A stretch of DNA of 64,000 bases from positions 1,116,001-1,180,000 of the forward strand of contig CP108997.1 of assembly GCA_036226585.1 (NCBI GenBank), given 5' to 3'. The DNA is from Streptomyces sp. NBC_00708. Its GTDB lineage: Bacteria; Actinomycetota; Actinomycetes; Streptomycetales; Streptomycetaceae. Below are positions 1-64,000 of this stretch, in pieces; within the stretch, counting starts at the first letter, position 1; each line of letters opens with the position of its first letter. The notes beneath the pieces are model-generated. The model saw only the letters and a program-made list of their open reading frames with translations. It had not been told where the DNA came from and ran no database searches. The position numbers and the translations under genes were made by a program.

Positions 1-1471
1 CTTCCTGTGCGGTCACGAGGGCGGGCTCCGGGGCCGGTGCGGGGTCCGCTGCGGCTACGGGTTCGGGCACGGCCACCGGGGCGGGCTCGGGCTCCGCGAC
101 CGGTGCGAGCACGGCCTCCGGCTCGGGCTGCACCGCGACAGCGGCCTCCGGCTCGGCGGTCGGGGTGGGCTCGGCCACGGGCTCGGGCTCCGCGATCGGG
201 GCCGGCTCCGCGACCTGGACGGGCTCCGTGACCTGGGCGGGCTCGGGCACGGCCACCGGCGCGGGCTCCACGACCGGTGCGATGACCGGCTCGGCGACCT
301 GGGCCTCGGCGGCCGGTGCGGCGTCCGCCGCCACCTCGGGCCCCGTCGCGTCGGCAACCGGGGCTTCCGGAACCGGTACGGCCTCGGGCGCGGGCACCAC
401 GTCGGGCACGGCCTCGGGCGCCGGAACGGCCTCCGGAGCGGCGACCGCCTCCGCGGGTGCCGCCGCCTCCGCGACCTGCGCCTCCGGAGCCGGAACGGCC
501 TCCGGAGCGGACACGGCCTCGGGCGCCACCACGGCCTCCGGAGCGGTGGCCGCCTCGGCAGGTGCTCCCTCCGCCGCGACCGGCGCCGGCGCGGGCGCCT
601 CGGGCACGGCCTCCGGCTCGACCGCGACCGGCTCGGCCACCACGGCCTCCGCCTGCGCGGGCTCCGCGGGTGCCTCGGCGACCGGCGCCGCCTGGGCGGC
701 GTCCACGGCGGCGGTCTCGGCCGCCACCGCTTCCGGAGCGACCGTTTCTGCTGCCTCCGCCGGCGCCTGCGCCGGCCACGCGTTCTGCGGCGGGATCTCG
801 CCGAGCTGGGGGCCCGGGAGCGGGGGCTGCTCGGTGTGCTGCGGCTCGAAGTACTCGGGTTCGACGGTCGCCGGTCCCGCGTGACGGGCGGCCGGCGCGG
901 GGGCCTGGGCCTGCGCCTGGGGTGCGCCGGCGGGGCCCCGGTCGGCCAGGGAGCGGACCACGCCGACGCCCGACGTGCCGCCGTAGGACGGCTCGGGCGA
1001 GGCCGGGCCGCGGTGCAGCGGGCGGCGTACGGGGGGCTGCGGGGCGGGCGAGGGAATGCGTACGGCGCCGAGGTCGACGGAGCCGGAGTCACGGCCTCCG
1101 GACTCGTGCGCGCCGGGGCCGGTAGCGGGCTCCTGCCCGGGGGCGGCCTGGTGCATCGCGTACGCCGGGACCTGCTCCTGGAGCTGGACGGGGCCCTGCG
1201 CGTGCGCCGGGTCCGCCGGCTGGGCCTGGAACTGCGGCTGGTACGCGCCCTGCGCGCCCACGGCGTCCGGGAAGTGGCCGGTGCCCTGGGCCTGCGGGGG
1301 TTCGCCCCAGGCGCCCTGGGCGCTCGGCATCAGCAGGAGGTCGTCGTCCTCGGTCGTATGCGCGGAGGGTTCGAGGTAGGTGTAGGAGTCCGGCGCGGGG
1401 ACGCCCGGCTGCTCCACCATGCCCGCGTTCTCCGGCAGTCCCTCGCCCGGGATCCGGCCGGTGTCACTCAT
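1..1471 (-). CDS. N-terminal part of a probable CobT-type cobalamin protein (low-complexity region, partial)
   Basis: The frame opens at ATG 1471 with a Shine-Dalgarno GAGGGG five bases upstream and stays open to the left edge, giving 490 codons without a stop; the C-terminus lies outside. It begins MSDTGRIPGEGLPENAG. An acidic patch follows near residue 35, then a Gln/Ala/Pro-rich stretch. From about residue 240 onward it is almost entirely Ala, Pro, Glu and Val in short repeats of the type APEAVP. No catalytic domain is visible. The N-terminus resembles, from memory, long Streptomyces nicotinate-nucleotide-dimethylbenzimidazole phosphoribosyltransferases, which carry a disordered N-terminal extension. 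The upstream cobL fits a corrin cluster. The CobT assignment is inference; that it is a real coding region is secure from the codon bias. Confidence 0.6.
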   Translation of the reverse strand, partial: MSDTGRIPGEGLPENAGMVEQPGVPAPDSYTYLEPSAHTTEDDDLLLMPSAQGAWGEPPQAQGTGHFPDAVGAQGAYQPQFQAQPADPAHAQGPVQLQEQVPAYAMHQAAPGQEPATGPGAHESGGRDSGSVDLGAVRIPSPAPQPPVRRPLHRGPASPEPSYGGTSGVGVVRSLADRGPAGAPQAQAQAPAPAARHAGPATVEPEYFEPQHTEQPPLPGPQLGEIPPQNAWPAQAPAEAAETVAPEAVAAETAAVDAAQAAPVAEAPAEPAQAEAVVAEPVAVEPEAVPEAPAPAPVAAEGAPAEAATAPEAVVAPEAVSAPEAVPAPEAQVAEAAAPAEAVAAPEAVPAPEAVPDVVPAPEAVPVPEAPVADATGPEVAADAAPAAEAQVAEPVIAPVVEPAPVAVPEPAQVTEPVQVAEPAPIAEPEPVAEPTPTAEPEAAVAVQPEPEAVLAPVAEPEPAPVAVPEPVAAADPAPAPEPALVTAQE

Positions 1472-1802
1472 GCGTTCCCCTCGCCCATCGTCAGTGCTCC
1501 TTCGGCCCTGCGCCCGGGACGCCCGGACACGGCACGCGGTGCTCGTCCAGTGGAACGAGCGGGCGCGCCGCGCGGCACGAATCGGTCGCGGACATCCTGC
1601 ATTCTCGCGGTCGTTCGCCGCCGCGGCAGGTCATTTCGCCACGGCCCGCTGTGGACTGCGCCACGTTGCGCGTCCCAGGGTGCTGCCGTACCACAACGAG
1701 GACCAAAACGGTCCCCTTTTCCGGACATTGACGAACGAAGCGACGAACGTCCTGGAGCGGTGCGACGATCGGCCAGCCTACCTCGCACCGGTTGCCGACG
1801 GG
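1472..1802. other. Intergenic region between cobL and the CobT-like gene
   Basis: About 330 bases without a convincing gene. On the minus strand it would be the leader of the CobT-like gene. It holds a small perfect inverted repeat, GGACC-AAAAC-GGTCC, at 1700-1714, and a six-codon frame (ATG at 1485) whose stop TGA overlaps the start codon of the CobT-like gene. I looked for cobalamin riboswitch core elements and did not recognise any. Confidence 0.4.
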
Positions 1803-3029
1803 TCAGGGGGCAAGGTCCGAACGCAGTGCGGAAAGCAGAAAGACGACCGTGCGTTCGCGCTCCGACCAGGCGGTCGTGTCGAGTTCGACGGACTGGAGGA
1901 GCGAGCAGGCGACCGTGTAGCCGTTTCCGGCCAGTGCGGCACCCAGTGCCTCGGCCTCGTCGCGCGTGGAGGCGTGCGTGACGATCCGCTCCGGCCTGCG
2001 GTCGGCCACGGCGGTGACGACGGGGACGCCGCCGCCTCCGATGCGTACGACGTCGGGCTCGGGCAGCCGTTCCAGTACGTGCGGGGCGCGGCCCTCGACG
2101 ACCTGGAGCTGGACGCCGGAGGCGCGGGCGGCGGCCGTGGTGCGGGCGCAGGCGTCGGGGTCGCTGTCCACGGCGAGGACCGCCGCGCCGAAGCGGGCCG
2201 CCTCCACGGCCAGGGCGCCGCCGCCGGAGCCGATGTCCCAGACGAGGTCGCCGGTGCGGGGGCCGAGGTGGGCGAGCTGGGCGGCGCGCAGGACGGGGCC
2301 CTCGCCCTCGCCGCTCTCCCCCGCCGGGCGGGTGCCGGGCCCCGGGCGGTCCTCGGCGTGCGGGGCCCAGCCGCGTACGCCCGAGGGCCTGCGTCCGGCG
2401 ATCCAGACGCCTTCCTGCCGCTCGGGGCCGCCGCCGATGACGATGACGACGTTGGGGTCGCGCCAGACGTGGTCGGCGGCCGTGTCGGAGGTGACGACGG
2501 TGACCTGTTCGCGGTCGGTGCCCAGTTCCTCGCAGATGACGAAGGTGCGGTGGACGCCTTCGAGGAGCAGGGCCAGTTCGGCGGGTCCGGCGCCGGGCGA
2601 GGTGAGGACCGCGACCTTGTGGTGGGCGCGGCAGACGTTCACGGCGCGGCGCAGGGTGCGGGGGTGGGCGACGACCGTCAGGGCGTCCTCCCACGGCATG
2701 CCGGCTCGGGCGAAGGCGGTGGCGACGGAGGAGACCGCCGGAACCACCTCGACCTCCAGGCCGTGTTCCGGGGCGCGCAGGGTGCGGACGACGCCGAAGT
2801 AGCCGGGGTCGCCGTCGGCGAGGACGACGGCGCTGCCGCGGTGGCCGGCGATGCGGCGGGCGGCGAGGTCGACCGAGCCGAGGCGGATGCGTTCGGCGTC
2901 GCGGGGCACTTCCGGCAGCGCGAGGTGGTGGGCGGCGCCGGCGACCAGGGTGGCGGCCGAGAGCGCGGCGGTGGCCGCTCTGGTCAGGGGTGAGCCGTCC
3001 CAGCCGATCACTGTGACCCGGTCGGCCAT
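1803..3029 (-). CDS. cobL: Precorrin-6Y C5,15-methyltransferase (decarboxylating), CbiE-CbiT fusion
   Basis: A 408-residue protein with two domains. The N-terminal half (about 1-205) is the tetrapyrrole methylase CbiE fold, starting MADRVTVIGWDGSPL. The C-terminal half (about 215-405) is a Rossmann methyltransferase of the CbiT type with the SAM-binding loop VWDIGSGGGALAVEAARFG near residue 250 and RIGGGG further on. Together they methylate C5 and C15 of precorrin-6Y and remove the C12 acetate in cobalamin synthesis. The length matches the family. The start ATG has a rather distant GGAG about 14 bases upstream, so the exact start is less sure. It is co-directional with the CobT-like gene but separated from it by 330 bases. 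Confidence 0.92.
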   Translation of the reverse strand: MADRVTVIGWDGSPLTRAATAALSAATLVAGAAHHLALPEVPRDAERIRLGSVDLAARRIAGHRGSAVVLADGDPGYFGVVRTLRAPEHGLEVEVVPAVSSVATAFARAGMPWEDALTVVAHPRTLRRAVNVCRAHHKVAVLTSPGAGPAELALLLEGVHRTFVICEELGTDREQVTVVTSDTAADHVWRDPNVVIVIGGGPERQEGVWIAGRRPSGVRGWAPHAEDRPGPGTRPAGESGEGEGPVLRAAQLAHLGPRTGDLVWDIGSGGGALAVEAARFGAAVLAVDSDPDACARTTAAARASGVQLQVVEGRAPHVLERLPEPDVVRIGGGGVPVVTAVADRRPERIVTHASTRDEAEALGAALAGNGYTVACSLLQSVELDTTAWSERERTVVFLLSALRSDLAP

Positions 3030-3137
3030 CTTGGTGTCATTCTCCTGGAGTCGTCGCAGGCGGGGCGGGGGTGCCCGGAGGCAGGCAGGGTGAGGTTACC
3101 GGGTCCCCGCCGAGGGGGCGCCGGGGCCCCGGCACGG

Positions 3138-3776
3138 TCAGTTCCAGTCGTTGTAGGTGCCGTACCCGCCGGCGTCGGCGAGCTGTTCGGCGACCCCTTC
3201 GAGGTCCTCCGGGAGCAGTCCCCAGACGATGAGGTCGGTGCGGATGTCGGTCCATCCTCCGTCCTCCGTCTGTGAACGCGCTATGCGGGCGTTGCGCAGG
3301 ACGCCCTCGCTGATGCAGCCGAGCTTCTGGGCGACCTGCTGGGACGCCGTGTTGTCGGCGGCGGTGCGCAGTTCGATGCGTTCGAAGCCCTGGTCGCGGA
3401 AGAGCCACTGGGCGACGGCGAGCACGGACTCGGTGGCGTATCCCTCGCCGCGCGCCCAGGGGGCGGTGATGTAGGCGGCCTCGGTGGAGAGGGTGTGCCA
3501 GTCGGTGTTGCGCAGCCGTACGGAGCCGACGAGGCGCTGGGTGAGGAACTCGGTGACCGCCAGGGCGATCCCGTCGCCCTTGGTGCGGTGCGCGGGAGCG
3601 ATTCTGCGCACCCAGCGTTCGGCGTCGACCTGGGTGTAGGGGTGGGGTGCGCCGGTCCAGGCGGTGACGAGTTCGTCGTTCATCATCTCGATGTACGCGG
3701 GGATGTCCGCCATGTCGAATGGGCGCAGCACCAGCCGGTCCGTGCTGATGGAGATGTCCGGGAAGGTGGAAGTCAT
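3138..3776 (-). CDS. GNAT-family N-acetyltransferase (RimJ/RimL type)
   Basis: About 212 residues. The opening ISTDRLVLRPFDMADIPAYI is the usual beta1-alpha1 start of RimJ/RimL-like acetyltransferases, which use acetyl-CoA to acetylate protein N-termini or small amines. The segment RNTDWHTLSTEAAYITAPWA followed by GEGYATESVL matches the acetyl-CoA loop region, and the later NTASQQVAQKLGC is the typical C-terminal helix. The start at 3776 is preferred because GGAG lies six bases upstream. The substrate cannot be read from sequence. It stands alone between cobL and the metQ terminator. Confidence 0.82.
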   Translation of the reverse strand: MTSTFPDISISTDRLVLRPFDMADIPAYIEMMNDELVTAWTGAPHPYTQVDAERWVRRIAPAHRTKGDGIALAVTEFLTQRLVGSVRLRNTDWHTLSTEAAYITAPWARGEGYATESVLAVAQWLFRDQGFERIELRTAADNTASQQVAQKLGCISEGVLRNARIARSQTEDGGWTDIRTDLIVWGLLPEDLEGVAEQLADAGGYGTYNDWN

Positions 3777-3858
3777 GCGCAGCTCCATGCCGAAGACCGT
3801 GTAAATGCACAGCATGCAGCATCACCGGGCCCGCGCGCATGGCCGGGTCCGTACGGCG

Positions 3859-3894
3859 GAGCCCCGCACCCCCCGGGCGGGGTGTGCGGGGCTC
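3859..3894. terminator. Hairpin downstream of metQ
   Basis: Nearly perfect GC-rich inverted repeat (GAGCCCCGCAC paired with GTGCGGGGCTC plus further pairs) about 25 bases past the metQ stop codon. It probably terminates the metN-metI-metQ transcript. There is no clear U-run. Confidence 0.6.
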
Positions 3895-3917
3895 GTCGGG
3901 CAAGTGCCGCGTACGGG

Positions 3918-4778
3918 TCAGGACTTGGCGGCGTCGCCGAAGGCCGGGACGACCGAGCCCTGGTAGGTGTCCTCGATGAACTTCTTGACCTCGTCGGAGT
4001 GGAGGAGCTTCACGAGCTTCTGGACGCGGGGGTCCTTCTCGTTGCCCTTCTTCACGGCGATGATGTTGGCGTACGGGTTGCCGTCGGACTTCTCCAGGAC
4101 GAGGGCGTCCTTCGCCGGCTTGAGCTTGGCCTCGATGGCGTAGTTGCCGTTGATGACGGCGGCGTCCACGTCGTTCAGGGCGCGCGGGACCGTCGCGGCC
4201 TCCAGCTCCTTGAACTTGAGGCCCTTCTTGTCGGTGATGTCGCTCAGCTTGGCGCTGGTGCCGACGCCGTCCTTGAGGGTGATGAGGCCGTTCTGGGCGA
4301 GCAGCTGGAGCGCCCGGCCCTCGTTGGTGGTGTCGTTGGGGACGGCGATGGTCTGGCCGGACTTGATGCCGTCGAGGCCCTTGGCCTTCTGGGAGTAGAG
4401 GCCGAGGGGTTCCAGGTGGACGGTGCCGACGGAGACCAGGTGGGTGTCGTTCTTCTTGTTGAAGTCGTCCAGGTAGGGCTGGTGCTGGAAGAAGTTGGCG
4501 TCGACCTGGCCGGTCTCGGTGGCGGTGTTCGGCAGGACGTAGTCCGTGAACTCCTTGACCTCCAGCTTGAGGCCGGCCTTGTCGGCGAGGTTCTTCTTGA
4601 CGAAGCCGAGGATGTCGGCGTGCGGCGTCGGGGACGCGGCGACGACGAGGGCCTTGGAGCTGTCGGCCGTACCGACGCTCTTGGAGGCCGGGTCGGAGTC
4701 GGTGCCGCAGGCGGTGAGGCCGAGGGCGAGGGCGGTGGTCGCGGCGGCCGCGGCGGTGATCTTGATGGTGTTACGCAC
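3918..4778 (-). CDS. metQ: Methionine ABC transporter, substrate-binding lipoprotein (MetQ/NlpA family)
   Basis: A 286-residue lipoprotein. The signal peptide starts MRNTIKITAAAAA and ends with the lipobox LTAC, so Cys24 should be the lipidated residue at the outer face of the membrane. The rest matches the NlpA/MetQ solute-binding fold: VVAASPTPHADILGFVK, then DYVLPNTATETGQVDANFFQ and NTHL/VSVGTVHLEPLGLYS-like segments conserved in methionine binders. It is last in the metN-metI-metQ order, 72 bases after metI. The operon order, fold and neighbours make D- or L-methionine the likely ligand, which is inferred from the family. Confidence 0.93.
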   Translation of the reverse strand: MRNTIKITAAAAATTALALGLTACGTDSDPASKSVGTADSSKALVVAASPTPHADILGFVKKNLADKAGLKLEVKEFTDYVLPNTATETGQVDANFFQHQPYLDDFNKKNDTHLVSVGTVHLEPLGLYSQKAKGLDGIKSGQTIAVPNDTTNEGRALQLLAQNGLITLKDGVGTSAKLSDITDKKGLKFKELEAATVPRALNDVDAAVINGNYAIEAKLKPAKDALVLEKSDGNPYANIIAVKKGNEKDPRVQKLVKLLHSDEVKKFIEDTYQGSVVPAFGDAAKS

Positions 4779-4850
4779 GAAAAGTGCCTCTTTCAGGTGG
4801 TGATGGTGGTGCGCCCGGACAAGGAGTGCGGGCTTGAGGGGGAGGAGAAG

Positions 4851-5519
4851 TCAGGAGGTGCGGCCCCGGCGGGCCAGCAGGCGTACGGCGAGGTCGCCGA
4901 TCAGCTGGACGAGGGTCACGATGACGATCAGCAGCGCGACGGTGATGAGCATGAAGCGGTTGTCGAAGCGCTGGAATCCGTAGGTGACGGCCTTGGAGCC
5001 GAGTCCTTCGCCGCCGACCGCGCCGGCCATCGCGGAGTAGCCGATGAGCACGATGACGGTGGTGGTGATGCCGGAGACGAGGGACGGCAGGGCCTGCGGA
5101 AGCAGGACCTTGCGGACGATCGTCGGGATGGATCCGCCCATGGACTGGACGGCCTCGACGAGCCCGTGGTCGACCTCGCGCACCGCCGTCTCGACGAGCC
5201 GGGCGAAGAACGGGATGGCGCCGACGGCGAGCGGAACGATCATCGCGGTGGGGCCGATGAAGGTGCCGACGACCCAGGTGGTGAAGGGGATCAGGGCGAT
5301 CAGCAGGATGATGAAGGGCAGCGAGCGGCCGATGTTCACGATCACGCCGACGGCCTTGTTCACCGGGGTGTTCTGGAGCAGGCCGCCCTTGTCGGTGAGG
5401 ACGAGGAGGACGCCGAGCGGCAGTCCGGCCAGGACGGTGACGACGGCGGACCACAGCACCATGTAGAGGGTGTCGACGGTGCCCTGCGTCAGCAGCGGCT
5501 GCATTTCGGACCAGGTCAC
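4851..5519 (-). CDS. metI: Methionine ABC transporter permease
   Basis: A 222-residue inner-membrane protein with about five hydrophobic helices, of the MetI family. It starts MTWSEMQPLLTQGTVDTLYM and contains the EAA loop region (EAVQSMGGSIPTIVRKVLLP), which couples to the ATPase. Its start codon overlaps the end of metN by four bases, so the two are translationally coupled. Length and sequence are typical, with nothing missing. Confidence 0.94.
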   Translation of the reverse strand: MTWSEMQPLLTQGTVDTLYMVLWSAVVTVLAGLPLGVLLVLTDKGGLLQNTPVNKAVGVIVNIGRSLPFIILLIALIPFTTWVVGTFIGPTAMIVPLAVGAIPFFARLVETAVREVDHGLVEAVQSMGGSIPTIVRKVLLPQALPSLVSGITTTVIVLIGYSAMAGAVGGEGLGSKAVTYGFQRFDNRFMLITVALLIVIVTLVQLIGDLAVRLLARRGRTS

Positions 5520-6574
5520 TTCGCCACCTCCTTGGTGAGCTGTGCGGGTACGGGGACGGGCTCGGCGTCCGTGCCGTCGACGAGCTCGGCCTGGAGGCCC
5601 TGTTCGCGCAGGAAGCCGATCGGCACGACGTTCTCCTCGAACCGGCCGGGCAGTTCGATGCGCATGCGGCCGATCTGCCGGCCGCCGACGGTGTCCATCG
5701 CGGCGCCCAGGATCGAGATGTCGATGTTGTACGTACGGGAGAGCTGCGAGATCACCGGGCGGGCGGCGGCCTCGCCGTGGAAGGTGACGTCGACGACGGT
5801 GCGGTCCGGTGCGGAGGCGGTGCCGCCGACGGGGAACAGCTCGTGGGCCAGCTCGGAGCCGGGGGTGGCGAGGAGTTCGCCGACGGTGCCGGACTCGACG
5901 ATCCGTCCGCCCCGCATCAGCGCGGCGGAGTCGCAGATCGTCTTGACGACGTCCATCTCGTGCGTGATGAGCAGGACGGTGAGGCCGAGCTGCTGGTTGA
6001 GGTCGCGCAGGAGCTGGAGGATGGAGCGGGTGGTCTCGGGGTCCAGGGCGGAGGTCGCCTCGTCGGAGAGGAGCACCTTGGGGTCGCCGGCGAGGGCGCG
6101 GGCGATCCCGACGCGCTGCTTCTGGCCGCCGGAGAGCTGACCGGGGTAGGCCTTGGCCTTGTCGGCGAGGCCGACCAGGTCGAGGAGTTCGAGGGCCTTG
6201 CGGGAGCGCTCGCGGCCGGTGACGCCGAGGATCTCCAGCGGGAGTTCGACGTTGCGCTGCACGGTGCGGGAGGCCAGCAGGTTGAAGTGCTGGAAGACCA
6301 TGCCGATACGGCTGCGCGCCTCGCGCAGCTCCTTGCCGGCCCGGCGGCCCCGGCCCGCGAGGGCGGTGAGGTCCTGGCCGGCCACGGTCACGGTGCCCGA
6401 GGTGGGGCGCTCCAGGAGGTTGACGCAGCGGATCAGCGAGGATTTGCCGGCGCCGCTGCGGCCGATGACGCCGTACACCTCGCCCTCGCGGACGTGCAGG
6501 TCGACGCCGTCCAGGGCGGTGACCTCGCGGTCGCGCGACTGGTAGACCTTTGTGAGGCCCGTCGTGGTGATCAC
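5516..6574 (-). CDS. metN: Methionine ABC transporter ATP-binding protein
   Basis: About 352 residues. Walker A is GRSGAGKSS, the signature motif LSGGQKQRVGIARAL, and Walker B LLSDEATSALDP with Glu replaced in the usual MetN pattern. The C-terminal 90 residues form the NIL/ACT-like regulatory domain that binds methionine in this family and inhibits transport (around residues 265-345, ending near VPAQLTKEVAK). I chose the GTG at 6574 (MITTTGLTKVY) because the family starts there; an in-frame ATG at 6628 would add 18 poorly conserved residues. It is first in the operon and is preceded by a long leader region containing the small ORF at 6800-6886. Confidence 0.93.
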   Translation of the reverse strand: MITTTGLTKVYQSRDREVTALDGVDLHVREGEVYGVIGRSGAGKSSLIRCVNLLERPTSGTVTVAGQDLTALAGRGRRAGKELREARSRIGMVFQHFNLLASRTVQRNVELPLEILGVTGRERSRKALELLDLVGLADKAKAYPGQLSGGQKQRVGIARALAGDPKVLLSDEATSALDPETTRSILQLLRDLNQQLGLTVLLITHEMDVVKTICDSAALMRGGRIVESGTVGELLATPGSELAHELFPVGGTASAPDRTVVDVTFHGEAAARPVISQLSRTYNIDISILGAAMDTVGGRQIGRMRIELPGRFEENVVPIGFLREQGLQAELVDGTDAEPVPVPAQLTKEVAK

Positions 6575-6640
6575 AGGATTTCCGTCACTGTCGAGTGCGC
6601 GGCGCGGTGTCCGCCGGGCACGGGGCATGCGTCCGGGGGT

Positions 6641-6667
6641 GATCCGGACGTTTCGATCGGACGTTTC
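6641..6667. repeat. Tandem direct repeat in the metN leader
   Basis: Two adjacent copies of GATCCGGACGTTTC / GATCGGACGTTTC differing by one base. They lie about 65-90 bases upstream of the metN start, within the presumed untranslated leader. They could be a protein or RNA-level regulatory element; function unknown. Confidence 0.45.
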
Positions 6668-6799
6668 CGAGCGGTCTCCCGGGGGGGCCGGGCGCGGCGG
6701 TCACCGCGGGCCGGGGCCCGTGCGGGCTCGTTCCGCCGGGTGCGGACAAACCAGGGGGGAGGGTTCTCGCTTCGGGGCGCGAGGCTCGGTCGTGGGCCC

Positions 6800-6886
6800 T
6801 CAGAAGGCGCGCATTCGACACATACAACGAGCACCGGGCGTCGTGATCGCCTCGGTCGCAAGGGTGCGGCTGCTCGTCGTGGTCAT
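6800..6886 (-). CDS. Cys/Met-rich leader peptide upstream of metNIQ (candidate attenuator ORF)
   Basis: A 28-codon frame starting at ATG 6886 (MTTTSSRTLATEA...) and ending GARCMCRMRAF just before TGA. It has no Shine-Dalgarno; an AT-rich TTTACT lies seven bases before the ATG, so it may be leaderless. The last codons are unusual for this genome: GCT CGT TGT ATG TGT CGA ATG uses Cys TGT twice and Arg CGT and CGA, which are rare here, and packs two Cys and two Met codons into five. Downstream, before metN, are GC-rich inverted repeats (for example CTCGC-N7-GCGAG). Leader peptides with clustered Cys codons attenuating sulphur genes are known in actinobacteria. The link to metNIQ is inference from position and codon content. 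Confidence 0.6.
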   Translation of the reverse strand: MTTTSSRTLATEAITTPGARCMCRMRAF

Positions 6887-7166
6887 GGGCACAAGTAAAA
6901 CAGACGTGAGCTTGCGGCCGGACCGATTGTCCGGATAGCGGACAGCGGTGGATGGTGCGGCGCCTGCACCCCGTATCGGCCGACGCATTCCGGCCACACC
7001 GCTCTGACCTGCACCGATGTGGCCGCCACCGGCCCCGTGCGGCTGTCTCCACGGCGACCGGGGCCGGTGCGCGCTGTGGTCAAGGCCACGACCACCCGCT
7101 CCTGACGGCCGCCCGGGGCGCGGGGGCGCAGACGGCGGGCGGGGCGCCCCGTAATACCCTCGGCTC
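6887..7166. promoter_or_regulatory. Divergent promoter region between the metN leader ORF and the membrane protein at 7167
   Basis: About 280 bases with no gene. On the plus side a TACCCT at 7155-7160 lies six bases before ATG 7167, the usual layout of a leaderless -10 element. On the minus side an AT-rich patch at 6893-6903 precedes the leader ORF. The middle contains a GATTGTCCGGATAGCGGACA block with partial symmetry. I see nothing else. Confidence 0.45.
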
Positions 7167-7526
7167 ATGCTCGACGCCCTGACGGTCGCGGTCGCCGCGG
7201 CCGCCCTCGCCCTCGCCGCCTGGTGCGGATACGCCGCCTACCGGGACCAGCCCACCAAGGACTGGCACTTCATCGGCATGGCCGTCGTCTCGCTGCTGGC
7301 CCTGGCGCAGCTGGTCGTGGGAATCGTGCAGCTGGCCCGCGGCGAGCGGCCCGAGCAGGGCATGACCATCTTCATCGCCTATCTGGCCGGGGCGTTCCTC
7401 GCCGTGCCGGCGGCGGGGTTCCTGTCGCTGAGCGAGCGGACCCGCTGGGGTTCGGTGACGGTGGCCGCGGGCGCGGTCGTCCTGGCCGTCCTCGAAGTAC
7501 GGCTCTACGACATCTGGGGAAGCTGA
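7167..7526 (+). CDS. Small conserved membrane protein
   Basis: A 119-residue protein with about four hydrophobic segments (around 4-24, 36-57, 66-84 and 93-112) and short charged loops such as RDQPTKDW. I recognise no enzymatic motif; it looks like one of the conserved small integral membrane proteins of streptomycetes. Transcription is probably leaderless, since TACCCT sits six bases before the ATG and there is no Shine-Dalgarno. The next gene starts three bases after its stop, so the two probably form an operon and may act together. Confidence 0.8.
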   Translation: MLDALTVAVAAAALALAAWCGYAAYRDQPTKDWHFIGMAVVSLLALAQLVVGIVQLARGERPEQGMTIFIAYLAGAFLAVPAAGFLSLSERTRWGSVTVAAGAVVLAVLEVRLYDIWGS

Positions 7527-7528
7527 CC

Positions 7529-7966
7529 GTGACCGACACCGACACCACGCAGGCGACGGCCGGCGGCGAGAAGCGGCCCTTCGACCTCGGCACCGGTCCC
7601 GGCCGCGTCCTGGTCTGGTTCTACGGCGTGTTCACCGTGGCGGCGGCGTCCCGCTCGATCGTCCAGATGATCCTGGACTTCGGCCGCGCGCCCCTGGCCT
7701 ATGTGCTGTCGGCGGTGGCCGCGCTGGTGTACGGCTTCATCACGTACTCGCTGGTGCGCGGCGGCGAACGGGCGCGCCGCACCGCGCTGGTGTGCTGCGC
7801 CGCCGAGCTGGTCGGCGTGCTGGTCGTGGGGACGTGGACGCTGGTGGAGCCGTCCGCGTTCGCCGACTCGACCGTGTGGTCGTACTGCGGCCGGGACTAC
7901 CTGTTCATCCCCGTGATCCTGCCGGTCACCGGGATGATGTGGCTGCGCCGCGCCCGTACCGCGTAA
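7529..7966 (+). CDS. Integral membrane protein, partner of the preceding gene
   Basis: About 145 residues from GTG 7529, three bases after the preceding stop. The N-terminal 24 residues are polar (TDTDTTQATAGGEKRPF), followed by four hydrophobic segments with the conserved-looking stretches WFYGVFTVAAASRS and YCGRDYLFIPVILPV. This resembles the DUF-type membrane proteins found next to small membrane partners in Streptomyces. No function can be assigned. The tight spacing suggests translational coupling with the gene at 7167. Confidence 0.8.
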   Translation: MTDTDTTQATAGGEKRPFDLGTGPGRVLVWFYGVFTVAAASRSIVQMILDFGRAPLAYVLSAVAALVYGFITYSLVRGGERARRTALVCCAAELVGVLVVGTWTLVEPSAFADSTVWSYCGRDYLFIPVILPVTGMMWLRRARTA

Positions 7967-7986
7967 CGGCGGGGCGCGGCGTACGG

Positions 7987-8493
7987 CTAAGCGCTGGCCA
8001 CGTACGCGGTCGTGGCCGGGGCCTCCTTCTCCAGCAGGATCATCATGACGCCGTCGTTGCCGGTGGCGTTGCCCACGGCGGCGTAGCCCGCGCGCTGATA
8101 GAGCCTCAGGTTGGCCTCGCTGCGGTGGCCGGTGTGCAGCCGGAAGCGGGTGGCGGCGCGCTCGTCGGCGAGGCCCGCCTCCGCCGCCCGCAGCAGCCGG
8201 GCGCCGAGGCCGTGGCCGCGCAGGCGCGGGTGGACGCAGAGCCTGCCGATCTGCCCCGTGCCGTCCTCGTCGGTCGAGCCGCGCACCGAGCCGACCACCT
8301 GATCGCCGAGCCGCGCCACGTAGACCAGGTTCTCCCCGATCTCGGCGCGCAACGAGTCGAGGGTCTGGACGAGCGGGTCGATGCGGTAATTGCCGTACAG
8401 CTCCGCCTCGCTCTGGAAACAGAGGTACTGCAGCTTCAGAATCTCTTCGGCGTCCTGCGCGTCCGCCGCCGAGATGATCACGCTCATGCCCAT
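7987..8493 (-). CDS. GNAT-family N-acetyltransferase
   Basis: About 168 residues. The acetyl-CoA binding signature IGRLCVHPRLRGHGLGARLL is clear near residue 92, followed by the C-terminal HTGHRSEANLRLYQRAGY helix-strand typical of small-molecule GNAT enzymes. The start at 8493 (MGMSVIISAADAQDAEEI) is chosen because GGGAGG lies nine bases upstream; an open frame extends further up but has no ribosome site or conservation signal. Substrate unknown. It converges with the membrane-protein pair at 7167-7966. Confidence 0.83.
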   Translation of the reverse strand: MGMSVIISAADAQDAEEILKLQYLCFQSEAELYGNYRIDPLVQTLDSLRAEIGENLVYVARLGDQVVGSVRGSTDEDGTGQIGRLCVHPRLRGHGLGARLLRAAEAGLADERAATRFRLHTGHRSEANLRLYQRAGYAAVGNATGNDGVMMILLEKEAPATTAYVASA

Positions 8494-8697
8494 GTGCGCA
8501 TGCCTCCCGCTCACCTGATCCGCCGGTTGTCCCCTGCTCCTTTCCCACGGTTCAGGAGCGACAACCTCCGCCGCGAGCATTCTGCGCAGACATCCAAGGC
8601 AACGGGAACGGATGAGGACCAAACTCCCCTGTGACATACCCAACTCCCCTGCGATGTGACGGGAGCGGGGTGCTGACGGGGAGTCGGGTCCGCCGTC

Positions 8698-9858
8698 CTA
8701 CCTCTTGTTCGCGAAGTCCGCCGCCGCCAGCAGCGCGGTGTCCGGGTTGTCGGAGAAGATCCCGTCGATCCCGGTCGCGAAGTACGCGGCGAAGGCGCCG
8801 AACGCGTCGCCGTACGCGTTGGGGTCGGTGCCGCGCCGGAAGTCGGCGGGCAGGAAGGTGTTCTCGTTGCGCATCGTGTACGGGTGCAGGACGAGGCCCT
8901 GCGCGTGGGCGTCGCGCACCAGCGTGGTGGGCTCGGTGAGCCGGCCCGCGGCGTCCTTGGGGATGATCAGGTCCAGGGTGGGGCCGATGCCCTGGGCGAA
9001 GGAGGCCATCCACTTCAGGCCGGCCGGCTTCACCAGATCGTCCGTGGTGCGCGGGTCGCCGGACACCTCGAAGTCCCAGGGCCGGGTGCCAGTGCCGGAG
9101 AGCAGGACGATGCGCGGGGAGGCGACCAGCTTCGCCAGGCGCTGGATGCTGCCCGGTTCGAAGGACTGGAGGATCACCGGGGACTGCGCGCGGTGCCGGC
9201 CGTAGCGGCGCAGCAGTTTGGCGAGCGGCTCCTCCAGGCCGAGCCCGAGGCCCCGGAAGTAGGTGGGGTGCTTGGTCTCGACGTACAGCCAGACGGGCTT
9301 TCCGCGGCGGCGGCCCTCGCGGTCGGCCCAGCGCAGGACCTCCTCGAAGGTGGGGACCTCCCAGCGGCCGTCGTAGAGGGTGTTCTTCTGGCGGTTGGCC
9401 GGAATGCGCTCCTTGGCGCGCAGCGTCTTCAGCTCGGCCAGCGTGAAGTCCTCGGTGAACCAGCCGGTGAGGGAGACGCCGTCGACGCTCTTGGTGGTCC
9501 TGCGGTTCGCGAACTCGGGGTGCGCGGAGACGTCGGTGGTGGCGGTGATGTCGTTCTCGTGCCGGCAGACGAGGTGGCCGTCGCGGGTCGGGACGAGGTC
9601 CTGTTCGATGATGTGCGCGCCCATGTCCAGGGCGAGCTGGTAGGAGCCCAGGGTGTGTTCGGGGCGGTAGCCGCTGGTGCCCCGGTGGCCGATGACCGTG
9701 GGGACCGGCAGGTCGAGGCGGTGGCCGCCGCCGTGTCCGCCGTTGCGGTCGGCCGCCTGCGCCGTTGTGGTGACGCCCAGGGCGGCGGTCCCGAGGACGG
9801 CCGCCCCCGCCCCGATGACGGTCCGTCGTCCCGGTGCGGCCTGCGCACGCTCTGTCAT
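8698..9858 (-). CDS. Secreted glycerophosphodiester phosphodiesterase
   Basis: About 386 residues. The N-terminus carries a Tat-type signal peptide (GRRTVIGAGAAVLGTAALG, twin Arg near residues 10-11) ending around TTTAQA. The mature part is a GDPD TIM barrel: IGHRGTSGYRPEHT provides the catalytic His and metal-binding Glu, and IIEQDLVPTRDGHLVCRHE the second acidic pair and His. The C-terminus GIFSDNPDTALLA is also family-typical. It should hydrolyse glycerophosphodiesters to glycerol-3-phosphate outside the cell. The start at 9858 is set by GAGGAG five bases upstream. It is monocistronic and divergent from the acyltransferase at 10095. Confidence 0.92.
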   Translation of the reverse strand: MTERAQAAPGRRTVIGAGAAVLGTAALGVTTTAQAADRNGGHGGGHRLDLPVPTVIGHRGTSGYRPEHTLGSYQLALDMGAHIIEQDLVPTRDGHLVCRHENDITATTDVSAHPEFANRRTTKSVDGVSLTGWFTEDFTLAELKTLRAKERIPANRQKNTLYDGRWEVPTFEEVLRWADREGRRRGKPVWLYVETKHPTYFRGLGLGLEEPLAKLLRRYGRHRAQSPVILQSFEPGSIQRLAKLVASPRIVLLSGTGTRPWDFEVSGDPRTTDDLVKPAGLKWMASFAQGIGPTLDLIIPKDAAGRLTEPTTLVRDAHAQGLVLHPYTMRNENTFLPADFRRGTDPNAYGDAFGAFAAYFATGIDGIFSDNPDTALLAAADFANKR

Positions 9859-10094
9859 GAATGCTCCTCGCATGTGATGTACGGCACCTGTCGAGCGAGG
9901 GTCGAGCGTAGGCAGGACGGCGGTCCCCGGAGGCGGCACCTGGGCGAACATGGCGCGAACACATGTCAACACGCTGTATCCGATGCGTGAACCCGATGTG
10001 CGATCAGCGAGTACCCGCGAGTATCGTCCTCACCTGCATGGACCTTCACCATCCGTCGCCTCGGCCGGGCCCGGCCACTACACCGGAGGAAGCG

Positions 10095-10766
10095 TTGTCC
10101 CGACTCGCACTCATCAAGGCAGTGCTCGGACCGATCCTGCGCCTGATGTTCCGTCCCCGGATGGAGGGCATCGAGAATATCCCGGGCACCGGGCCGGTGA
10201 TCCTGGCGGGCAACCATCTGACGTTCATCGACTCGATGATCATGCCGATCTGCTGCGACCGTCCGGTGTTCTTCATCGGCAAGGACGAGTACGTGACGGG
10301 CAAGGGCCTCAAGGGCCGGCTGATGGCCTGGTTCTTCACGGGTGTGGGCATGATCCCGGTGGACCGCGACGGCGGGCGCGGCGGTGTCGCGGCGCTGATG
10401 ACGGGCCGGCGGGTGCTGGAGGAGGGCAAGGCCTTCGCGATCTACCCGGAGGGCACCCGCTCCCCCGACGGCCGGCTGTACCGGGGCCGTACGGGCATCG
10501 CGCGGCTGACGCTGATGACGGGCGCGCCGGTGGTGCCGTTCGCGATGATCGGCACGGACAAGCTCCAGCCGGGCGGCTCGGGGCTGCCCCGGCCGGGCAA
10601 GGTCACGGTGCGCTTCGGTGAGCCGATGGAGTTCTCGCGCTACGAAGGCATGGACCGCGACCGCTATGTGCTGCGGGCGGTGACCGACTCCGTGATGGCC
10701 GAGGTGATGCGGCTGTCCGGCCAGGAGTACGTCGACATGTACGCGACGAAGGCGAAGGCAGCCTGA
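10095..10766 (+). CDS. 1-acyl-sn-glycerol-3-phosphate acyltransferase (PlsC family)
   Basis: About 223 residues. The acyltransferase block I NHLTFID (HX4D) is near residue 47, block III is YPEGTRSPDG near residue 118, and the PVVPFAMIGT segment is block IV. The enzyme should acylate lysophosphatidate at the membrane in phospholipid synthesis. I start it at TTG 10095 because GGAGG lies five bases upstream and the protein then begins MSRLALIKAVLGPILRL; an ATG farther upstream gives an extension with no conservation. It ends just before a strong palindromic terminator shared with the convergent MFS gene. Confidence 0.88.
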   Translation: MSRLALIKAVLGPILRLMFRPRMEGIENIPGTGPVILAGNHLTFIDSMIMPICCDRPVFFIGKDEYVTGKGLKGRLMAWFFTGVGMIPVDRDGGRGGVAALMTGRRVLEEGKAFAIYPEGTRSPDGRLYRGRTGIARLTLMTGAPVVPFAMIGTDKLQPGGSGLPRPGKVTVRFGEPMEFSRYEGMDRDRYVLRAVTDSVMAEVMRLSGQEYVDMYATKAKAA

Positions 10767-10773
10767 TCCGCTG

Positions 10774-10825
10774 ACACACGCGAAAGGGCCCGCCCCCGGC
10801 CGGGGGCGGGCCCTTTCGCGTGTGT
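10774..10825. terminator. Bidirectional terminator between convergent genes
   Basis: A perfect 52-base palindrome: two 26-base arms (10774-10799 and 10800-10825) with no loop bases and a core of CCCGCCCCCGG. It sits between the acyltransferase (plus) and the MFS gene (minus) and should terminate both. Confidence 0.9.
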
Positions 10826-10835
10826 CCGGGCGGCG

Positions 10836-12380
10836 CTACTCGTGGATGATGCCCTCCTCCAGCTCCTGCCCGCGCAGCAGGAACCAGGCGGCGACCGCCG
10901 TCGCCAGGAGGACGACGGCTCCGACGACCGAGGCGAGGTGCAGCCCGTCGACGAACGCGTCCTGCGCCGAGGAGACCAGTTCATGGGCCTCGTGCGGTGG
11001 CAGCAGGTGCGAGGACTCCACGGCGCCGCCGAGCGACTCGTGCGCGGCGTCCGAGACGGCCGGCGGGGTGCCGGGCGGGGCCTGGAAGCTCTTGTAGGCC
11101 CCGGTCACGATGGAGCCGAGCAGCGCGATACCGAGGGCGGCGCCCAGCTCGTACGCCGTCTCGGAGACCGCGGATGCGGAGCCGGCGTGCTCCTTGGGGA
11201 CGCTGGAGAGGATCACGTCCGAGGTCACGGTGAACGCGAAGCCCGCGCCCACGCCCACGATCAGGAGCAGGGCGCCGATCAGCGGATAGGACGTGTCCCG
11301 GTGGACGGCGGCGACCGCGGCCAGCGCCACGCCGATCGCGCCGAGCCCGCCGGACACCACCGTCCGTACGGTGAAGCGCCGGGCGACCGTACCGGCCAGC
11401 AGACCCGCGGTGACCGCGCCGATCGCGGCGGGCAGTTCGGCGAGCCCCGCCTCCAGCGGTCCGCGCCCCTGGACCAGTTGCAGGAACTGGGAGAGGAAGA
11501 AGACCAGGCCGGACAGGCCGAGGATGGTCAGCAGGTCGGCCAGGACCGCGCCGGAGAAGCCCCGGTGGTGGAAGAGCCGCATATCGAGCAGGGGTGCGGG
11601 GAGCCGGAACTGACGGCGTACGAACCAGATCAGCGCCAGCAGACCGGCGACGCCCACCAGGGCCGGGGTCCAGCTCACGCCGTGGGCGGCCATCTCCTTG
11701 ATGGCGTAGACGACCCCGATCATGCCGACCAGCGAGAGGCCCACGCTCGGCACGTCCCAGGGGCCGGGCGCCGGGTTCTTCGACTCGGGGATCATCTTGA
11801 TGCCGACCACCACCAGCACCGCCATCACGGGCAGGTTGATCAGGAAGACCGAGCCCCACCAGAAGTGCTCCAGCAGGAACCCGCCGACGACGGGCCCGAC
11901 GGCCGCGCCGGCCGAGGCCATCGCGCCCCAGATGCCGATGGCGAGGCTGCGCTCGCGGGGGTCGTGGAAGAGGTTGCGGATCAGGGCGAGGGTGGACGGC
12001 ATCAGGGTGGCGCCGGCGACACCGAGCAGGGCCCGCGCCACGATCATCATCTCGGGCGTGTGCGCATAGGCGTTGAGCACCGAGACGGCGCCGAAGGCGG
12101 TGGCACCGCACAGCAGCAGCTTCTTGCGGCCGATGCGGTCACCGAGGCTGCCCATGGAGACCAGGAGCCCGGCGATGACGAAGGAGTAGACGTCACCGAT
12201 CCAGAGCAGCTGGGTGCCCGTCGGCTCCAGGTCCTCGCTGAGGAACGGCGTCGCCAGGCCCAGCACGGTGGCGTCGACGGCCACCAGCAGCACCGCGAGG
12301 ACGAGGACGGCCAGCGCGATCCACCGGCCGGGGCGGTACGGCTCGACGGCGGGCTCCGGCTGCTCTTCGACGCTGCTCAT
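10836..12380 (-). CDS. MFS multidrug exporter, DHA2 (14-TMS, EmrB/QacA) family
   Basis: A 514-residue transporter with about 14 hydrophobic helices. TM1 carries VAVDATVLGLATPFL, the DHA2 motif D1 region; the loop between TM2 and TM3 has GSLGDRIGRKKLLL (motif A); motif C GAAVGPVVGGFLL lies in TM5. Such proteins export drugs or dyes by proton antiport. Its start overlaps the stop of the TetR gene by four bases, so the repressor and pump are co-transcribed from the palindrome-containing promoter at 12940-12973. The substrate is unknown. Confidence 0.92.
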   Translation of the reverse strand: MSSVEEQPEPAVEPYRPGRWIALAVLVLAVLLVAVDATVLGLATPFLSEDLEPTGTQLLWIGDVYSFVIAGLLVSMGSLGDRIGRKKLLLCGATAFGAVSVLNAYAHTPEMMIVARALLGVAGATLMPSTLALIRNLFHDPRERSLAIGIWGAMASAGAAVGPVVGGFLLEHFWWGSVFLINLPVMAVLVVVGIKMIPESKNPAPGPWDVPSVGLSLVGMIGVVYAIKEMAAHGVSWTPALVGVAGLLALIWFVRRQFRLPAPLLDMRLFHHRGFSGAVLADLLTILGLSGLVFFLSQFLQLVQGRGPLEAGLAELPAAIGAVTAGLLAGTVARRFTVRTVVSGGLGAIGVALAAVAAVHRDTSYPLIGALLLIVGVGAGFAFTVTSDVILSSVPKEHAGSASAVSETAYELGAALGIALLGSIVTGAYKSFQAPPGTPPAVSDAAHESLGGAVESSHLLPPHEAHELVSSAQDAFVDGLHLASVVGAVVLLATAVAAWFLLRGQELEEGIIHE

Positions 12381-12928
12381 TGCTCCACGCTCCGGCGTGC
12401 GCCGCCGAGCAGCAACTCGACGATCATGTACGGGAAGTCCCGCGCGGCCACCCGGCCCGCCTGAACGGCCCAGGCCCCGCTGCCGATGAGCCCGTACAGG
12501 GCCTCGGTCAGCCAGGCCGGGGTCAGGTCGATGCGGAACTCGCCGCGTTCCTGGCCGCGCCGGAAGAAGGCGGCGACGCGGGCGTCCAGCCGGTCCCAGC
12601 CGGCATTCTGGTCGCCGTCCTCCCAGAGCTGGTTCTCGGTCACGAGGAAGGAGAGCAGTCCGGCGCTCGGCTCGACGGCGTGGACGAACCGGCGCAGCGC
12701 GTCCTCGCTCGTGCCCTCGTCCATCGCCGCGGCATCGAGCGCCGCCTCGAACTCCTGGATGCCCAGCTCCTCCAGCGCCCTGACCAAGGCGTCCCGGCCG
12801 GCGAAGTGCCGGTGCAGGGTGGCACGGCCGATACCGGCCGCCCTCGCGACCTCGTCCATGGTGGCGGTGGATTTACGGGTCAGCAGGGCCGCGGCACTCC
12901 GCAGCACCTGCTCACGATCAAGAGTCAT
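12377..12928 (-). CDS. TetR-family transcriptional repressor
   Basis: A 183-residue regulator. The N-terminal helix-turn-helix is ATMDEVARAAGIGRATLHRHF (residues about 22-43); the remainder is a helical ligand domain. It is the first gene of a two-gene operon with the MFS pump, and a 34-base palindrome lies 11 bases before its start codon. A TAGTGT lies six bases before the ATG and no Shine-Dalgarno is seen, so the mRNA may be leaderless. Autorepression relieved by the pump's substrate is the expected mode, inferred from the family and the palindrome. Confidence 0.92.
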   Translation of the reverse strand: MTLDREQVLRSAAALLTRKSTATMDEVARAAGIGRATLHRHFAGRDALVRALEELGIQEFEAALDAAAMDEGTSEDALRRFVHAVEPSAGLLSFLVTENQLWEDGDQNAGWDRLDARVAAFFRRGQERGEFRIDLTPAWLTEALYGLIGSGAWAVQAGRVAARDFPYMIVELLLGGARRSVEQ

Positions 12929-12939
12929 GAGACAACACT

Positions 12940-12973
12940 AACCCAGGTGAGACATATGCGTCTCACCTGGGTT
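12940..12973. promoter_or_regulatory. Palindromic operator of the TetR-MFS operon
   Basis: Perfect 14-base inverted repeat, AACCCAGGTGAGAC and its complement, separated by six bases (ATATGC). It lies directly upstream of the TetR start and overlaps the likely -35/-10 spacer. Size and position fit a TetR dimer-pair operator. Confidence 0.85.
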
Positions 12974-13024
12974 CCTCGTGTCCTCTTTCGGCCTCCGGGG
13001 GGTCCCGGCCGGTCCGGCGGCGGG

Positions 13025-13900
13025 TCAGTCGTCGAGCAGGACGAGGTCCAGGCCGGGCAGCCGCGCCGGGTCGCTGATCGCGTACATCTCGACGATGCGC
13101 CCGTTCTCGACGGTGAACCGCATGACCGAGAAGGACACCCCGGTGGCCGAGGAGACGACCGCCGGACGGCCGTCGAGCAGGGCGGACCGCCCCGCGGTGG
13201 CGAACCGCGCGAACATGATCGCCTGCCGCGCCACATTCGCGGCGCCCCGCACGGGCGCGGGCGCCCCGGCATCGCCCGAGCGGACCACCACATCCGGGTC
13301 GAGCACGGTCAGCAGCGCCTCGAAGTCACCGCCGCGGGCGGCGGCCAGGAAGGCCTCGACGACCTCGCGCCGGCGAGCCGCGCCCGGATCGGCCACGGGG
13401 GCGGCGCCCCGCACCCGGCGGCGGGCCCGGCTGGCGAGCTGCCGGGCGGCGGCCGGGGTGCGGTCGACGATCCGGGCGATCTCGTCGAACGGCACGGCGA
13501 ACATGTCGTGCAGCACGAACGCCAGGCGCTCGGCCGGATCGAGCGTTTCGAGCACCACGAGCAGCGCCAGGCCGACGGAGTCGGCGACGAGGGCCTGCTG
13601 CTCCGGGTCACCGGCCGGCCCGGTACGGGGCGGCTCCGGAGCCCCCGGCCCGGTCTCCAGGGGTTCTTCGCGCCGGGAGCGGCGGGAGCGCAGCATGTCC
13701 AGGCAGACGCGTCCGACGACGGTCGTCAGCCAGCCGCCGAGGTTGGCGATGCCGGCACTGTCGCTGCGGCCGAGCCTGATCCACGCCTCCTGGACCGCGT
13801 CCTGCGCCTCGGCGGACGAGCCCAGCATGCGGAACGCCACCGCCTCCAGATGGTTCCGGTTCTCCTCGAAGCGTGCCGCCAGGTACTCGTGGTCGCTCAA
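13025..13900 (-). CDS. ECF RNA polymerase sigma factor, SigJ-like with SnoaL-type C-terminal domain
   Basis: A 291-residue protein. Region 2 spans about 8-75 (AFRMLGSSAEAQDAVQEAWI and LTTVVGRVCLDMLRSR), region 4 about 110-170 (PFDEIARIVDRTPAAARQLA with the recognition helix). Residues 175-285 form a SnoaL/NTF2-like domain, as in ECF41/SigJ-type sigma factors, where this C-terminal extension replaces an anti-sigma factor. No anti-sigma gene is adjacent, in line with that. The start ATG 13900 gives MSDHEYLAARFEENRNHLEA. The neighbouring aldo/keto reductase could be a target, but nothing in the sequence proves it. Confidence 0.88.
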   Translation of the reverse strand: MSDHEYLAARFEENRNHLEAVAFRMLGSSAEAQDAVQEAWIRLGRSDSAGIANLGGWLTTVVGRVCLDMLRSRRSRREEPLETGPGAPEPPRTGPAGDPEQQALVADSVGLALLVVLETLDPAERLAFVLHDMFAVPFDEIARIVDRTPAAARQLASRARRRVRGAAPVADPGAARRREVVEAFLAAARGGDFEALLTVLDPDVVVRSGDAGAPAPVRGAANVARQAIMFARFATAGRSALLDGRPAVVSSATGVSFSVMRFTVENGRIVEMYAISDPARLPGLDLVLLDD

Positions 13901-13987
13901 CTTCGCCCTCCCGCGTCGGATGCCGTCACCACCCTGACGTACCGGAGGGCTCTGATGTGACGGGCCGGCGCGGGACCCGGTCCGGGC

Positions 13988-14959
13988 TCAGCTCCAGGGC
14001 AGCGACGCGCGGTGGCGCCAGTAGGCCTCCGGCTCCTCGACCAGGGCGTCCAGCCGGGCCCGCCGTTCCTCGTCGAGGACGGGGACGGTCGCGTGGAGGT
14101 TGCCGGCGAGCTGGGCGACGGTGGCCGCGCCGGAGAGCACGACACCGGCCCACGGCTGGTGGAGCACCAGGGCCAGGGCGACCGCGTCGCTCCCGAGCCC
14201 CTCCTCGTCGGCGATCTCCCGCACCACGGCGGGTGCCTGGTCCCCCGCGAGCCGGCCGTTGGCCATGCCCTCCTTGACGAGGACGGTGAGCCCGGCGGCG
14301 TGCGCCTCGGCGAGCGCGGGCCCGGCCGAGGTCTCCAGCGCGTTGTAGGTGGCCTGGACCGTACGGAAGAGGGGCGCGCCGTCGACCGTGACGGCGAGGG
14401 CGGCGAGGATCGCCTCGGCCTGGCCGGGCCCGCTGGTGGAGATGCCGACGCTGACGCCCTGGGCGGCCAGCTCGGCGAGGCGGGCGTGCAGTTCCTTGTC
14501 GGTGAGCGCCGGGCTGTCCGGGGTCACCGAGTGGATCTGGTAGAGGTCGAGCCGGTCGCCGAGGAGCGCCGCGGACTCGGCGCGCTGGCGTTCGAACGCG
14601 GCGAGGGAGTGGTCCTTCACCTCGTGCGCCTCGGCGTCGAGGCTCCAGTCGGCGGTGTAGGTGTAGCCCCATTTGCTGCCGACGACGACGTCGTCCGCCT
14701 CCGGGTGCGCCGTCAGCCACTCACCGAGGAACTCCTCGGCGCGCCCGTAGGAGCGTGCCGTGTCGACGTAGCGGACGCCCTGCGCGTAGGCGGCGTCGAG
14801 GAGTTCGTGCGTACGGTCGCGCAGGGCGTCCGGCGAGCGGTCCGCGGGCAGGTCGCGGTCCCGGTGGAGGTTGATGTAGCCCGGCCTGCCGACGGCGGCG
14901 AGGCCGAGCCCGATGTGGGCGGTGGGGGTGGTCGCTGCGGTCAGTCGGGCGAACGGCAT
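13988..14959 (-). CDS. Aldo/keto reductase
   Basis: A 323-residue TIM-barrel NADPH oxidoreductase. The catalytic tetrad can be placed: Asp and Tyr in GVRYVDTARSYGRAEEFL, Lys in VVGSKWGY, and His in YQIHSVT. The C-terminal GAATVAQLAGNL segment binds the cofactor phosphate. It reduces aldehydes or ketones; the substrate cannot be predicted. It lies between the SigJ-like gene and argH in the same direction, 66 bases from argH's end, but probably has its own promoter. Confidence 0.88.
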   Translation of the reverse strand: MPFARLTAATTPTAHIGLGLAAVGRPGYINLHRDRDLPADRSPDALRDRTHELLDAAYAQGVRYVDTARSYGRAEEFLGEWLTAHPEADDVVVGSKWGYTYTADWSLDAEAHEVKDHSLAAFERQRAESAALLGDRLDLYQIHSVTPDSPALTDKELHARLAELAAQGVSVGISTSGPGQAEAILAALAVTVDGAPLFRTVQATYNALETSAGPALAEAHAAGLTVLVKEGMANGRLAGDQAPAVVREIADEEGLGSDAVALALVLHQPWAGVVLSGAATVAQLAGNLHATVPVLDEERRARLDALVEEPEAYWRHRASLPWS

Positions 14960-15026
14960 CGCGGGCTCCTCGTCGTCGGGCAGGACACGCGCCTACCCAT
15001 CAACGTAGCCCGCGATGCGCGGCCGG

Positions 15027-16604
<1,578 letters not shown>

Positions 16605-16611
16605 TCATCCC

Positions 16612-17205
16612 ATGGGGAAAACATACGAGCGCATCGACGGCCGGCTGCGGACCTTCATCGAGGAACAGCCGATCTTCTTCACGGCGACCGCGCCGCTGGA
16701 CGGGGAGGGCACGGTCAACCTCTCCCCCAAGGGGGTCAGCGGCTCCTTCGCGGTGCTGGACGAGCGGCGCGTGGCCTATCTGGACTTCGCCGGGAGCAAC
16801 GCCGAGACGGTGGCCCATCTGCGCGAGAACGGGCGGATCACTCTCATGTGGTGCGCCTTCCAGGGCCCGCCGAACATCGTGCGGGTGCACGGCCGGGGCG
16901 AGCCCGTCTTCCGCGACGACCCCCGGTTCCCGGAACTCCTCGGCCGGTTCGCCGGGGTCGACGCCTCCGCGCACGGGCTGCGGGCCGTCATCGTGGTCAC
17001 CGCCGAGCTGATCCGGGACACCTGCGGCTACGGCGTCCCCTTCATGACGTACGACGAGGACCGCACGCTGCACGGCCGGCGCTTCGCGCGGGAGGACGAC
17101 GCCTCGCTGAGCGCCTACTTCGAGAAGAAGGAGCACATCGCCACCAGCATCGACGGACTGCCGGGACTCCCCCTGCCCCTGCCGGCGATGCCGCCCGTGC
17201 CCTGA
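16612..17205 (+). CDS. Pyridoxamine 5'-phosphate oxidase-family flavin-binding protein
   Basis: A 197-residue protein with the split beta-barrel fold: IFFTATAPLDGEGTVNLSPK, then SFAVLDERRVAYLDFAGSNA, and RITLMWCAFQGPPNIVRVHG with strands typical of PNPOx-like FMN or F420 proteins. The C-terminus has a Leu/Pro-rich tail. The reaction is unknown; many relatives are flavin reductases or general stress proteins. GATACT lies six bases before the ATG and no Shine-Dalgarno is visible, so the mRNA may be leaderless. It is divergent from argH. Confidence 0.85.
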   Translation: MGKTYERIDGRLRTFIEEQPIFFTATAPLDGEGTVNLSPKGVSGSFAVLDERRVAYLDFAGSNAETVAHLRENGRITLMWCAFQGPPNIVRVHGRGEPVFRDDPRFPELLGRFAGVDASAHGLRAVIVVTAELIRDTCGYGVPFMTYDEDRTLHGRRFAREDDASLSAYFEKKEHIATSIDGLPGLPLPLPAMPPVP

Positions 17206-17267
17206 ACGGCGCACCCACCGAACGTATTTCCGGGTGACGGGGTGTCGGACGGCCTACAGTCCGTGGC

Positions 17268-17975
17268 ATGCGAAGACTTGTGACAACCGCCGCCGTCCTG
17301 CTCGCCCTCGGCACCGTGGTCGGGGCCGGGCGGCCGCCGCTGGCCACCGCCCCGCTGCCGGTGCGGCTCGCCGACACGGGCGGCGGCACCCAGCTCATCA
17401 CCGCCATGGCGGACGCCACCTCGTCCACCACCGGCACGCTCACCTGGTGGGACCTGCGCGACGGGAAGTGGACCCCCGCCGGAACCGCCGCCGCACGGTT
17501 CGGCTCGAAGGGGCTCACCGAGGGCAGCACCCGCAAGCAGAGCACGTACACGACGCCGACCGGCCTCTACGACCTGCCGTACGCCTTCGGGGTCGAGGCC
17601 GCGCCCGCCGGCACGCGCTTCTCCTACCGGCGGGCCACCGCCGCGTCCTGGTGGTGCGAGGACAACGAAGCGCGCGACTACAACCGCTGGGTGGAGCCGC
17701 TGCCCTCGGACTGCCGGGCCTCGGAGTCCGAGCAGATCACCGCGTACCCCACGCAGTACGCCCGCGCGCTCGTCATCGGCTTCAACTACGACAAGCCGGT
17801 ACGCGGCCGGGGCGCCGGGATCTTCCTGCACGTCAACGGATCCGGCGCGACCGCCGGTTGCGTCTCCGTACCGGCGGACGCGATGGACCGCATCCTCGCC
17901 TGGGCCGACCCGGCCCGCAGCCCGCACATCGCGATCGGCACCGTCTCGGGCACGACCGCGATCACCAACTACTAG
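17268..17975 (+). CDS. Secreted L,D-transpeptidase-like (YkuD) protein
   Basis: A 235-residue protein with an N-terminal signal peptide ([20 protein letters not shown]). The C-terminal half contains [17 protein letters not shown] near residue 187, which matches the YkuD active site with catalytic His and Cys in the Ser/Thr-x-Gly-Cys pattern. Such enzymes cross-link peptidoglycan or attach proteins to it. The segment [19 protein letters not shown] precedes it. TACAGT lies seven bases before the ATG with no ribosome site, so it is probably leaderless. Its end overlaps the convergent argR by four bases. Confidence 0.83.
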
Positions 17976-18508
17976 CGCTCGTTCTGCGCGAGCCGCAGCA
18001 GATGGTCGGCGAGCGCCTGCCCGCCGGCCGGGTCGCGGCTGATCAGCATGAGCGTGTCGTCACCCGCGATGGTGCCGAGGATGTCGTGCAGTTCGGCCTG
18101 GTCGATGGCCGAGGCGAGGAACTGCGCGGCGCCCGGCGGCGTACGCAGCACCACCAGGTTGGCCGACGCCTCCGCCGAGATGAGCAGCTCGGCGGAGAGC
18201 CGGCGCATCCGCTCCTCCTTGGCGGAGCCTCCCAGCGGCGCCTGCGGGGTACGGAACCCGCCCTCGCTCGGCACCGCGTAGATCAGCTCGCCCCCGGTGT
18301 TGCGGATCTTCACCGCGCCCAGCTCGTCCAGGTCGCGGGAGAGCGTCGCCTGGGTGACGCTCAGCCCGTCGTCGCCGAGGAGCTTGGCCAGCTGGCTCTG
18401 CGAGCGCACCGGCTGCCGGTTGAGGATGTCCACGATCCGGCGATGGCGCGCCGTGCGGGTCTGCGGCACCGACGGCCCCCCGTACTCGGTTTCCTGCGCC
18501 TCGGTCAT
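17972..18508 (-). CDS. argR: Arginine repressor
   Basis: A 178-residue ArgR. The N-terminal winged helix (about 20-90) contains [20 protein letters not shown] and [13 protein letters not shown]; the C-terminal hexamerisation and arginine-binding domain has the acidic [15 protein letters not shown] motif. It represses arginine genes when arginine is bound. It is last in the argC-J-B-D-R operon, 10 bases after argD, so it is autoregulated through the operon promoter. Confidence 0.96.
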
Positions 18509-18518
18509 CGTCGTCGCC

Positions 18519-19730
18519 TCATTCCCCGGAAGGTCCTTCCCCGGATCGTCCGTCCCCGTAAGCCGCGTCGAGGGCGCCCGGCAGCGCCCGCAGGAACGCG
18601 TCCACCTCCGCGTCCCCGATGGTCAGCGGCGGCATCAGCCGCACCACATCGGGCGCGGGCGCGTTCACCAGGAGGCCGGCTCCCTGAGCCGCCTGCTGCA
18701 CCTGGGGTGCGCGGGGCTCGGTGAGCACGATACCGAGCAGCAGCCCGGAGCCCCGGACATGGGAGACCAGCGGGTGGTCCAGCGCCTCGACCTCCTGGCG
18801 GACGCGCTCGCCGAGCCGCTTGACCCGGTCCAGCGCGCCGTCGGCGGCGAGGGTGTCCAGGACCGCGAGGCCGGCGGCGCAGGCGACCGGATTGCCGCCG
18901 AACGTCGTGCCGTGCTGGCCGGGTGCGAGCAGGTCGGCCGCGGCGCCGAACGCGACCGCGGCGCCGATCGGGAGCCCGCCGCCGAGCCCCTTGGCGAGGG
19001 TGACGACATCCGGCTCCACGCCCTGGTGGGCCTGGTGCTCGAACCACGTACCGCACCGGCCGATGCCGGTCTGCACCTCGTCGAGCACGAGCAGGGTGCC
19101 GGTGGCCCGGGTGATCTCCCGGGCGGCCTCCAGATAGCCCCTGGGCGGGACGACGACGCCGTTCTCGCCCTGGACCGGCTCGATGATCACGAGCGCGGTG
19201 TCGGTGGTCACAGAGGCCCGCAGCGCCTCCACGTCGCCGTACGGGACGTGCGTGACGTCGCCGGGCAGCGGGGTGAACGCCTCGCGCTTCTTGGGCTGTC
19301 CGGTGAGCGCGAGGGCGCCCATGGTCCGGCCGTGGAAGCCGCCGTCGGTGGCGACCATGTGGGTGCGCCCGGTCAGCCGGCCGATCTTGAAGGCGGCCTC
19401 GTTGGCCTCGGCGCCCGAGTTGCAGAAGTAGACCTTGCCGGTGCGGCCGAAGAGCGCCAGGAGCCGTTCGGCGAGCGCGACGGGCGGCTCGGCGATGAAC
19501 AGGTTGGACACGTGCCCGAGGGTGGAGATCTGGGCGGTGACCGCCTCGACGACGGCGGGGTGGGCGTGGCCCAGGGCGTTGACCGCGATGCCGCCGACGA
19601 AGTCGAGGTACTCGGTGCCGTCCGCGTCCCACACGCGGGCGCCCTCGCCGCGCACGAGGGACAGCTTCGGGGTGCCGTAGTTGTCCATCAGTGCGTGCTG
19701 CCACCGCTGCGAAAGCTCGGCGTTGCTCAT
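18519..19730 (-). CDS. argD: Acetylornithine aminotransferase
   Basis: A 403-residue class III PLP aminotransferase that converts N-acetylglutamate semialdehyde to N-acetylornithine. Visible motifs: [55 protein letters not shown] and [14 protein letters not shown] with the PLP lysine. The start overlaps the argB stop by four bases. Confidence 0.96.
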
Positions 19731-20625
19731 GACTCCCCCTGTGCGTCGGGCACGACCATCGTGCCGATTCCCTCGTCGGTGAAGATCTCCAGCAGGATCG
19801 AGTGCTGGACCCGGCCGTCGATGACACGGGCGGTCTCGACGCCGTTGCGTACGGCGTGCAGACAGCCCTGCATCTTGGGCACCATGCCGCTGGACAGCTC
19901 GGGCAGCAGCTTCTCCAGCTCGGTGGCGGTGAGCCGGCTGATCACGTCGTCGCTGTTGGGCCAGTCCTCGTACAGCCCCTCCACGTCCGTGAGGACCATC
20001 AGCGTCTCGGCGTTCAGCGCGGCGGCGAGCGCGGCGGCCGCGGTGTCGGCGTTGACGTTGTAGACGTGGTTGTCGTCGGCGGAGCGGGCGATGGAGGAGA
20101 TGACCGGGATGCGGCCGTCGTCCAGCAGGGCCTGGATGGCGCCGGTGTCGATGGCGGTGATCTCGCCGACCCGGCCGATGTCGACCGCTTCGCCGTCGAT
20201 GGTGGGCCGGTGCTGTACGGCGGTGATGGTGTGGGCGTCCTCGCCGGTCATGCCGACGGCGAGCGGCCCGTGCTGGTTGAGCAGGCCGACCAGCTCGCGC
20301 TGGACCTGGCCGGCGAGCACCATGCGTACGACGTCCATCGCCTCCGGCGTGGTGACGCGCAGCCCGGCCTTGAACTCGCTGACCAGGCCCTGCTTGTCGA
20401 GCTGGGCGCTGATCTGCGGACCGCCGCCGTGCACGACGACGGGCTTGAGACCGGCGTGCCGCAGGAACACGACGTCCTGGGCGAAGGCGGCCTTCAGCTC
20501 CTCGTCGATCATGGCGTTGCCGCCGAACTTGATGACGACGGTCCTGCCGTTGTGCCGGGTCAGCCAGGGCAGCGCCTCGATGAGGATCTGCGCCTTCGGG
20601 AGTGCGGTGTGCTTCCGCGCCGTCG

Positions 20626-20629
<4 letters not shown>
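19727..20629 (-). CDS. argB: Acetylglutamate kinase
   Basis: A 300-residue amino-acid kinase that phosphorylates N-acetylglutamate. It has [10 protein letters not shown] at the ATP site, [11 protein letters not shown], and [20 protein letters not shown]. This is normally the arginine-feedback-inhibited step. The start ATG 20629 overlaps the argJ stop by four bases; frames extending farther upstream are antisense artefacts of high GC. Confidence 0.96.
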
Positions 20630-24432
<3,803 letters not shown>

Positions 24433-24550
24433 GGCGGATCCGGTCCGGGGCGAGGCTGGCGGGATCCTTGCGGACCGTGGCGATCGCGCCGCTGTCCCGG
24501 ACCCGCGGCGCGCGCGATCGTGGAGGGCGAAGAGAGAAGGGACATCTCAC

Positions 24551-25549
24551 ATGACTCGCATCGCCATCAACGGATTCGGCCGCATCGGACGCAACGTGCT
24601 GCGCGCGCTGCTCGAACGCGACAGCGACCTCGACCTGGTCGCCGTCAACGACCTCTCGGAGCCGGCCACCCTCGCCCGGCTGCTGGCGTTCGACACCACG
24701 GCGGGCCGGCTGGGCCGCCCGGTCACCGTGGACGGGGACACCCTCGTCGTCGACGGCCGCCGCATCAAGGTGCTCGCCGAACGGGATCCCGCGCGGCTGC
24801 CCTGGGCGGAGCTGGGCGTCGACATCGCCGTGGAGGCGACCGGCCGCTTCACCTCGGCGAAGGCCGCCCGCGCCCACCTGGACGCCGGTGCGAAGCGGGT
24901 GCTGGTCGCCGCGCCGTCGGACGGCGCGGACGTGACGCTCGCGTACGGGGTCAACAGCGACGCGTACGACCCCGAGCTGCACACGATCGTCTCGAACGCC
25001 TCCTGCACCACCAACGCGCTCGCGCCGCTGGCCTCGGTGCTCGACGACCTCGCGGGCATCGAGCACGGCTTCATGACCACCGTGCACGCCTACACCCAGG
25101 AGCAGAACCTCCAGGACGGCCCGCACCGCGACGCCCGCCGGGCCCGCGCCGCCGGCGTCAACATCGTGCCGACCACGACCGGCGCCGCCAAGGCGATCGG
25201 CCTCGTGCTGCCCCGGCTGGAGGGCAAGCTGTCGGGCGACTCCATCCGCGTACCGGTACCGGTGGGCTCGATCGTCGAGCTGAACACCACCGTGGCCCGG
25301 GATGTGACGCGCGATCAGGTGCTGGAGGCGTACCGGGCGGCGGCCGAGGGCCCGCTCGCGGGCGTACTCGAATACTCCGAGGACCCGCTGGTGTCGGCCG
25401 ACATCACCGGCAACCCGGCGTCCTCCATCTTCGACTCGGAGCTCACCCGGGTCGACGGACGCCACATCAAGGTGTCCGCCTGGTACGACAACGAGTGGGG
25501 CTTCTCCAACCGGGTGATCGACACCCTCACCCTGCTGGCCGGCCGCTAG
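24551..25549 (+). CDS. gap: Type I glyceraldehyde-3-phosphate dehydrogenase
   Basis: A 332-residue GAPDH oxidising glyceraldehyde-3-phosphate to 1,3-bisphosphoglycerate. The NAD site is RIAINGFGRIGRNVLRALL, the active-site block SNASCTTNALAPL contains the catalytic Cys, and HAYTQEQNLQDGPHRDARRA is the S-loop region. The Asp in VAVNDLSEP after strand 2 indicates NAD specificity. AAGGGA lies eight bases before the ATG. It is monocistronic and not in a glycolytic operon, so it may be a paralogue of the main enzyme. Confidence 0.95.
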   Translation: MTRIAINGFGRIGRNVLRALLERDSDLDLVAVNDLSEPATLARLLAFDTTAGRLGRPVTVDGDTLVVDGRRIKVLAERDPARLPWAELGVDIAVEATGRFTSAKAARAHLDAGAKRVLVAAPSDGADVTLAYGVNSDAYDPELHTIVSNASCTTNALAPLASVLDDLAGIEHGFMTTVHAYTQEQNLQDGPHRDARRARAAGVNIVPTTTGAAKAIGLVLPRLEGKLSGDSIRVPVPVGSIVELNTTVARDVTRDQVLEAYRAAAEGPLAGVLEYSEDPLVSADITGNPASSIFDSELTRVDGRHIKVSAWYDNEWGFSNRVIDTLTLLAGR

Positions 25550-25560
25550 CAGCGGGGCGC

Positions 25561-25583
25561 GGGGGCGGCCACGGACCGCCCCC
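25561..25583. terminator. Hairpin downstream of gap
   Basis: GGGGGCGG and CCGCCCCC separated by seven bases, eleven bases after the gap stop codon. Probable terminator without a U-run. Confidence 0.6.
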
Positions 25584-25723
25584 GAGCGCCCCGACTGCCT
25601 TGCCCGGCAGCCGAGTTCACCTTCCGTTCGCCGTGCAACCTTCTCCCCGTCGCGCGTGTCTCCTATGCGAGCCCTCACACCTCGTACGCCATTGGCTCCA
25701 CGTATGCGACCAAGGAGAATTTT

Positions 25724-27217
25724 GTGGGCATTCGCACCATGCTGACCGTGGCCGTGTGTGCCGCCACGGCGCTGACCGGCGGCGTGGCCGTCGCAGCGCC
25801 GGGGGGCGCGCACGCGGGTACGGCCGGGGGAACGGCAAGCACCACGGTCCGCGAGGACTTCGACGGGGACGGGTACCAGGACGTCGCCGTCGGGTCCCCC
25901 AACGCGACGGTGGACGGGCAGCTCTACGCCGGACACATCACCATCGCCTACGGCTCCGCCCAGGGCATCGGCCCGGCCCGCACGACGACGATCGACCAGA
26001 ACACCCCGGGCGTGCCGGGCGAAGCCGGGTGGGCTCACAGCATCGGCCAACAGATGTACCCGGCCGACCTGGACCACGACGGACTCACGGACCTCGCGCT
26101 GTACTCCAACGAGTCGCTGCCGGAGCTGGACAACTACGGCTCCGTGATCATCCTGTGGGGCCGCACCGGCGGCATGACGGGTGAGGACTCGGTGCGCGTT
26201 CCCGGCCCCGAGAGCGGCGAGATGGGGAACAACCTGATCGCCGGCGACTTCAACGGCGACGGCAACGCGGACCTGATGATGGCGCACGGCTCGCAGGACG
26301 AGTACTTCGACCAGCGGAGCGTGCTCTACGGGCCGTTCAACCGGTCCGGGGAGCCCGCGCGCGAACAGTTCGTGCCCATGTTCACATCGGACAGCCGCAT
26401 GAGCACCCCCGCCAAGGGCGACTTCAACGGTGACGGCATCGACGACCTGATCACCTTCTACGGCTGGGAGGGGAACGTCGAGGACACCCGGCTGTGGCTC
26501 GGCACCCGTCAGGGCCTGTCCACGACCTACACCCAGCTGCCCAGCGGCAGGGTCCCGACCGTCGGTGACTTCGACAACGACGGCAAGGACGACCTGGCCC
26601 TCCGGCTGGTCCCGAACGGCAACGAGGAGGACTACCCGACCGACCCGGGCACCATCCGGATCCTCTACGGCTCCGCGACGGGTCCGAGCACCGCCCGGTC
26701 CCGGATCATCACGCAGGACACGGCGGGCGTGCCCGGGGTCAGCGAGAAGGGCGACCAGTTCGGCGCCCGGATGAACGCGGGCGACGTCAACGGCGACGGC
26801 TACGACGACCTGGCGGTGGGCGTTCCGTTCGAGGCCCTGGGGTCCAGGGCGGGTGCGGGCGCGGTGATCCTGCTGAAGGGCGGGCCCGGCGGGCTGAGCG
26901 GCACCGGCGCCAAGTCGTTCCACCAGGACACGGCGGGCATGCCCGGAGTGGCGGAGACGGGCGACCACTTCGGCGGTTCGGTGCGGCTGCTGGACGTGAA
27001 CAAGGACGGCAAGGCGGATCTGACGGCCGGCGCCCCCGGTGAGGACCTGGAGGCGATCGCGGACGGCGGTGCGGTCTGGTCGCTGCGCGGCACCTCGACG
27101 GGGCTGACGACGACCGGCGCCGTCGCGTTCAACCCGGTCGACCTGGGGCTCCTGGCGAAGAAGGCCCGGTTCGGCCTGAACCTGGCCGGCGACAACGGAC
27201 CCGGCGTCAGCGGCTGA
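25724..27217 (+). CDS. Secreted FG-GAP/integrin-alpha-like repeat protein
   Basis: A 497-residue secreted protein. The start is GTG 25724 with AAGGAG six bases upstream. The signal peptide covers about 1-30 (MGIRTMLTVAVCAATALTGG, cleavage near VAVAAP or GGAHA). The mature part has at least seven calcium-loop repeats: DFDGDGYQDVAVG, DLDHDGLTDLAL, DFNGDGNADLMM, DFNGDGIDDLI, DFDNDGKDDLAL, DVNGDGYDDLAVG and DVNKDGKADLTAG. This predicts a beta-propeller stabilised by calcium. Such proteins are common in streptomycetes; the partner or ligand is unknown. It ends at a strong terminator. Confidence 0.92.
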   Translation: MGIRTMLTVAVCAATALTGGVAVAAPGGAHAGTAGGTASTTVREDFDGDGYQDVAVGSPNATVDGQLYAGHITIAYGSAQGIGPARTTTIDQNTPGVPGEAGWAHSIGQQMYPADLDHDGLTDLALYSNESLPELDNYGSVIILWGRTGGMTGEDSVRVPGPESGEMGNNLIAGDFNGDGNADLMMAHGSQDEYFDQRSVLYGPFNRSGEPAREQFVPMFTSDSRMSTPAKGDFNGDGIDDLITFYGWEGNVEDTRLWLGTRQGLSTTYTQLPSGRVPTVGDFDNDGKDDLALRLVPNGNEEDYPTDPGTIRILYGSATGPSTARSRIITQDTAGVPGVSEKGDQFGARMNAGDVNGDGYDDLAVGVPFEALGSRAGAGAVILLKGGPGGLSGTGAKSFHQDTAGMPGVAETGDHFGGSVRLLDVNKDGKADLTAGAPGEDLEAIADGGAVWSLRGTSTGLTTTGAVAFNPVDLGLLAKKARFGLNLAGDNGPGVSG

Positions 27218-27267
27218 GCACGTACGAGGGCCCCTTCCGCGACGGCGGAAGGGGCCCTCGTACGTGC
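27218..27267. terminator. Terminator between the FG-GAP gene and the convergent DUF5997 gene
   Basis: Perfect 23-base-pair stem (arms 27218-27240 and 27245-27267) with a four-base GACG loop. It starts immediately after the FG-GAP stop codon and lies eight bases past the end of the convergent gene, so it serves both. Confidence 0.9.
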
Positions 27268-27275
27268 TGCGGGTA

Positions 27276-27680
27276 TCAGGCGCGCTCGTCGCGCCCCTTC
27301 GCCTCGCGCTCGGCGTTCCGCTCCTTGATGCGGATGTTCTCCTTGCGGACGTCGGCCTGGGTGGCGCGCTCCTTCTGCAGCCACTCGGGGTTGTCCTGCT
27401 TCAGCGCGTCGATCTGCTCGGTGGTCAGCGGCTCGGTGACCCCGCCGCGGGCCAGGCCCGCGATGGAGACGCCCAGCTTGGAGGCGACCACGGGGCGGGG
27501 GTGCGGGCCGTTGTTCCGCAGGTCGCGCAGCCACTGGGGCGGATCGGCCTGGAGGGCCGCCAGCTCGGCGCGCGAGACGACACCGTCCTGGAATTCGGCG
27601 GGGGTGGCGTCGAGGTACACACCCAGCTTCTTCGCCGCGGTCGCGGGCTTCATGGTCTGGGTGGTCTGGTGGGACTTCAT
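27276..27680 (-). CDS. DUF5997 family protein
   Basis: A 134-residue protein, largely helical and charged. It starts MKSHQTTQTMKPATAAKKLG; the core VYLDATPAEFQDGVVSRAEL, then ADPPQWLRDLRNNGPHPRP and a second similar module ending NPEWLQKERA, matches what I know as DUF5997 in actinomycetes. The two PxWL modules look like an internal repeat. A Lys/Arg/Glu-rich tail follows. No ribosome site is present, but TACCCT lies seven bases before ATG 27680, so it is probably leaderless. It is divergent from the LysR-effector-domain gene at 27739, with only 58 bases between; the pair is probably functionally linked. Confidence 0.8.
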   Translation of the reverse strand: MKSHQTTQTMKPATAAKKLGVYLDATPAEFQDGVVSRAELAALQADPPQWLRDLRNNGPHPRPVVASKLGVSIAGLARGGVTEPLTTEQIDALKQDNPEWLQKERATQADVRKENIRIKERNAEREAKGRDERA

Positions 27681-27687
27681 GGGGTCA

Positions 27688-27732
27688 AGGGTATCCAGCG
27701 CGTACGGCGTCCTCGACCACGGCCGGTAACCT
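27688..27732. promoter_or_regulatory. Back-to-back leaderless promoters for the DUF5997 / LysR-effector-domain pair
   Basis: The 58-base gap has TACCCT on the minus strand (27688-27693) seven bases from ATG 27680, and TAACCT on the plus strand (27727-27732) six bases from GTG 27739. The -35 elements of the two promoters must overlap in between, so RNA polymerase binding would be mutually exclusive or co-regulated. Confidence 0.5.
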
Positions 27733-27738
27733 GGCGGG

Positions 27739-28530
27739 GTGACAGGCCCGGAAGCAACCCCTTCGTTCCGGCTGGCGTACGTCCCCGGAGTGACCCCCAC
27801 CAAATGGGTGCGGATCTGGAACGAGCGCCTGCCCGGCATCCCCCTGACCCTCGTCCAGGTGCCCGCGACCGGGGCCCAGGACCTGCTGCGCGCCGGTGAG
27901 GCCGACGCGGGGTTCCTCCGGCTGCCGGTGGAGGGCACGGATCTCAGCGCGATCCCCCTGTACACGGAGACGACCGTCGTCGTGATCCCGAAGGACCACC
28001 TCATCGCGGCGGTCGAGGAGCTGTCCGTCGCCGAGCTGGCCGACGAGATCGTGCTGCACCCGCTGGACGACGCCCTGGCCTGGGAGCGGCTGCCCGGCCG
28101 CCCGGCCATCGAGCGTCCGGCGACCACGGCGGACGCGATCGAGCTGGTGGCGGCGGGGGTGGGCGTCCTCGTGGTCCCGCAGTCGCTGGCCCGGCTGCAC
28201 CACCGCAAGGACCTGACGTACCGGCCGCTGACGGACGCGCCCGAATCGCGTGTCGCGCTGTCGTGGCCGCAGGAGAAGACCACCGACCGGGTGGAGGACT
28301 TCATCGGCATCGTGCGCGGGCGGACCGTGAACAGCTCGCGCGGCCGTGCGGGGGCGGCGCCCGCCGACCGGGCGAAGGCGAAGGACAAGCCGAAGCGCCC
28401 TTCCGGTACGGGGACGGCGAAGGGCTCCCGGAGCGGCGCGGGCGGCTCCGGTGGAGCGAAGGGCGCCAAGAGCTCCAAGGGCGCACGCGGCGCTGCCGCC
28501 AAGCGCGGCAAGCCCCGCCGGAGGCCGTGA
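27739..28530 (+). CDS. LysR substrate-binding domain protein lacking the HTH, with basic tail
   Basis: A 263-residue protein. Residues 10-190 match a LysR-type effector-binding domain (periplasmic-binding-protein fold type 2): FRLAYVPGVTPTKWVRIWNE, GEADAGFLRLPVEGTDLSAI and TADAIELVAAGVGVLVVPQS. There is no helix-turn-helix before it; the start is GTG 27739 and the region upstream is non-coding. The last 60 residues are a low-complexity Lys/Arg/Gly/Ser tail that could bind nucleic acid. Possibly a solo ligand sensor working with the divergent DUF5997 protein; this is inference. The -10 TAACCT six bases before GTG suggests a leaderless mRNA. Confidence 0.82.
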   Translation: MTGPEATPSFRLAYVPGVTPTKWVRIWNERLPGIPLTLVQVPATGAQDLLRAGEADAGFLRLPVEGTDLSAIPLYTETTVVVIPKDHLIAAVEELSVAELADEIVLHPLDDALAWERLPGRPAIERPATTADAIELVAAGVGVLVVPQSLARLHHRKDLTYRPLTDAPESRVALSWPQEKTTDRVEDFIGIVRGRTVNSSRGRAGAAPADRAKAKDKPKRPSGTGTAKGSRSGAGGSGGAKGAKSSKGARGAAAKRGKPRRRP

Positions 28531-28539
28531 CCGCGCTGT

Positions 28540-28557
28540 TGTCAGTGCCGACTGACA
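28540..28557. promoter_or_regulatory. Inverted repeat upstream of the DinB-like gene
   Basis: TGTCAGT-GCCG-ACTGACA, a perfect seven-base inverted repeat with a four-base spacer, seven bases before the GTG start of the DinB-family gene. Candidate operator; it could also simply be a weak hairpin. Confidence 0.45.
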
Positions 28558-28563
28558 GCATCG

Positions 28564-29082
28564 GTGACCATGGAACCCACCGAACGCCCGATGCCGCCCC
28601 TCGACGCCGACGAGCGCACCGGCCTGGAGAGCTGGCTCGACTTCTACCGGGCCACCGTCGCCCTGAAGTGCGAAGGCCTCACCGACGAGCAGGCGCGCAG
28701 CGCCTCCGTACCGCCGTCGTCGCTGACGCTGCTAGGGCTCGTCCAGCACCTCGCCGAGGTCGAGCGGAACTGGTTCCGCCGGATTCTGACCGGTGAGGAC
28801 GTGCCGCCGCTGTTCGGCCCGCCGGCCGGTCCGGGGGTCCACAGCGGGGGGTTCGACCTGCCCGCCGAGGCCACGTTCGCCGGGGCCGTCGCGGTCTGGC
28901 AGGAGGAGATCGCCGTGTCCCGCGCGGTGTGCGCCGGGCGGTCGCTGGAGGACTCGGCGCCCTTCATGGGCGGCGAGGTGAACCTCCGCTGGATCCACCA
29001 CCACATGATCGGCGAGTACGCCCGCCACTGCGGTCACGCCGATCTGCTCCGCGAGCGGATCGACGGAAGCACCGGCGTGTGA
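28564..29082 (+). CDS. DinB-family (DUF664) protein
   Basis: A 172-residue four-helix-bundle protein of the DinB/DUF664 superfamily. The metal-binding His residues are suggested by [18 protein letters not shown] near residue 60 and by [20 protein letters not shown] at the end. Members include mycothiol-dependent enzymes; the substrate here is unknown. It starts at GTG 28564 or ATG 28570; no ribosome site is obvious and an inverted repeat lies just upstream. It follows the LysR-effector-domain gene by 33 bases and might be co-transcribed with it. Confidence 0.85.
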
Positions 29083-29128
29083 CGGGCCGGGTTTCCGGGA
29101 CGGTCCGGGGAGATGTCAGGATGGATCC

Positions 29129-29626
29129 ATGACGAGCCAGGTTTTCTTCGACATCACCATCAACGACGAGCCCGCCGGGCGGATCGTGTTCAATCTGTTC
29201 GACGACATCGTTCCCAAGACCGCCGAGAACTTCCGCCAGCTGGCGACCGGCCAGAACGGCTACGGCTACAAGGGCTCCTCCTTCCACCGGGTCATCCCGG
29301 CGTTCATGCTCCAGGGCGGCGACTTCACGCGCGGTGACGGCACCGGCGGCAAGAGCATCTACGGCGAGAAGTTCGCCGACGAGAACTTCAAGCTGGCGCA
29401 CACCAAGCCCGGCCTGCTCTCCATGGCCAACGCCGGCCCGAACTCGAACGGTTCGCAGTTCTTCATCACGACCATCGTGACGTCCTGGCTGGACGGCAAG
29501 CACGTCGTCTTCGGCGAGGTCGCGGACGAGGACAGCATGGTCCTGGTCAAGCGGATCGAGTCCCTCGGCTCGCAGAGCGGCCGCACCAAGGCGAAGGTCA
29601 CCATCGCCGACTCCGGGACCCTCTGA
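29129..29626 (+). CDS. Peptidyl-prolyl cis-trans isomerase, cyclophilin type
   Basis: A 165-residue cytoplasmic cyclophilin. Conserved blocks are [34 protein letters not shown] with the catalytic Arg, [19 protein letters not shown] and [12 protein letters not shown] with the cyclosporin-site Trp. It speeds proline isomerisation during protein folding. No signal peptide is present. It is monocistronic and is followed by a strong terminator. Confidence 0.95.
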
Positions 29627-29660
29627 CCCCGGACCCCCGGCACACAGCCCACGGCTGACC

Positions 29661-29699
29661 GAACGCGCCGCCCGACGTATCCCGTCGGGCGGCGCGTTC
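29661..29699. terminator. Terminator downstream of the cyclophilin gene
   Basis: Perfect 17-base-pair stem (29661-29677 and 29683-29699) with the five-base loop TATCC, 35 bases after the cyclophilin stop codon. Confidence 0.88.
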
Positions 29700-29740
29700 T
29701 CGTCATTCGGGCGCATGGTCCCGGCGCACACCCCTCGCAC

Positions 29741-29787
29741 TGTCAACCGATAGTTGACACCTCGATGCTGTCAACTTACGGTTGACA
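29741..29787 (+). promoter_or_regulatory. Twin operator and consensus leaderless promoter of the HTH-ClpN gene
   Basis: Two 19-base palindromes of the form TGTCAAC-N5-GTTGACA lie at 29741-29759 and 29769-29787, with centres 28 bases apart. They overlap a near-consensus promoter: TTGACA at 29754-29759, a 17-base spacer, then TACGGT at 29777-29782. The start ATG at 29789 is six bases after the -10 and one base after the second palindrome, so the mRNA should be leaderless and directly repressible. Confidence 0.88.
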
Positions 29788-29788
29788 C

Positions 29789-30562
29789 ATGACGCATCCC
29801 GTAGTCCCGACGCACCCCGTCCGCCTCGACGACCTGATCGACGCCATCAAGAAGGTCCACTCCGACGCCCTCGAACAGCTCCAGGACGCCGTCATCGCCG
29901 CCGACCACCTCGGCGACGTCGCCGACCACCTGATCGGCCACTTCGTCGACCAGGCGCGCCGCTCCGGCGCCTCCTGGACCGACATCGGCAGGAGCATGGG
30001 CGTCACCCGGCAGGCCGCCCAGAAGCGGTTCGTCGCCAAGGCCCCCGGCGAGGGCACCGACCTCGACCCGAGCCAGGGGTTCGGCCGCTTCACCCAGCGC
30101 GCCAAGAACGTGGTGATGGCCGCCCAGAACGAGGCGCGGGCGGCCGGCAACGCCGAGATCGGCACCGAGCACCTGGTCCTCGGCCTGATCGGCGAACCCG
30201 AGGGGCTGGCGGCGGCGTTCATCAAGGCGCAGGGAGTGGCCCTGGACACCGTCCGGCAGGCGGCCGGCGAGGCGCTGCCTCCGGCCACCGACGGCGAGCT
30301 CCCCGAGCTGATCCCGTACGACGCCGGCGCGCGCAAGGTGCTGGAGCTCACCTTCCGCGAGGCCCTGCGGATGGGGCACAACTACATCGGCACCGAGCAC
30401 ATCCTGCTCGCCCTGCTGGAGCACGAGGACGGGTCCGGCGTGCTCGGCGGCCTCGGCATCGACAAGGCCGCCGCCGAACAGGCCATCGCCGAGGCGCTCT
30501 CGATCCTCACCGCCGCGCAGGGGGCCTCCGCGTCCGGGGAAGGCACCGCCCAGGAGGGGTGA
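29789..30562 (+). CDS. Predicted DNA-binding regulator with a C-terminal ClpC N-domain
   Basis: A 257-residue protein. Residues 12-58 form helices and residues 61-81 (ASWTDIGRSMGVTRQAAQKR) look like a helix-turn-helix. Residues 97-233 match the double repeat of the Clp amino-terminal domain: GRFTQRAKNVVMAAQNEARA with EIGTEHLVLGL, then ARKVLELTFREALRMG with NYIGTEHILLALL. There is no AAA+ ATPase module. The glutamates of both GTEH motifs (E127, E203), equivalent to the phospho-arginine contacts of Bacillus ClpC (E32, E106), are kept. Probably an autoregulator whose ClpN half senses ClpC substrates, adaptors or phosphoarginine; this is inference. Twin operators abut its start codon. Confidence 0.85.
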   Translation: MTHPVVPTHPVRLDDLIDAIKKVHSDALEQLQDAVIAADHLGDVADHLIGHFVDQARRSGASWTDIGRSMGVTRQAAQKRFVAKAPGEGTDLDPSQGFGRFTQRAKNVVMAAQNEARAAGNAEIGTEHLVLGLIGEPEGLAAAFIKAQGVALDTVRQAAGEALPPATDGELPELIPYDAGARKVLELTFREALRMGHNYIGTEHILLALLEHEDGSGVLGGLGIDKAAAEQAIAEALSILTAAQGASASGEGTAQEG

Positions 30563-30640
30563 CCTCCGTGCGGTGGAACCGCCGCCTCGGCCGAACGTGT
30601 CGCACCGCCCGCCCCCCGTACCGGCCTCTACGTTCGCGAC

Positions 30641-32896
30641 GTGAGTACGTATACGGCAAGGGCGGAGCGGCGCGGACGGCTGCTGCGGCTCGGTGAGTGG
30701 TGCGCCCGCCACTGCGTGGTGGTCCTCGTCCTGTGGCTGCTGGCGCTGGGCGGGCTGCACGTCCTGCAGAGCGCCTTCGGAGGCACGTACTCCGACGACT
30801 TCGATCTGTCGGGTACGCAGTCCAGCACCGGTGCCGACCTGCTGCGGGCGCACGACCCGGCGGCGGGCGGCACCGGAGCCCAGGTGGTCCTGCACGACGC
30901 GCAGAAGCCGCTGACCGAGGTGAGCGGCCAGGTGGACCAGGTGGTGGGGAACCTGGAGAAGCTGCCGCACGTCCTGTCCGCCCAGAACCCCCTGCCCTCG
31001 TCGTCCTCCGCCACGTCCACCTCGCTGTCGAAGGACGGGAAGACGGCGTACATCACCGTACGGTTCGACGTGAACCCGACCTCGCTGGACGACTCCTACC
31101 TCGACCAGGTCGACACGGCGGTGAAGCCGCTGCGCAGCGCCGGGGTGCAGGTGGAGTACGGGGGTCCGCTGGGGGAGCTCGCCCGGCCCGAGACCAGTGA
31201 CTTCACCAGCGAGGCCATCGGCTTCGCGGTCGCGGTGATCGTCCTGCTCATCGGCTTCGGGAGCGTCATCGCCGCGGGCCTGCCGCTGGTCACCGCGCTG
31301 ATCGCGGTGATCGTGGGGGTGAGCTGTCTGGGGCTGCTGGCCGCGCTCACCACCTTCGCCAGTGTCTCGCCGACGCTGGCCACCATGATCGGGCTCGGCG
31401 TCGGCATCGACTACGCGCTCTTCCTGATCACCCGCCACCGGCAGCTCGTCATGGACGGCGACGACCCCGTACGGGCGGCCGGCCGGGCGGTGGCCACCAG
31501 CGGGCGCGCCGTGCTGGTGTCCGGCTGCACGGTCGTCGTCGCACTCGCCGGGCTCTACGTCTCGCGGGTGTCCTTCATCGGCAAGCTCGGGGCCGCCGCC
31601 GCGGTGACCGTGGTCACCGCCGTCCTCGGCGCGCTCACCCTGGTACCCGCCCTGCTGGGGCTCGTCGGCCGGCGGATCGACCGCTTCCGGGTCCGGCCGC
31701 CGGTCGCCGAGGGAGGGGCCGGGGCCGGCGTGGAGCAGCAGGGCGGCTGGCACCGCTACGCCCGGCGGGTGGAGCGGCGGCCGTGGTGGTTCCTGCTCGC
31801 CGGGGTGGTCGTGGTGGGTGTCCTCGCGGTCCCGCTGTTCTCCATCCGGCTCGGGCACATCGACGACGGGGCCGATCCGACGAGCTTCACCGACCGGCGC
31901 GCGTTCGACCTGATCTCCACCGCCTTCGGACCCGGCGCCAACGGGCCCTTCACCCTGGTCGTGGACCAGCGGTCGGTGCCGGACTCGGACCGTTCGGCGC
32001 TCGCGTCCGACCTGAAGAAGGCGCTCACCGACGTGCCCGGCGCGGCGAGCGTCGGCGCGCTGCAGCCGACGAGCGACAACGCGCTGCTCGTCGGGACCGC
32101 CGTGTCGAAGGACGCCCCGCAGGACGCGGGGACGACGGACCTGTTCAAGCGCCTCAAGGACGACGTACTGCCCGAGGGCGTGTCGGGCACGAAGGCCACC
32201 GGCTATGTGACCGGGACGACCGCCGCCCAGGAGGACTTCCTCGCGATCATCGCCGCCCGGCTGCCCGAGATCATCGCCGTCGTGGTGGGCCTCGCCTTCC
32301 TCATCATTCTGATCGTCTTCCGCGGTGTGCTGGTCGCGGTGAAGGCCGCCGTCCTCAACCTGCTCTCGATCGCCGCCTCGTACGGGGTGGTGGTGGCCGT
32401 CTTCCAGTGGGGCTGGGGCGGTCCCTCGCTGGGTGTCTCCGGGACGGTGCCCATCGAGAGCTATGTGCCGATGATGATGTTCGCCATCGTCTTCGGGCTG
32501 AGCATGGACTACGAGGTGTTCCTGATCTCACGGGTGCACGAGGCATGGCTGCGCGCCCGGGACAGCAGGGGCGCCGTCGCCCACGGTCTGGAGATCACGG
32601 CCCGGGTCATCACCTGCGCCGCGCTCATCATGGTCAGCGTCTTCGCGGCGTTCATCCTCAGCGACGACATCGTGGTCAAGATGCTCGGCCTCGGGCTCGC
32701 GGTCAGCGTGCTCATCGACGCCACCGTCGTACGGCTGCTCCTGGTCCCCGCGGTGATGACGCTGCTCGGCCGCGCGGCGTGGTGGGCGCCCCGGTGGCTG
32801 GACCGGGCGCTGCCGCACATCGACACCGAGGGCGAGACACCGTCCGGGCCGCCCCCGGCTACAGGCGCAGGCTCCAGCGGCGCGGCAGGCCGGTGA
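30641..32896 (+). CDS. MMPL-family RND exporter
   Basis: A 751-residue transporter with two halves, each with one TM helix, a large outer domain and five more TMs (TM1 about 25-45, TM2-6 about 185-345, TM7 near 380, TM8-12 about 530-720). GLGVGIDYALFLITRHRQ in TM4 and FGLSMDYEVFLISRVHEAWL in TM10 carry the Asp-Tyr pairs that relay protons in MMPL proteins. Such exporters move lipids or hydrophobic metabolites. The start is GTG 30641; TACGTT lies six bases upstream, so it is probably leaderless. Its end overlaps the convergent gene by 38 bases. Confidence 0.92.
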   Translation: MSTYTARAERRGRLLRLGEWCARHCVVVLVLWLLALGGLHVLQSAFGGTYSDDFDLSGTQSSTGADLLRAHDPAAGGTGAQVVLHDAQKPLTEVSGQVDQVVGNLEKLPHVLSAQNPLPSSSSATSTSLSKDGKTAYITVRFDVNPTSLDDSYLDQVDTAVKPLRSAGVQVEYGGPLGELARPETSDFTSEAIGFAVAVIVLLIGFGSVIAAGLPLVTALIAVIVGVSCLGLLAALTTFASVSPTLATMIGLGVGIDYALFLITRHRQLVMDGDDPVRAAGRAVATSGRAVLVSGCTVVVALAGLYVSRVSFIGKLGAAAAVTVVTAVLGALTLVPALLGLVGRRIDRFRVRPPVAEGGAGAGVEQQGGWHRYARRVERRPWWFLLAGVVVVGVLAVPLFSIRLGHIDDGADPTSFTDRRAFDLISTAFGPGANGPFTLVVDQRSVPDSDRSALASDLKKALTDVPGAASVGALQPTSDNALLVGTAVSKDAPQDAGTTDLFKRLKDDVLPEGVSGTKATGYVTGTTAAQEDFLAIIAARLPEIIAVVVGLAFLIILIVFRGVLVAVKAAVLNLLSIAASYGVVVAVFQWGWGGPSLGVSGTVPIESYVPMMMFAIVFGLSMDYEVFLISRVHEAWLRARDSRGAVAHGLEITARVITCAALIMVSVFAAFILSDDIVVKMLGLGLAVSVLIDATVVRLLLVPAVMTLLGRAAWWAPRWLDRALPHIDTEGETPSGPPPATGAGSSGAAGR

Positions 32897-33419
32897 GGGT
32901 GACGGCGGCGAGCGGGCTGACGTCGAGGTTCCAGTACGAGGACGGCGGGGCCTTCAGCGCGTAGACGAGGGCGGCCCGGACGACGGCGGGCTCGGCGACG
33001 GCGACGATCGCGCCGTCGCAGGCGGGGCGGGTGTCCAGCCAGCCGCCTATCCGGGAGATGAAGGCGAGCAGCGGTTCACCGCCGTGCGGCGCGGAGCGCG
33101 GGTCCGCCAGCCAGGCGTCCACGGCCGCCGGTTCGCGGGCGGTGACCTCGGCGAGGGTGTGGCCCCGCCAGCGGCCCATGTCGCAGTCACGCAGGGCCGG
33201 CTGGACCAGCGGGTGGAAGCCGAGCGCGTCGCCGGTGGCGCGGCTGCGCGGGGTCGGTGAGCAGTAGCGCAGTTCGGCGGCGCCCAGGGGCACCAGGGCC
33301 GGGGCGGCGAACGAGACGGCGTGCCAGCCGGCCTCGTCGAGCGGCCGGTCGTCGTCGAAACGCTCGGCGAGCAGGGCGGAGCCGCGCGCGGCGGCGACGA
33401 GCGTGACCCGAACACTCAT
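32859..33419 (-). CDS. Histidine-phosphatase-fold protein with degenerate active site
   Basis: About 186 residues with the phosphoglycerate-mutase/CobC-like layout: LDEAGWHAV, LGAAELRYCSPTPRSRATGDA, LRDCDMGRWRGHTLAEVTAR and IVAVAEPAVVRAALVYAL. The catalytic Arg-His-Gly near the N-terminus is missing: the strand reads RVTLVAAARGSALLAERF, and the second His of the family (before the C-terminal helix) is replaced in VAVAEPA. It is therefore probably not an active phosphatase. The start ATG 33419 has TTGACC and CACGAT elements 17 bases apart and seven bases before it, suggesting a leaderless mRNA. Similar proteins are usually annotated simply as histidine phosphatases. Confidence 0.75.
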   Translation of the reverse strand: MSVRVTLVAAARGSALLAERFDDDRPLDEAGWHAVSFAAPALVPLGAAELRYCSPTPRSRATGDALGFHPLVQPALRDCDMGRWRGHTLAEVTAREPAAVDAWLADPRSAPHGGEPLLAFISRIGGWLDTRPACDGAIVAVAEPAVVRAALVYALKAPPSSYWNLDVSPLAAVTLTGLPRRWSLRL

Positions 33420-33473
33420 GGGCGCGATCGTGGGGCGGATCGCGACGCGGGTCAAGAGGTCTTTCGCGCACTC

Positions 33474-34955
33474 CTACGCCGGAGTAGCCCGGCCGGCGGG
33501 CGGCTCCGTCGCCGGTGTGCCCTCCCACGCCGTACGCAGCCGGTGCACGCCCTCCGCGAGTTCGGCCGGTCCGGCGGCGGAGACGAAGCTCAGCCGGATG
33601 TGCGGCGCGGGGGGCTCGGCGCAGAAGTAGGGCCGTCCCGGCGCGACGGCCACCCCCGCGCGCAGCGCCGCCTGGACCATGGCGGACTCGTCCGTACCGG
33701 CCTCGGACTCGGGCAGGCGCAGCCAGAGGTAGCCGCCGCCCGTCGGCAGGTGCGGCAGCCCGATGCCGGGCAGGGTCGCGCGCAGGGCCGCCGCCGTCGC
33801 CGTGCGCCGGGCCCCGAGTTCGGCGGACACGGCACGCAGGTGCCGGCTCCAGGCGGGCGAGCCGACCAGTTCGAGCGCGGCCTCCTGGAGGGGCCGGGGC
33901 ACGAAGAAGCTGTCGACGATCTGGATGCCCCGCAGCCGTTCCAGGGCCGGGCCCCGGGCGGCGAGCGCGCCCACGCGCAGGCTGGGCGAGGCGGCCTTGG
34001 TGAGCGAGCGGGTGTGCACGACGACTCCGTCGGGGTCGTCGGCGGCGAGCGGCCGGGGCAGCGGTCCCGCGTCGTCGTGGGCGAGGAGGCGGGCGAAGTC
34101 GTCCTCGACGACGAAGGCGCCGGCCTCCCGGGCGATCCGGACGACCTCGGGGCGCCGGGCCTCGGACAGGACGGTGCCGGTCGGGTTCTGGAAGAGCGGC
34201 TGGCAGACGAAGACGCGGGCCCCGGTGGCGTGGAAGGCGGCGGCGAGCAGGTCGGGGCGGACGCCGTCGGAGTCCACGGGGACGGGCACGGGCCGCAGCC
34301 CGGCCGCGCGGGCGGCCGCCAGCATGCCCGGGTAGGTGGGCGACTCGACGAGGACGGGCGCGCCGGGCGGGGCGAGCGCCCGCAGCGCCGTGGCCAGGGC
34401 GCCCTGTCCGCCGGCGGTGATCAGCACGTCGGCGGCGCCGTGCGCGGGGCCGATGCCGCGGGCGAACCAGGCACGCAGTTCGGTGAGCCCGTCGAGGGGC
34501 GGGCGGCTCCAGGCGCCGGGGCGGCGGCCGGCTCGGGCCAGGGCCGCGGCGAGGGCCCGTTCGGGCTGGAGCGAGGCGTGCAGATAGCCGCCGTTGAGCT
34601 CGATGACACCGGTGGGCGGGGCGGCGAGGCTGGCCAGGAGGCCGGACACGTCGACGCTGCGGGGCACCGCCTCCGGGGAGCCGTCTCCGCTGAGCGAGAC
34701 CTCCTGCCAGGAGGTGTCACCGGCCGGGGGCGCCGCCTGGGAGGGAGGCCGGGCGCGGTAGGCACCGGAGCCGGGGCGGGTGACGACAAGTCCTTCGGCG
34801 GCGAGCTGGGCGACGGCCCGCGACACGGTGACGGGGCCGGCCCGGAAGCGTTCAACGAGGGCCCGACTGGACGGCAGCTTCTCACCAGGAGAGTAGCGGT
34901 TCACTTCCTCCCGCAGCGCTGCGGTCAACTCCCCCACACTGCTACGCTCTTGCAT
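33474..34955 (-). CDS. MocR-type regulator (GntR HTH plus PLP aminotransferase domain)
   Basis: A 493-residue fusion. Residues 5-75 are a GntR winged helix (REEVNRYSPGEKLPSSRALV and VTVSRAVAQLAAEGLVVTRP). Residues 120-480 are a fold-type I aminotransferase domain with the PLP lysine in HTRSLTKAASPSLRVGAL and FQNPTGTVLSEARR. In this family the domain binds PLP with an amino acid as sensor. The ATG at 34955 shares two bases with the ATG of the divergent EamA exporter (CATG). TATCCT on the minus strand lies eight bases before it, inside the neighbour's codons, so it is probably leaderless. It probably controls the exporter. Confidence 0.9.
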   Translation of the reverse strand: MQERSSVGELTAALREEVNRYSPGEKLPSSRALVERFRAGPVTVSRAVAQLAAEGLVVTRPGSGAYRARPPSQAAPPAGDTSWQEVSLSGDGSPEAVPRSVDVSGLLASLAAPPTGVIELNGGYLHASLQPERALAAALARAGRRPGAWSRPPLDGLTELRAWFARGIGPAHGAADVLITAGGQGALATALRALAPPGAPVLVESPTYPGMLAAARAAGLRPVPVPVDSDGVRPDLLAAAFHATGARVFVCQPLFQNPTGTVLSEARRPEVVRIAREAGAFVVEDDFARLLAHDDAGPLPRPLAADDPDGVVVHTRSLTKAASPSLRVGALAARGPALERLRGIQIVDSFFVPRPLQEAALELVGSPAWSRHLRAVSAELGARRTATAAALRATLPGIGLPHLPTGGGYLWLRLPESEAGTDESAMVQAALRAGVAVAPGRPYFCAEPPAPHIRLSFVSAAGPAELAEGVHRLRTAWEGTPATEPPAGRATPA

Positions 34956-34969
34956 GAGAGCTGAGGATA
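34943..34969. promoter_or_regulatory. Overlapping divergent promoters and start codons of the MocR/EamA pair
   Basis: The two ATG codons overlap as CATG (34953-34956). The plus-strand -10 candidate TACGCT (34943-34948) lies in MocR codons; the minus-strand -10 candidate TATCCT (34964-34969) lies in EamA codons. Partial symmetry (CTCTTGCATGAGAG) surrounds the starts, and TAGCGCTA follows at 34968. Confidence 0.6.
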
Positions 34970-35898
34970 GCGCTACTTCCGCGACGACGATAGCGGTCGC
35001 ATCCGTCGGGGGCCGCCCGGTCCCTTCCGCCCCGGCCCGTCGGGGGACGCTGCTCGCCCTGCTGGGCGTGGTGACGTTCTCGCTGACCTTCCCCTCCACC
35101 GTGTGGGGCCTGGAGAGCTTCGGCCCCTGGTCGCTGGTGGCGCTGCGCAGCCTGCTGGCGGCGGCACTCGCCGGCGCCCTGCTGCTCGCGGGCCGGGTGC
35201 GGGTGCCGGGCCGCGAGCACTGGGCGGGGATCGCCGTGGTGGCGGGCGGTGTGGTGGTCGGCTTCCCGCTGCTGACGACGCTGGCGCTGCGCACGTCGAC
35301 GACCTCGCACGCCGCGGTGGTCGTGGGGCTGCTCCCGCTGACCACGGCGGTCTTCTCCTCGCTGCGGACGGGGACGCGTCCACCGCGCGCCTTCTGGGCG
35401 GCGGCGGTGGCCGGCGCGGCCGTGGTGGCCGTCTTCACCGCGGCGCAGAGCGGCGGGGCGCTGTCGGCCGGCGATCTCTTCCTGTTCGGGGCGCTGCTGG
35501 TGTGCGCCGCGGGGTACACCGAGGGGGGCAGGCTGGCGAAGGTGATGCCGGGGTGGCAGGTGACCGGCTGGGCGCTGATCCTCACGCTGCCGCTCAATCT
35601 GGCCTGGGCGGCCGTGGCGCTGGCGCACGAGCCGGTGCGGCCGAGCGTGCACGGGGTCGTCGGGCTGGTCTGGGTGGCGGCCGTCTCCACGTTCCTCGGC
35701 CTGTACGTCTGGTACCGGGGCATGGCCGAGATCGGGGTGGCGCGGGCCAGCCAGCTCCAGCTGGCCCAGCCGCTGCTGACCCTGTTCTGGTCGTTCTTCC
35801 TCCTCGGCGAGGAGGTCGCCGCGGCGGCCCCCGTGGCCGCGGTCGCGGTCCTGGTCTGCATCGCGCTCACCCAGCGCGCGGCCCGCCCCCGGTCATAG
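34954..35898 (+). CDS. EamA/DMT-superfamily metabolite exporter
   Basis: A 314-residue membrane protein with about ten TM helices in two EamA repeats (first helix near 32-52, GTLLALLGVVTFSLTFPSTV; second repeat from about 165, SAGDLFLFGALLVCAAGYTE). Family members export amino acids and other metabolites. The N-terminal 30 residues are polar and Ser/Ala-rich. No ribosome site exists because the start codon overlaps that of the divergent MocR gene. The MocR neighbour with a PLP/amino-acid sensing domain hints at an amino-acid-related substrate. Confidence 0.9.
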   Translation: MRAEDSATSATTIAVASVGGRPVPSAPARRGTLLALLGVVTFSLTFPSTVWGLESFGPWSLVALRSLLAAALAGALLLAGRVRVPGREHWAGIAVVAGGVVVGFPLLTTLALRTSTTSHAAVVVGLLPLTTAVFSSLRTGTRPPRAFWAAAVAGAAVVAVFTAAQSGGALSAGDLFLFGALLVCAAGYTEGGRLAKVMPGWQVTGWALILTLPLNLAWAAVALAHEPVRPSVHGVVGLVWVAAVSTFLGLYVWYRGMAEIGVARASQLQLAQPLLTLFWSFFLLGEEVAAAAPVAAVAVLVCIALTQRAARPRS

Positions 35899-35945
35899 AC
35901 TGGCGGCAGCACCGCAACACGCCACCCGCGAGGAGGTCACTCCCG

Positions 35946-36161
35946 ATGGAGGCACACAAGGGCGACCAGCTGCTGACGCACGGCAGGACCGTGGGGCAGC
36001 ACGACCGGGTCGCGGAGATCGTCGAAGTGCTCGGGGACGGGGGCTCTCCCCCGTACCGCGTCCGCTTCGACGACGGACATGAACATCTGCTCGCCCCGGG
36101 CCCCGACACCGTCGTCCAGCACACGGGCTGCGCGGCGGGCCGGGACGCGGACATCACGTAA
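35946..36161 (+). CDS. DUF1918 domain protein
   Basis: A 71-residue small basic-acidic protein: MEAHKGDQLLTHGRTVGQHD, then EIVEVLGDGGSPPYRVRFDD and EHLLAPGPDTVV. This is the DUF1918 beta-barrel (SH3-like) fold found throughout actinobacteria; function unknown. GAGGAGG lies nine bases upstream of the ATG. It follows the EamA gene by 47 bases and may be in the same transcript. Confidence 0.85.
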   Translation: MEAHKGDQLLTHGRTVGQHDRVAEIVEVLGDGGSPPYRVRFDDGHEHLLAPGPDTVVQHTGCAAGRDADIT

Positions 36162-36176
36162 CCGGCCGCGTGACCG

Positions 36177-37454
36177 TCAGCGCGGCGGCCTCGCGCGGGT
36201 CCGGTAGTGGTCGGCGACCAGCCGGTCCATCGCGCCGATCCGGTCCGCGGCCACGCTCTTCGCCGAGAAGTACGCGTGGCCGCGGACCTGGTCGTGCCCG
36301 GCCGCGAGGGCGATGTGGCGGGACAGCTCCGCCGGGTCCTGCCAGGCGGCGGGCTGGGCCGGGTCGCCGCACTTGTACAGGGCCTCGCCGATGAACAGGT
36401 CGACGCCCGTGCCGCGTACGGTGTCGGACCACCAGGGTACGAGGACGGCGTAGTCGGCCGCCTCGTTGCCGATGTGCCAGTACAGCTGCGGGCAGATGTA
36501 GTCCAGCCAGCCCTTCCGGATCCAGCCGCGCGTGTCCGCGTACAGGTCGTCGTAGGTCTGCACCCCCGCCCGGGTCCGCGAGCCCGCCGGGTCGGTGCCG
36601 GCGTTGCGCCATACGCCGAAGGGGCTGATGCCGAACCGGACGCCGGGCTTCAGCGCCTTGACGCGCTCGGCGGTCTCGCGCACCAGCCGGTCCGTGTTGT
36701 CGCGGCGCCAGGCGGCCCGGTCGGGGAAGCCGGCGCCGTACTTCTCGTACGCGGCACCGTCCGCGAAGGTCTGGCCGGCCACCGGGTACGGATAGAAGTA
36801 GTCGTCCCAGTGCACGGCGTCGATGTCGTAGCGGCGGACCGCGTCGAGCATCGCGTCCTGGACGAAGGCGCGGACCTCGGGCAGGCCCGGGTTGTAGTAG
36901 AGCTTGCCGCCGTACGGCAGCACCCAGCCGGGGTTGCGGCGCGCCGGGTGGGAGGCGGTCAGCCGTGCGGGGTCGGTGTGGTTCGCGACCCGGTACGGGT
37001 TGAACCAGGCGTGCAGCTCCAGGCCCCGGTCGTGCGCCTCCCGGACGGCGGTGCCCAGCGGGTCCCAGCCGGGGTCCTTGCCCTGCGTCCCGGTCAGACA
37101 CTCGGCCCACGGCTCGTACGGCGAGGGCCACAGCGCGTCGGCGGTCGGGCGGACCTGGAGGATGACCGCGTTGAGCTTCCGCTCCACGGCGCCGTCGAGA
37201 TGGGCGGTCAGCTCGGCCCGCTGGGCGGCGGCCGACAGCCCCGGCCTCGACGGCCAGTCGGTGTTGGCCACGGTCGCGACCCACATCCCGCGCAGCTCGC
37301 GCCGCACCACATCGCGCCCGGCGGCCGGACCGGGCAGCGCCCGGGCCCCCCGGGGCCGCGCCACCGCGTCACCGGCCACCGTCGCCGCGCCCACCGCGCC
37401 GGCCACCGCCCCGGCCGCCCCGGTCACGAATCCTCTTCGTGGCATTCCTCGCAT
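36177..37454 (-). CDS. Secreted glycosyl-hydrolase-like family 10 (GHL10) protein
   Basis: A 425-residue exported hydrolase. The Tat signal is PRRGFVTGAAGAVAGAVGAA. The catalytic TIM barrel begins RELRGMWVATVANTDWPSRP and continues LNAVILQVRPTADALWPSPY, ELHAWFNPYRVANHTDPARL, DAVHWDDYFYPYPV and DYICPQLYWHIGNEAADYA, all hallmarks of the GHL10/YddW-type family, which has been linked to peptidoglycan. The start is ATG 37454 (weak ribosome site) or ATG 37445. It converges with the DUF1918 gene. Confidence 0.88.
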   Translation of the reverse strand: MRGMPRRGFVTGAAGAVAGAVGAATVAGDAVARPRGARALPGPAAGRDVVRRELRGMWVATVANTDWPSRPGLSAAAQRAELTAHLDGAVERKLNAVILQVRPTADALWPSPYEPWAECLTGTQGKDPGWDPLGTAVREAHDRGLELHAWFNPYRVANHTDPARLTASHPARRNPGWVLPYGGKLYYNPGLPEVRAFVQDAMLDAVRRYDIDAVHWDDYFYPYPVAGQTFADGAAYEKYGAGFPDRAAWRRDNTDRLVRETAERVKALKPGVRFGISPFGVWRNAGTDPAGSRTRAGVQTYDDLYADTRGWIRKGWLDYICPQLYWHIGNEAADYAVLVPWWSDTVRGTGVDLFIGEALYKCGDPAQPAAWQDPAELSRHIALAAGHDQVRGHAYFSAKSVAADRIGAMDRLVADHYRTRARPPR

Positions 37455-37640
37455 CGCGTCGCACCCGCTCTCTCTCCGCACTCGAACAAATCCCGGCAAT
37501 CCGGGCACCAAGGGTGTCCGGAGCCGAGCATGCACGCCCCGGCCTGCTATCCCTGGTAAGGCGCGGAGTAACGTCGGGGGGTCGTGGTGGGGCCCGGAAC
37601 CAGACGGAAGCCGCCGAACGGGAACAGCGAAAGGCACGAG

Positions 37641-38513
37641 GTGACGGACTCTATGGCCGACATTGCACGCGTCGGAGTGGTGGGCTGCGGCCAGATGGGC
37701 GCCGGCATCGCGGAGGTGTGCGCGCGCAGCGGCCTCGACGTCAAGGTGGCCGAGACGACCGGTGAGGCGCTGGAGATAGGGCGCACCCGGCTCCACAACT
37801 CCCTGACGAAGGCCGCCGAGCGCGGCAAGATCACGGCGGAGGAGCGCGACGAGACCCTGGGGCGGCTCAGCTTCACCACGGACCTCGGCGAGTTCGCCGA
37901 CCGTGACCTCGTCATCGAGGCCGTCGTGGAGAACGAGCAGGTCAAGACCGAGATCTTCCAGGTCCTCGACCAGGTGGTGACCCGCCCGGACGCCATCCTC
38001 GCCTCCAACACCTCCTCGATCCCGCTGGTGAAGCTGGCCGTCGCGACCTCCCGCCCGGACCAGGTCATCGGCATCCACTTCTTCAACCCGGCGCCGGTGC
38101 AGAAGCTCGTCGAGCTGATCCCCGCGCTGACCACGTCGGACGAGACCATCAAGCGCTCCGAGGCCGTGGTCCAGGACGTCCTGGGCAAGCACCCGATCCG
38201 CGCCCAGGACCGCTCCGGCTTCGTCGTCAACGCCCTGCTGATCCCGTACCTGCTCTCCGCGATCCGGATGTTCGAGTCGGGCATCGCCAGCCGCGAGGAC
38301 ATCGACAACGGCATGGAGATGGGCTGCGCCCACCCGATGGGCCCGCTCAAGCTCGCGGACCTGATCGGTCTGGACACCGTCGCCTCGGTCGCCGACTCGA
38401 TGTACGCCGAATACAAGGAGCCGCTGTACGCCGCTCCCCCGCTCCTCCAGCGCATGGTCGACGCGGGCCGGCTCGGACGCAAGACGGGCTCGGGGTTCTA
38501 CCCGTACGCCTGA
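37641..38513 (+). CDS. 3-hydroxybutyryl-CoA (3-hydroxyacyl-CoA) dehydrogenase
   Basis: About 290 residues. The NAD-binding motif is ARVGVVGCGQMGAGIAEVCA; the family signature is GFVVNALLIPYLLSAIRMFE; IGIHFFNPAPVQKLVELI holds the catalytic His, with Glu and Asn farther on. It oxidises (S)-3-hydroxyacyl-CoA to 3-oxoacyl-CoA in fatty-acid or butanoate metabolism and may also act in the reductive direction. The start is GTG 37641 with AAAGG six bases before; ATG 37653 is an alternative. It ends at a 15-base-pair terminator. Confidence 0.93.
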   Translation: MTDSMADIARVGVVGCGQMGAGIAEVCARSGLDVKVAETTGEALEIGRTRLHNSLTKAAERGKITAEERDETLGRLSFTTDLGEFADRDLVIEAVVENEQVKTEIFQVLDQVVTRPDAILASNTSSIPLVKLAVATSRPDQVIGIHFFNPAPVQKLVELIPALTTSDETIKRSEAVVQDVLGKHPIRAQDRSGFVVNALLIPYLLSAIRMFESGIASREDIDNGMEMGCAHPMGPLKLADLIGLDTVASVADSMYAEYKEPLYAAPPLLQRMVDAGRLGRKTGSGFYPYA

Positions 38514-38557
38514 GCCGCCTCCCTGTCCCGTTCGGACAGGACACATTCGTACGCGCT

Positions 38558-38593
38558 CGTACGCGCGAGGACCGCACCGTCCTCGCGCGTACG
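38558..38593. terminator. Bidirectional terminator
   Basis: Perfect 15-base-pair stem (CGTACGCGCGAGGAC and its complement) with the loop CGCACC, between the convergent dehydrogenase and NUDIX genes. Confidence 0.85.
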
Positions 38594-38601
38594 GGAACGG
38601 C

Positions 38602-39132
38602 TCAGCCCAGCCGTAAGTGGTGCAGCATCATCAGCCCGGCCGCCATGCCCGCTGCCGGGATCTCGCCGGCGGCTATCAGGTCCGGGACCAGCTTCAGGGG
38701 GACCCACTCGCGGCGCGAGGACTCGAAGGCGTCGCACGGCTCGCCGGTCCACTCCGCCTCCTCGCCCCAGTAGAAGTGGTGCCGGGCATCGGTGAGGCCG
38801 TTGGACGGTTCCACGGTCAGCAGCGGGTGGAGCGGCCCAGGGCGCCAGCCGGTCTCCTCCTCCATTTCCCGGGCCGCCGCCTCCACCAGTGACTCGCCGT
38901 CCTCCACCACGCCCGCCGCCAGCTCCCAGCCCCAGCTGTCGGTGATGAAACGGTGCCGCCACAGCAGCAGCACCTCATTCGCCGCGTTGACGACGGTGGC
39001 CGCCGCCACCGGGCGCAGCCGGATCACGAAGTGGTCGAGCCGGCCGCCGTCGGGAAGCTCGACATCGGCCAGACTGACCCGGAACCAAGGGTTCTCGTAC
39101 ACGGGTTGTTCGTTCAGATTCGTCCATTGCAC
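38602..39132 (-). CDS. NUDIX hydrolase
   Basis: A 176-residue NUDIX protein. The Nudix box is complete: GVVEDGESLVEAAAREMEEE followed by TGW, matching GX5EX7REUXEEXGU. The N-terminal NPWFRVSLADVELPDGGRLD strand pattern resembles ADP-ribose pyrophosphatases. It should hydrolyse a nucleoside diphosphate linked to another moiety. The start is GTG 39132 with AAGGTGG seven bases upstream. It follows the regulator at 39183-40532 by 50 bases, so the two may be co-transcribed. Confidence 0.9.
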   Translation of the reverse strand: MQWTNLNEQPVYENPWFRVSLADVELPDGGRLDHFVIRLRPVAAATVVNAANEVLLLWRHRFITDSWGWELAAGVVEDGESLVEAAAREMEEETGWRPGPLHPLLTVEPSNGLTDARHHFYWGEEAEWTGEPCDAFESSRREWVPLKLVPDLIAAGEIPAAGMAAGLMMLHHLRLG

Positions 39133-39182
39133 GGTTCTGCCACCTTCTGTTCGTCGGTGGCCGTATCGCAGCAGACTTCCGG

Positions 39183-40532
39183 TCAGAGCGGTACGCGCAG
39201 CGCCCCCTCCACACGTTCGGCGGCCCGCTCCGCGTCGGCGCTCCCGCTGGCGACCAGGTCCGCGCGCACCGCCCGCAGCCGGTCGCGCAGCCGCTGCGAC
39301 TCCATGCCCCGGACCCGGTCGGCCATCTCGGTGGCCGTGGCCGCCGCCCGGTCCGCCTCGCCCCGGCGCAGCTCGATCGTGGTGAGCATGGCGAGGCGGT
39401 GGACCCGGCCCCGGTCGTGCGCGGGCGTGCGGACCGCCGCCAGCGCGTGTTCCCGGGCCGCCGCCAGGTCGCCGAGGCTCAGCAGCGCCTCCGCCACCTG
39501 CACATCGACCAGTCCGGGCTGGACATAGCCCGTCTCGTCCGGTTCCCGGCCCGGCCGGATGCGGGCGGCCTCCGACTCGGCGCGGCCGATGCACGTCAGC
39601 GCGCTCGCCCGGTCGCCGAGCCGCGCGTACGCCTTGGCCTGCATCGCGTGGAGGTCGGCGGCGAGCGCGGGGGAGATCGCGCACCCCGCCGCGCGCAGGG
39701 CCGCCTCCGCGAAGGCCACGGACTGGCGGTACTCGGCGAGGAACAGCGACTGATTGACCAGCAGCGCGATCACATAGCCGCCGAGGCCCCGGTCCCCGCT
39801 CGCCTTGGCCAGCCGCAGGGCCTGGTGGAAGTAGCGCTGGGCGGGGCCGTGCGCGTCGGAGTCGTAGGCGCAGATGCCCGCCACGGCCACCAGGGCGCCC
39901 GTGGCGCGGTGCAGTTGACGGCCCGTCGTATCGCTGTAGCCGCCACGCAGCAGGGGGGCCGCACCGGCGTTGAGGAAGCCGACGACGCGCGGACGTGTCG
40001 CGATTCCGCCCGCCCTGCGGTACATCAGTTCGTAGTGGTCACGGGCGGCCCGCAGCGTTGCTATGTCGGCCGCGCCGACCCCGGCCGGCCCGGTCCGCGA
40101 CACATCGGTGTCCTCCGGCGGGTTCTCCCACTCCCATACGGGCATCACCGCTCCGGTCCCGGTGACGGCCGGGGCGGTGACGACATGCGGGCGATGCTGG
40201 GCGTCGGAGCGCCAGACGGCGGTGGTCCGTTCGACGAAGCCGGTCAGCGAGGAGCCCCGGACGGGTGCGTGGCCGTCGGGGACCGCCATGCCGATGTCGT
40301 CCAGCGAAACGCCTCTGTGCAGGCGGTTCCCGAGGACCTCGCAGATCAGGTCGGGCACCTGGCCGCGCGGGCGCTGGCCCTTCAGCCAGCGCGCGACGGC
40401 GGTGTGTTCGTAACGCAGTCCTAGACCGCGCGCGCGGCCGGCCCGGTTCACATGGGCGGCCAGTCCGGCCCGGGAGACGCCCGCCTCCTCGATCAGGGCC
40501 TCCAGCGCGGTGTTGGGCTCCTTGGGCCCCAT
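39183..40532 (-). CDS. Transcriptional regulator with N-terminal HTH and TPR-like helical repeats
   Basis: A 449-residue protein. Residues 5-65 resemble a helix-turn-helix (EALIEEAGVSRAGLAAHVNR and YEHTAVARWLKGQRPRGQVP). From about 165 on it is helical with TPR-like units such as YFHQALRLAKASGDRGLGGY, AFAEAALRAAGCAISPALAA and AEALLSLGDLAAAREHALAA. This layout is that of streptomycete regulators of development or antibiotic production such as the NsdA-like group; the exact role here is not known. The start ATG 40532 follows GGAGG by five bases. A palindrome at 40586-40602 lies upstream. Confidence 0.82.
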   Translation of the reverse strand: MGPKEPNTALEALIEEAGVSRAGLAAHVNRAGRARGLGLRYEHTAVARWLKGQRPRGQVPDLICEVLGNRLHRGVSLDDIGMAVPDGHAPVRGSSLTGFVERTTAVWRSDAQHRPHVVTAPAVTGTGAVMPVWEWENPPEDTDVSRTGPAGVGAADIATLRAARDHYELMYRRAGGIATRPRVVGFLNAGAAPLLRGGYSDTTGRQLHRATGALVAVAGICAYDSDAHGPAQRYFHQALRLAKASGDRGLGGYVIALLVNQSLFLAEYRQSVAFAEAALRAAGCAISPALAADLHAMQAKAYARLGDRASALTCIGRAESEAARIRPGREPDETGYVQPGLVDVQVAEALLSLGDLAAAREHALAAVRTPAHDRGRVHRLAMLTTIELRRGEADRAAATATEMADRVRGMESQRLRDRLRAVRADLVASGSADAERAAERVEGALRVPL

Positions 40533-40788
40533 GTCCCCCTCCGGTGGTTCGGCACGCCTGGACGTGTCGCCCCAGTGGAGCACGATTCACACGGGGTGTG
40601 AACGGAATGCCCGAACCGTCCCACCGCGCACCCTGCCTCAGAGGCCGCGGGCTCGCTTGAATGATTCCCCTCGCAGGGCGCGGACGGGCCGTCTGCTCCC
40701 CCTCGTACAGCAAGGCGGCCCGCATCCGTGCAGTCCACCCCGCCGGCCTGCCCGACACTCCACGGCGGGGGCGGACGGGCGAGTGCAC
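40533..40788. promoter_or_regulatory. Promoter region of the HTH/TPR-like regulator
   Basis: About 250 bases without a gene, up to the pheT terminator. It contains a perfect palindrome, TTCACAC-GGG-GTGTGAA, at 40586-40602, 54 bases before the regulator's start codon. I see no other ordered element. Confidence 0.5.
40586..40602. promoter_or_regulatory. Palindromic candidate operator before the HTH/TPR-like regulator
   Basis: TTCACAC-GGG-GTGTGAA, seven perfect pairs with a three-base spacer. Position suits autoregulation or control by another factor. Confidence 0.55.
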
Positions 40789-40825
40789 AGGAGGGGCGCA
40801 TCCGGTGGCCGGATGCGCCCCTCCT
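40789..40825. terminator. Terminator of the pheS-pheT transcript
   Basis: Perfect 17-base-pair stem (40789-40805 and 40809-40825) with a TGG loop, 15 bases past the pheT stop codon. Confidence 0.88.
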
Positions 40826-40840
40826 TCGTGTGCGGGGTGC

Positions 40841-43350
40841 CTACGCCCCGCGCAGTACCGCGCCCGTACGCTCGGCGGCCAGGGCCACCGCCGCGTCACG
40901 GGCGGCGCTCGCCTCGTCGACCGTCAGGGTGCGGTCGGCGGCGCGGAAGCGCAGCGCGTACGCCAGGGACTTACTGCCCCCGCCGATCTGCTCGCCCGTG
41001 AAGACGTCGAACAGCCGCAGCGACTCCAGGAGTTCGCCCGCGCCCTCGCGCAGCGCCCGCTCCACGTCGGCGGCCGGCACGTCCTGGTCCACGACCAGGG
41101 CGACGTCCTGGGTGGCCACCGGGAAGGCGGAGATCCGCGGAGCCCGCAGGACGCCGTCGACGGCCTGCTCCAGGACATCGAGCTCGACCTCCATGGCGCA
41201 GGTGCGCTCGGGCAGGTGGAGCTCCTTGATGACGCGCGGGTGCAGCTCGCCGGCGTGCCCGAACAGGGTCTCCTCGCCGTCGACCGTCACGAACAGCGCG
41301 GCGCAGCGGCCCGGGTGCCAGGGCGCGTGCCGGTCGGCGCGCACCGTCACCTCGACGCCCGCCTCGCGGGCGATGGTGCGCGCCGCCTCGACGGAGTCCG
41401 CCCAGTCGGCGGGGCGGCCCTTGCCCCACCAGCCGGCCTGCTCGCGGGCGCCCGCGAGGACGACGGCGGCGCGGCGCGGCTGGCGCGGCAGCGCGGCGTC
41501 CAGCGAGGCGATCTCCTCGTCGGAGGGGCGCCGGTCGACCGGGAGCCGGACGGGCTTGGTCTCGTCGCCGGTGGGCCGGAAGACGAGGCCGGTCTCGAAC
41601 AGCGCGAGGTCGTGGCTGCCCCGGCCGTCGTTGCGCCGCAGCGCGCCGAGGAGGCCCGGCAGCAGCGTGGTGCGCAGCGAGGGCTCCTCGTCGGAGAGCG
41701 GGTTGACGAGCCTGACCGTGCGGCGGCGGGCGTCCTCCGCCTCCAGGCCGAGCTGGTCGAGGACCGCCTCGCCGATGAACGGGTAGTTCAGCGCCTCGAC
41801 GTAGCCCGCGCCCGCGAGCGCCCGGCCGACGCGGCGGTGCAGCCGCTGGCGGTCGGTGAGGCCGCGGCCGGAGGGCGGCGTCGGGAGCGTGGAGGGCAGG
41901 TTCTCGTAGCCCTCCAGGCGGATGACCTCTTCGGCCAGGTCGTTCGGCTCGGTGAGGTCGGGGCGCCAGGACGGCGTGGTGACCAGGAGCTCGTCCTGCC
42001 CGTAGACGTCGCAGCCGACCTCCTGGAGGCGGCGTACGACGGTCTCGCGGCCGTAGGCGACACCGGCGACCTTGTCGGGGTGGTCGGCCGGCATCGTGAT
42101 GGTGCGGGGCGCGGACGGGGCGGTGACCTCGGTGACGCCCGCCTCGGCGGTGCCGCCGGCCAGGAGGACCAGCAGGTCGACGGTGCGCTGCGCGGCAGCG
42201 GCGGCGGCCTGCGGGTCGACGCCGCGCTCGAAGCGCTTGGACGCCTCGGAGGGCAGCTTGTGGCGGCGCGCGGTGCGGGCGATCGAGATCGCGTCGAAGT
42301 GCGCGGCCTCGATGACGACCTCGGCGGTGTGCGCGCCCTCGGCCGCGTCGGCGATCTCCGTGTCGGCCCCGCCCATGACGCCCGCGAGGCCGATGGGGCC
42401 GCGGTTGTCGGTGATGACGAGGTCGCCGGAGTCCAGGACGCGGACCGCGCCGTCGAGCGTGGTGAGCTTCTCGCCCTGCTCGGCGCGGCGGACCCCGATC
42501 GGTCCGTCGATGCGGGTCCGGTCGTAGGCGTGCAGCGGCTGGCCGAGTTCGAGCATCACGTAGTTGGTGACGTCGACGGCGAGCGAGATCGGCCGCATGC
42601 CGGCCTTCTGCAGCCGGCGCTGCATCCAGATCGGGGTGCGGGCCTCGGGCTGGAGCCCGACGACGGTGCGCGCGGTGAAGCGGGAGCAGCCGATCGGGTC
42701 GGCGACCTTGACCGGGTAGCCGTACGCGTTGGGCGCGGGCACGTCCAGGAGGGCCGGGTCGCGCAGCGGCAGGCCGTAGGCGATGGCGGTCTCACGGGCG
42801 ACACCGCGCATCGACAGGCAGTAGCCGCGGTCGGGCGTGACGGCGATGTCCAGGACCTCGTCGACCAGTTCGAGCAGTTCGATGGCGTCGGTGCCGACCT
42901 CGTACTCCGGCGGGAGCACGATGATGCCGTGGGTCCCGTCGTCGCCCATGCCGAGCTCGTCGGCGGAGCAGATCATGCCGTGCGAGGTCTTGCCGTACGT
43001 CTTGCGGGCGGCGATCGCGAAGTCGCCGGGCAGCACGGCGCCGGGCAGGACCACGACGACCTTGTCGCCGACGGCGAAGTTACGGGCGCCGCAGACGATC
43101 TCCTGCGGCTCGCCGGTGCCGTTGGCGGTGCCGACGTCCACCGTGCAGAAGCGGATCGGCTTCTTGAAGCCCTCCAGCTCCTCGATGGTCAGCACCTGTC
43201 CGACGACGAGCGGCCCGGTGAGGCCGGCGCCGGTCCGCTCGACCGTCTCGACCTCCAGGCCGACGGCGACGAGCTTGGCCTGCACGTCACGGCCGGTCTC
43301 GGTGGCCGGCAGGTCGACGTATTCCCGCAGCCAGGAAAGCGGGACGCGCA

Positions 43351-43351
<1 letters not shown>
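40841..43351 (-). CDS. pheT: Phenylalanine-tRNA ligase, beta subunit
   Basis: An 836-residue subunit of the alpha2-beta2 enzyme that charges tRNA-Phe. It begins [20 protein letters not shown]. The EMAP-like tRNA-binding domain is at about 40-150 ([20 protein letters not shown]), the B3/B4 editing domain near 210-390, B5 near 410-480, and the anticodon-binding FDX-ACB domain is at the C-terminus ([20 protein letters not shown] onward). Its start overlaps the pheS stop by one base (TGATG). Confidence 0.97.
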
Positions 43352-45785
<2,434 letters not shown>

Positions 45786-45909
45786 TCCCGTACCCCACCT
45801 CTCGAACCGGTGCAGTGGGCCACCCCCGAGTGCGTCACCCTACTAGTCGTCGGTGACGGAGCGACACCCTGTGGCGGCTCTCCGTCGAAGCAGGGGCGCT
45901 CGGAGGCGC

Positions 45910-46752
45910 TCAGCCGGTGGTGCGGCGCGGGCGCTGGGCGCGCGCGGAGGCGTAGAGGCAGACCGCGGCGGCGGTGGCGAGGTTGAGGCTCTCCGCCTTG
46001 CCGTGGATCGGCACCCGCACCACGGCGTCGGCCAGGGCGCGGGTCTCCTCGGGCAGCCCCCAGGCCTCGTTGCCGAAGATCCAGGCGGTGGGCCCGCCCA
46101 TCGTGCCGGCGTCGAGTTCGTCGTCGAGGTCGTCGCTGCCCGCGCCGTCGGCGGCCAGGATGCGCACGCCCGCCCCGCGCAGTCCGCGTACGGCCTGCTC
46201 GACGGGGACGCCCACGGCGACCGGCAGATGGAAGAGCGAACCGACCGAGGCACGCACCGACTTGGGGTTGTACAGGTCGACGGAGGCGTCGGTCAGGACG
46301 ACCGCGTCGGCACCCGCCGCGTCGGCGCAGCGCAGCACCGTCCCGGCGTTCCCGGGGTCGCGGACGTGGGCCAGCACGGCGACCAGCCGGGGCCGGGCCG
46401 CGAGGATCTCGTCGAAGGGCGAGTCGAGGAAGCGGCAGACGCCGATGAGGCCCTGCGGGGTGACGGTCTGCGAGAGGTCGGCCAGGACGTCGCCGTCGGC
46501 GAGGTGGACGCGGGCGCCCGCCTCGTGGGCGGCGTCGATGATGGGGGCGTAGCGCTCGGCGGCCTCGACGGTGGCGAAGAGTTCGACGAGGGTGGGCTCG
46601 CCGTCGGCGCCCCGGTGTCCGGCTGCCTCGCGCACGGCCTGCGGCCCCTCGGCGATGAATCTGCGCTCCTTGCCGCGGAAGTTGCGCCTGGCCAGCCGCC
46701 GGGCGGCGGCGACCCGCGGCGATCGCGGGGAGATCGGTTCGGGGGTGCCCAT
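45910..46752 (-). CDS. TrmH/SpoU-family RNA 2'-O-methyltransferase
   Basis: A 280-residue SPOUT enzyme. The N-terminal substrate-binding part begins ISPRSPRVAAARRLARRNFR; the knotted SAM-binding domain shows VAVLAHVRDPGNAGTVLRCA (motif 1), AWIFGNEAWGLPEE (motif 2) and VPIHGKAESLNLATAAAVCL (motif 3). It should methylate a ribose in rRNA or tRNA. It lies downstream of rplT in the ribosomal cluster, which suggests 23S rRNA as target. The start at 46752 follows the family; the ribosome site is weak. Confidence 0.92.
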   Translation of the reverse strand: MGTPEPISPRSPRVAAARRLARRNFRGKERRFIAEGPQAVREAAGHRGADGEPTLVELFATVEAAERYAPIIDAAHEAGARVHLADGDVLADLSQTVTPQGLIGVCRFLDSPFDEILAARPRLVAVLAHVRDPGNAGTVLRCADAAGADAVVLTDASVDLYNPKSVRASVGSLFHLPVAVGVPVEQAVRGLRGAGVRILAADGAGSDDLDDELDAGTMGGPTAWIFGNEAWGLPEETRALADAVVRVPIHGKAESLNLATAAAVCLYASARAQRPRRTTG

Positions 46753-46866
46753 GTCGGCGGCGAGCCTCTCTGCGTTACGAAAAAGGTCCTGGTGGTACAA
46801 CGCACCGGACCCGCAGACGGCGAGCGCCTGCGGGTCCGGCTCGAGAGCCAAGAAGTGCGGCCTGGG

Positions 46867-47250
46867 TCAGGCGGCCTTCGGGGCGTTGACGTCGCTCGGG
46901 AGGGCCTTCTGGGCGACCTCGACGAGGGCGGCGAACGCGTTGGCGTCGTTGACCGCGAGCTCGGCCAGGATCTTGCGGTCCACCTCGACGTTGGCGGCCT
47001 TCAGACCCTGGATGAGGCGGTTGTACGTCATGCCGTTCTGGCGGGCAGCGGCGTTGATGCGCTGGATCCACAGCTGACGGAAGTCGCCCTTGCGCTTCTT
47101 GCGGTCGTTGTAGTTGTAGACCAGGGAGTGGGTGACCTGCTCCTTGGCCTTGCGGTACAGGCGCGAACGCTGACCGCGGTAACCGCTGGCCTGCTCGAGG
47201 ATCGCCCGGCGCTTCTTGTGGGCGTTGACTGCCCGCTTGACGCGTGCCAC
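46867..47250 (-). CDS. rplT: 50S ribosomal protein L20
   Basis: A 127-residue L20, beginning [20 protein letters not shown]. Its basic N-terminus threads 23S rRNA early in 50S assembly. The segment [20 protein letters not shown] is diagnostic. It is third in infC-rpmI-rplT. In several bacteria L20 also represses this operon. Confidence 0.98.
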
Positions 47251-47357
47251 TTGTTAACTCCTTGTAGCGGGGCCGTGGTCGTACTCACACGGCCCGGAAA
47301 CGAATTGGTCCCGGTCGGATCGAGGGCGCGTCCCCGGTGAATCCGGGGACGACGGCC

Positions 47358-47552
47358 TCACTTGCCGAGAAGCTTCTTGATCTTCTTGGCGTCGGCCGGA
47401 GCCACGACGACCGTGCCGGTCAGCGAGCGGGTCTTCTTGGACGACTTGTGCTCGAGCAGGTGGCGCTTGCCGGCCCTCTCGCGGAGCACCTTGCCGGAGC
47501 CGGTGATCTTGAAGCGCTTGCTGGCACCGCTGTGCGTCTTGTTCTTCGGCAT
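47358..47552 (-). CDS. rpmI: 50S ribosomal protein L35
   Basis: A 64-residue L35: [20 protein letters not shown], then [19 protein letters not shown]. Second gene of infC-rpmI-rplT, with an unusually long 120-base gap to infC and 107 bases to rplT. Confidence 0.98.
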
Positions 47553-47672
47553 CGCGCCGTTCTCTCCTCGTCAGTGGCGCCCCTCTCGGTGCGGGCACCG
47601 GACCACAGGGGCGTCAGATCTTGATGGGGGTTCCGCGGGGACCCGGGGGTGCCTGGATGGCACCCCCCGCGG

Positions 47673-48341
47673 TCACGCCTCGGAAGGTGTCTCGGCCTCG
47701 GCCTCGGGCGCCGCCTCGGCCGGAGCCTCGGGGGCCTGACCCTCGGGCGCGGCGTCGGGGGTGTTGTTCCCCTGGCGCTCCGCCTTGCGGGCGGCCTGGG
47801 CCTCGCGGGCCTCGGCCATGGCTTCGGTCTTCTTCTTGTGCGGGCCCAGAACCATGATCATGTTCCGGCCGTCCTGCTTCGGGTTGGACTCGATGAAGCC
47901 GAGTTCCTCCACGTCCGAAGCGAGACGCTGGAGCAGTCGGAAGCCCAGCTCGGGGCGGGACTGCTCACGACCACGGAACATGATCGTGATCTTGACCTTG
48001 TCGCCCTGCTTGAGGAACCGGACGACGTGACCCTTCTTGGTGTCATAGTCGTGCGGGTCGATCTTCGGCCGGAGCTTCATCTCCTTGATGACCGTGTGCG
48101 CCTGGTTCTTGCGCGCCTCACGGGCCTTCATGGCCGACTCGTACTTGAACTTCCCGTAGTCCATGAGCTTGCACACGGGCGGACGGGCGGTAGCCGCCAC
48201 CTCGACCAGGTCGAGGTCGTACTCCTGTGCGAGTTCCAGGGCCTTGGCAAGCGGCACAATCCCGACCTGCTCGCCGCTGGGACCGACAAGTCGCACCTCG
48301 GGCACGCGAATCCGGTCGTTGATGCGGGGCTCGGCGCTGAT
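47673..48341 (-). CDS. infC: Translation initiation factor IF-3
   Basis: About 222 residues. The N-domain begins [20 protein letters not shown], followed by the linker and the C-domain with [21 protein letters not shown] Streptomyces-type Ala/Glu/Pro-rich tail ends ETPSEA. The Shine-Dalgarno GAGGAGG lies four bases before an ATC codon (48341-48339) that begins the conserved sequence, so initiation at ATC is likely; rare start codons let IF-3 repress its own synthesis. The alternative is an in-frame GTG at 48386 without a ribosome site, which adds 15 residues. It is the first gene of the operon and is preceded by a structured leader. Confidence 0.95.
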
Positions 48342-48727
48342 GGATCCTCCTCGGTAGCACCACGCGACCGCCTGGCGGACAGCCACGTAACGTCTGTTTC
48401 AGACAGACCAACCGCGTCGGAGCAACAAAAATGCCCCGGACGGGACACAGGCGGGGCTCCTGGCAAACCGGAACACCGCCACGGTGAACCGCGGGGCGCA
48501 TCGGGCGGCTCCATCGTCCGTACGGAACGATGGGGACCACCTGACCGGTGACCCGCCGTCCTGGGGACGGCTAGGTGGGAGAGCGGAGCCTCCACTTGTG
48601 GGCCGGGCACATAGCTGCCCAGCCGGTCGTTACACAAGGTTAGCAGCTCGGCGGGGCGGGCACCAACCGGCCCGTGCGGGCGCTCCCGCGGGCGGAGGGC
48701 CGGCGCCGTGGGCCTATCGTAAGGCGC
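48342..48727 (-). promoter_or_regulatory. Structured infC leader and divergent promoter region
   Basis: About 385 non-coding bases. On the minus strand it carries, in transcript order, TAACCT/TTGTGT promoter-like sequence near 48630, a long GC-rich part with several inverted repeats, a terminator-like hairpin with a U-tract (48421-48457), a six-base-pair hairpin GTCTGT-N5-ACAGAC (48392-48408) and the GAGGAGG ribosome site. The plus side holds TATCGT seven bases before ATG 48728. Confidence 0.55.
48421..48457 (-). terminator. U-tailed attenuator hairpin in the infC leader
   Basis: Reading the minus strand, GCCCCG (48457-48452) pairs with CGGGGC (48438-48433), followed at once by ATTTTTGTT. 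A U-run after a GC stem is unusual in this genome, and it lies about 90 bases before the infC ribosome site, so it is a good candidate for transcription attenuation. Confidence 0.65.
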
Positions 48728-49090
48728 ATGAGTGACGCGACCCCCAGCAGTGATTCCCCCGGCTTCGACGAGATGGCCCGCGACATCGCGGAGGTGCCCG
48801 CCGTCGAGGTGATCGTGACGGTCGCCGTCAACCTGATGAGCGCCGCCGCCGTGAAGCTCGGCCTGACCGAGGACGGCGACGCGCACAAGGACCTCGACGA
48901 GGCCCGCAAGCTGGTCCACGCACTGGCCGGCCTGCTGGACGCGAGCACCACGGAGATCAGCTCCTTCCACGCGGCCCCGCTGCGCGACGGCCTGAAGTCC
49001 CTCCAGCTCGCCTTCCGCGAGGCCTCGCTCGTCCCGGACGAGCCGGGCCAGGGTCCGGGCGAGAAGTACACCGGCCCGGTCTTCGGCTGA
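48728..49090 (+). CDS. DUF1844 family protein
   Basis: A 120-residue protein of the DUF1844 family: EVIVTVAVNLMSAAAVKLGL, then DLDEARKLVHALAGLLDAST. It is helical and soluble; function unknown. TATCGT lies seven bases before the ATG and AAGG also precedes it, so initiation may be leaderless. It is divergent from infC, as in related genomes. Confidence 0.85.
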   Translation: MSDATPSSDSPGFDEMARDIAEVPAVEVIVTVAVNLMSAAAVKLGLTEDGDAHKDLDEARKLVHALAGLLDASTTEISSFHAAPLRDGLKSLQLAFREASLVPDEPGQGPGEKYTGPVFG

Positions 49091-49121
49091 GACGTCCGCC
49101 TCTTCGTCCGTACGTACGTGA

Positions 49122-49156
49122 ACGAGCCCCCGCCGGTGCTTCCGGCGGGGGCTCGT
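49122..49156. terminator. Bidirectional terminator between DUF1844 and aquaporin genes
   Basis: Perfect 15-base-pair stem (49122-49136 and 49142-49156) with the loop TGCTT, between convergent genes. Confidence 0.88.
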
Positions 49157-49173
49157 CGCTTCGCGGGTACGGG

Positions 49174-49881
49174 TCAGACCTCCGCGGTCGTCTCCCCGCC
49201 GCGCATCGAGGGGTGGGTCAGCCGGTGGGCGAGCGCCGCGAGGATGCCGCCGGCCAGCGGGGCCACGATGAACAGCCACAGCTGGGAGAGGGCCGCGCCG
49301 CCGGCGAACAGGGCCGGGCCGAGGCTGCGGGCCGGGTTGACCGAGGTGCCGGTGAGCGGGATGCCGACCAGGTGGATCACCGCGAGGGAGATACCGATGG
49401 GCAGCCCGTCGAAGCCGACGACCGCCACCTTGTGGGTCACCGCGAGGACCACGAAGACCAGCAGGAAGGTGAGCACCACCTCGGCCAGGAACGCGCCGCC
49501 GAGGTTGATGTGCACGTCCGAGCGGTCGCCGTAGCCGTTGCTGCCGAACTTTCCGCTCGTCTTCAGCCCCGGCACCTGCTTGGCCAGCAGGAACAGCAGC
49601 GCCGCACCGGCGATGCCGCCGAGGAACTGTGCGATCCAGTACGTCACCGCCGTGCGCACGTCGATCCGCCGGGCGGCCAGCATGCCGAGCGTGACCGCCG
49701 GATTGATGTGGCAGCCGGAGATCGGGCCGAGGGCGTAGGCGAGCGCGAGGAGCACGAAACCGAAGGCCAGGGCGATGCCCAGGGTTCCGATGTAATCGAC
49801 GCACAGCACCGCCGCTCCCACGGCGAAGAAAACCAGCAGCAGGGTGCCGAGGAACTCCGACACGGCTGTCCGCGTCTGCAT
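49174..49881 (-). CDS. MIP-family aquaporin/aquaglyceroporin (AqpZ-like)
   Basis: A 235-residue channel with six TM helices and both NPA half-helices: GCHINPAVTLG near residue 60 and GTSVNPARSLGP near 190. The selectivity-filter context (His in ISLAVIHLVG, Arg after the second NPA) fits a water-type channel. The start at ATG 49881 has GAGGTGG four bases upstream. It is monocistronic. Confidence 0.93.
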   Translation of the reverse strand: MQTRTAVSEFLGTLLLVFFAVGAAVLCVDYIGTLGIALAFGFVLLALAYALGPISGCHINPAVTLGMLAARRIDVRTAVTYWIAQFLGGIAGAALLFLLAKQVPGLKTSGKFGSNGYGDRSDVHINLGGAFLAEVVLTFLLVFVVLAVTHKVAVVGFDGLPIGISLAVIHLVGIPLTGTSVNPARSLGPALFAGGAALSQLWLFIVAPLAGGILAALAHRLTHPSMRGGETTAEV

Positions 49882-49964
49882 ACAACCACCTCGCGAAGAT
49901 CGTTCCTTTTCTTCGCAATTCTCCGGCCGCTCACGCACTCGCGCGCGTTGAGCCGAAGGGGTGA

Positions 49965-50693
49965 TCAGCGCGTGAACAGGGGCTCACCCGGTGTGTGCGC
50001 GTCGGCCGGGAGCAGCGCGAGGTCCAGGCCCCGGACCAGCCGGGCCCGCAGCACCTCGTCGGCGGCCAGCGCGCGGGCCACCCGCCCCGCCGCTCGGCCC
50101 GGGTCCGCGTCGGGCGCGAGGACCAGGGCGAGGGTGCCGTCGGCGCTGCCCGGGCCGAGGTGGGCGCGGAGCACGGCGGGCTCGGCGGCGACGGCTTCGC
50201 GTACGGCGGCGGTGACGGCGGGGTCGTCCAGCGGGTCCGCGCTGGTGCGGCCCTCGGCGAGGGCGCGCAGGGCGGACCCGGTCAGCTCGAAGGCCACCGG
50301 CCCGGCGAGGTCGAGCACCACCGTGTCGGCCTTCTCGTGCGCGGCGGCCCGGAGCGCCTGGTGCAGGGGTACGGCGACGGGGCGGGCCCGCGGGTCCCAG
50401 CGGGCCAGCGACGCGGTGGAGGTGAAGGCGGGCAGGGCGCGGCGGCCACCGGCCTGGAGCGTGGGCACGGCCATGTCGCTGCTCTTCTCCCGGCGCAGCC
50501 CCCGCTCGTCCTCCTCCACCTCACCGAGGACGGCGACGACGGGCACCAGGAGCCGGGCGCCCTTCAGGGCTTCGAGCACCGGTGCGACGGCGGTGCGGTC
50601 CTCGGCCCAGGCGGCGAGGGCCGAGGCCAGGGCGGGGTCGGCGGTGCCGTCGTCGTCGGAGTAACCGGGGTCCGGAATGTTCTTCTGCTCCAC
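49965..50693 (-). CDS. SseB-family protein
   Basis: A 242-residue protein with an SseB N-terminal domain (about 15-130): DPALASALAAWAEDRTAVAP, ALKGARLLVPVVAVLGEVEE and RALPAFTSTASLARWDPRAR. The C-terminal half is Ala-rich. It is probably cytoplasmic; function in actinomycetes is unknown. I start it at GTG 50693 (EQKNIPDPGYSDDDG) because TACGCT lies six bases upstream, the leaderless arrangement, and relatives begin there; ATG 50723 is an alternative. Confidence 0.85.
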   Translation of the reverse strand: MEQKNIPDPGYSDDDGTADPALASALAAWAEDRTAVAPVLEALKGARLLVPVVAVLGEVEEDERGLRREKSSDMAVPTLQAGGRRALPAFTSTASLARWDPRARPVAVPLHQALRAAAHEKADTVVLDLAGPVAFELTGSALRALAEGRTSADPLDDPAVTAAVREAVAAEPAVLRAHLGPGSADGTLALVLAPDADPGRAAGRVARALAADEVLRARLVRGLDLALLPADAHTPGEPLFTR

Positions 50694-50779
50694 GGGGCGA
50701 GCGTAGTGCCTGGGCATTCTCATCGGGCCGACAGGTCGGACCCAGCCGGTTCTCAGCCGCGCTTCCTAGCGTCCGGGCC

Positions 50780-51682
50780 ATGCCCCGACACCGCGTACGC
50801 CGCTCCGCCCTGCCCGTATCCCTGACGGCCGCCGCCGTGCTGGCCGTCTCGGCCGCCGGGGGCGCGTACGTCATCGGCCGTGCGCCGGACCGGACGCCGG
50901 CCGCGGTCGCCTCCGTATCGTCGGCGTCACCGTCCCCGGAAGCGAGCGAGGAGCCGTCGGTGGATCTGGACGCGGAGCTGGAGGCGGCCGTCGAGCCGCT
51001 GGTGGGCGGGGAGCCGGGGGCCGCGCTCTCGGTCGCGGTGCTGGACAGCGGCAGCGGTACGCGTGCGGTGTACGGGGGCGCGGATGCGACGTACGCGACG
51101 GCGAGCATCGTCAAGGTGGACATCCTGGCGGCGCTGCTGCTGCGGGCCCAGGACGAGGAGCGCGGGCTGACCGCCACCGAGCGCACCCGGGCTGCCGCGA
51201 TGATCGGGAAGAGCGACAACGACTCCGCGACCGCGCTGCTGGCGGCGGCCGGCGGGGCGACGGGCCTGGACGCGGCGAACGCACGGCTGGGGCTCACCGC
51301 GACGACCTCGTCGCACGCCTGGGGGCTGACGAGCACCACGGCGGCCGACCAGCTGACGCTGCTGGGGGCGGTGTTCGGTACGGAGAGGGACGCGGCCCTC
51401 AGCGAGGAGTCGCGGGCGTACATACGCGGGCTGATGGCCCGGGTGGAGGCCGACCAGCAGTGGGGCGTCTCGGCGGCGGGCGACGCCTGGGCGCTGAAGA
51501 ACGGCTGGATGCCGCGTACCGCCACCGGGTTGTGGAACGTCAACAGCATCGGGCGGGTGACGGCGGACGGCCACACCTATCTGGTGGCGGTGCTGTCCGG
51601 CGGCCAGGCGTCCAAGGAGAGCGGCATCGAGCTCGTCGAGTCGGCGGCGAAGGCGGCGGTGGGGGTGCTGAGCGCGCGGTGA
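50780..51682 (+). CDS. Secreted or membrane-anchored serine hydrolase of the beta-lactamase fold
   Basis: A 300-residue protein with an N-terminal hydrophobic signal/anchor (LPVSLTAAAVLAVSAAGGAY) and a Ser/Pro/Glu-rich linker to about residue 65. The catalytic domain shows the class A-like triad of motifs: SIVK (SxxK), SDN and KNG. There is no obvious Glu166-containing omega loop, so a carboxypeptidase or degenerate beta-lactamase role is as likely as antibiotic hydrolysis. TAGCGT lies seven bases before the ATG, so it is probably leaderless. It is divergent from the SseB gene by 86 bases. Confidence 0.85.
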   Translation: MPRHRVRRSALPVSLTAAAVLAVSAAGGAYVIGRAPDRTPAAVASVSSASPSPEASEEPSVDLDAELEAAVEPLVGGEPGAALSVAVLDSGSGTRAVYGGADATYATASIVKVDILAALLLRAQDEERGLTATERTRAAAMIGKSDNDSATALLAAAGGATGLDAANARLGLTATTSSHAWGLTSTTAADQLTLLGAVFGTERDAALSEESRAYIRGLMARVEADQQWGVSAAGDAWALKNGWMPRTATGLWNVNSIGRVTADGHTYLVAVLSGGQASKESGIELVESAAKAAVGVLSAR

Positions 51683-51692
51683 GTCCGCGCGC

Positions 51693-52922
51693 TCAACGGC
51701 GCCAGGCGGAGAGCGCGCGGCTGCGGCGGAGCAGGACGCCTGCCGCGAGCAGGAGCACACCGAGGCCGCCGGCCGCCGGGGCGAGCCATCCGGCCGGGCC
51801 GCCGTCCTCCGGCTCGGGCGTGGGGCCGGCGCCGAAGTACCGCTTGCGGTAACCGGCGGGGGCGGAGTCGCCGCGCACCTCGGCGGGGCGCACCCGGCCG
51901 CCCGCCTCGATGGCCGCCGCCGGGTCGACGATCCCGTAGCCGCGCGCGTCGTCGCGGCCGGAGGCGGGGGCGTCGCGCGCGGTGTCGGTGAGGAGCTTCT
52001 TGATCTGCGCGGGCGAGAGCCCGGGGTGCTCGGACCTGACGAGGGCCACCGCGCCGGAGACGAACGCGGCGGCGGCGGAGGTGCCCCACTCCACGTAGTA
52101 CTTGCGGTCGGGCGCCGGTACGACGATGTCGTCGCCGGGCGCGCTCACGGTGGCGTACCAGCGGCGGGTGGAGAACGAGGCGTGGGTGCCGTACCGGTCG
52201 ACGGCCGCGGCGGCGATGACCCCGGGGTAGGCGGCGGGGTACGAGATGTGGTCGCCCTTCTCGCCGCCGTTGCCGGCCGAGGCGACGACGACGGAGCCCT
52301 TCTTCAGCGCGTACTGGACGGCGGCGTCCTCGCCCGGCTCGGGGTGCGCGGACTCGCTGTCGTCGCCCAGGGAGAGGTTGATGACGTCGGCGCCGTGGTC
52401 GGCGGCCCAGCGGATGCCGTCGGCGAGGGCGGTGCCCCGGGTCCTGCGGGCCTCGGCGCGGGCCGGGTCGCTCGCTTCGAGGATGACGCGGACCGGGAGG
52501 ATCTTCGCCTCGGGCGCGATGCCGAGGACGCCGTCGGCACGTCCGCTGCCGTGGCCCCGGCCCGCGATGATCCCGGCCATGGCGGTGCCGTGCCGGGCCC
52601 ACGCCTTGTCGCCGCGCTCCGCGCCGAAGCCGATCAGGTCCTTGCCGGGCAGGACCTGGCCCGCGAGGTCGGGCAGGCTGCCGTCGACCCCGGTGTCCAC
52701 GACGGCGACGGTGACGCCCTTGCCCCGGGTGGCCTCCCAGGCCCGGTCGGTGTGCAGGGCGTCCAGCCCCCACTGCTGGGCCCGGATGGTGTCGGCCCCC
52801 GCCGGGGTCGCGGGGAGCAGGACGAGGGCGGTGACCGCGCAGAGCGTGCCGAGGGTGCGCCGGGCGGATCGTCGCGGACCCACGGGCCTCCGGAGGGGCC
52901 CGGGGACGCGGTGGCGGGTCAT
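51693..52922 (-). CDS. Mycosin-like subtilase (type VII secretion-associated serine protease)
   Basis: A 409-residue membrane-anchored S8 protease. It has a signal peptide (about 22-43, ending TPAGA), the catalytic Asp in VAVVDTGVDGSL, His in RHGTAMAGIIAGRG, Ser in EWGTSAAAAFVSGAVALV, and a C-terminal TM helix (GGLGVLLLAAGVLLRRSR) with a basic end. This is the mycosin (MycP) layout. No esx, ecc or other type VII genes are visible nearby. Its start overlaps the stop of the upstream gene by four bases. Confidence 0.88.
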   Translation of the reverse strand: MTRHRVPGPLRRPVGPRRSARRTLGTLCAVTALVLLPATPAGADTIRAQQWGLDALHTDRAWEATRGKGVTVAVVDTGVDGSLPDLAGQVLPGKDLIGFGAERGDKAWARHGTAMAGIIAGRGHGSGRADGVLGIAPEAKILPVRVILEASDPARAEARRTRGTALADGIRWAADHGADVINLSLGDDSESAHPEPGEDAAVQYALKKGSVVVASAGNGGEKGDHISYPAAYPGVIAAAAVDRYGTHASFSTRRWYATVSAPGDDIVVPAPDRKYYVEWGTSAAAAFVSGAVALVRSEHPGLSPAQIKKLLTDTARDAPASGRDDARGYGIVDPAAAIEAGGRVRPAEVRGDSAPAGYRKRYFGAGPTPEPEDGGPAGWLAPAAGGLGVLLLAAGVLLRRSRALSAWRR

Positions 52923-53869
52923 CCGGGCTGCTCCGTGAGGTCGGCGACGTGGGTGCGCAGCGCGCGCTCGACCCGGTCGGCCACGCCCTTCGCCTCGTGG
53001 CCGAGCCCGGCCTGCGCGGCGGCGGTCGTCGCGCCCGGTGCCATGGCCTGTGCGGCGGGCCGGGGCGGGGTGGCGGCGCGTCCGTCGGCGAATCCGGACA
53101 CGGCGAAGGTGACGACGGGGATCTCGGTCAGCACGTGGACGGACCAGCTGGCGCGCTGCCGGTCGCGGAACGAGGCGGCGGGGCTGTCCTTCACGGGGTA
53201 GGCGCGGGGCAGCAGGTCGGTGCGCCGGTCGAGGTGCTCGTCGGTGAACCGGGTGCTCAGGGCGCGCATCGCCTCGGTGTCGGCCTCGGTGAAGACCAGT
53301 CCGACGGTGGTGACGCTGCTGGCCGTGGCATCGGTGTACGTGGCCCGCAGCACATGGGCGCAGCCGACCGTGCGCAGCGTCCTGGCCAGCAGGGGGTCGA
53401 GCGCGGTGGAGCAGCCGCTGTCCGGGGCGACGGCGAGCCTCGTCCAGACCCGGTCGGCGCCGCCGGGCCCGGCTCCGTCGCCCTTCAGGGTGCGGGGGAA
53501 GAGGGTGTCCACGGGGACGCTGTGCCAGGCCTCCCGGCCCACGGTGTACGCGCTGCGGGCGGCGGGGTCGTCGTCCGGGCCGTCGGTCAGCCAGCTGCCG
53601 GCGGCGGCCCCGCCGATCAGCCCGAGCCCGAGGACCACGCAGACACCGGCGGCCACGGGCCGGTACCGGCGGGGGCCGCGGAGCGGGGTTCCGGGGGGCG
53701 ACGGGAGGGCGGGGGGCGGCCAGGCGGTCTCGTCCGGCGCGGGGAGCGGGGCGGGGAGCGGGGCGGCGGGCGGGTGGGGTGCGGTGGGTTCTTCGGGGGT
53801 GGGGGGCGCGGGGCGGGGAGGGGCCGTCGGGCGGGGCGGGACGGGAGCGCGCTGCGCCTCGGTGCTCAT
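52919..53869 (-). CDS. Pro-rich single-pass membrane protein co-transcribed with the mycosin-like protease
   Basis: A 316-residue protein that I do not recognise. Residues 1-62 are very Pro/Ala-rich (cytoplasmic), one TM helix follows (about 68-92, VAAGVCVVLGLGLIGGAAAG), then a roughly 220-residue outer domain with a few Cys (SGCSTALDP and TVGCAHVL) that could form a disulphide. Overlap with the protease gene (ATGA) suggests a functional pair, perhaps as partner or substrate. The start ATG 53869 is preceded by a G-rich ribosome site. Confidence 0.78.
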   Translation of the reverse strand: MSTEAQRAPVPPRPTAPPRPAPPTPEEPTAPHPPAAPLPAPLPAPDETAWPPPALPSPPGTPLRGPRRYRPVAAGVCVVLGLGLIGGAAAGSWLTDGPDDDPAARSAYTVGREAWHSVPVDTLFPRTLKGDGAGPGGADRVWTRLAVAPDSGCSTALDPLLARTLRTVGCAHVLRATYTDATASSVTTVGLVFTEADTEAMRALSTRFTDEHLDRRTDLLPRAYPVKDSPAASFRDRQRASWSVHVLTEIPVVTFAVSGFADGRAATPPRPAAQAMAPGATTAAAQAGLGHEAKGVADRVERALRTHVADLTEQPG

Positions 53870-54053
53870 CCGCCCCCCTGATCCGTTCCGTACCGCGCGC
53901 GGACTCCGCCCGCACAGACAGGACCCCGCTCGCCGCGTGGGCGTCACTCTACGGGCTGCGGCGGTACCGGTGGGAGCGGGCGGTCCGCGCACCGGCCGAT
54001 CTGCACGGATCGTCCCCCTACCCAGCGGTAGAACCGTCTGGCAAGCTGCGGCC

Positions 54054-55256
54054 ATGACTGCCCGTGCCACTGACCGGACCCGTTACGACCGGGCCACCGC
54101 CCATCTCGACGCTCCCGTAGCCGTCGTCGATCTGGAGGCGTTCGACGCCAACGCCGACGATCTCGTACGCCGGGCGGCGGGCAAGCCGGTCCGGGTGGCG
54201 AGCAAGTCGGTGCGCTGCCGGGCCCTGCTCGAACGGGTGCTGGCGCGGCCCGGGTTCGCCGGGATCATGTCGTTCACGCTCGCGGAGTCGCTGTGGCTGG
54301 CCCGCGCCGGCTTCGACGACGTCCTGCTGGCCTACCCCTCCGCCGACCGGCCGGCCTACGCGGAACTGGCCGCCGACCCGAAGCTCGCCGCCGCCGTGAC
54401 GGTGATGGTGGACGACCACGCCCAGCTGGACCTGATCGACGCGGCGCGGGCCGGCGGCACCCAGGAGATCCGGGTCTGTCTGGAACTGGACACCTCGCTG
54501 CGGATGCTCGGCGGCCGGGTCAGGATCGGGGCCCTGCGCTCGCCGCTGCGCTCCCCCGCCCAGCTGGCGGAGCTGGCCAGGTCCGTGGTGCGGCGCCCCG
54601 GTTTCCGGCTGGTGGGGCTGATGGCGTACGAGGGGCACATCGCCGGCGTCGGCGACTCGGTCGCGGGGCGTCCGCTGCGCTCCCGGGCGATCCGCCTCAT
54701 GCAGGCCACGGCCCGCAAGGAGCTGGCGGCCCGGCGGGCCGAGGTGGTACGGGCGGTCCGGGCCGTGGCGCCGGACCTGGAGTTCGTGAACGGCGGGGGC
54801 ACGGGCAGCGTGCAGCACACGGCGGCGGAGGACGCGGTGACGGAGATCGCCGCCGGTTCGGGGCTGTACGTGCCGCGCCTGTTCGACAACTACACCTCGT
54901 TCACCGCACGCCCGGCCGCGCTGTTCGCGCAGCCCGTGGTGCGGCGGCCCGGCGTGGGCGTGGTGACGGTGCTCGGCGGCGGCTACCCTGCCTCGGGTGC
55001 GGCCGGGCCGGACCGGCTGCCGGTCCCGTATCTGCCGGAGGGGCTGCGCTACGACCCGCAGGAGGGACCCGGCGAGGTGCAGACCCCGCTGCTGGGCTCC
55101 CCGGCCGACGACCTGCTGATCGGTGACAAGGTGTGGTTCCGGCACGCGAAGGCCGGTGAGCTGTGCGAGCGGTTCGACGCGCTGCACCTGATCGAGGGCG
55201 ACCGGGTGACGGCGACCGTACCGACGTACCGGGGCGAGGGACGTACGTTCCTCTAG
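54054..55256 (+). CDS. PLP-dependent amino-acid deaminase/aldolase of the alanine-racemase N-domain type
   Basis: A 400-residue protein with an alanine-racemase-like TIM barrel: VAVVDLEAFDANADDLVRRA, then PVRVASKSVRCRALLERVL where the Lys after VAS should hold PLP. ELDTSLRMLGGRVRIGALRS and LEFVNGGGTGSVQHTAAEDA are typical of the D-threonine aldolase / D-amino-acid deaminase group. Two His/Cys metal ligands may lie near the C-terminus (KVWFRHAKAGELCERFD). Substrate unknown. It overlaps the convergent DUF2510 gene by four bases. Confidence 0.87.
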   Translation: MTARATDRTRYDRATAHLDAPVAVVDLEAFDANADDLVRRAAGKPVRVASKSVRCRALLERVLARPGFAGIMSFTLAESLWLARAGFDDVLLAYPSADRPAYAELAADPKLAAAVTVMVDDHAQLDLIDAARAGGTQEIRVCLELDTSLRMLGGRVRIGALRSPLRSPAQLAELARSVVRRPGFRLVGLMAYEGHIAGVGDSVAGRPLRSRAIRLMQATARKELAARRAEVVRAVRAVAPDLEFVNGGGTGSVQHTAAEDAVTEIAAGSGLYVPRLFDNYTSFTARPAALFAQPVVRRPGVGVVTVLGGGYPASGAAGPDRLPVPYLPEGLRYDPQEGPGEVQTPLLGSPADDLLIGDKVWFRHAKAGELCERFDALHLIEGDRVTATVPTYRGEGRTFL

Positions 55257-56212
55257 TCGGTCGAGTGCTCCACGGAGTTGCCGACGCCGCCGTCCGTCGC
55301 GCTGTCGCCGATCGGGCGGATGCCCTGGGTGAGGGTGTCCATGAGGGCGAGCGGCGGCCCGTCCGGGCCGGCGTCGAGGGCGCACCGCACGATGACGGGT
55401 GACTCGCTGCCGAGGGGCGAGGGGAAGGCGAGCGACTGGACGTAGCCGCCGGGGCCCTTGGCGGTGGTGACCTTCCAGCGGACGTAGTAGCCGGTGCGGC
55501 CGGCCACGGTGACCTCGCCGGCGGCGACCTGCCGGTGCGCGGTGATGCCGCCGTGGATGCGCCGGCCGACGAGGTCCTCCTCGTACGCCCGGTCGGCGGC
55601 ATCGGTGATGTCCTCCTTGGCGAGGGCCTCGGGCGTGGTGGCGTCGGTGCCGCCGGGGGTCCGGGTGGTGACGGTGCCGTGGTAGCAGAAGGAGGAGGAC
55701 GCGCCGGGGCAGTCGTAGGACTCCTTGGTGCGCAGGGTCAGCAGCTGCCCCGAAGTCCGCTCCGGCCGTTCCCAGCCGTCGGGGATGGGCAGCGTGATGC
55801 CGTTGAGCTGGTCGACGAGCACGTTCGGGTCCTGCTGGACCGGTGTGCTGTCCGGCGAGGGGTCGTCGCTGCCCGGGGCCGCGTCGGTGCCGGTCCGCGA
55901 GGGTGACGGCGAGGTGTGGGCCCGCGGGGGCGCCGGGTCGTCGTTCCCGGTGAGCAGCACGGCCCCGGTCACGACGGCGCCGACGACGACCGCTGCGGCC
56001 ACCACGAGGGCGACGGCCCGCGCGCTGCCGCCTGGACCGTTGCCCGTACCGCCCGGCCGGTTCACCGCGTACTGCGGGACCGGCGCCGGGGCCGGTACGG
56101 GCGCGGCGGCGGGCGCCCGGGTGTGGGCGGTCCACGCCGTCCCGTCCCACCAGCGCTCGGTGCCGGGCGCGGAGGTGTCCGGGTACCAGCCGGGCGGAGT
56201 CGGGTAGGTCAT
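55253..56212 (-). CDS. DUF2510 domain membrane protein
   Basis: A 319-residue protein. The N-terminal DUF2510 motif is PPGWYPDTSAPGTERWWDGT, followed by a Pro/Ala linker, one TM helix (about 64-88, ALVVAAAVVVGAVVTGAVLL) and a secreted domain with Cys pairs (YDCPGASSSFCYHG). The function is unknown; the architecture is common in actinobacteria. TAGAGT lies six bases before the ATG with GGAG in between, so leaderless or short-leader initiation is likely. Confidence 0.86.
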   Translation of the reverse strand: MTYPTPPGWYPDTSAPGTERWWDGTAWTAHTRAPAAAPVPAPAPVPQYAVNRPGGTGNGPGGSARAVALVVAAAVVVGAVVTGAVLLTGNDDPAPPRAHTSPSPSRTGTDAAPGSDDPSPDSTPVQQDPNVLVDQLNGITLPIPDGWERPERTSGQLLTLRTKESYDCPGASSSFCYHGTVTTRTPGGTDATTPEALAKEDITDAADRAYEEDLVGRRIHGGITAHRQVAAGEVTVAGRTGYYVRWKVTTAKGPGGYVQSLAFPSPLGSESPVIVRCALDAGPDGPPLALMDTLTQGIRPIGDSATDGGVGNSVEHSTD

Positions 56213-56234
56213 CGCTCCACTCTAGGAGAGGCGG

Positions 56235-57023
56235 CTACAGCGGTGTGACGTAGGCACCGGAGATGCCGCCGTCCACGAGGAAGTCCGTGGCGTTGACGAA
56301 CGAGGAGTCGTCGCTCGCCAGGAAGGCGACGGCGGCGGCGATCTCGGTGGCTTCGGCGAACCGGCCGAGCGGGATGTGCACCAGCCTGCGGGCCGCCCGC
56401 TCGGGGTCCTTGGCGAACAGCTCCTGGAGCAGCGGGGTGTTGACCGGCCCCGGGCAGAGCGCGTTGACGCGGATCCCCTCGCGGGCGAACTGGACGCCCA
56501 GTTCACGGGTCATCGCCAGCACCCCGCCCTTGGACGCGGTGTACGAGATCTGCGAGGTGGCCGCGCCCATCCGGGCCACGAAGGAGGCGGTGTTGATGAT
56601 GGAGCCCCGGCCCCGGCGGCGCATGTAGGGCAGGGCCGCCTTGCAGCAGAGGTAGACGGAGGTGAGGTTGACGTCCTGGACGCGCTTCCATGCCTCCAGT
56701 TCGGTGGTGAGGATGGAGTCGTCCTCGGGCGGCGAGATGCCGGCGTTGTTGAACGCGATGTCGACCGAGCCGTAGGTGTCGTCGGCCGTCCGGAACAGCT
56801 CGGCGACCTGTCCGGGGTCGGTCACGTCGACGCGTACGAAGGTGCCGCCGACCGCCTCGGCCGCCGCCTCGCCGGCCGCCGCGTCGATGTCGCCGCAGAC
56901 GACATGCGCCCCCTCGGAGGCGAGCCGGTGGGCGGTAGCCAGGCCGATGCCGCTGCCGGCGCCGGTGATGACGGCGGTGCGGCCGACGAGGCGCCGGCAG
57001 ATGATCTCGGGGTCCGTGCTCAT
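56235..57023 (-). CDS. Short-chain dehydrogenase/reductase (GlnA4-cluster member)
   Basis: A 262-residue classical SDR. The NAD(P) motif is AVITGAGSGIGLATAHRLAS, NNAG is present, and the catalytic triad is Ser in IINTASFVARMG, then Tyr and Lys in YTASKGG. The Asp in VVCGDIDAAAG after strand 2 indicates NAD. It is last in a three-gene operon, six bases after the aldehyde dehydrogenase. In context it could oxidise the alcohol group of a gamma-glutamylated amino alcohol; this is inference. Confidence 0.93.
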   Translation of the reverse strand: MSTDPEIICRRLVGRTAVITGAGSGIGLATAHRLASEGAHVVCGDIDAAAGEAAAEAVGGTFVRVDVTDPGQVAELFRTADDTYGSVDIAFNNAGISPPEDDSILTTELEAWKRVQDVNLTSVYLCCKAALPYMRRRGRGSIINTASFVARMGAATSQISYTASKGGVLAMTRELGVQFAREGIRVNALCPGPVNTPLLQELFAKDPERAARRLVHIPLGRFAEATEIAAAVAFLASDDSSFVNATDFLVDGGISGAYVTPL

Positions 57024-57029
57024 GGGAGT

Positions 57030-58394
57030 TCAGGCCTCCGTGCTCAGGAAGACGTTCTTGGTCTCGGTGAAGGCGGTGAGGGCGTCGGGCCCCAGTTCGC
57101 GGCCGATGCCGGACTGCTTGAACCCGCCGAACGGCGTCCAGTAGCGGACCGCCGCGTGCGAGTTGACGGAGAGGTTGCCCGCCCGGACGGCCTGGGAGAC
57201 ACGCAGCGCGCGCCCCACGTCCCGGGTCCAGAGCGAGCCGGCGAGCCCGTAGTCGGTGGCGTTGGCGAGGCGTACGGCGTCCGCCTCGTCCTCGAAGGGC
57301 AGCACGACGGCGACGGGCCCGAACACCTCCTCGGTGGCGACGGGCGCGTCCGCCGGGACGCCGGTGAGGACGGTCGGCGGGAACCAGAAGCCGGGCCCCT
57401 GCGGCGCGCTCCCCCGGATCGCCGCCGCGCCCTCGGGGACGTAACCGCGTACGCGTTCCAGCTGGGTACGGGAGATGAGCGGGCCCATCCGCGTCTTCTC
57501 GTCGGAGGGGTCGCCGACGGGGAACGCCTCGACGGCCGGGGCGAGGAGTTCCAGGAAGCGGTCGTACGCGGAGCGCTGGACGAGGATGCGGGTGCGGGCG
57601 CAGCAGTCCTGGCCGGCGTTGTCCAGGAAGGAGTCGGGGGCGGCGGCCGCGGCGGCCTCGATGTCGGCGTCGGCGAAGACGATGTTGGGGCTCTTGCCGC
57701 CGAGTTCGAGGGTGACGCGCTTGAGGTGGCCGGCGCATTTGGCCATGATCCGTTTGCCGGTGCGGGTGGAGCCGGTGAAGACGATCTTGGCGACGTCCGG
57801 GTGTTCGACGAGGGCGTTGCCCGCCTCGTCGCCGGCGCCGGGCAGCACCTGGAAGAGGTGTTCGGGAAGACCCGCCTCCAGGGCGATCTCCGCGAGCCGG
57901 AGGGCGGTCAGCGGAGTGGTCTCGGCGGGCTTGAGGATCACCGCGTTGCCGGCGGCGAGGGCGGGGGCGGTGCCCCAGGCGGCGATCGGCATCGGAAAGT
58001 TCCAGGGCGCGATGACGCCGACGACGCCGAGGGGTTCCAGGAGGGTGAGGTCGATGCCGCCGGGGACGGGGATCTGCCGGCCGCTGAGCCGTTCCACTCC
58101 CCCGGCGGCGAAGTCGAGCAGGTCGCGGACGTTGCCCGCCTCCCAGCGGGCGTTGGTGAGGGTGTGGCCGGCCTCCCGGACCTCCAGCAGGGCCAGTTCC
58201 TCGGTGCGGGCGTCGACGGCGGCGGCGAACCGGCGCAGCAGCCGGGCCCGGTCGGCGGGGGCGAGCGCGGCCCAGGCGCGCTGGGCGGCGGTGGCGCGGC
58301 CGACGGCGGTGTGCACGCCGGCGGCCGGGGTGGCGGGGACGGTGGCGATGGTCTCCCCGGTCGCCGGGTTCAGGACGTGGTGCTCGTGGATCAC
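57030..58394 (-). CDS. Aldehyde dehydrogenase (GlnA4-cluster member)
   Basis: A 454-residue NAD(P)-dependent ALDH. Catalytic Glu is in VTLELGGKSPNIVFADADIE, catalytic Cys in FLDNAGQDCCARTRILVQRS (GQDCC), and the cofactor motif FTGSTRTGKRIM and the C-terminal PFGGFKQSGIGRELG are intact. It is 40 bases downstream of the GlnA4-like gene. In context it probably oxidises a gamma-glutamyl aldehyde formed during monoamine breakdown. Confidence 0.95.
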   Translation of the reverse strand: MIHEHHVLNPATGETIATVPATPAAGVHTAVGRATAAQRAWAALAPADRARLLRRFAAAVDARTEELALLEVREAGHTLTNARWEAGNVRDLLDFAAGGVERLSGRQIPVPGGIDLTLLEPLGVVGVIAPWNFPMPIAAWGTAPALAAGNAVILKPAETTPLTALRLAEIALEAGLPEHLFQVLPGAGDEAGNALVEHPDVAKIVFTGSTRTGKRIMAKCAGHLKRVTLELGGKSPNIVFADADIEAAAAAAPDSFLDNAGQDCCARTRILVQRSAYDRFLELLAPAVEAFPVGDPSDEKTRMGPLISRTQLERVRGYVPEGAAAIRGSAPQGPGFWFPPTVLTGVPADAPVATEEVFGPVAVVLPFEDEADAVRLANATDYGLAGSLWTRDVGRALRVSQAVRAGNLSVNSHAAVRYWTPFGGFKQSGIGRELGPDALTAFTETKNVFLSTEA

Positions 58395-58434
58395 ATGGTC
58401 CTCACAGCGGTCGTGGGCCTCGGAGGCGTCGTGG

Positions 58435-59802
58435 TCACAGGCGTTCGAAGGAGCGGCGCAGTTCCCAGTCGGTCACGGCCGCGTCGAAGGCGTCGAGTTC
58501 GACGCGGGCCATGGTGCGGTAGTGCGCGACGACGTCCTCGCCGAAGGCCTCCCGGGCGATCTCGCTGTCCTCCCAGAGGGCTGCGGCCTCGCGCAGGGTG
58601 GCGGGGACCTGGTCGTAGGCGGCGGTGTAGGCGTTGCCCTCGCAGGGTTCGGGGAGTTCGAGCTTCCGCTCGATCCCGTACAGGCCTGCGGCGACGAGTC
58701 CGGCGACGGCCAGGTAGGGGTTGACGTCGCCGCCGGGGAGCCGGTTCTCGAAGCGCAGCGAGGCGCCGTGGCCGACGACGCGCAGGGCACAGGTGCGGTT
58801 GTCGTGGCCCCAGGCGACGGCGGTCGGGGCGAAGGAGCCGGGGCGCAGCCGCTTGTAGGAGTTGATGTTCGGCGCGAAGAGGAGGGAGAGGTCGCGCAGG
58901 GCGGCGAGCTGTCCGGCCAGGAAGTGCCGCATCACCGGTGACATGGCCCCGTCCGCACCGGCCATGACGGAGCGTCCGGGGCCGGTGGTGGAGCGCAGCG
59001 AGAGGTGGATGTGGCAGGAGTTGCCCTCGCGTTCGTTGAACTTGGCCATGAAGGTGAGCGCCATGCCCTCCTGGGCGGCGATCTCCTTGGCGCCGGTCTT
59101 GTAGACGGCGTGCTGGTCGCAGGTGACCAGGGCCTCGTCGTAGCGGAACACGATCTCGTGCTGGCCGGGGTTGCACTCGCCCTTGGCCGACTCGACGGCG
59201 AGGCCCGCGCCCGCCATCTCGTTGCGGACGCGGCGCAGCAGGGGTTCGACGCGGCCGGTCCCGAGGACGGAGTAGTCGACGTTGTACTGGTTGACGGGGG
59301 TGAGGTCGCGGTAGCCGCGGTCCCACGCCTGTTCGTAGGTGTCCTTGAAGACGATGAACTCGAGTTCGGTGCCGACGTGGGCCGTGTAGCCGTGCCCGGC
59401 CAGGCGTTCGAGCTGGCGGCGCAGGATCTGCCGGGGCGCGGCGGTGACGGGCGAGCCGTCGGCCCAGGCGAGGTCGGCGAGGACCAGCGCGGTGCCCTCG
59501 TGCCACGGCACCCGGCGCAGGGTGGTGAGGTCGGGGCGCATGGCGAAGTCGCCGTAGCCGTTGTCCCAGGAGGACATGGCGTAGCCGTCGACGGTGTTCA
59601 TGTCGGTGTCGACGGCGAGGAGGTAGGCGCAGCCCTCGGTGCCGTGGTCCACGACCTCGTCGAGGAAGAAGGGGGCGGCGAAGCGTTTGCCCTGGAGCCG
59701 TCCCTGCATGTCGGGGAAGGCCAGGACGACGGTGTCGACCTCACCGCTGTGCACAAGGCGGCGCAGGTCCGAGAGAGCGAGCGGGGCGGTGCGGTCGGAC
59801 AC
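58435..59802 (-). CDS. glnA4: Glutamine synthetase-like gamma-glutamylmonoamide ligase (GlnA4 type)
   Basis: A 455-residue GS-family protein. The N-terminal beta-grasp part is VVLAFPDMQGRLQGKRFAAP. The catalytic barrel shows GTELEFIVFKDTYEQA, ESAKGECNPGQHEIVFRYDE, FMAKFNEREGNSCHIHLSLR and LRFENRLPGGDVNPYLAVAG. The gene set (SDR, ALDH, GATase) and sequence match S. coelicolor GlnA4, reported as a gamma-glutamylethanolamide synthetase. It should couple glutamate to ethanolamine or a similar amine with ATP. The start GTG 59802 has GAGAGG eight bases upstream. It is the first gene of the operon and is divergent from the hydrolase at 59912. Confidence 0.92.
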   Translation of the reverse strand: MSDRTAPLALSDLRRLVHSGEVDTVVLAFPDMQGRLQGKRFAAPFFLDEVVDHGTEGCAYLLAVDTDMNTVDGYAMSSWDNGYGDFAMRPDLTTLRRVPWHEGTALVLADLAWADGSPVTAAPRQILRRQLERLAGHGYTAHVGTELEFIVFKDTYEQAWDRGYRDLTPVNQYNVDYSVLGTGRVEPLLRRVRNEMAGAGLAVESAKGECNPGQHEIVFRYDEALVTCDQHAVYKTGAKEIAAQEGMALTFMAKFNEREGNSCHIHLSLRSTTGPGRSVMAGADGAMSPVMRHFLAGQLAALRDLSLLFAPNINSYKRLRPGSFAPTAVAWGHDNRTCALRVVGHGASLRFENRLPGGDVNPYLAVAGLVAAGLYGIERKLELPEPCEGNAYTAAYDQVPATLREAAALWEDSEIAREAFGEDVVAHYRTMARVELDAFDAAVTDWELRRSFERL

Positions 59803-59911
59803 GGACGGGTCCTCTCCTCGCGGGCCGGGCAGGCGATCCAATCTATGGGCAGGGCGGGTGTTGTGGGTACGGTGCCGGGGTGTTCCGCGCGCCGTACGAG
59901 GGAGGGCATCG

Positions 59912-60637
59912 GTGAATCGTCCGCTGGTCGGGATCAGCACCTATCTGGAGGCCTCGGCCCGCTGGGGCGTATGGGACCTGCCGGCCGCGCTGCTGCCCGC
60001 CGGGTACGCCCGGGTGGTGCGCGAGTCCGGGGGCCTGGCCGTGCTGCTGCCGCCGGACTCGCCGGAGGCCGCGGCGCAGGTGGTGGCCCGGCTGGACGCG
60101 GTGGTGGTGGCGGGCGGGCCCGATGTGGAGCCCGCGCGGTACGGGGCGGGGCGCGATCCGCGGACCGGGCCGCCGGCGCCGGAGCGTGACGCCTGGGAGG
60201 CGGCGCTGATCGGTGCGGCGCTGGAGTCGGGGACGCCGTTGCTCGGGATCTGCCGCGGGATGCAGCTGCTGAACGTGGCGTTCGGCGGCACCCTGACCCA
60301 GCATCTGGACGGGCACGGCGGCCCCGGCGGGGCGACGGGCGTGTTCGGTTCGCATCCGGTGACGCCGGTGCCGGGCACCCGGTACGCGTCGCTCGTGCCG
60401 GAGGCGTGTGAGGTCCCCACGTACCACCACCAGGCCGTGGACCGCATCGGCACGGGCCTGGTGGCGTCGGCGCACGCGGCGGACGGCACGGTGGAGGCGG
60501 TCGAACTGCCCGGCGCCCCCTGGGTGCTGGGGGTGCAGTGGCATCCGGAGGCGGGCGACGACCTCCGGGTGGTGCGGGGCCTGGTGGAGGCCGTCGCACC
60601 GTCGCGGGAGGCGTCGCTAGCCGAGCCGGTGGCGTAG
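59912..60637 (+). CDS. Gamma-glutamyl-amide hydrolase (class I glutamine amidotransferase, PuuD-like)
   Basis: A 241-residue peptidase C26-type enzyme. The nucleophile is Cys in LLGICRGMQLLNVAFGG; the His-Glu pair is in VLGVQWHPEAGDD. VPTYHHQAVDRIG is also typical of gamma-glutamyl-GABA hydrolases. It should release glutamate at the end of the gamma-glutamylated amine pathway run by the divergent GlnA4-type operon. The start is GTG 59912 with GGAGGG upstream. Its end overlaps the convergent phosphotransferase by 21 bases. Confidence 0.91.
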   Translation: MNRPLVGISTYLEASARWGVWDLPAALLPAGYARVVRESGGLAVLLPPDSPEAAAQVVARLDAVVVAGGPDVEPARYGAGRDPRTGPPAPERDAWEAALIGAALESGTPLLGICRGMQLLNVAFGGTLTQHLDGHGGPGGATGVFGSHPVTPVPGTRYASLVPEACEVPTYHHQAVDRIGTGLVASAHAADGTVEAVELPGAPWVLGVQWHPEAGDDLRVVRGLVEAVAPSREASLAEPVA

Positions 60638-61579
60638 CCAGTCCAGGGCCGCGGCGCCCTGGGCCGCCTGGAAGGCCCGGAGCGTCGGCAGGCCGGGCGG
60701 GCCGGGGCGCAGCGAGTGCTCCGCGAAGTACCCGGCGACGGCGGCGAGTACGGCGGTGACGGCGGCGGGGTCCGCGTCCCGGCCGAGCGGGTGGGCGGTG
60801 AACAGGGCTTCCGGGTCGGGGCCGCGCTCCCCCGGGGCGTAGCCCTGGGCGGCCACGCACGGGAGCATCACCAGGAGGTCGAACCAGGGCGCGGCGCACA
60901 CCGCGTGCGGCCAGTCGACGAAGACGGTCCGGTCCTCGGTGAGCAGGATGTTGTCGGCGCGCAGGTCTCCGTGGGCGAGCGTGTCGCCGGCCGCGGCCTC
61001 GTCCCAGCCGGCCTCCAGTTCCGCGAGTGCGGCGAGGCGGCCGGCCGCCCAGGGGTGGAGGCGGGCGTCGCCGCCTGCCGCGTGCAGGGTGCGCCAGCCG
61101 TCGAACAGCGAGGACTTGCCCCGGACGGCCGGGGGCGCGACGGCCGGGGCCGGGGTGAGACGGACCGCGAGGTCGCTCAGAGCCGCCAGGACGCGGTCCA
61201 GTTCGGCGCGGTCCCAGGGCACCCGGGGCTGGCGGCCGTCGATGTCCTCCAGTACGAGGGCGACACAGGTGCCGTCGTCGTACGAGCCGAGCAGCCGGGG
61301 CACGGGCGCGTGCGCCGGGAGGGCGGCCGTGACGCGGGCCTCGGCGCGGTGCATGTCCGGGGTGTCCGGGTTCACCTCGGCGCTCACGGCCTTGACGAAG
61401 GCCCGGCCGCCGTTCGCGAGCCGGACCCGGGCGGCGACGCCGGGCGAGAAGCCGCCGTTCTGGGTGCGGGCCTCGACGACCGGTGCGCCGAGGATGTCCT
61501 CGACGGCTTCGCGTACGGGGGCGGGCAGATCGCTCCAGTGGTGGCGGACACCCTGTGCGGGCGGTGCGCCGGTGGTCAT
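60617..61579 (-). CDS. Aminoglycoside-phosphotransferase-fold small-molecule kinase
   Basis: A 320-residue APH-family protein. The Brenner motif is LAHGDLRADNILL (catalytic Asp and Asn) and the metal-binding Asp is in TVFVDWPHAVCAAPW. The N-lobe shows GRAFVKAVS with the ATP lysine. The substrate is unknown; resistance is possible but metabolic kinases share the fold. The start ATG 61579 has AAGGGA seven bases upstream and overlaps the stop of the GNAT gene by four bases, so the two form an operon. Confidence 0.88.
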   Translation of the reverse strand: MTTGAPPAQGVRHHWSDLPAPVREAVEDILGAPVVEARTQNGGFSPGVAARVRLANGGRAFVKAVSAEVNPDTPDMHRAEARVTAALPAHAPVPRLLGSYDDGTCVALVLEDIDGRQPRVPWDRAELDRVLAALSDLAVRLTPAPAVAPPAVRGKSSLFDGWRTLHAAGGDARLHPWAAGRLAALAELEAGWDEAAAGDTLAHGDLRADNILLTEDRTVFVDWPHAVCAAPWFDLLVMLPCVAAQGYAPGERGPDPEALFTAHPLGRDADPAAVTAVLAAVAGYFAEHSLRPGPPGLPTLRAFQAAQGAAALDWLRHRLG

Positions 61580-62085
61580 CGGGCCGTCCCTTCCGGGGTG
61601 ACCGGTGCGTGGTCGGCGTTCCAGGTCAGGGGGGTCGGCCCGCTGGGGTCGCCGTAGCCCAGGGAGCGGTAAAGGCCCTCGGCCTCGGGGGTGGTGGTCA
61701 GATTGATGCGGGAGCAGCCGGCCTCGACGAGGTGGTCGTGGACGGCCTCGAAGGTCAGGCGGGCGTAGCCCTGCCGCCGGTGGGCGGGGTCCGTGGCGAC
61801 CGAGGCGATGTGCCCGATGTACGGGGTGCGGCCGGGCCTCGGCAGCAACGGCATGTACTGGCCCACCGTGCTGGACAGCAGCCGGTCCCCGGCGTCGACC
61901 ACATAGGCGACGAAACACGGGTCGGTGCTCAGCCGCTCGCGGAACGCCGCCTCGCACTCCGGCGTCCAGTCCGCCTCCGGAACGATGCCGAGGGAGGCGA
62001 GCATGAACAGGCGCAGCCGGGTGAGTTCGGCGGCGTCGTCCGCGCCGGCCCGTCGCAGGTGCGGCGAGGTGCTCGTGGGGCTCAC
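61576..62085 (-). CDS. GNAT-family N-acetyltransferase
   Basis: A 169-residue acetyltransferase. The acetyl-CoA motif is IASVATDPAHRRQGYARLTF near residue 96, and INLTTTPEAEGLYRSLGYGD closes the fold. Its operon with a phosphotransferase-fold kinase could suggest that both modify the same class of small molecule; this is inference only. The start GTG 62085 has AAAGGA seven bases upstream. Confidence 0.87.
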   Translation of the reverse strand: MSPTSTSPHLRRAGADDAAELTRLRLFMLASLGIVPEADWTPECEAAFRERLSTDPCFVAYVVDAGDRLLSSTVGQYMPLLPRPGRTPYIGHIASVATDPAHRRQGYARLTFEAVHDHLVEAGCSRINLTTTPEAEGLYRSLGYGDPSGPTPLTWNADHAPVTPEGTAR

Positions 62086-62182
62086 GAAGGGGTCCTTTCG
62101 CTGAGGTGCCGTGCCTCTGCAAGGGTGCCGCCCCGCGGTCCGCGCGTCGCCTCCTTTTCCCCTCGGGCGGCGTGAGGCGGCG

Positions 62183-63118
62183 TCAGGCGCCCGGCTGCGG
62201 CCCCGTCCTCGTCAGCGTGAGCAGGTCGCGGGCCGGGCCCGTGGGGCGGTGGCCCGAGGGCCAGACCGCGCGCAGCTGGCGGCGCAGACGGGCCCCGGCG
62301 ATGGGGACCTTGACCAGGCGCCGGGCGGACAGCTCCTCGCCGAGCGCGAGTTCGCTCAGGACGCAGGGGCCGGCGCCGCTCTCCGCCGCGCCCTTGAGCG
62401 CGGTGGTCGATGAGAGTTCCAGGAGCGGCGGGGCGAGCGGGCCGTGCACGGCGAGGGCGGCGTCCAGGACCTGGCGGGTGCCGGAGCCGTGCTCGCGGAG
62501 GATCAGCGGGGTCGCGGCCAGTTCGCCCGGGGTCAGCGGGGTGCGGCGGCGGGCCCAGGGGTGCGAGGGGGCGACCACGACGACGAGGCGGTCGTGGGCG
62601 ATGACGGTGCCGTCGAGCCCGGCCGGGACGGACAGGCCCTCCACGAAGCCGAGGTCCGCGTCGCCGGTCAGCAGCCGTTCGGCGACGACCGCGGAGTTCC
62701 CGGCGAGCAGCGAGACGGCGGTGCCGGGCCGTTCGGCGCGCAGGGCGATGAGCCAGCCGGGGAGGAGGTATTCGGCGATGGTCATGGAGGCGGCGACCCG
62801 CAGCCGGGAGTCGCGGCGGTCGCGCAGGGCGTGGGCGCCCGCGTCGAACGCCTCGGCGGCCTCCACGACCCGGCGCGCCCAGTCGGTGACGAGGGCGCCC
62901 GGCTCGGTGAGGCGGGAGCCCCGGGGCGAGCGGTCCAGGAGGGTGAGCCCGAGCTGCCGTTCCATCGAGCGGATACGGCTGCTGGCGGCGGGCTGGGTGA
63001 TGCCGAGGTCCCGGGCGGCGCGGCCGAGGCTGCCGTGCCGGGCGACGGCGAGGAGCAGCTCCAGCGCGCCGAGGTCGGGCACCCGGTGGGACAGGGGGGC
63101 GGACGGTTCGCTGGACAT
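62183..63118 (-). CDS. LysR-type transcriptional regulator
   Basis: A 311-residue LTTR. The N-terminal HTH is LLLAVARHGSLGRAARDLGI followed by TQPAASSRIRSMERQLGLTL; the C-terminal effector domain spans about 95-300. AAGGTGG lies four bases before ATG 63118. It is divergent from the TDT transporter, with a palindrome TATGA-CC-TCATA between them, so the transporter is the expected target. Confidence 0.93.
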   Translation of the reverse strand: MSSEPSAPLSHRVPDLGALELLLAVARHGSLGRAARDLGITQPAASSRIRSMERQLGLTLLDRSPRGSRLTEPGALVTDWARRVVEAAEAFDAGAHALRDRRDSRLRVAASMTIAEYLLPGWLIALRAERPGTAVSLLAGNSAVVAERLLTGDADLGFVEGLSVPAGLDGTVIAHDRLVVVVAPSHPWARRRTPLTPGELAATPLILREHGSGTRQVLDAALAVHGPLAPPLLELSSTTALKGAAESGAGPCVLSELALGEELSARRLVKVPIAGARLRRQLRAVWPSGHRPTGPARDLLTLTRTGPQPGA

Positions 63119-63128
63119 AAGTCCACCT

Positions 63129-63140
63129 TATGACCTCATA
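63129..63140. promoter_or_regulatory. LysR-type palindrome between the regulator and transporter
   Basis: TATGA-CC-TCATA, a perfect short palindrome of the T-N11-A class, 11 bases upstream of the LysR start codon. It is an AT-rich island in GC-rich surroundings. Confidence 0.6.
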
Positions 63141-63188
63141 GGACAGCGCTCCCTGGTGGGGCCCGGACCGGGCCGAAAGAATCGTGGC

Positions 63189-64000
63189 ATGACCACCTAT
63201 CCGCGGACCCGCCCCCTCCCCCCGTACTCCGGCACCGTCCGGCGGCCCGCGCTGCGGCACTTCGGCCCCCACTGGTACGCCACCGTCATGGGCACGGCGA
63301 TCGTCGCGAGCGCCGGTGCCGCGCTGCCCGTGCACGTCCCCGGGCTGCGGGGTGCCTGCGCGGCGGTGTGGGTGGTCTCGGCACTGCTGCTGGCCACCGT
63401 GCTGGCCGCCCGCGCCGGGCACTGGGCGGCCCACCCCGACCAGGCCCGCGCCCATCTCGCGGACCCCGCCGTCGCGCCGTTCTACGGCTGCCTCGCGATG
63501 GCGCTGCTGGCCGTCGGGGGCTCCGGCATGGTCGTGGGCAAGGACGTCATCGGGCACCCGGCGGCGCTCGCGCTGGACGTGGTCCTGTACACGGCGGGCA
63601 CGGTGGCCGGACTGGTCGCGGCCGTGGCGGTGCCGTATCTGATGATCGTCCGCCACCGGCCGGAGCCCGGCACCGCGTCCCCGGTGTGGCTGCTGCCGGT
63701 GGTGGCGCCGATGGTCTCGGCCGCACTCGGCCCGCTGCTGGTGCCGGAGCTGCCGGCGGGCCAGGGGCGGGAGGCGCTGCTGCTGGGCTGCTACGCGATG
63801 TTCGGGCTGAGCCTGCTGGCGACGCTGGTGATGCTGCCGCTGGTCTTCGGCCGGCTGGTGCACCGGGGCCCGCTGCCGCTCGCCCTGACGCCGACGCTGT
63901 TCCTGGTGCTCGGCCCGCTCGGGCAGTCGACGACCGCGGTGAACGCGCTGGCCGATGTGGCGCCCGGTGCGGTCGGGGGTGCGTACGCCTCGGCGCTGAG
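63189..64000 (+). CDS. TDT/SLAC1-family anion transporter (partial, runs off the right edge)
   Basis: The first 270 residues of a membrane protein. After a short polar N-terminus comes LRHFGPHWYATVMGTAIVAS, the TehA/SLAC1/Ssu1-type first helix, followed by about seven more hydrophobic segments including FYGCLAMALLAVGGSG and LPVVAPMVSAALGPLLVPEL. Family members carry tellurite, malate, sulfite or chloride. The C-terminus is outside the window. It is paired with the divergent LysR regulator, which probably controls it. Confidence 0.87.
   Translation, partial: MTTYPRTRPLPPYSGTVRRPALRHFGPHWYATVMGTAIVASAGAALPVHVPGLRGACAAVWVVSALLLATVLAARAGHWAAHPDQARAHLADPAVAPFYGCLAMALLAVGGSGMVVGKDVIGHPAALALDVVLYTAGTVAGLVAAVAVPYLMIVRHRPEPGTASPVWLLPVVAPMVSAALGPLLVPELPAGQGREALLLGCYAMFGLSLLATLVMLPLVFGRLVHRGPLPLALTPTLFLVLGPLGQSTTAVNALADVAPGAVGGAYASAL

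Follow-up and report, generated by a model that had tools for sequence, protein, structure and literature searches.

A 28-codon leader ORF, metL, lies upstream of the methionine importer gene metN on the minus strand of the 64,000-nt stretch of Streptomyces sp. NBC_00708 DNA analysed here (the window), at 6800..6886, and encodes MTTTSSRTLATEAITTPGARCMCRMRAF. Comparison of leaders across genomes suggests that metL is probably a ribosome-stalling attenuator of metN that reads Cys and Met codons, and that the leader probably switches the importer on, via stalled ribosomes, when sulphur amino acids are short. The leader was present upstream of metN at 106/108 loci examined, and this recurrence, together with an excess of Cys and Met over the final 10 residues of the peptide, places metL beyond chance. 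If the proposal is true, a single ribosome would couple methionine import to both sulphur amino acids; leader-peptide attenuation through methionine codons is, to our knowledge, rare.

The peptide itself is already known. It was published in 2021 from S. lividans TK24 under the name MetL (SLIV_29928), encoded upstream of metNIQ (PMC8079986), and this is the same element, its peptide being identical to that of leader L141 in our set. In the text of that paper available to us the authors emphasise methionines and threonines, whereas Cys, Met and CGA codons stand out here, and the available text does not give an RNA-level constraint, a three-way junction, pairing between the leader segments D and E, the distribution or a second ORF. 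Within the limited literature collection searched, we found no published account of the leader RNA structure, of cross-order conservation of the codon end or of a second ORF. We report as new the RNA constraint, the predicted three-way junction and D:E pairing, and the recurrence of the element in another order.

Codons, frame and start of the leader ORF

The metL ORF runs from an ATG at 6886-6884 to a TGA at 6802-6800 on the minus strand, and its peptide ends in GARCMCRMRAF, encoded by GGT GCT CGT TGT ATG TGT CGA ATG CGC GCC TTC, confirming the leader ORF that a first-pass annotation of this DNA had described with this ending and these codons. Its stop lies 225 nt from the GTG of metN, the importer ATPase gene (5516..6574, minus strand; ABC_tran and NIL domains). 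This GTG (6574-6572) is most likely the metN start, and the leader is therefore 312 nt long. The next ORF after metN is a metI-like membrane component with a BPD_transp_1 domain (4851..5519, minus strand), and the nearest relatives of the window metN are from Streptomyces. The 28-aa peptide matched no family in NCBIfam and Pfam searches.

Codons 20-26 (CGT TGT ATG TGT CGA ATG CGC; 6809..6829, minus strand) are the putative regulatory codons. Of the 79 leaders that are 28 aa long, codon 21 encoded Cys in 76, codon 22 Met in 69 and codon 23 Cys in 75; codon 24 was CGA and codon 25 ATG in 78 each, and codon 26 encoded Cys in 47 and Arg in 32. The usual Streptomyces leader ending is RCMCRM[CR], and Cys23 is lost in L082 and L083. 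Reference codon usage was taken from 12,607 codons of 33 probable window genes, picked by GC3 and GC2. There TGT, CGA and CGT occurred at 0.79, 1.59 and 4.76 per 1000 codons and Cys was encoded by 86 TGC vs 10 TGT, whereas the last 10 codons of 127 distinct leaders held 250 TGT and 86 TGC, and CGA made up 127/339 of their Arg codons. The earlier remark that these codons are rare was therefore correct, and is general. It does not have to imply a tRNA shortage, since the same bases lie in or beside conserved RNA helices (see below). Across the 127 peptides the final 10 residues averaged 2.65 Cys and 1.79 Met, whereas the window genes encode 0.76% Cys and 1.55% Met; such enrichment near the stop is expected of leader-peptide attenuators.

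The 127 distinct leaders were selected by a -10-like motif, an ATG and the metN start, and an ORF was not demanded. Omitted from this set were 8/153 loci (L018, L152, L167, L170, L171, L172, L214 and L215), although L152 and L167 carry the leader ORF; L215 was an off-target match of the pattern. The ORF was closed in 127/127 leaders, with lengths of 28-37 aa, and in the 22 leaders that differ from 28 aa the reading frame was retained. CGA-ATG was in frame in 126/126 leaders having it, L161 being the exception without it. The A2 set and model R2 were built with a CGAATG-containing pattern, so the invariance of CGAATG in those sequences follows from their selection. Frame and stop are thus conserved, as for ribosome-mediated leader-peptide attenuators in general. 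The L161 leader ends RCRCCTCAR-stop, with Cys retained and every internal Met gone along with CGA-ATG, and may be a natural variant with a Cys-only response. L159 and L160 have a 37-aa ORF, with about 9 extra codons ahead of GRMCAR-stop and the frame intact.

Upstream of the ORF is a -10-like element, TGnTTTACT (6894..6902, minus strand), 7 nt before the leader ATG. TTnACT stood 6-7 nt ahead of the ATG in 89/90 distinct upstream regions, and an SD-like motif before the ATG was found in none of the 90. Judged by these motifs, the promoter layout is that of a leaderless mRNA, which bears out the initial comparison with leaderless Cys-type ORFs; a simple sigma-70 consensus scan of the region found no promoter. 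In S. lividans TK24 the leader start was mapped as leaderless by RNA-seq, according to the available text of PMC8079986. Upstream of the leader promoter lies the dyad TGTCCGGATAGCGGACA (TGTCCG-N5-CGGACA; 6928..6944, no strand assigned), of which the right half GGAC[AG] was seen in 86/90 upstream regions and the full TGTCC-N7-GGACA in 52/90. The exact dyad occurs once in the genome, at metN; allowing up to one mismatch gave 33 genome sites vs 23 in the reversed control, and no regulon was seen among them. From its sequence and position, the dyad is possibly an operator for an unknown sulphur regulator.

The conserved -10-like element and dyad just upstream would suit a reading in which translation of metL has no regulatory role and the conservation serves a promoter, operator or RNA-stability element alone. 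However, both promoter and dyad lie outside the ORF, and would leave the reading frame, stop codon and Cys/Met codons unexplained; we consider this reading extremely improbable. Two small ORFs at 7167-7526 and about 7529-7966 on the plus strand, divergent from the leader, resemble membrane proteins, the first giving only weak Pfam matches below the cut-off (DUF2231, DUF4383).

Leaderless short ORFs with Cys codons before the stop, ahead of a sulphur gene, were reportedly described in mycobacteria by Canestrari et al. 2020, who are said to have proposed a stalled ribosome at these polycysteine ORFs. By that account, metL resembles them in its leaderless start, in the Cys codons before its stop and in its place in front of a sulphur gene. 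Unlike them, it mixes Cys, Met and Arg(CGA) codons, its ORF is a frozen RNA fold and its target is a methionine importer. The consecutive Cys-codon run that is a trait of the mycobacterial ORFs is absent from the usual Streptomyces leader ending, and adjacent Cys occur in few leaders (L013, L161, L168, L200; L016, L218, L221). Attenuation, as first proposed for metN, is partly supported, in that it fits a conserved leaderless ORF with Cys/Met codons before the stop.

Constraint on the leader RNA and its predicted fold

Leader and metN divergence were compared in 40 species (741/780 pairs, the other 39 being dropped as misaligned). Four-fold sites differed by 0.8% in the leader vs 29.1% in metN, while amino acids differed by 15.6% in the leader vs 9.0% in metN. 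Differences at codon positions 1, 2 and 3 were 0.073, 0.115 and 0.052 in the leader, vs 0.064, 0.054 and 0.232 in metN. The leader RNA is constrained more than the leader peptide, and a retained frame with near-frozen third positions is the opposite of an ordinary coding sequence. It had been predicted that the peptide would be conserved while the DNA around it drifts, but the N-terminal part showed the reverse, with conserved RNA and variable amino acids. Alignment across genomes, proposed at the same time as a check, found the Cys/Met codons before the stop retained across species and in another order.

These data bear on the idea that the nascent peptide senses a small molecule and arrests the ribosome, rather than responding to tRNA shortage. 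Most leaders keep the ending [CR]RMCxx-stop with constant spacing to the stop, as such a peptide might. Against it, the residues upstream are free to vary and differ more than metN, the conservation extends beyond the amino acid to codon identity (CGA, TGT), and in-frame insertions are tolerated in the C-terminal part. We regard nascent-peptide arrest as improbable.

The fold of the leader ORF had a mean z of -3.3 relative to shuffled sequences (126 leaders), with 90% below -2. In the predicted fold the ORF is a three-way junction, in which P1 (5' strand, codons 3-5, 6872..6880; 3' strand, codons 19-21, GCT CGT TGT, 6824..6832) closes around two hairpins, P2 (codons 7-10, 6857..6868) and P3 (codons 11-18, with a bulged A, 6833..6856), all on the minus strand. 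An RNAalifold consensus of 77 diverse leaders contained P1-P3 along with the downstream hairpins H1 and H2 and the D:E pairing described below. Inverted repeats had been remarked on at first reading, and hairpins (P1-P3, H1 and H2) are present in the leader. The metL leader is in this respect a clean natural example of an ORF doubling as structured RNA. Seliverstov et al. 2005 described no conserved RNA structures upstream of actinobacterial methionine operons in the part of their paper available to us (PMC1262725).

Within Streptomyces, P1-P3 show little covariation (97.8% paired vs 97.5% shuffled; three pairs with double changes). A set of twelve leaders, which included eight of the other order, showed pairing of the first 18 nt with the 22 nt 5' of CGA above the shuffled mean in 12/12, individually significant at 0.05 in only 5/12. 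The 3' strand of L129 differs in sequence, and another closing stem forms in the MFE fold of this leader. A mutual-information scan was of little use, phylogeny and misalignment dominating it; of its top 60 pairs only columns 21-26 and 38-46 fit P2 and P3.

Strong nucleotide conservation combined with a stable junction ahead of a methionine importer gene would also be expected if the junction were the aptamer of a metabolite riboswitch (for instance for SAM or Met) and the ORF incidental. Yet the conserved columns are the paired ones (mean 0.97, 42 columns), with less conservation in the unpaired ones (0.78, 15 columns), though the bulged A35 and a few other unpaired columns are invariant. Furthermore, frame, stop and Cys/Met ending survive length changes, and the other order has an unrelated junction sequence but the same coding end. 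The leader region had no Rfam match at the gathering score, and relaxing the cut-off to E 10 added only snaR-A (E 6.7). A riboswitch seems to us very improbable. The Streptomyces-metK and Streptomyces-metH RNAs were considered and rejected, occurring once each elsewhere in the genome and being unmatched by the covariance model R1 of the leader at E up to 1. At L171 and L172, RF03063 is Streptomyces-metK and RF03076 is Streptomyces-metH, the names being swapped in the available text of PMC8079986. The window also holds a match to the Streptomyces RNA Scr1601 (RF02830) at 48426-48631 (minus strand).

From the leader stop to metN

Immediately 3' of the leader stop is GGGCCC (6794..6799), and beyond it hairpin H1, CTCGC-GCCCCGAA-GCGAG (6766..6783; these and the features that follow are on the minus strand). 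In H1, 96.2% of cells were paired, with 4 double changes in 37 sequences, and the stem takes the form CTCAC/GTGAG in L218 and L220. By eye, a pseudoknot between this GGGC and the GCCC of the H1 loop is possible, in segments that hardly vary. A C-rich spacer, possibly a rut region (6630..6765), leads to hairpin H2, GTGC.CGGCG-loop-CGCCG.GCAC (6595..6621), which is in the consensus fold and has varied forms that still pair. Between H2 and the Shine-Dalgarno region lies segment E, TCGACA (6589..6594), and the Shine-Dalgarno-like GACGGAAA of metN (6579..6586) was retained in most aligned rows. The order 3' of H2 is TCGACA-GT-GACGGAAA and then the metN GTG. Each of these leader elements is small and can be separated from the others.

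Segment D, TGTCGA (codons 23-24; 6815..6820), pairs with E in the RNAalifold consensus of the 77 leaders, at a probability of 0.77 to 0.99 and stacked on H2, 3 nt upstream of the metN SD-like box. D and E were perfectly complementary hexamers in 98/123 leaders, and in Kitasatospora L013 CGUCGA faces CCGACG (by eye). Overall 94.8% of D:E cells were paired, a level reached by 0/500 shuffles (shuffle mean 94.0), and the mean of expected pairs was 3.25 per leader, above 3 in 58% of 120.

Two further tests, one of the plain D:E duplex and one of start-region accessibility, did not single out D and count against D:E. The duplex was unexceptional (mean z -1.16 vs shuffles, 31% below -1.64), and D was among the three best windows in only 5/127 leaders. 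With D blocked, the opening energy of the metN start region fell by only 0.44 kcal/mol on average (126 leaders) and, in the window leader, from 15.0 to 8.3 kcal/mol; the effect exceeded 1 kcal/mol in 32/126, and was in the opposite sense by more than 1 kcal/mol in 18/126. Double changes were confined to one pair, in 2 cells, which 14/500 shuffles also reached, and a mismatch was retained in some clades (the L005 group, L164/L166 and L168). In the eight leaders of the other-order type, D showed no steady pairing with the final 45 nt, the expected pairs ranging from 0.0 to 9.2. We grade the support for D:E as moderate, with this counter-evidence.

From these elements we infer stalling, an amino-acid signal, a D:E switch and a direction of response, as follows. 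The metN(IQ) mRNA would start at the A of the leader AUG, as shown in print for S. lividans, and a 70S ribosome would load at this 5' AUG and read through the 28 codons. Should charged Cys- or Met-tRNA run low, the ribosome would stall on TGT ATG TGT CGA ATG YGC and cover D and the 3' strand of P1, D would be kept from E and metN would be translated. With enough sulphur amino acids, the ribosome would complete the ORF and depart, P1-P3 would refold over the start codon, and D would pair with E, abutting H2, and shut the metN start region. We rate D:E pairing as the likeliest output step of the stalling attenuator, an assignment that we make tentatively and with less than even confidence.

The main rival to this output, and a live one, is Rho-dependent transcription attenuation with the same sensor, in which Rho would load on the C-rich spacer unless the ribosome stalls near the stop; in a variant, the GGGC/H1 fold, controlled by the stalled ribosome, would block termination. 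C exceeded G in 123/123 spacers (C 47%, G 29%). A scan of the leader found no intrinsic terminator, the feature of a classical transcription attenuator, and T-runs of four or more occurred in only 6/127 leaders. The S. lividans authors likewise saw hairpins and no typical terminator (available text of PMC8079986), and Seliverstov et al. proposed Rho at mycobacterial cys leaders (PMC1262725, in the part at hand). However, the C-G excess of the spacer, 0.175, is above the metN coding mean of 0.092 yet not striking, because it is below the 95th percentile of metN coding sequence (0.22). Rho would also leave unexplained the conserved H2-E block right before the Shine-Dalgarno site. On balance we think a Rho-dependent output possible but unlikely.

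Pairing of regulatory codons with the region before the gene was also proposed for the LEU element of leuA, in which the Shine-Dalgarno region is the suggested partner and a pseudoknot is included (PMC1262725, available part). In metL the consensus fold pairs D with a hexamer close to the metN SD, but this was not seen steadily in the other order, and the LEU element has Leu codons and leuA in place of Cys/Met codons and metN. The cysS uORF motif (uORFC-8-2) also has a uORF with conserved Cys codons within a stem, but differs from metL in its intrinsic terminator and in being proteobacterial, as described in the accessible portion of PMC8632094. By analogy, metL most likely works like the mycobacterial polycysteine leaders and the LEU element.

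Distribution and a second leader ORF in another order

The 108 loci comprised 18 and a further 90, the 90 upstream regions coming from a survey of 150 genomes. A peptide pattern located the leader in 90 loci, these leaders being selected with that pattern, and covariance model R1 recovered a further 16; the leader was missing at one Agrococcus locus and at one contig end. Applied at E 0.001 to a class sample of 296 genomes, R1 matched 28/28 genomes of its own genus, Streptomyces, and none of 113 other genera. Kitasatospora (L013, L014) and Actinomadura (L016) gave weak R1 matches at the correct location, and weak matches in L063 and L064 (E 0.13-0.18) were set aside as lying more than 1.2 kb from metN. 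Short Cys/Met-ending ORFs were not found within 900 nt upstream of metN in the actinobacterial L018, L055, L063, L064 and L072.

Model R2, consisting of the coding end and H1, was run on 120 genomes of family f17 and matched 7/120 (3/68 genera), upstream of metN. The element is thus retained before metN throughout the Streptomyces of the class sample and in a second order. The seven f17 leaders and that of Actinomadura L016 have unrelated N-termini, and 8/8 end in [CR]RMCxx-stop followed by H1; by eye, they start 6-10 nt after TTnACT.

After H1, the same eight leaders (L016 and L216-L222) have a second short ORF (8/8), for example MIFVLHLLSHAPYPPGSC*. It carries H-L-L-S-[HN]-x-P-[YF]-P-P-G near its end, with synonymous sites varying and amino acids conserved, and a DNA pattern for it matched exactly the same 7/120 f17 genomes as R2. 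Among the 127 distinct leaders the motif was found only in L016; HLLS in L003, L007 and L191, without PPG, was set aside as a chance occurrence. From its sequence, the Pro-Pro-Gly is a possible arrest motif.

A more elaborate version of the stalling proposal, which we think quite unlikely, would make metL a dual sensor of sulphur amino acids, in which the leader ORF is a lock, the pioneer ribosome is timed by GGGC/H1 and f17 has a second checkpoint. The P1 closing stem would begin within a few nt of the 5' AUG, and the free leader would therefore hide its own start codon. Only a pioneer ribosome, loaded co-transcriptionally, would read the leader, and the GGGC and H1 fold behind the stop would time it over the Cys-Arg(CGA)-Met-Cys codons. 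A stall would then decide metN production once per transcript, with the second leader ORF of f17 as an added checkpoint on the same mRNA. Among the leaders of this second order, L221 has more than one possible start and that of L222 starts with GTG.
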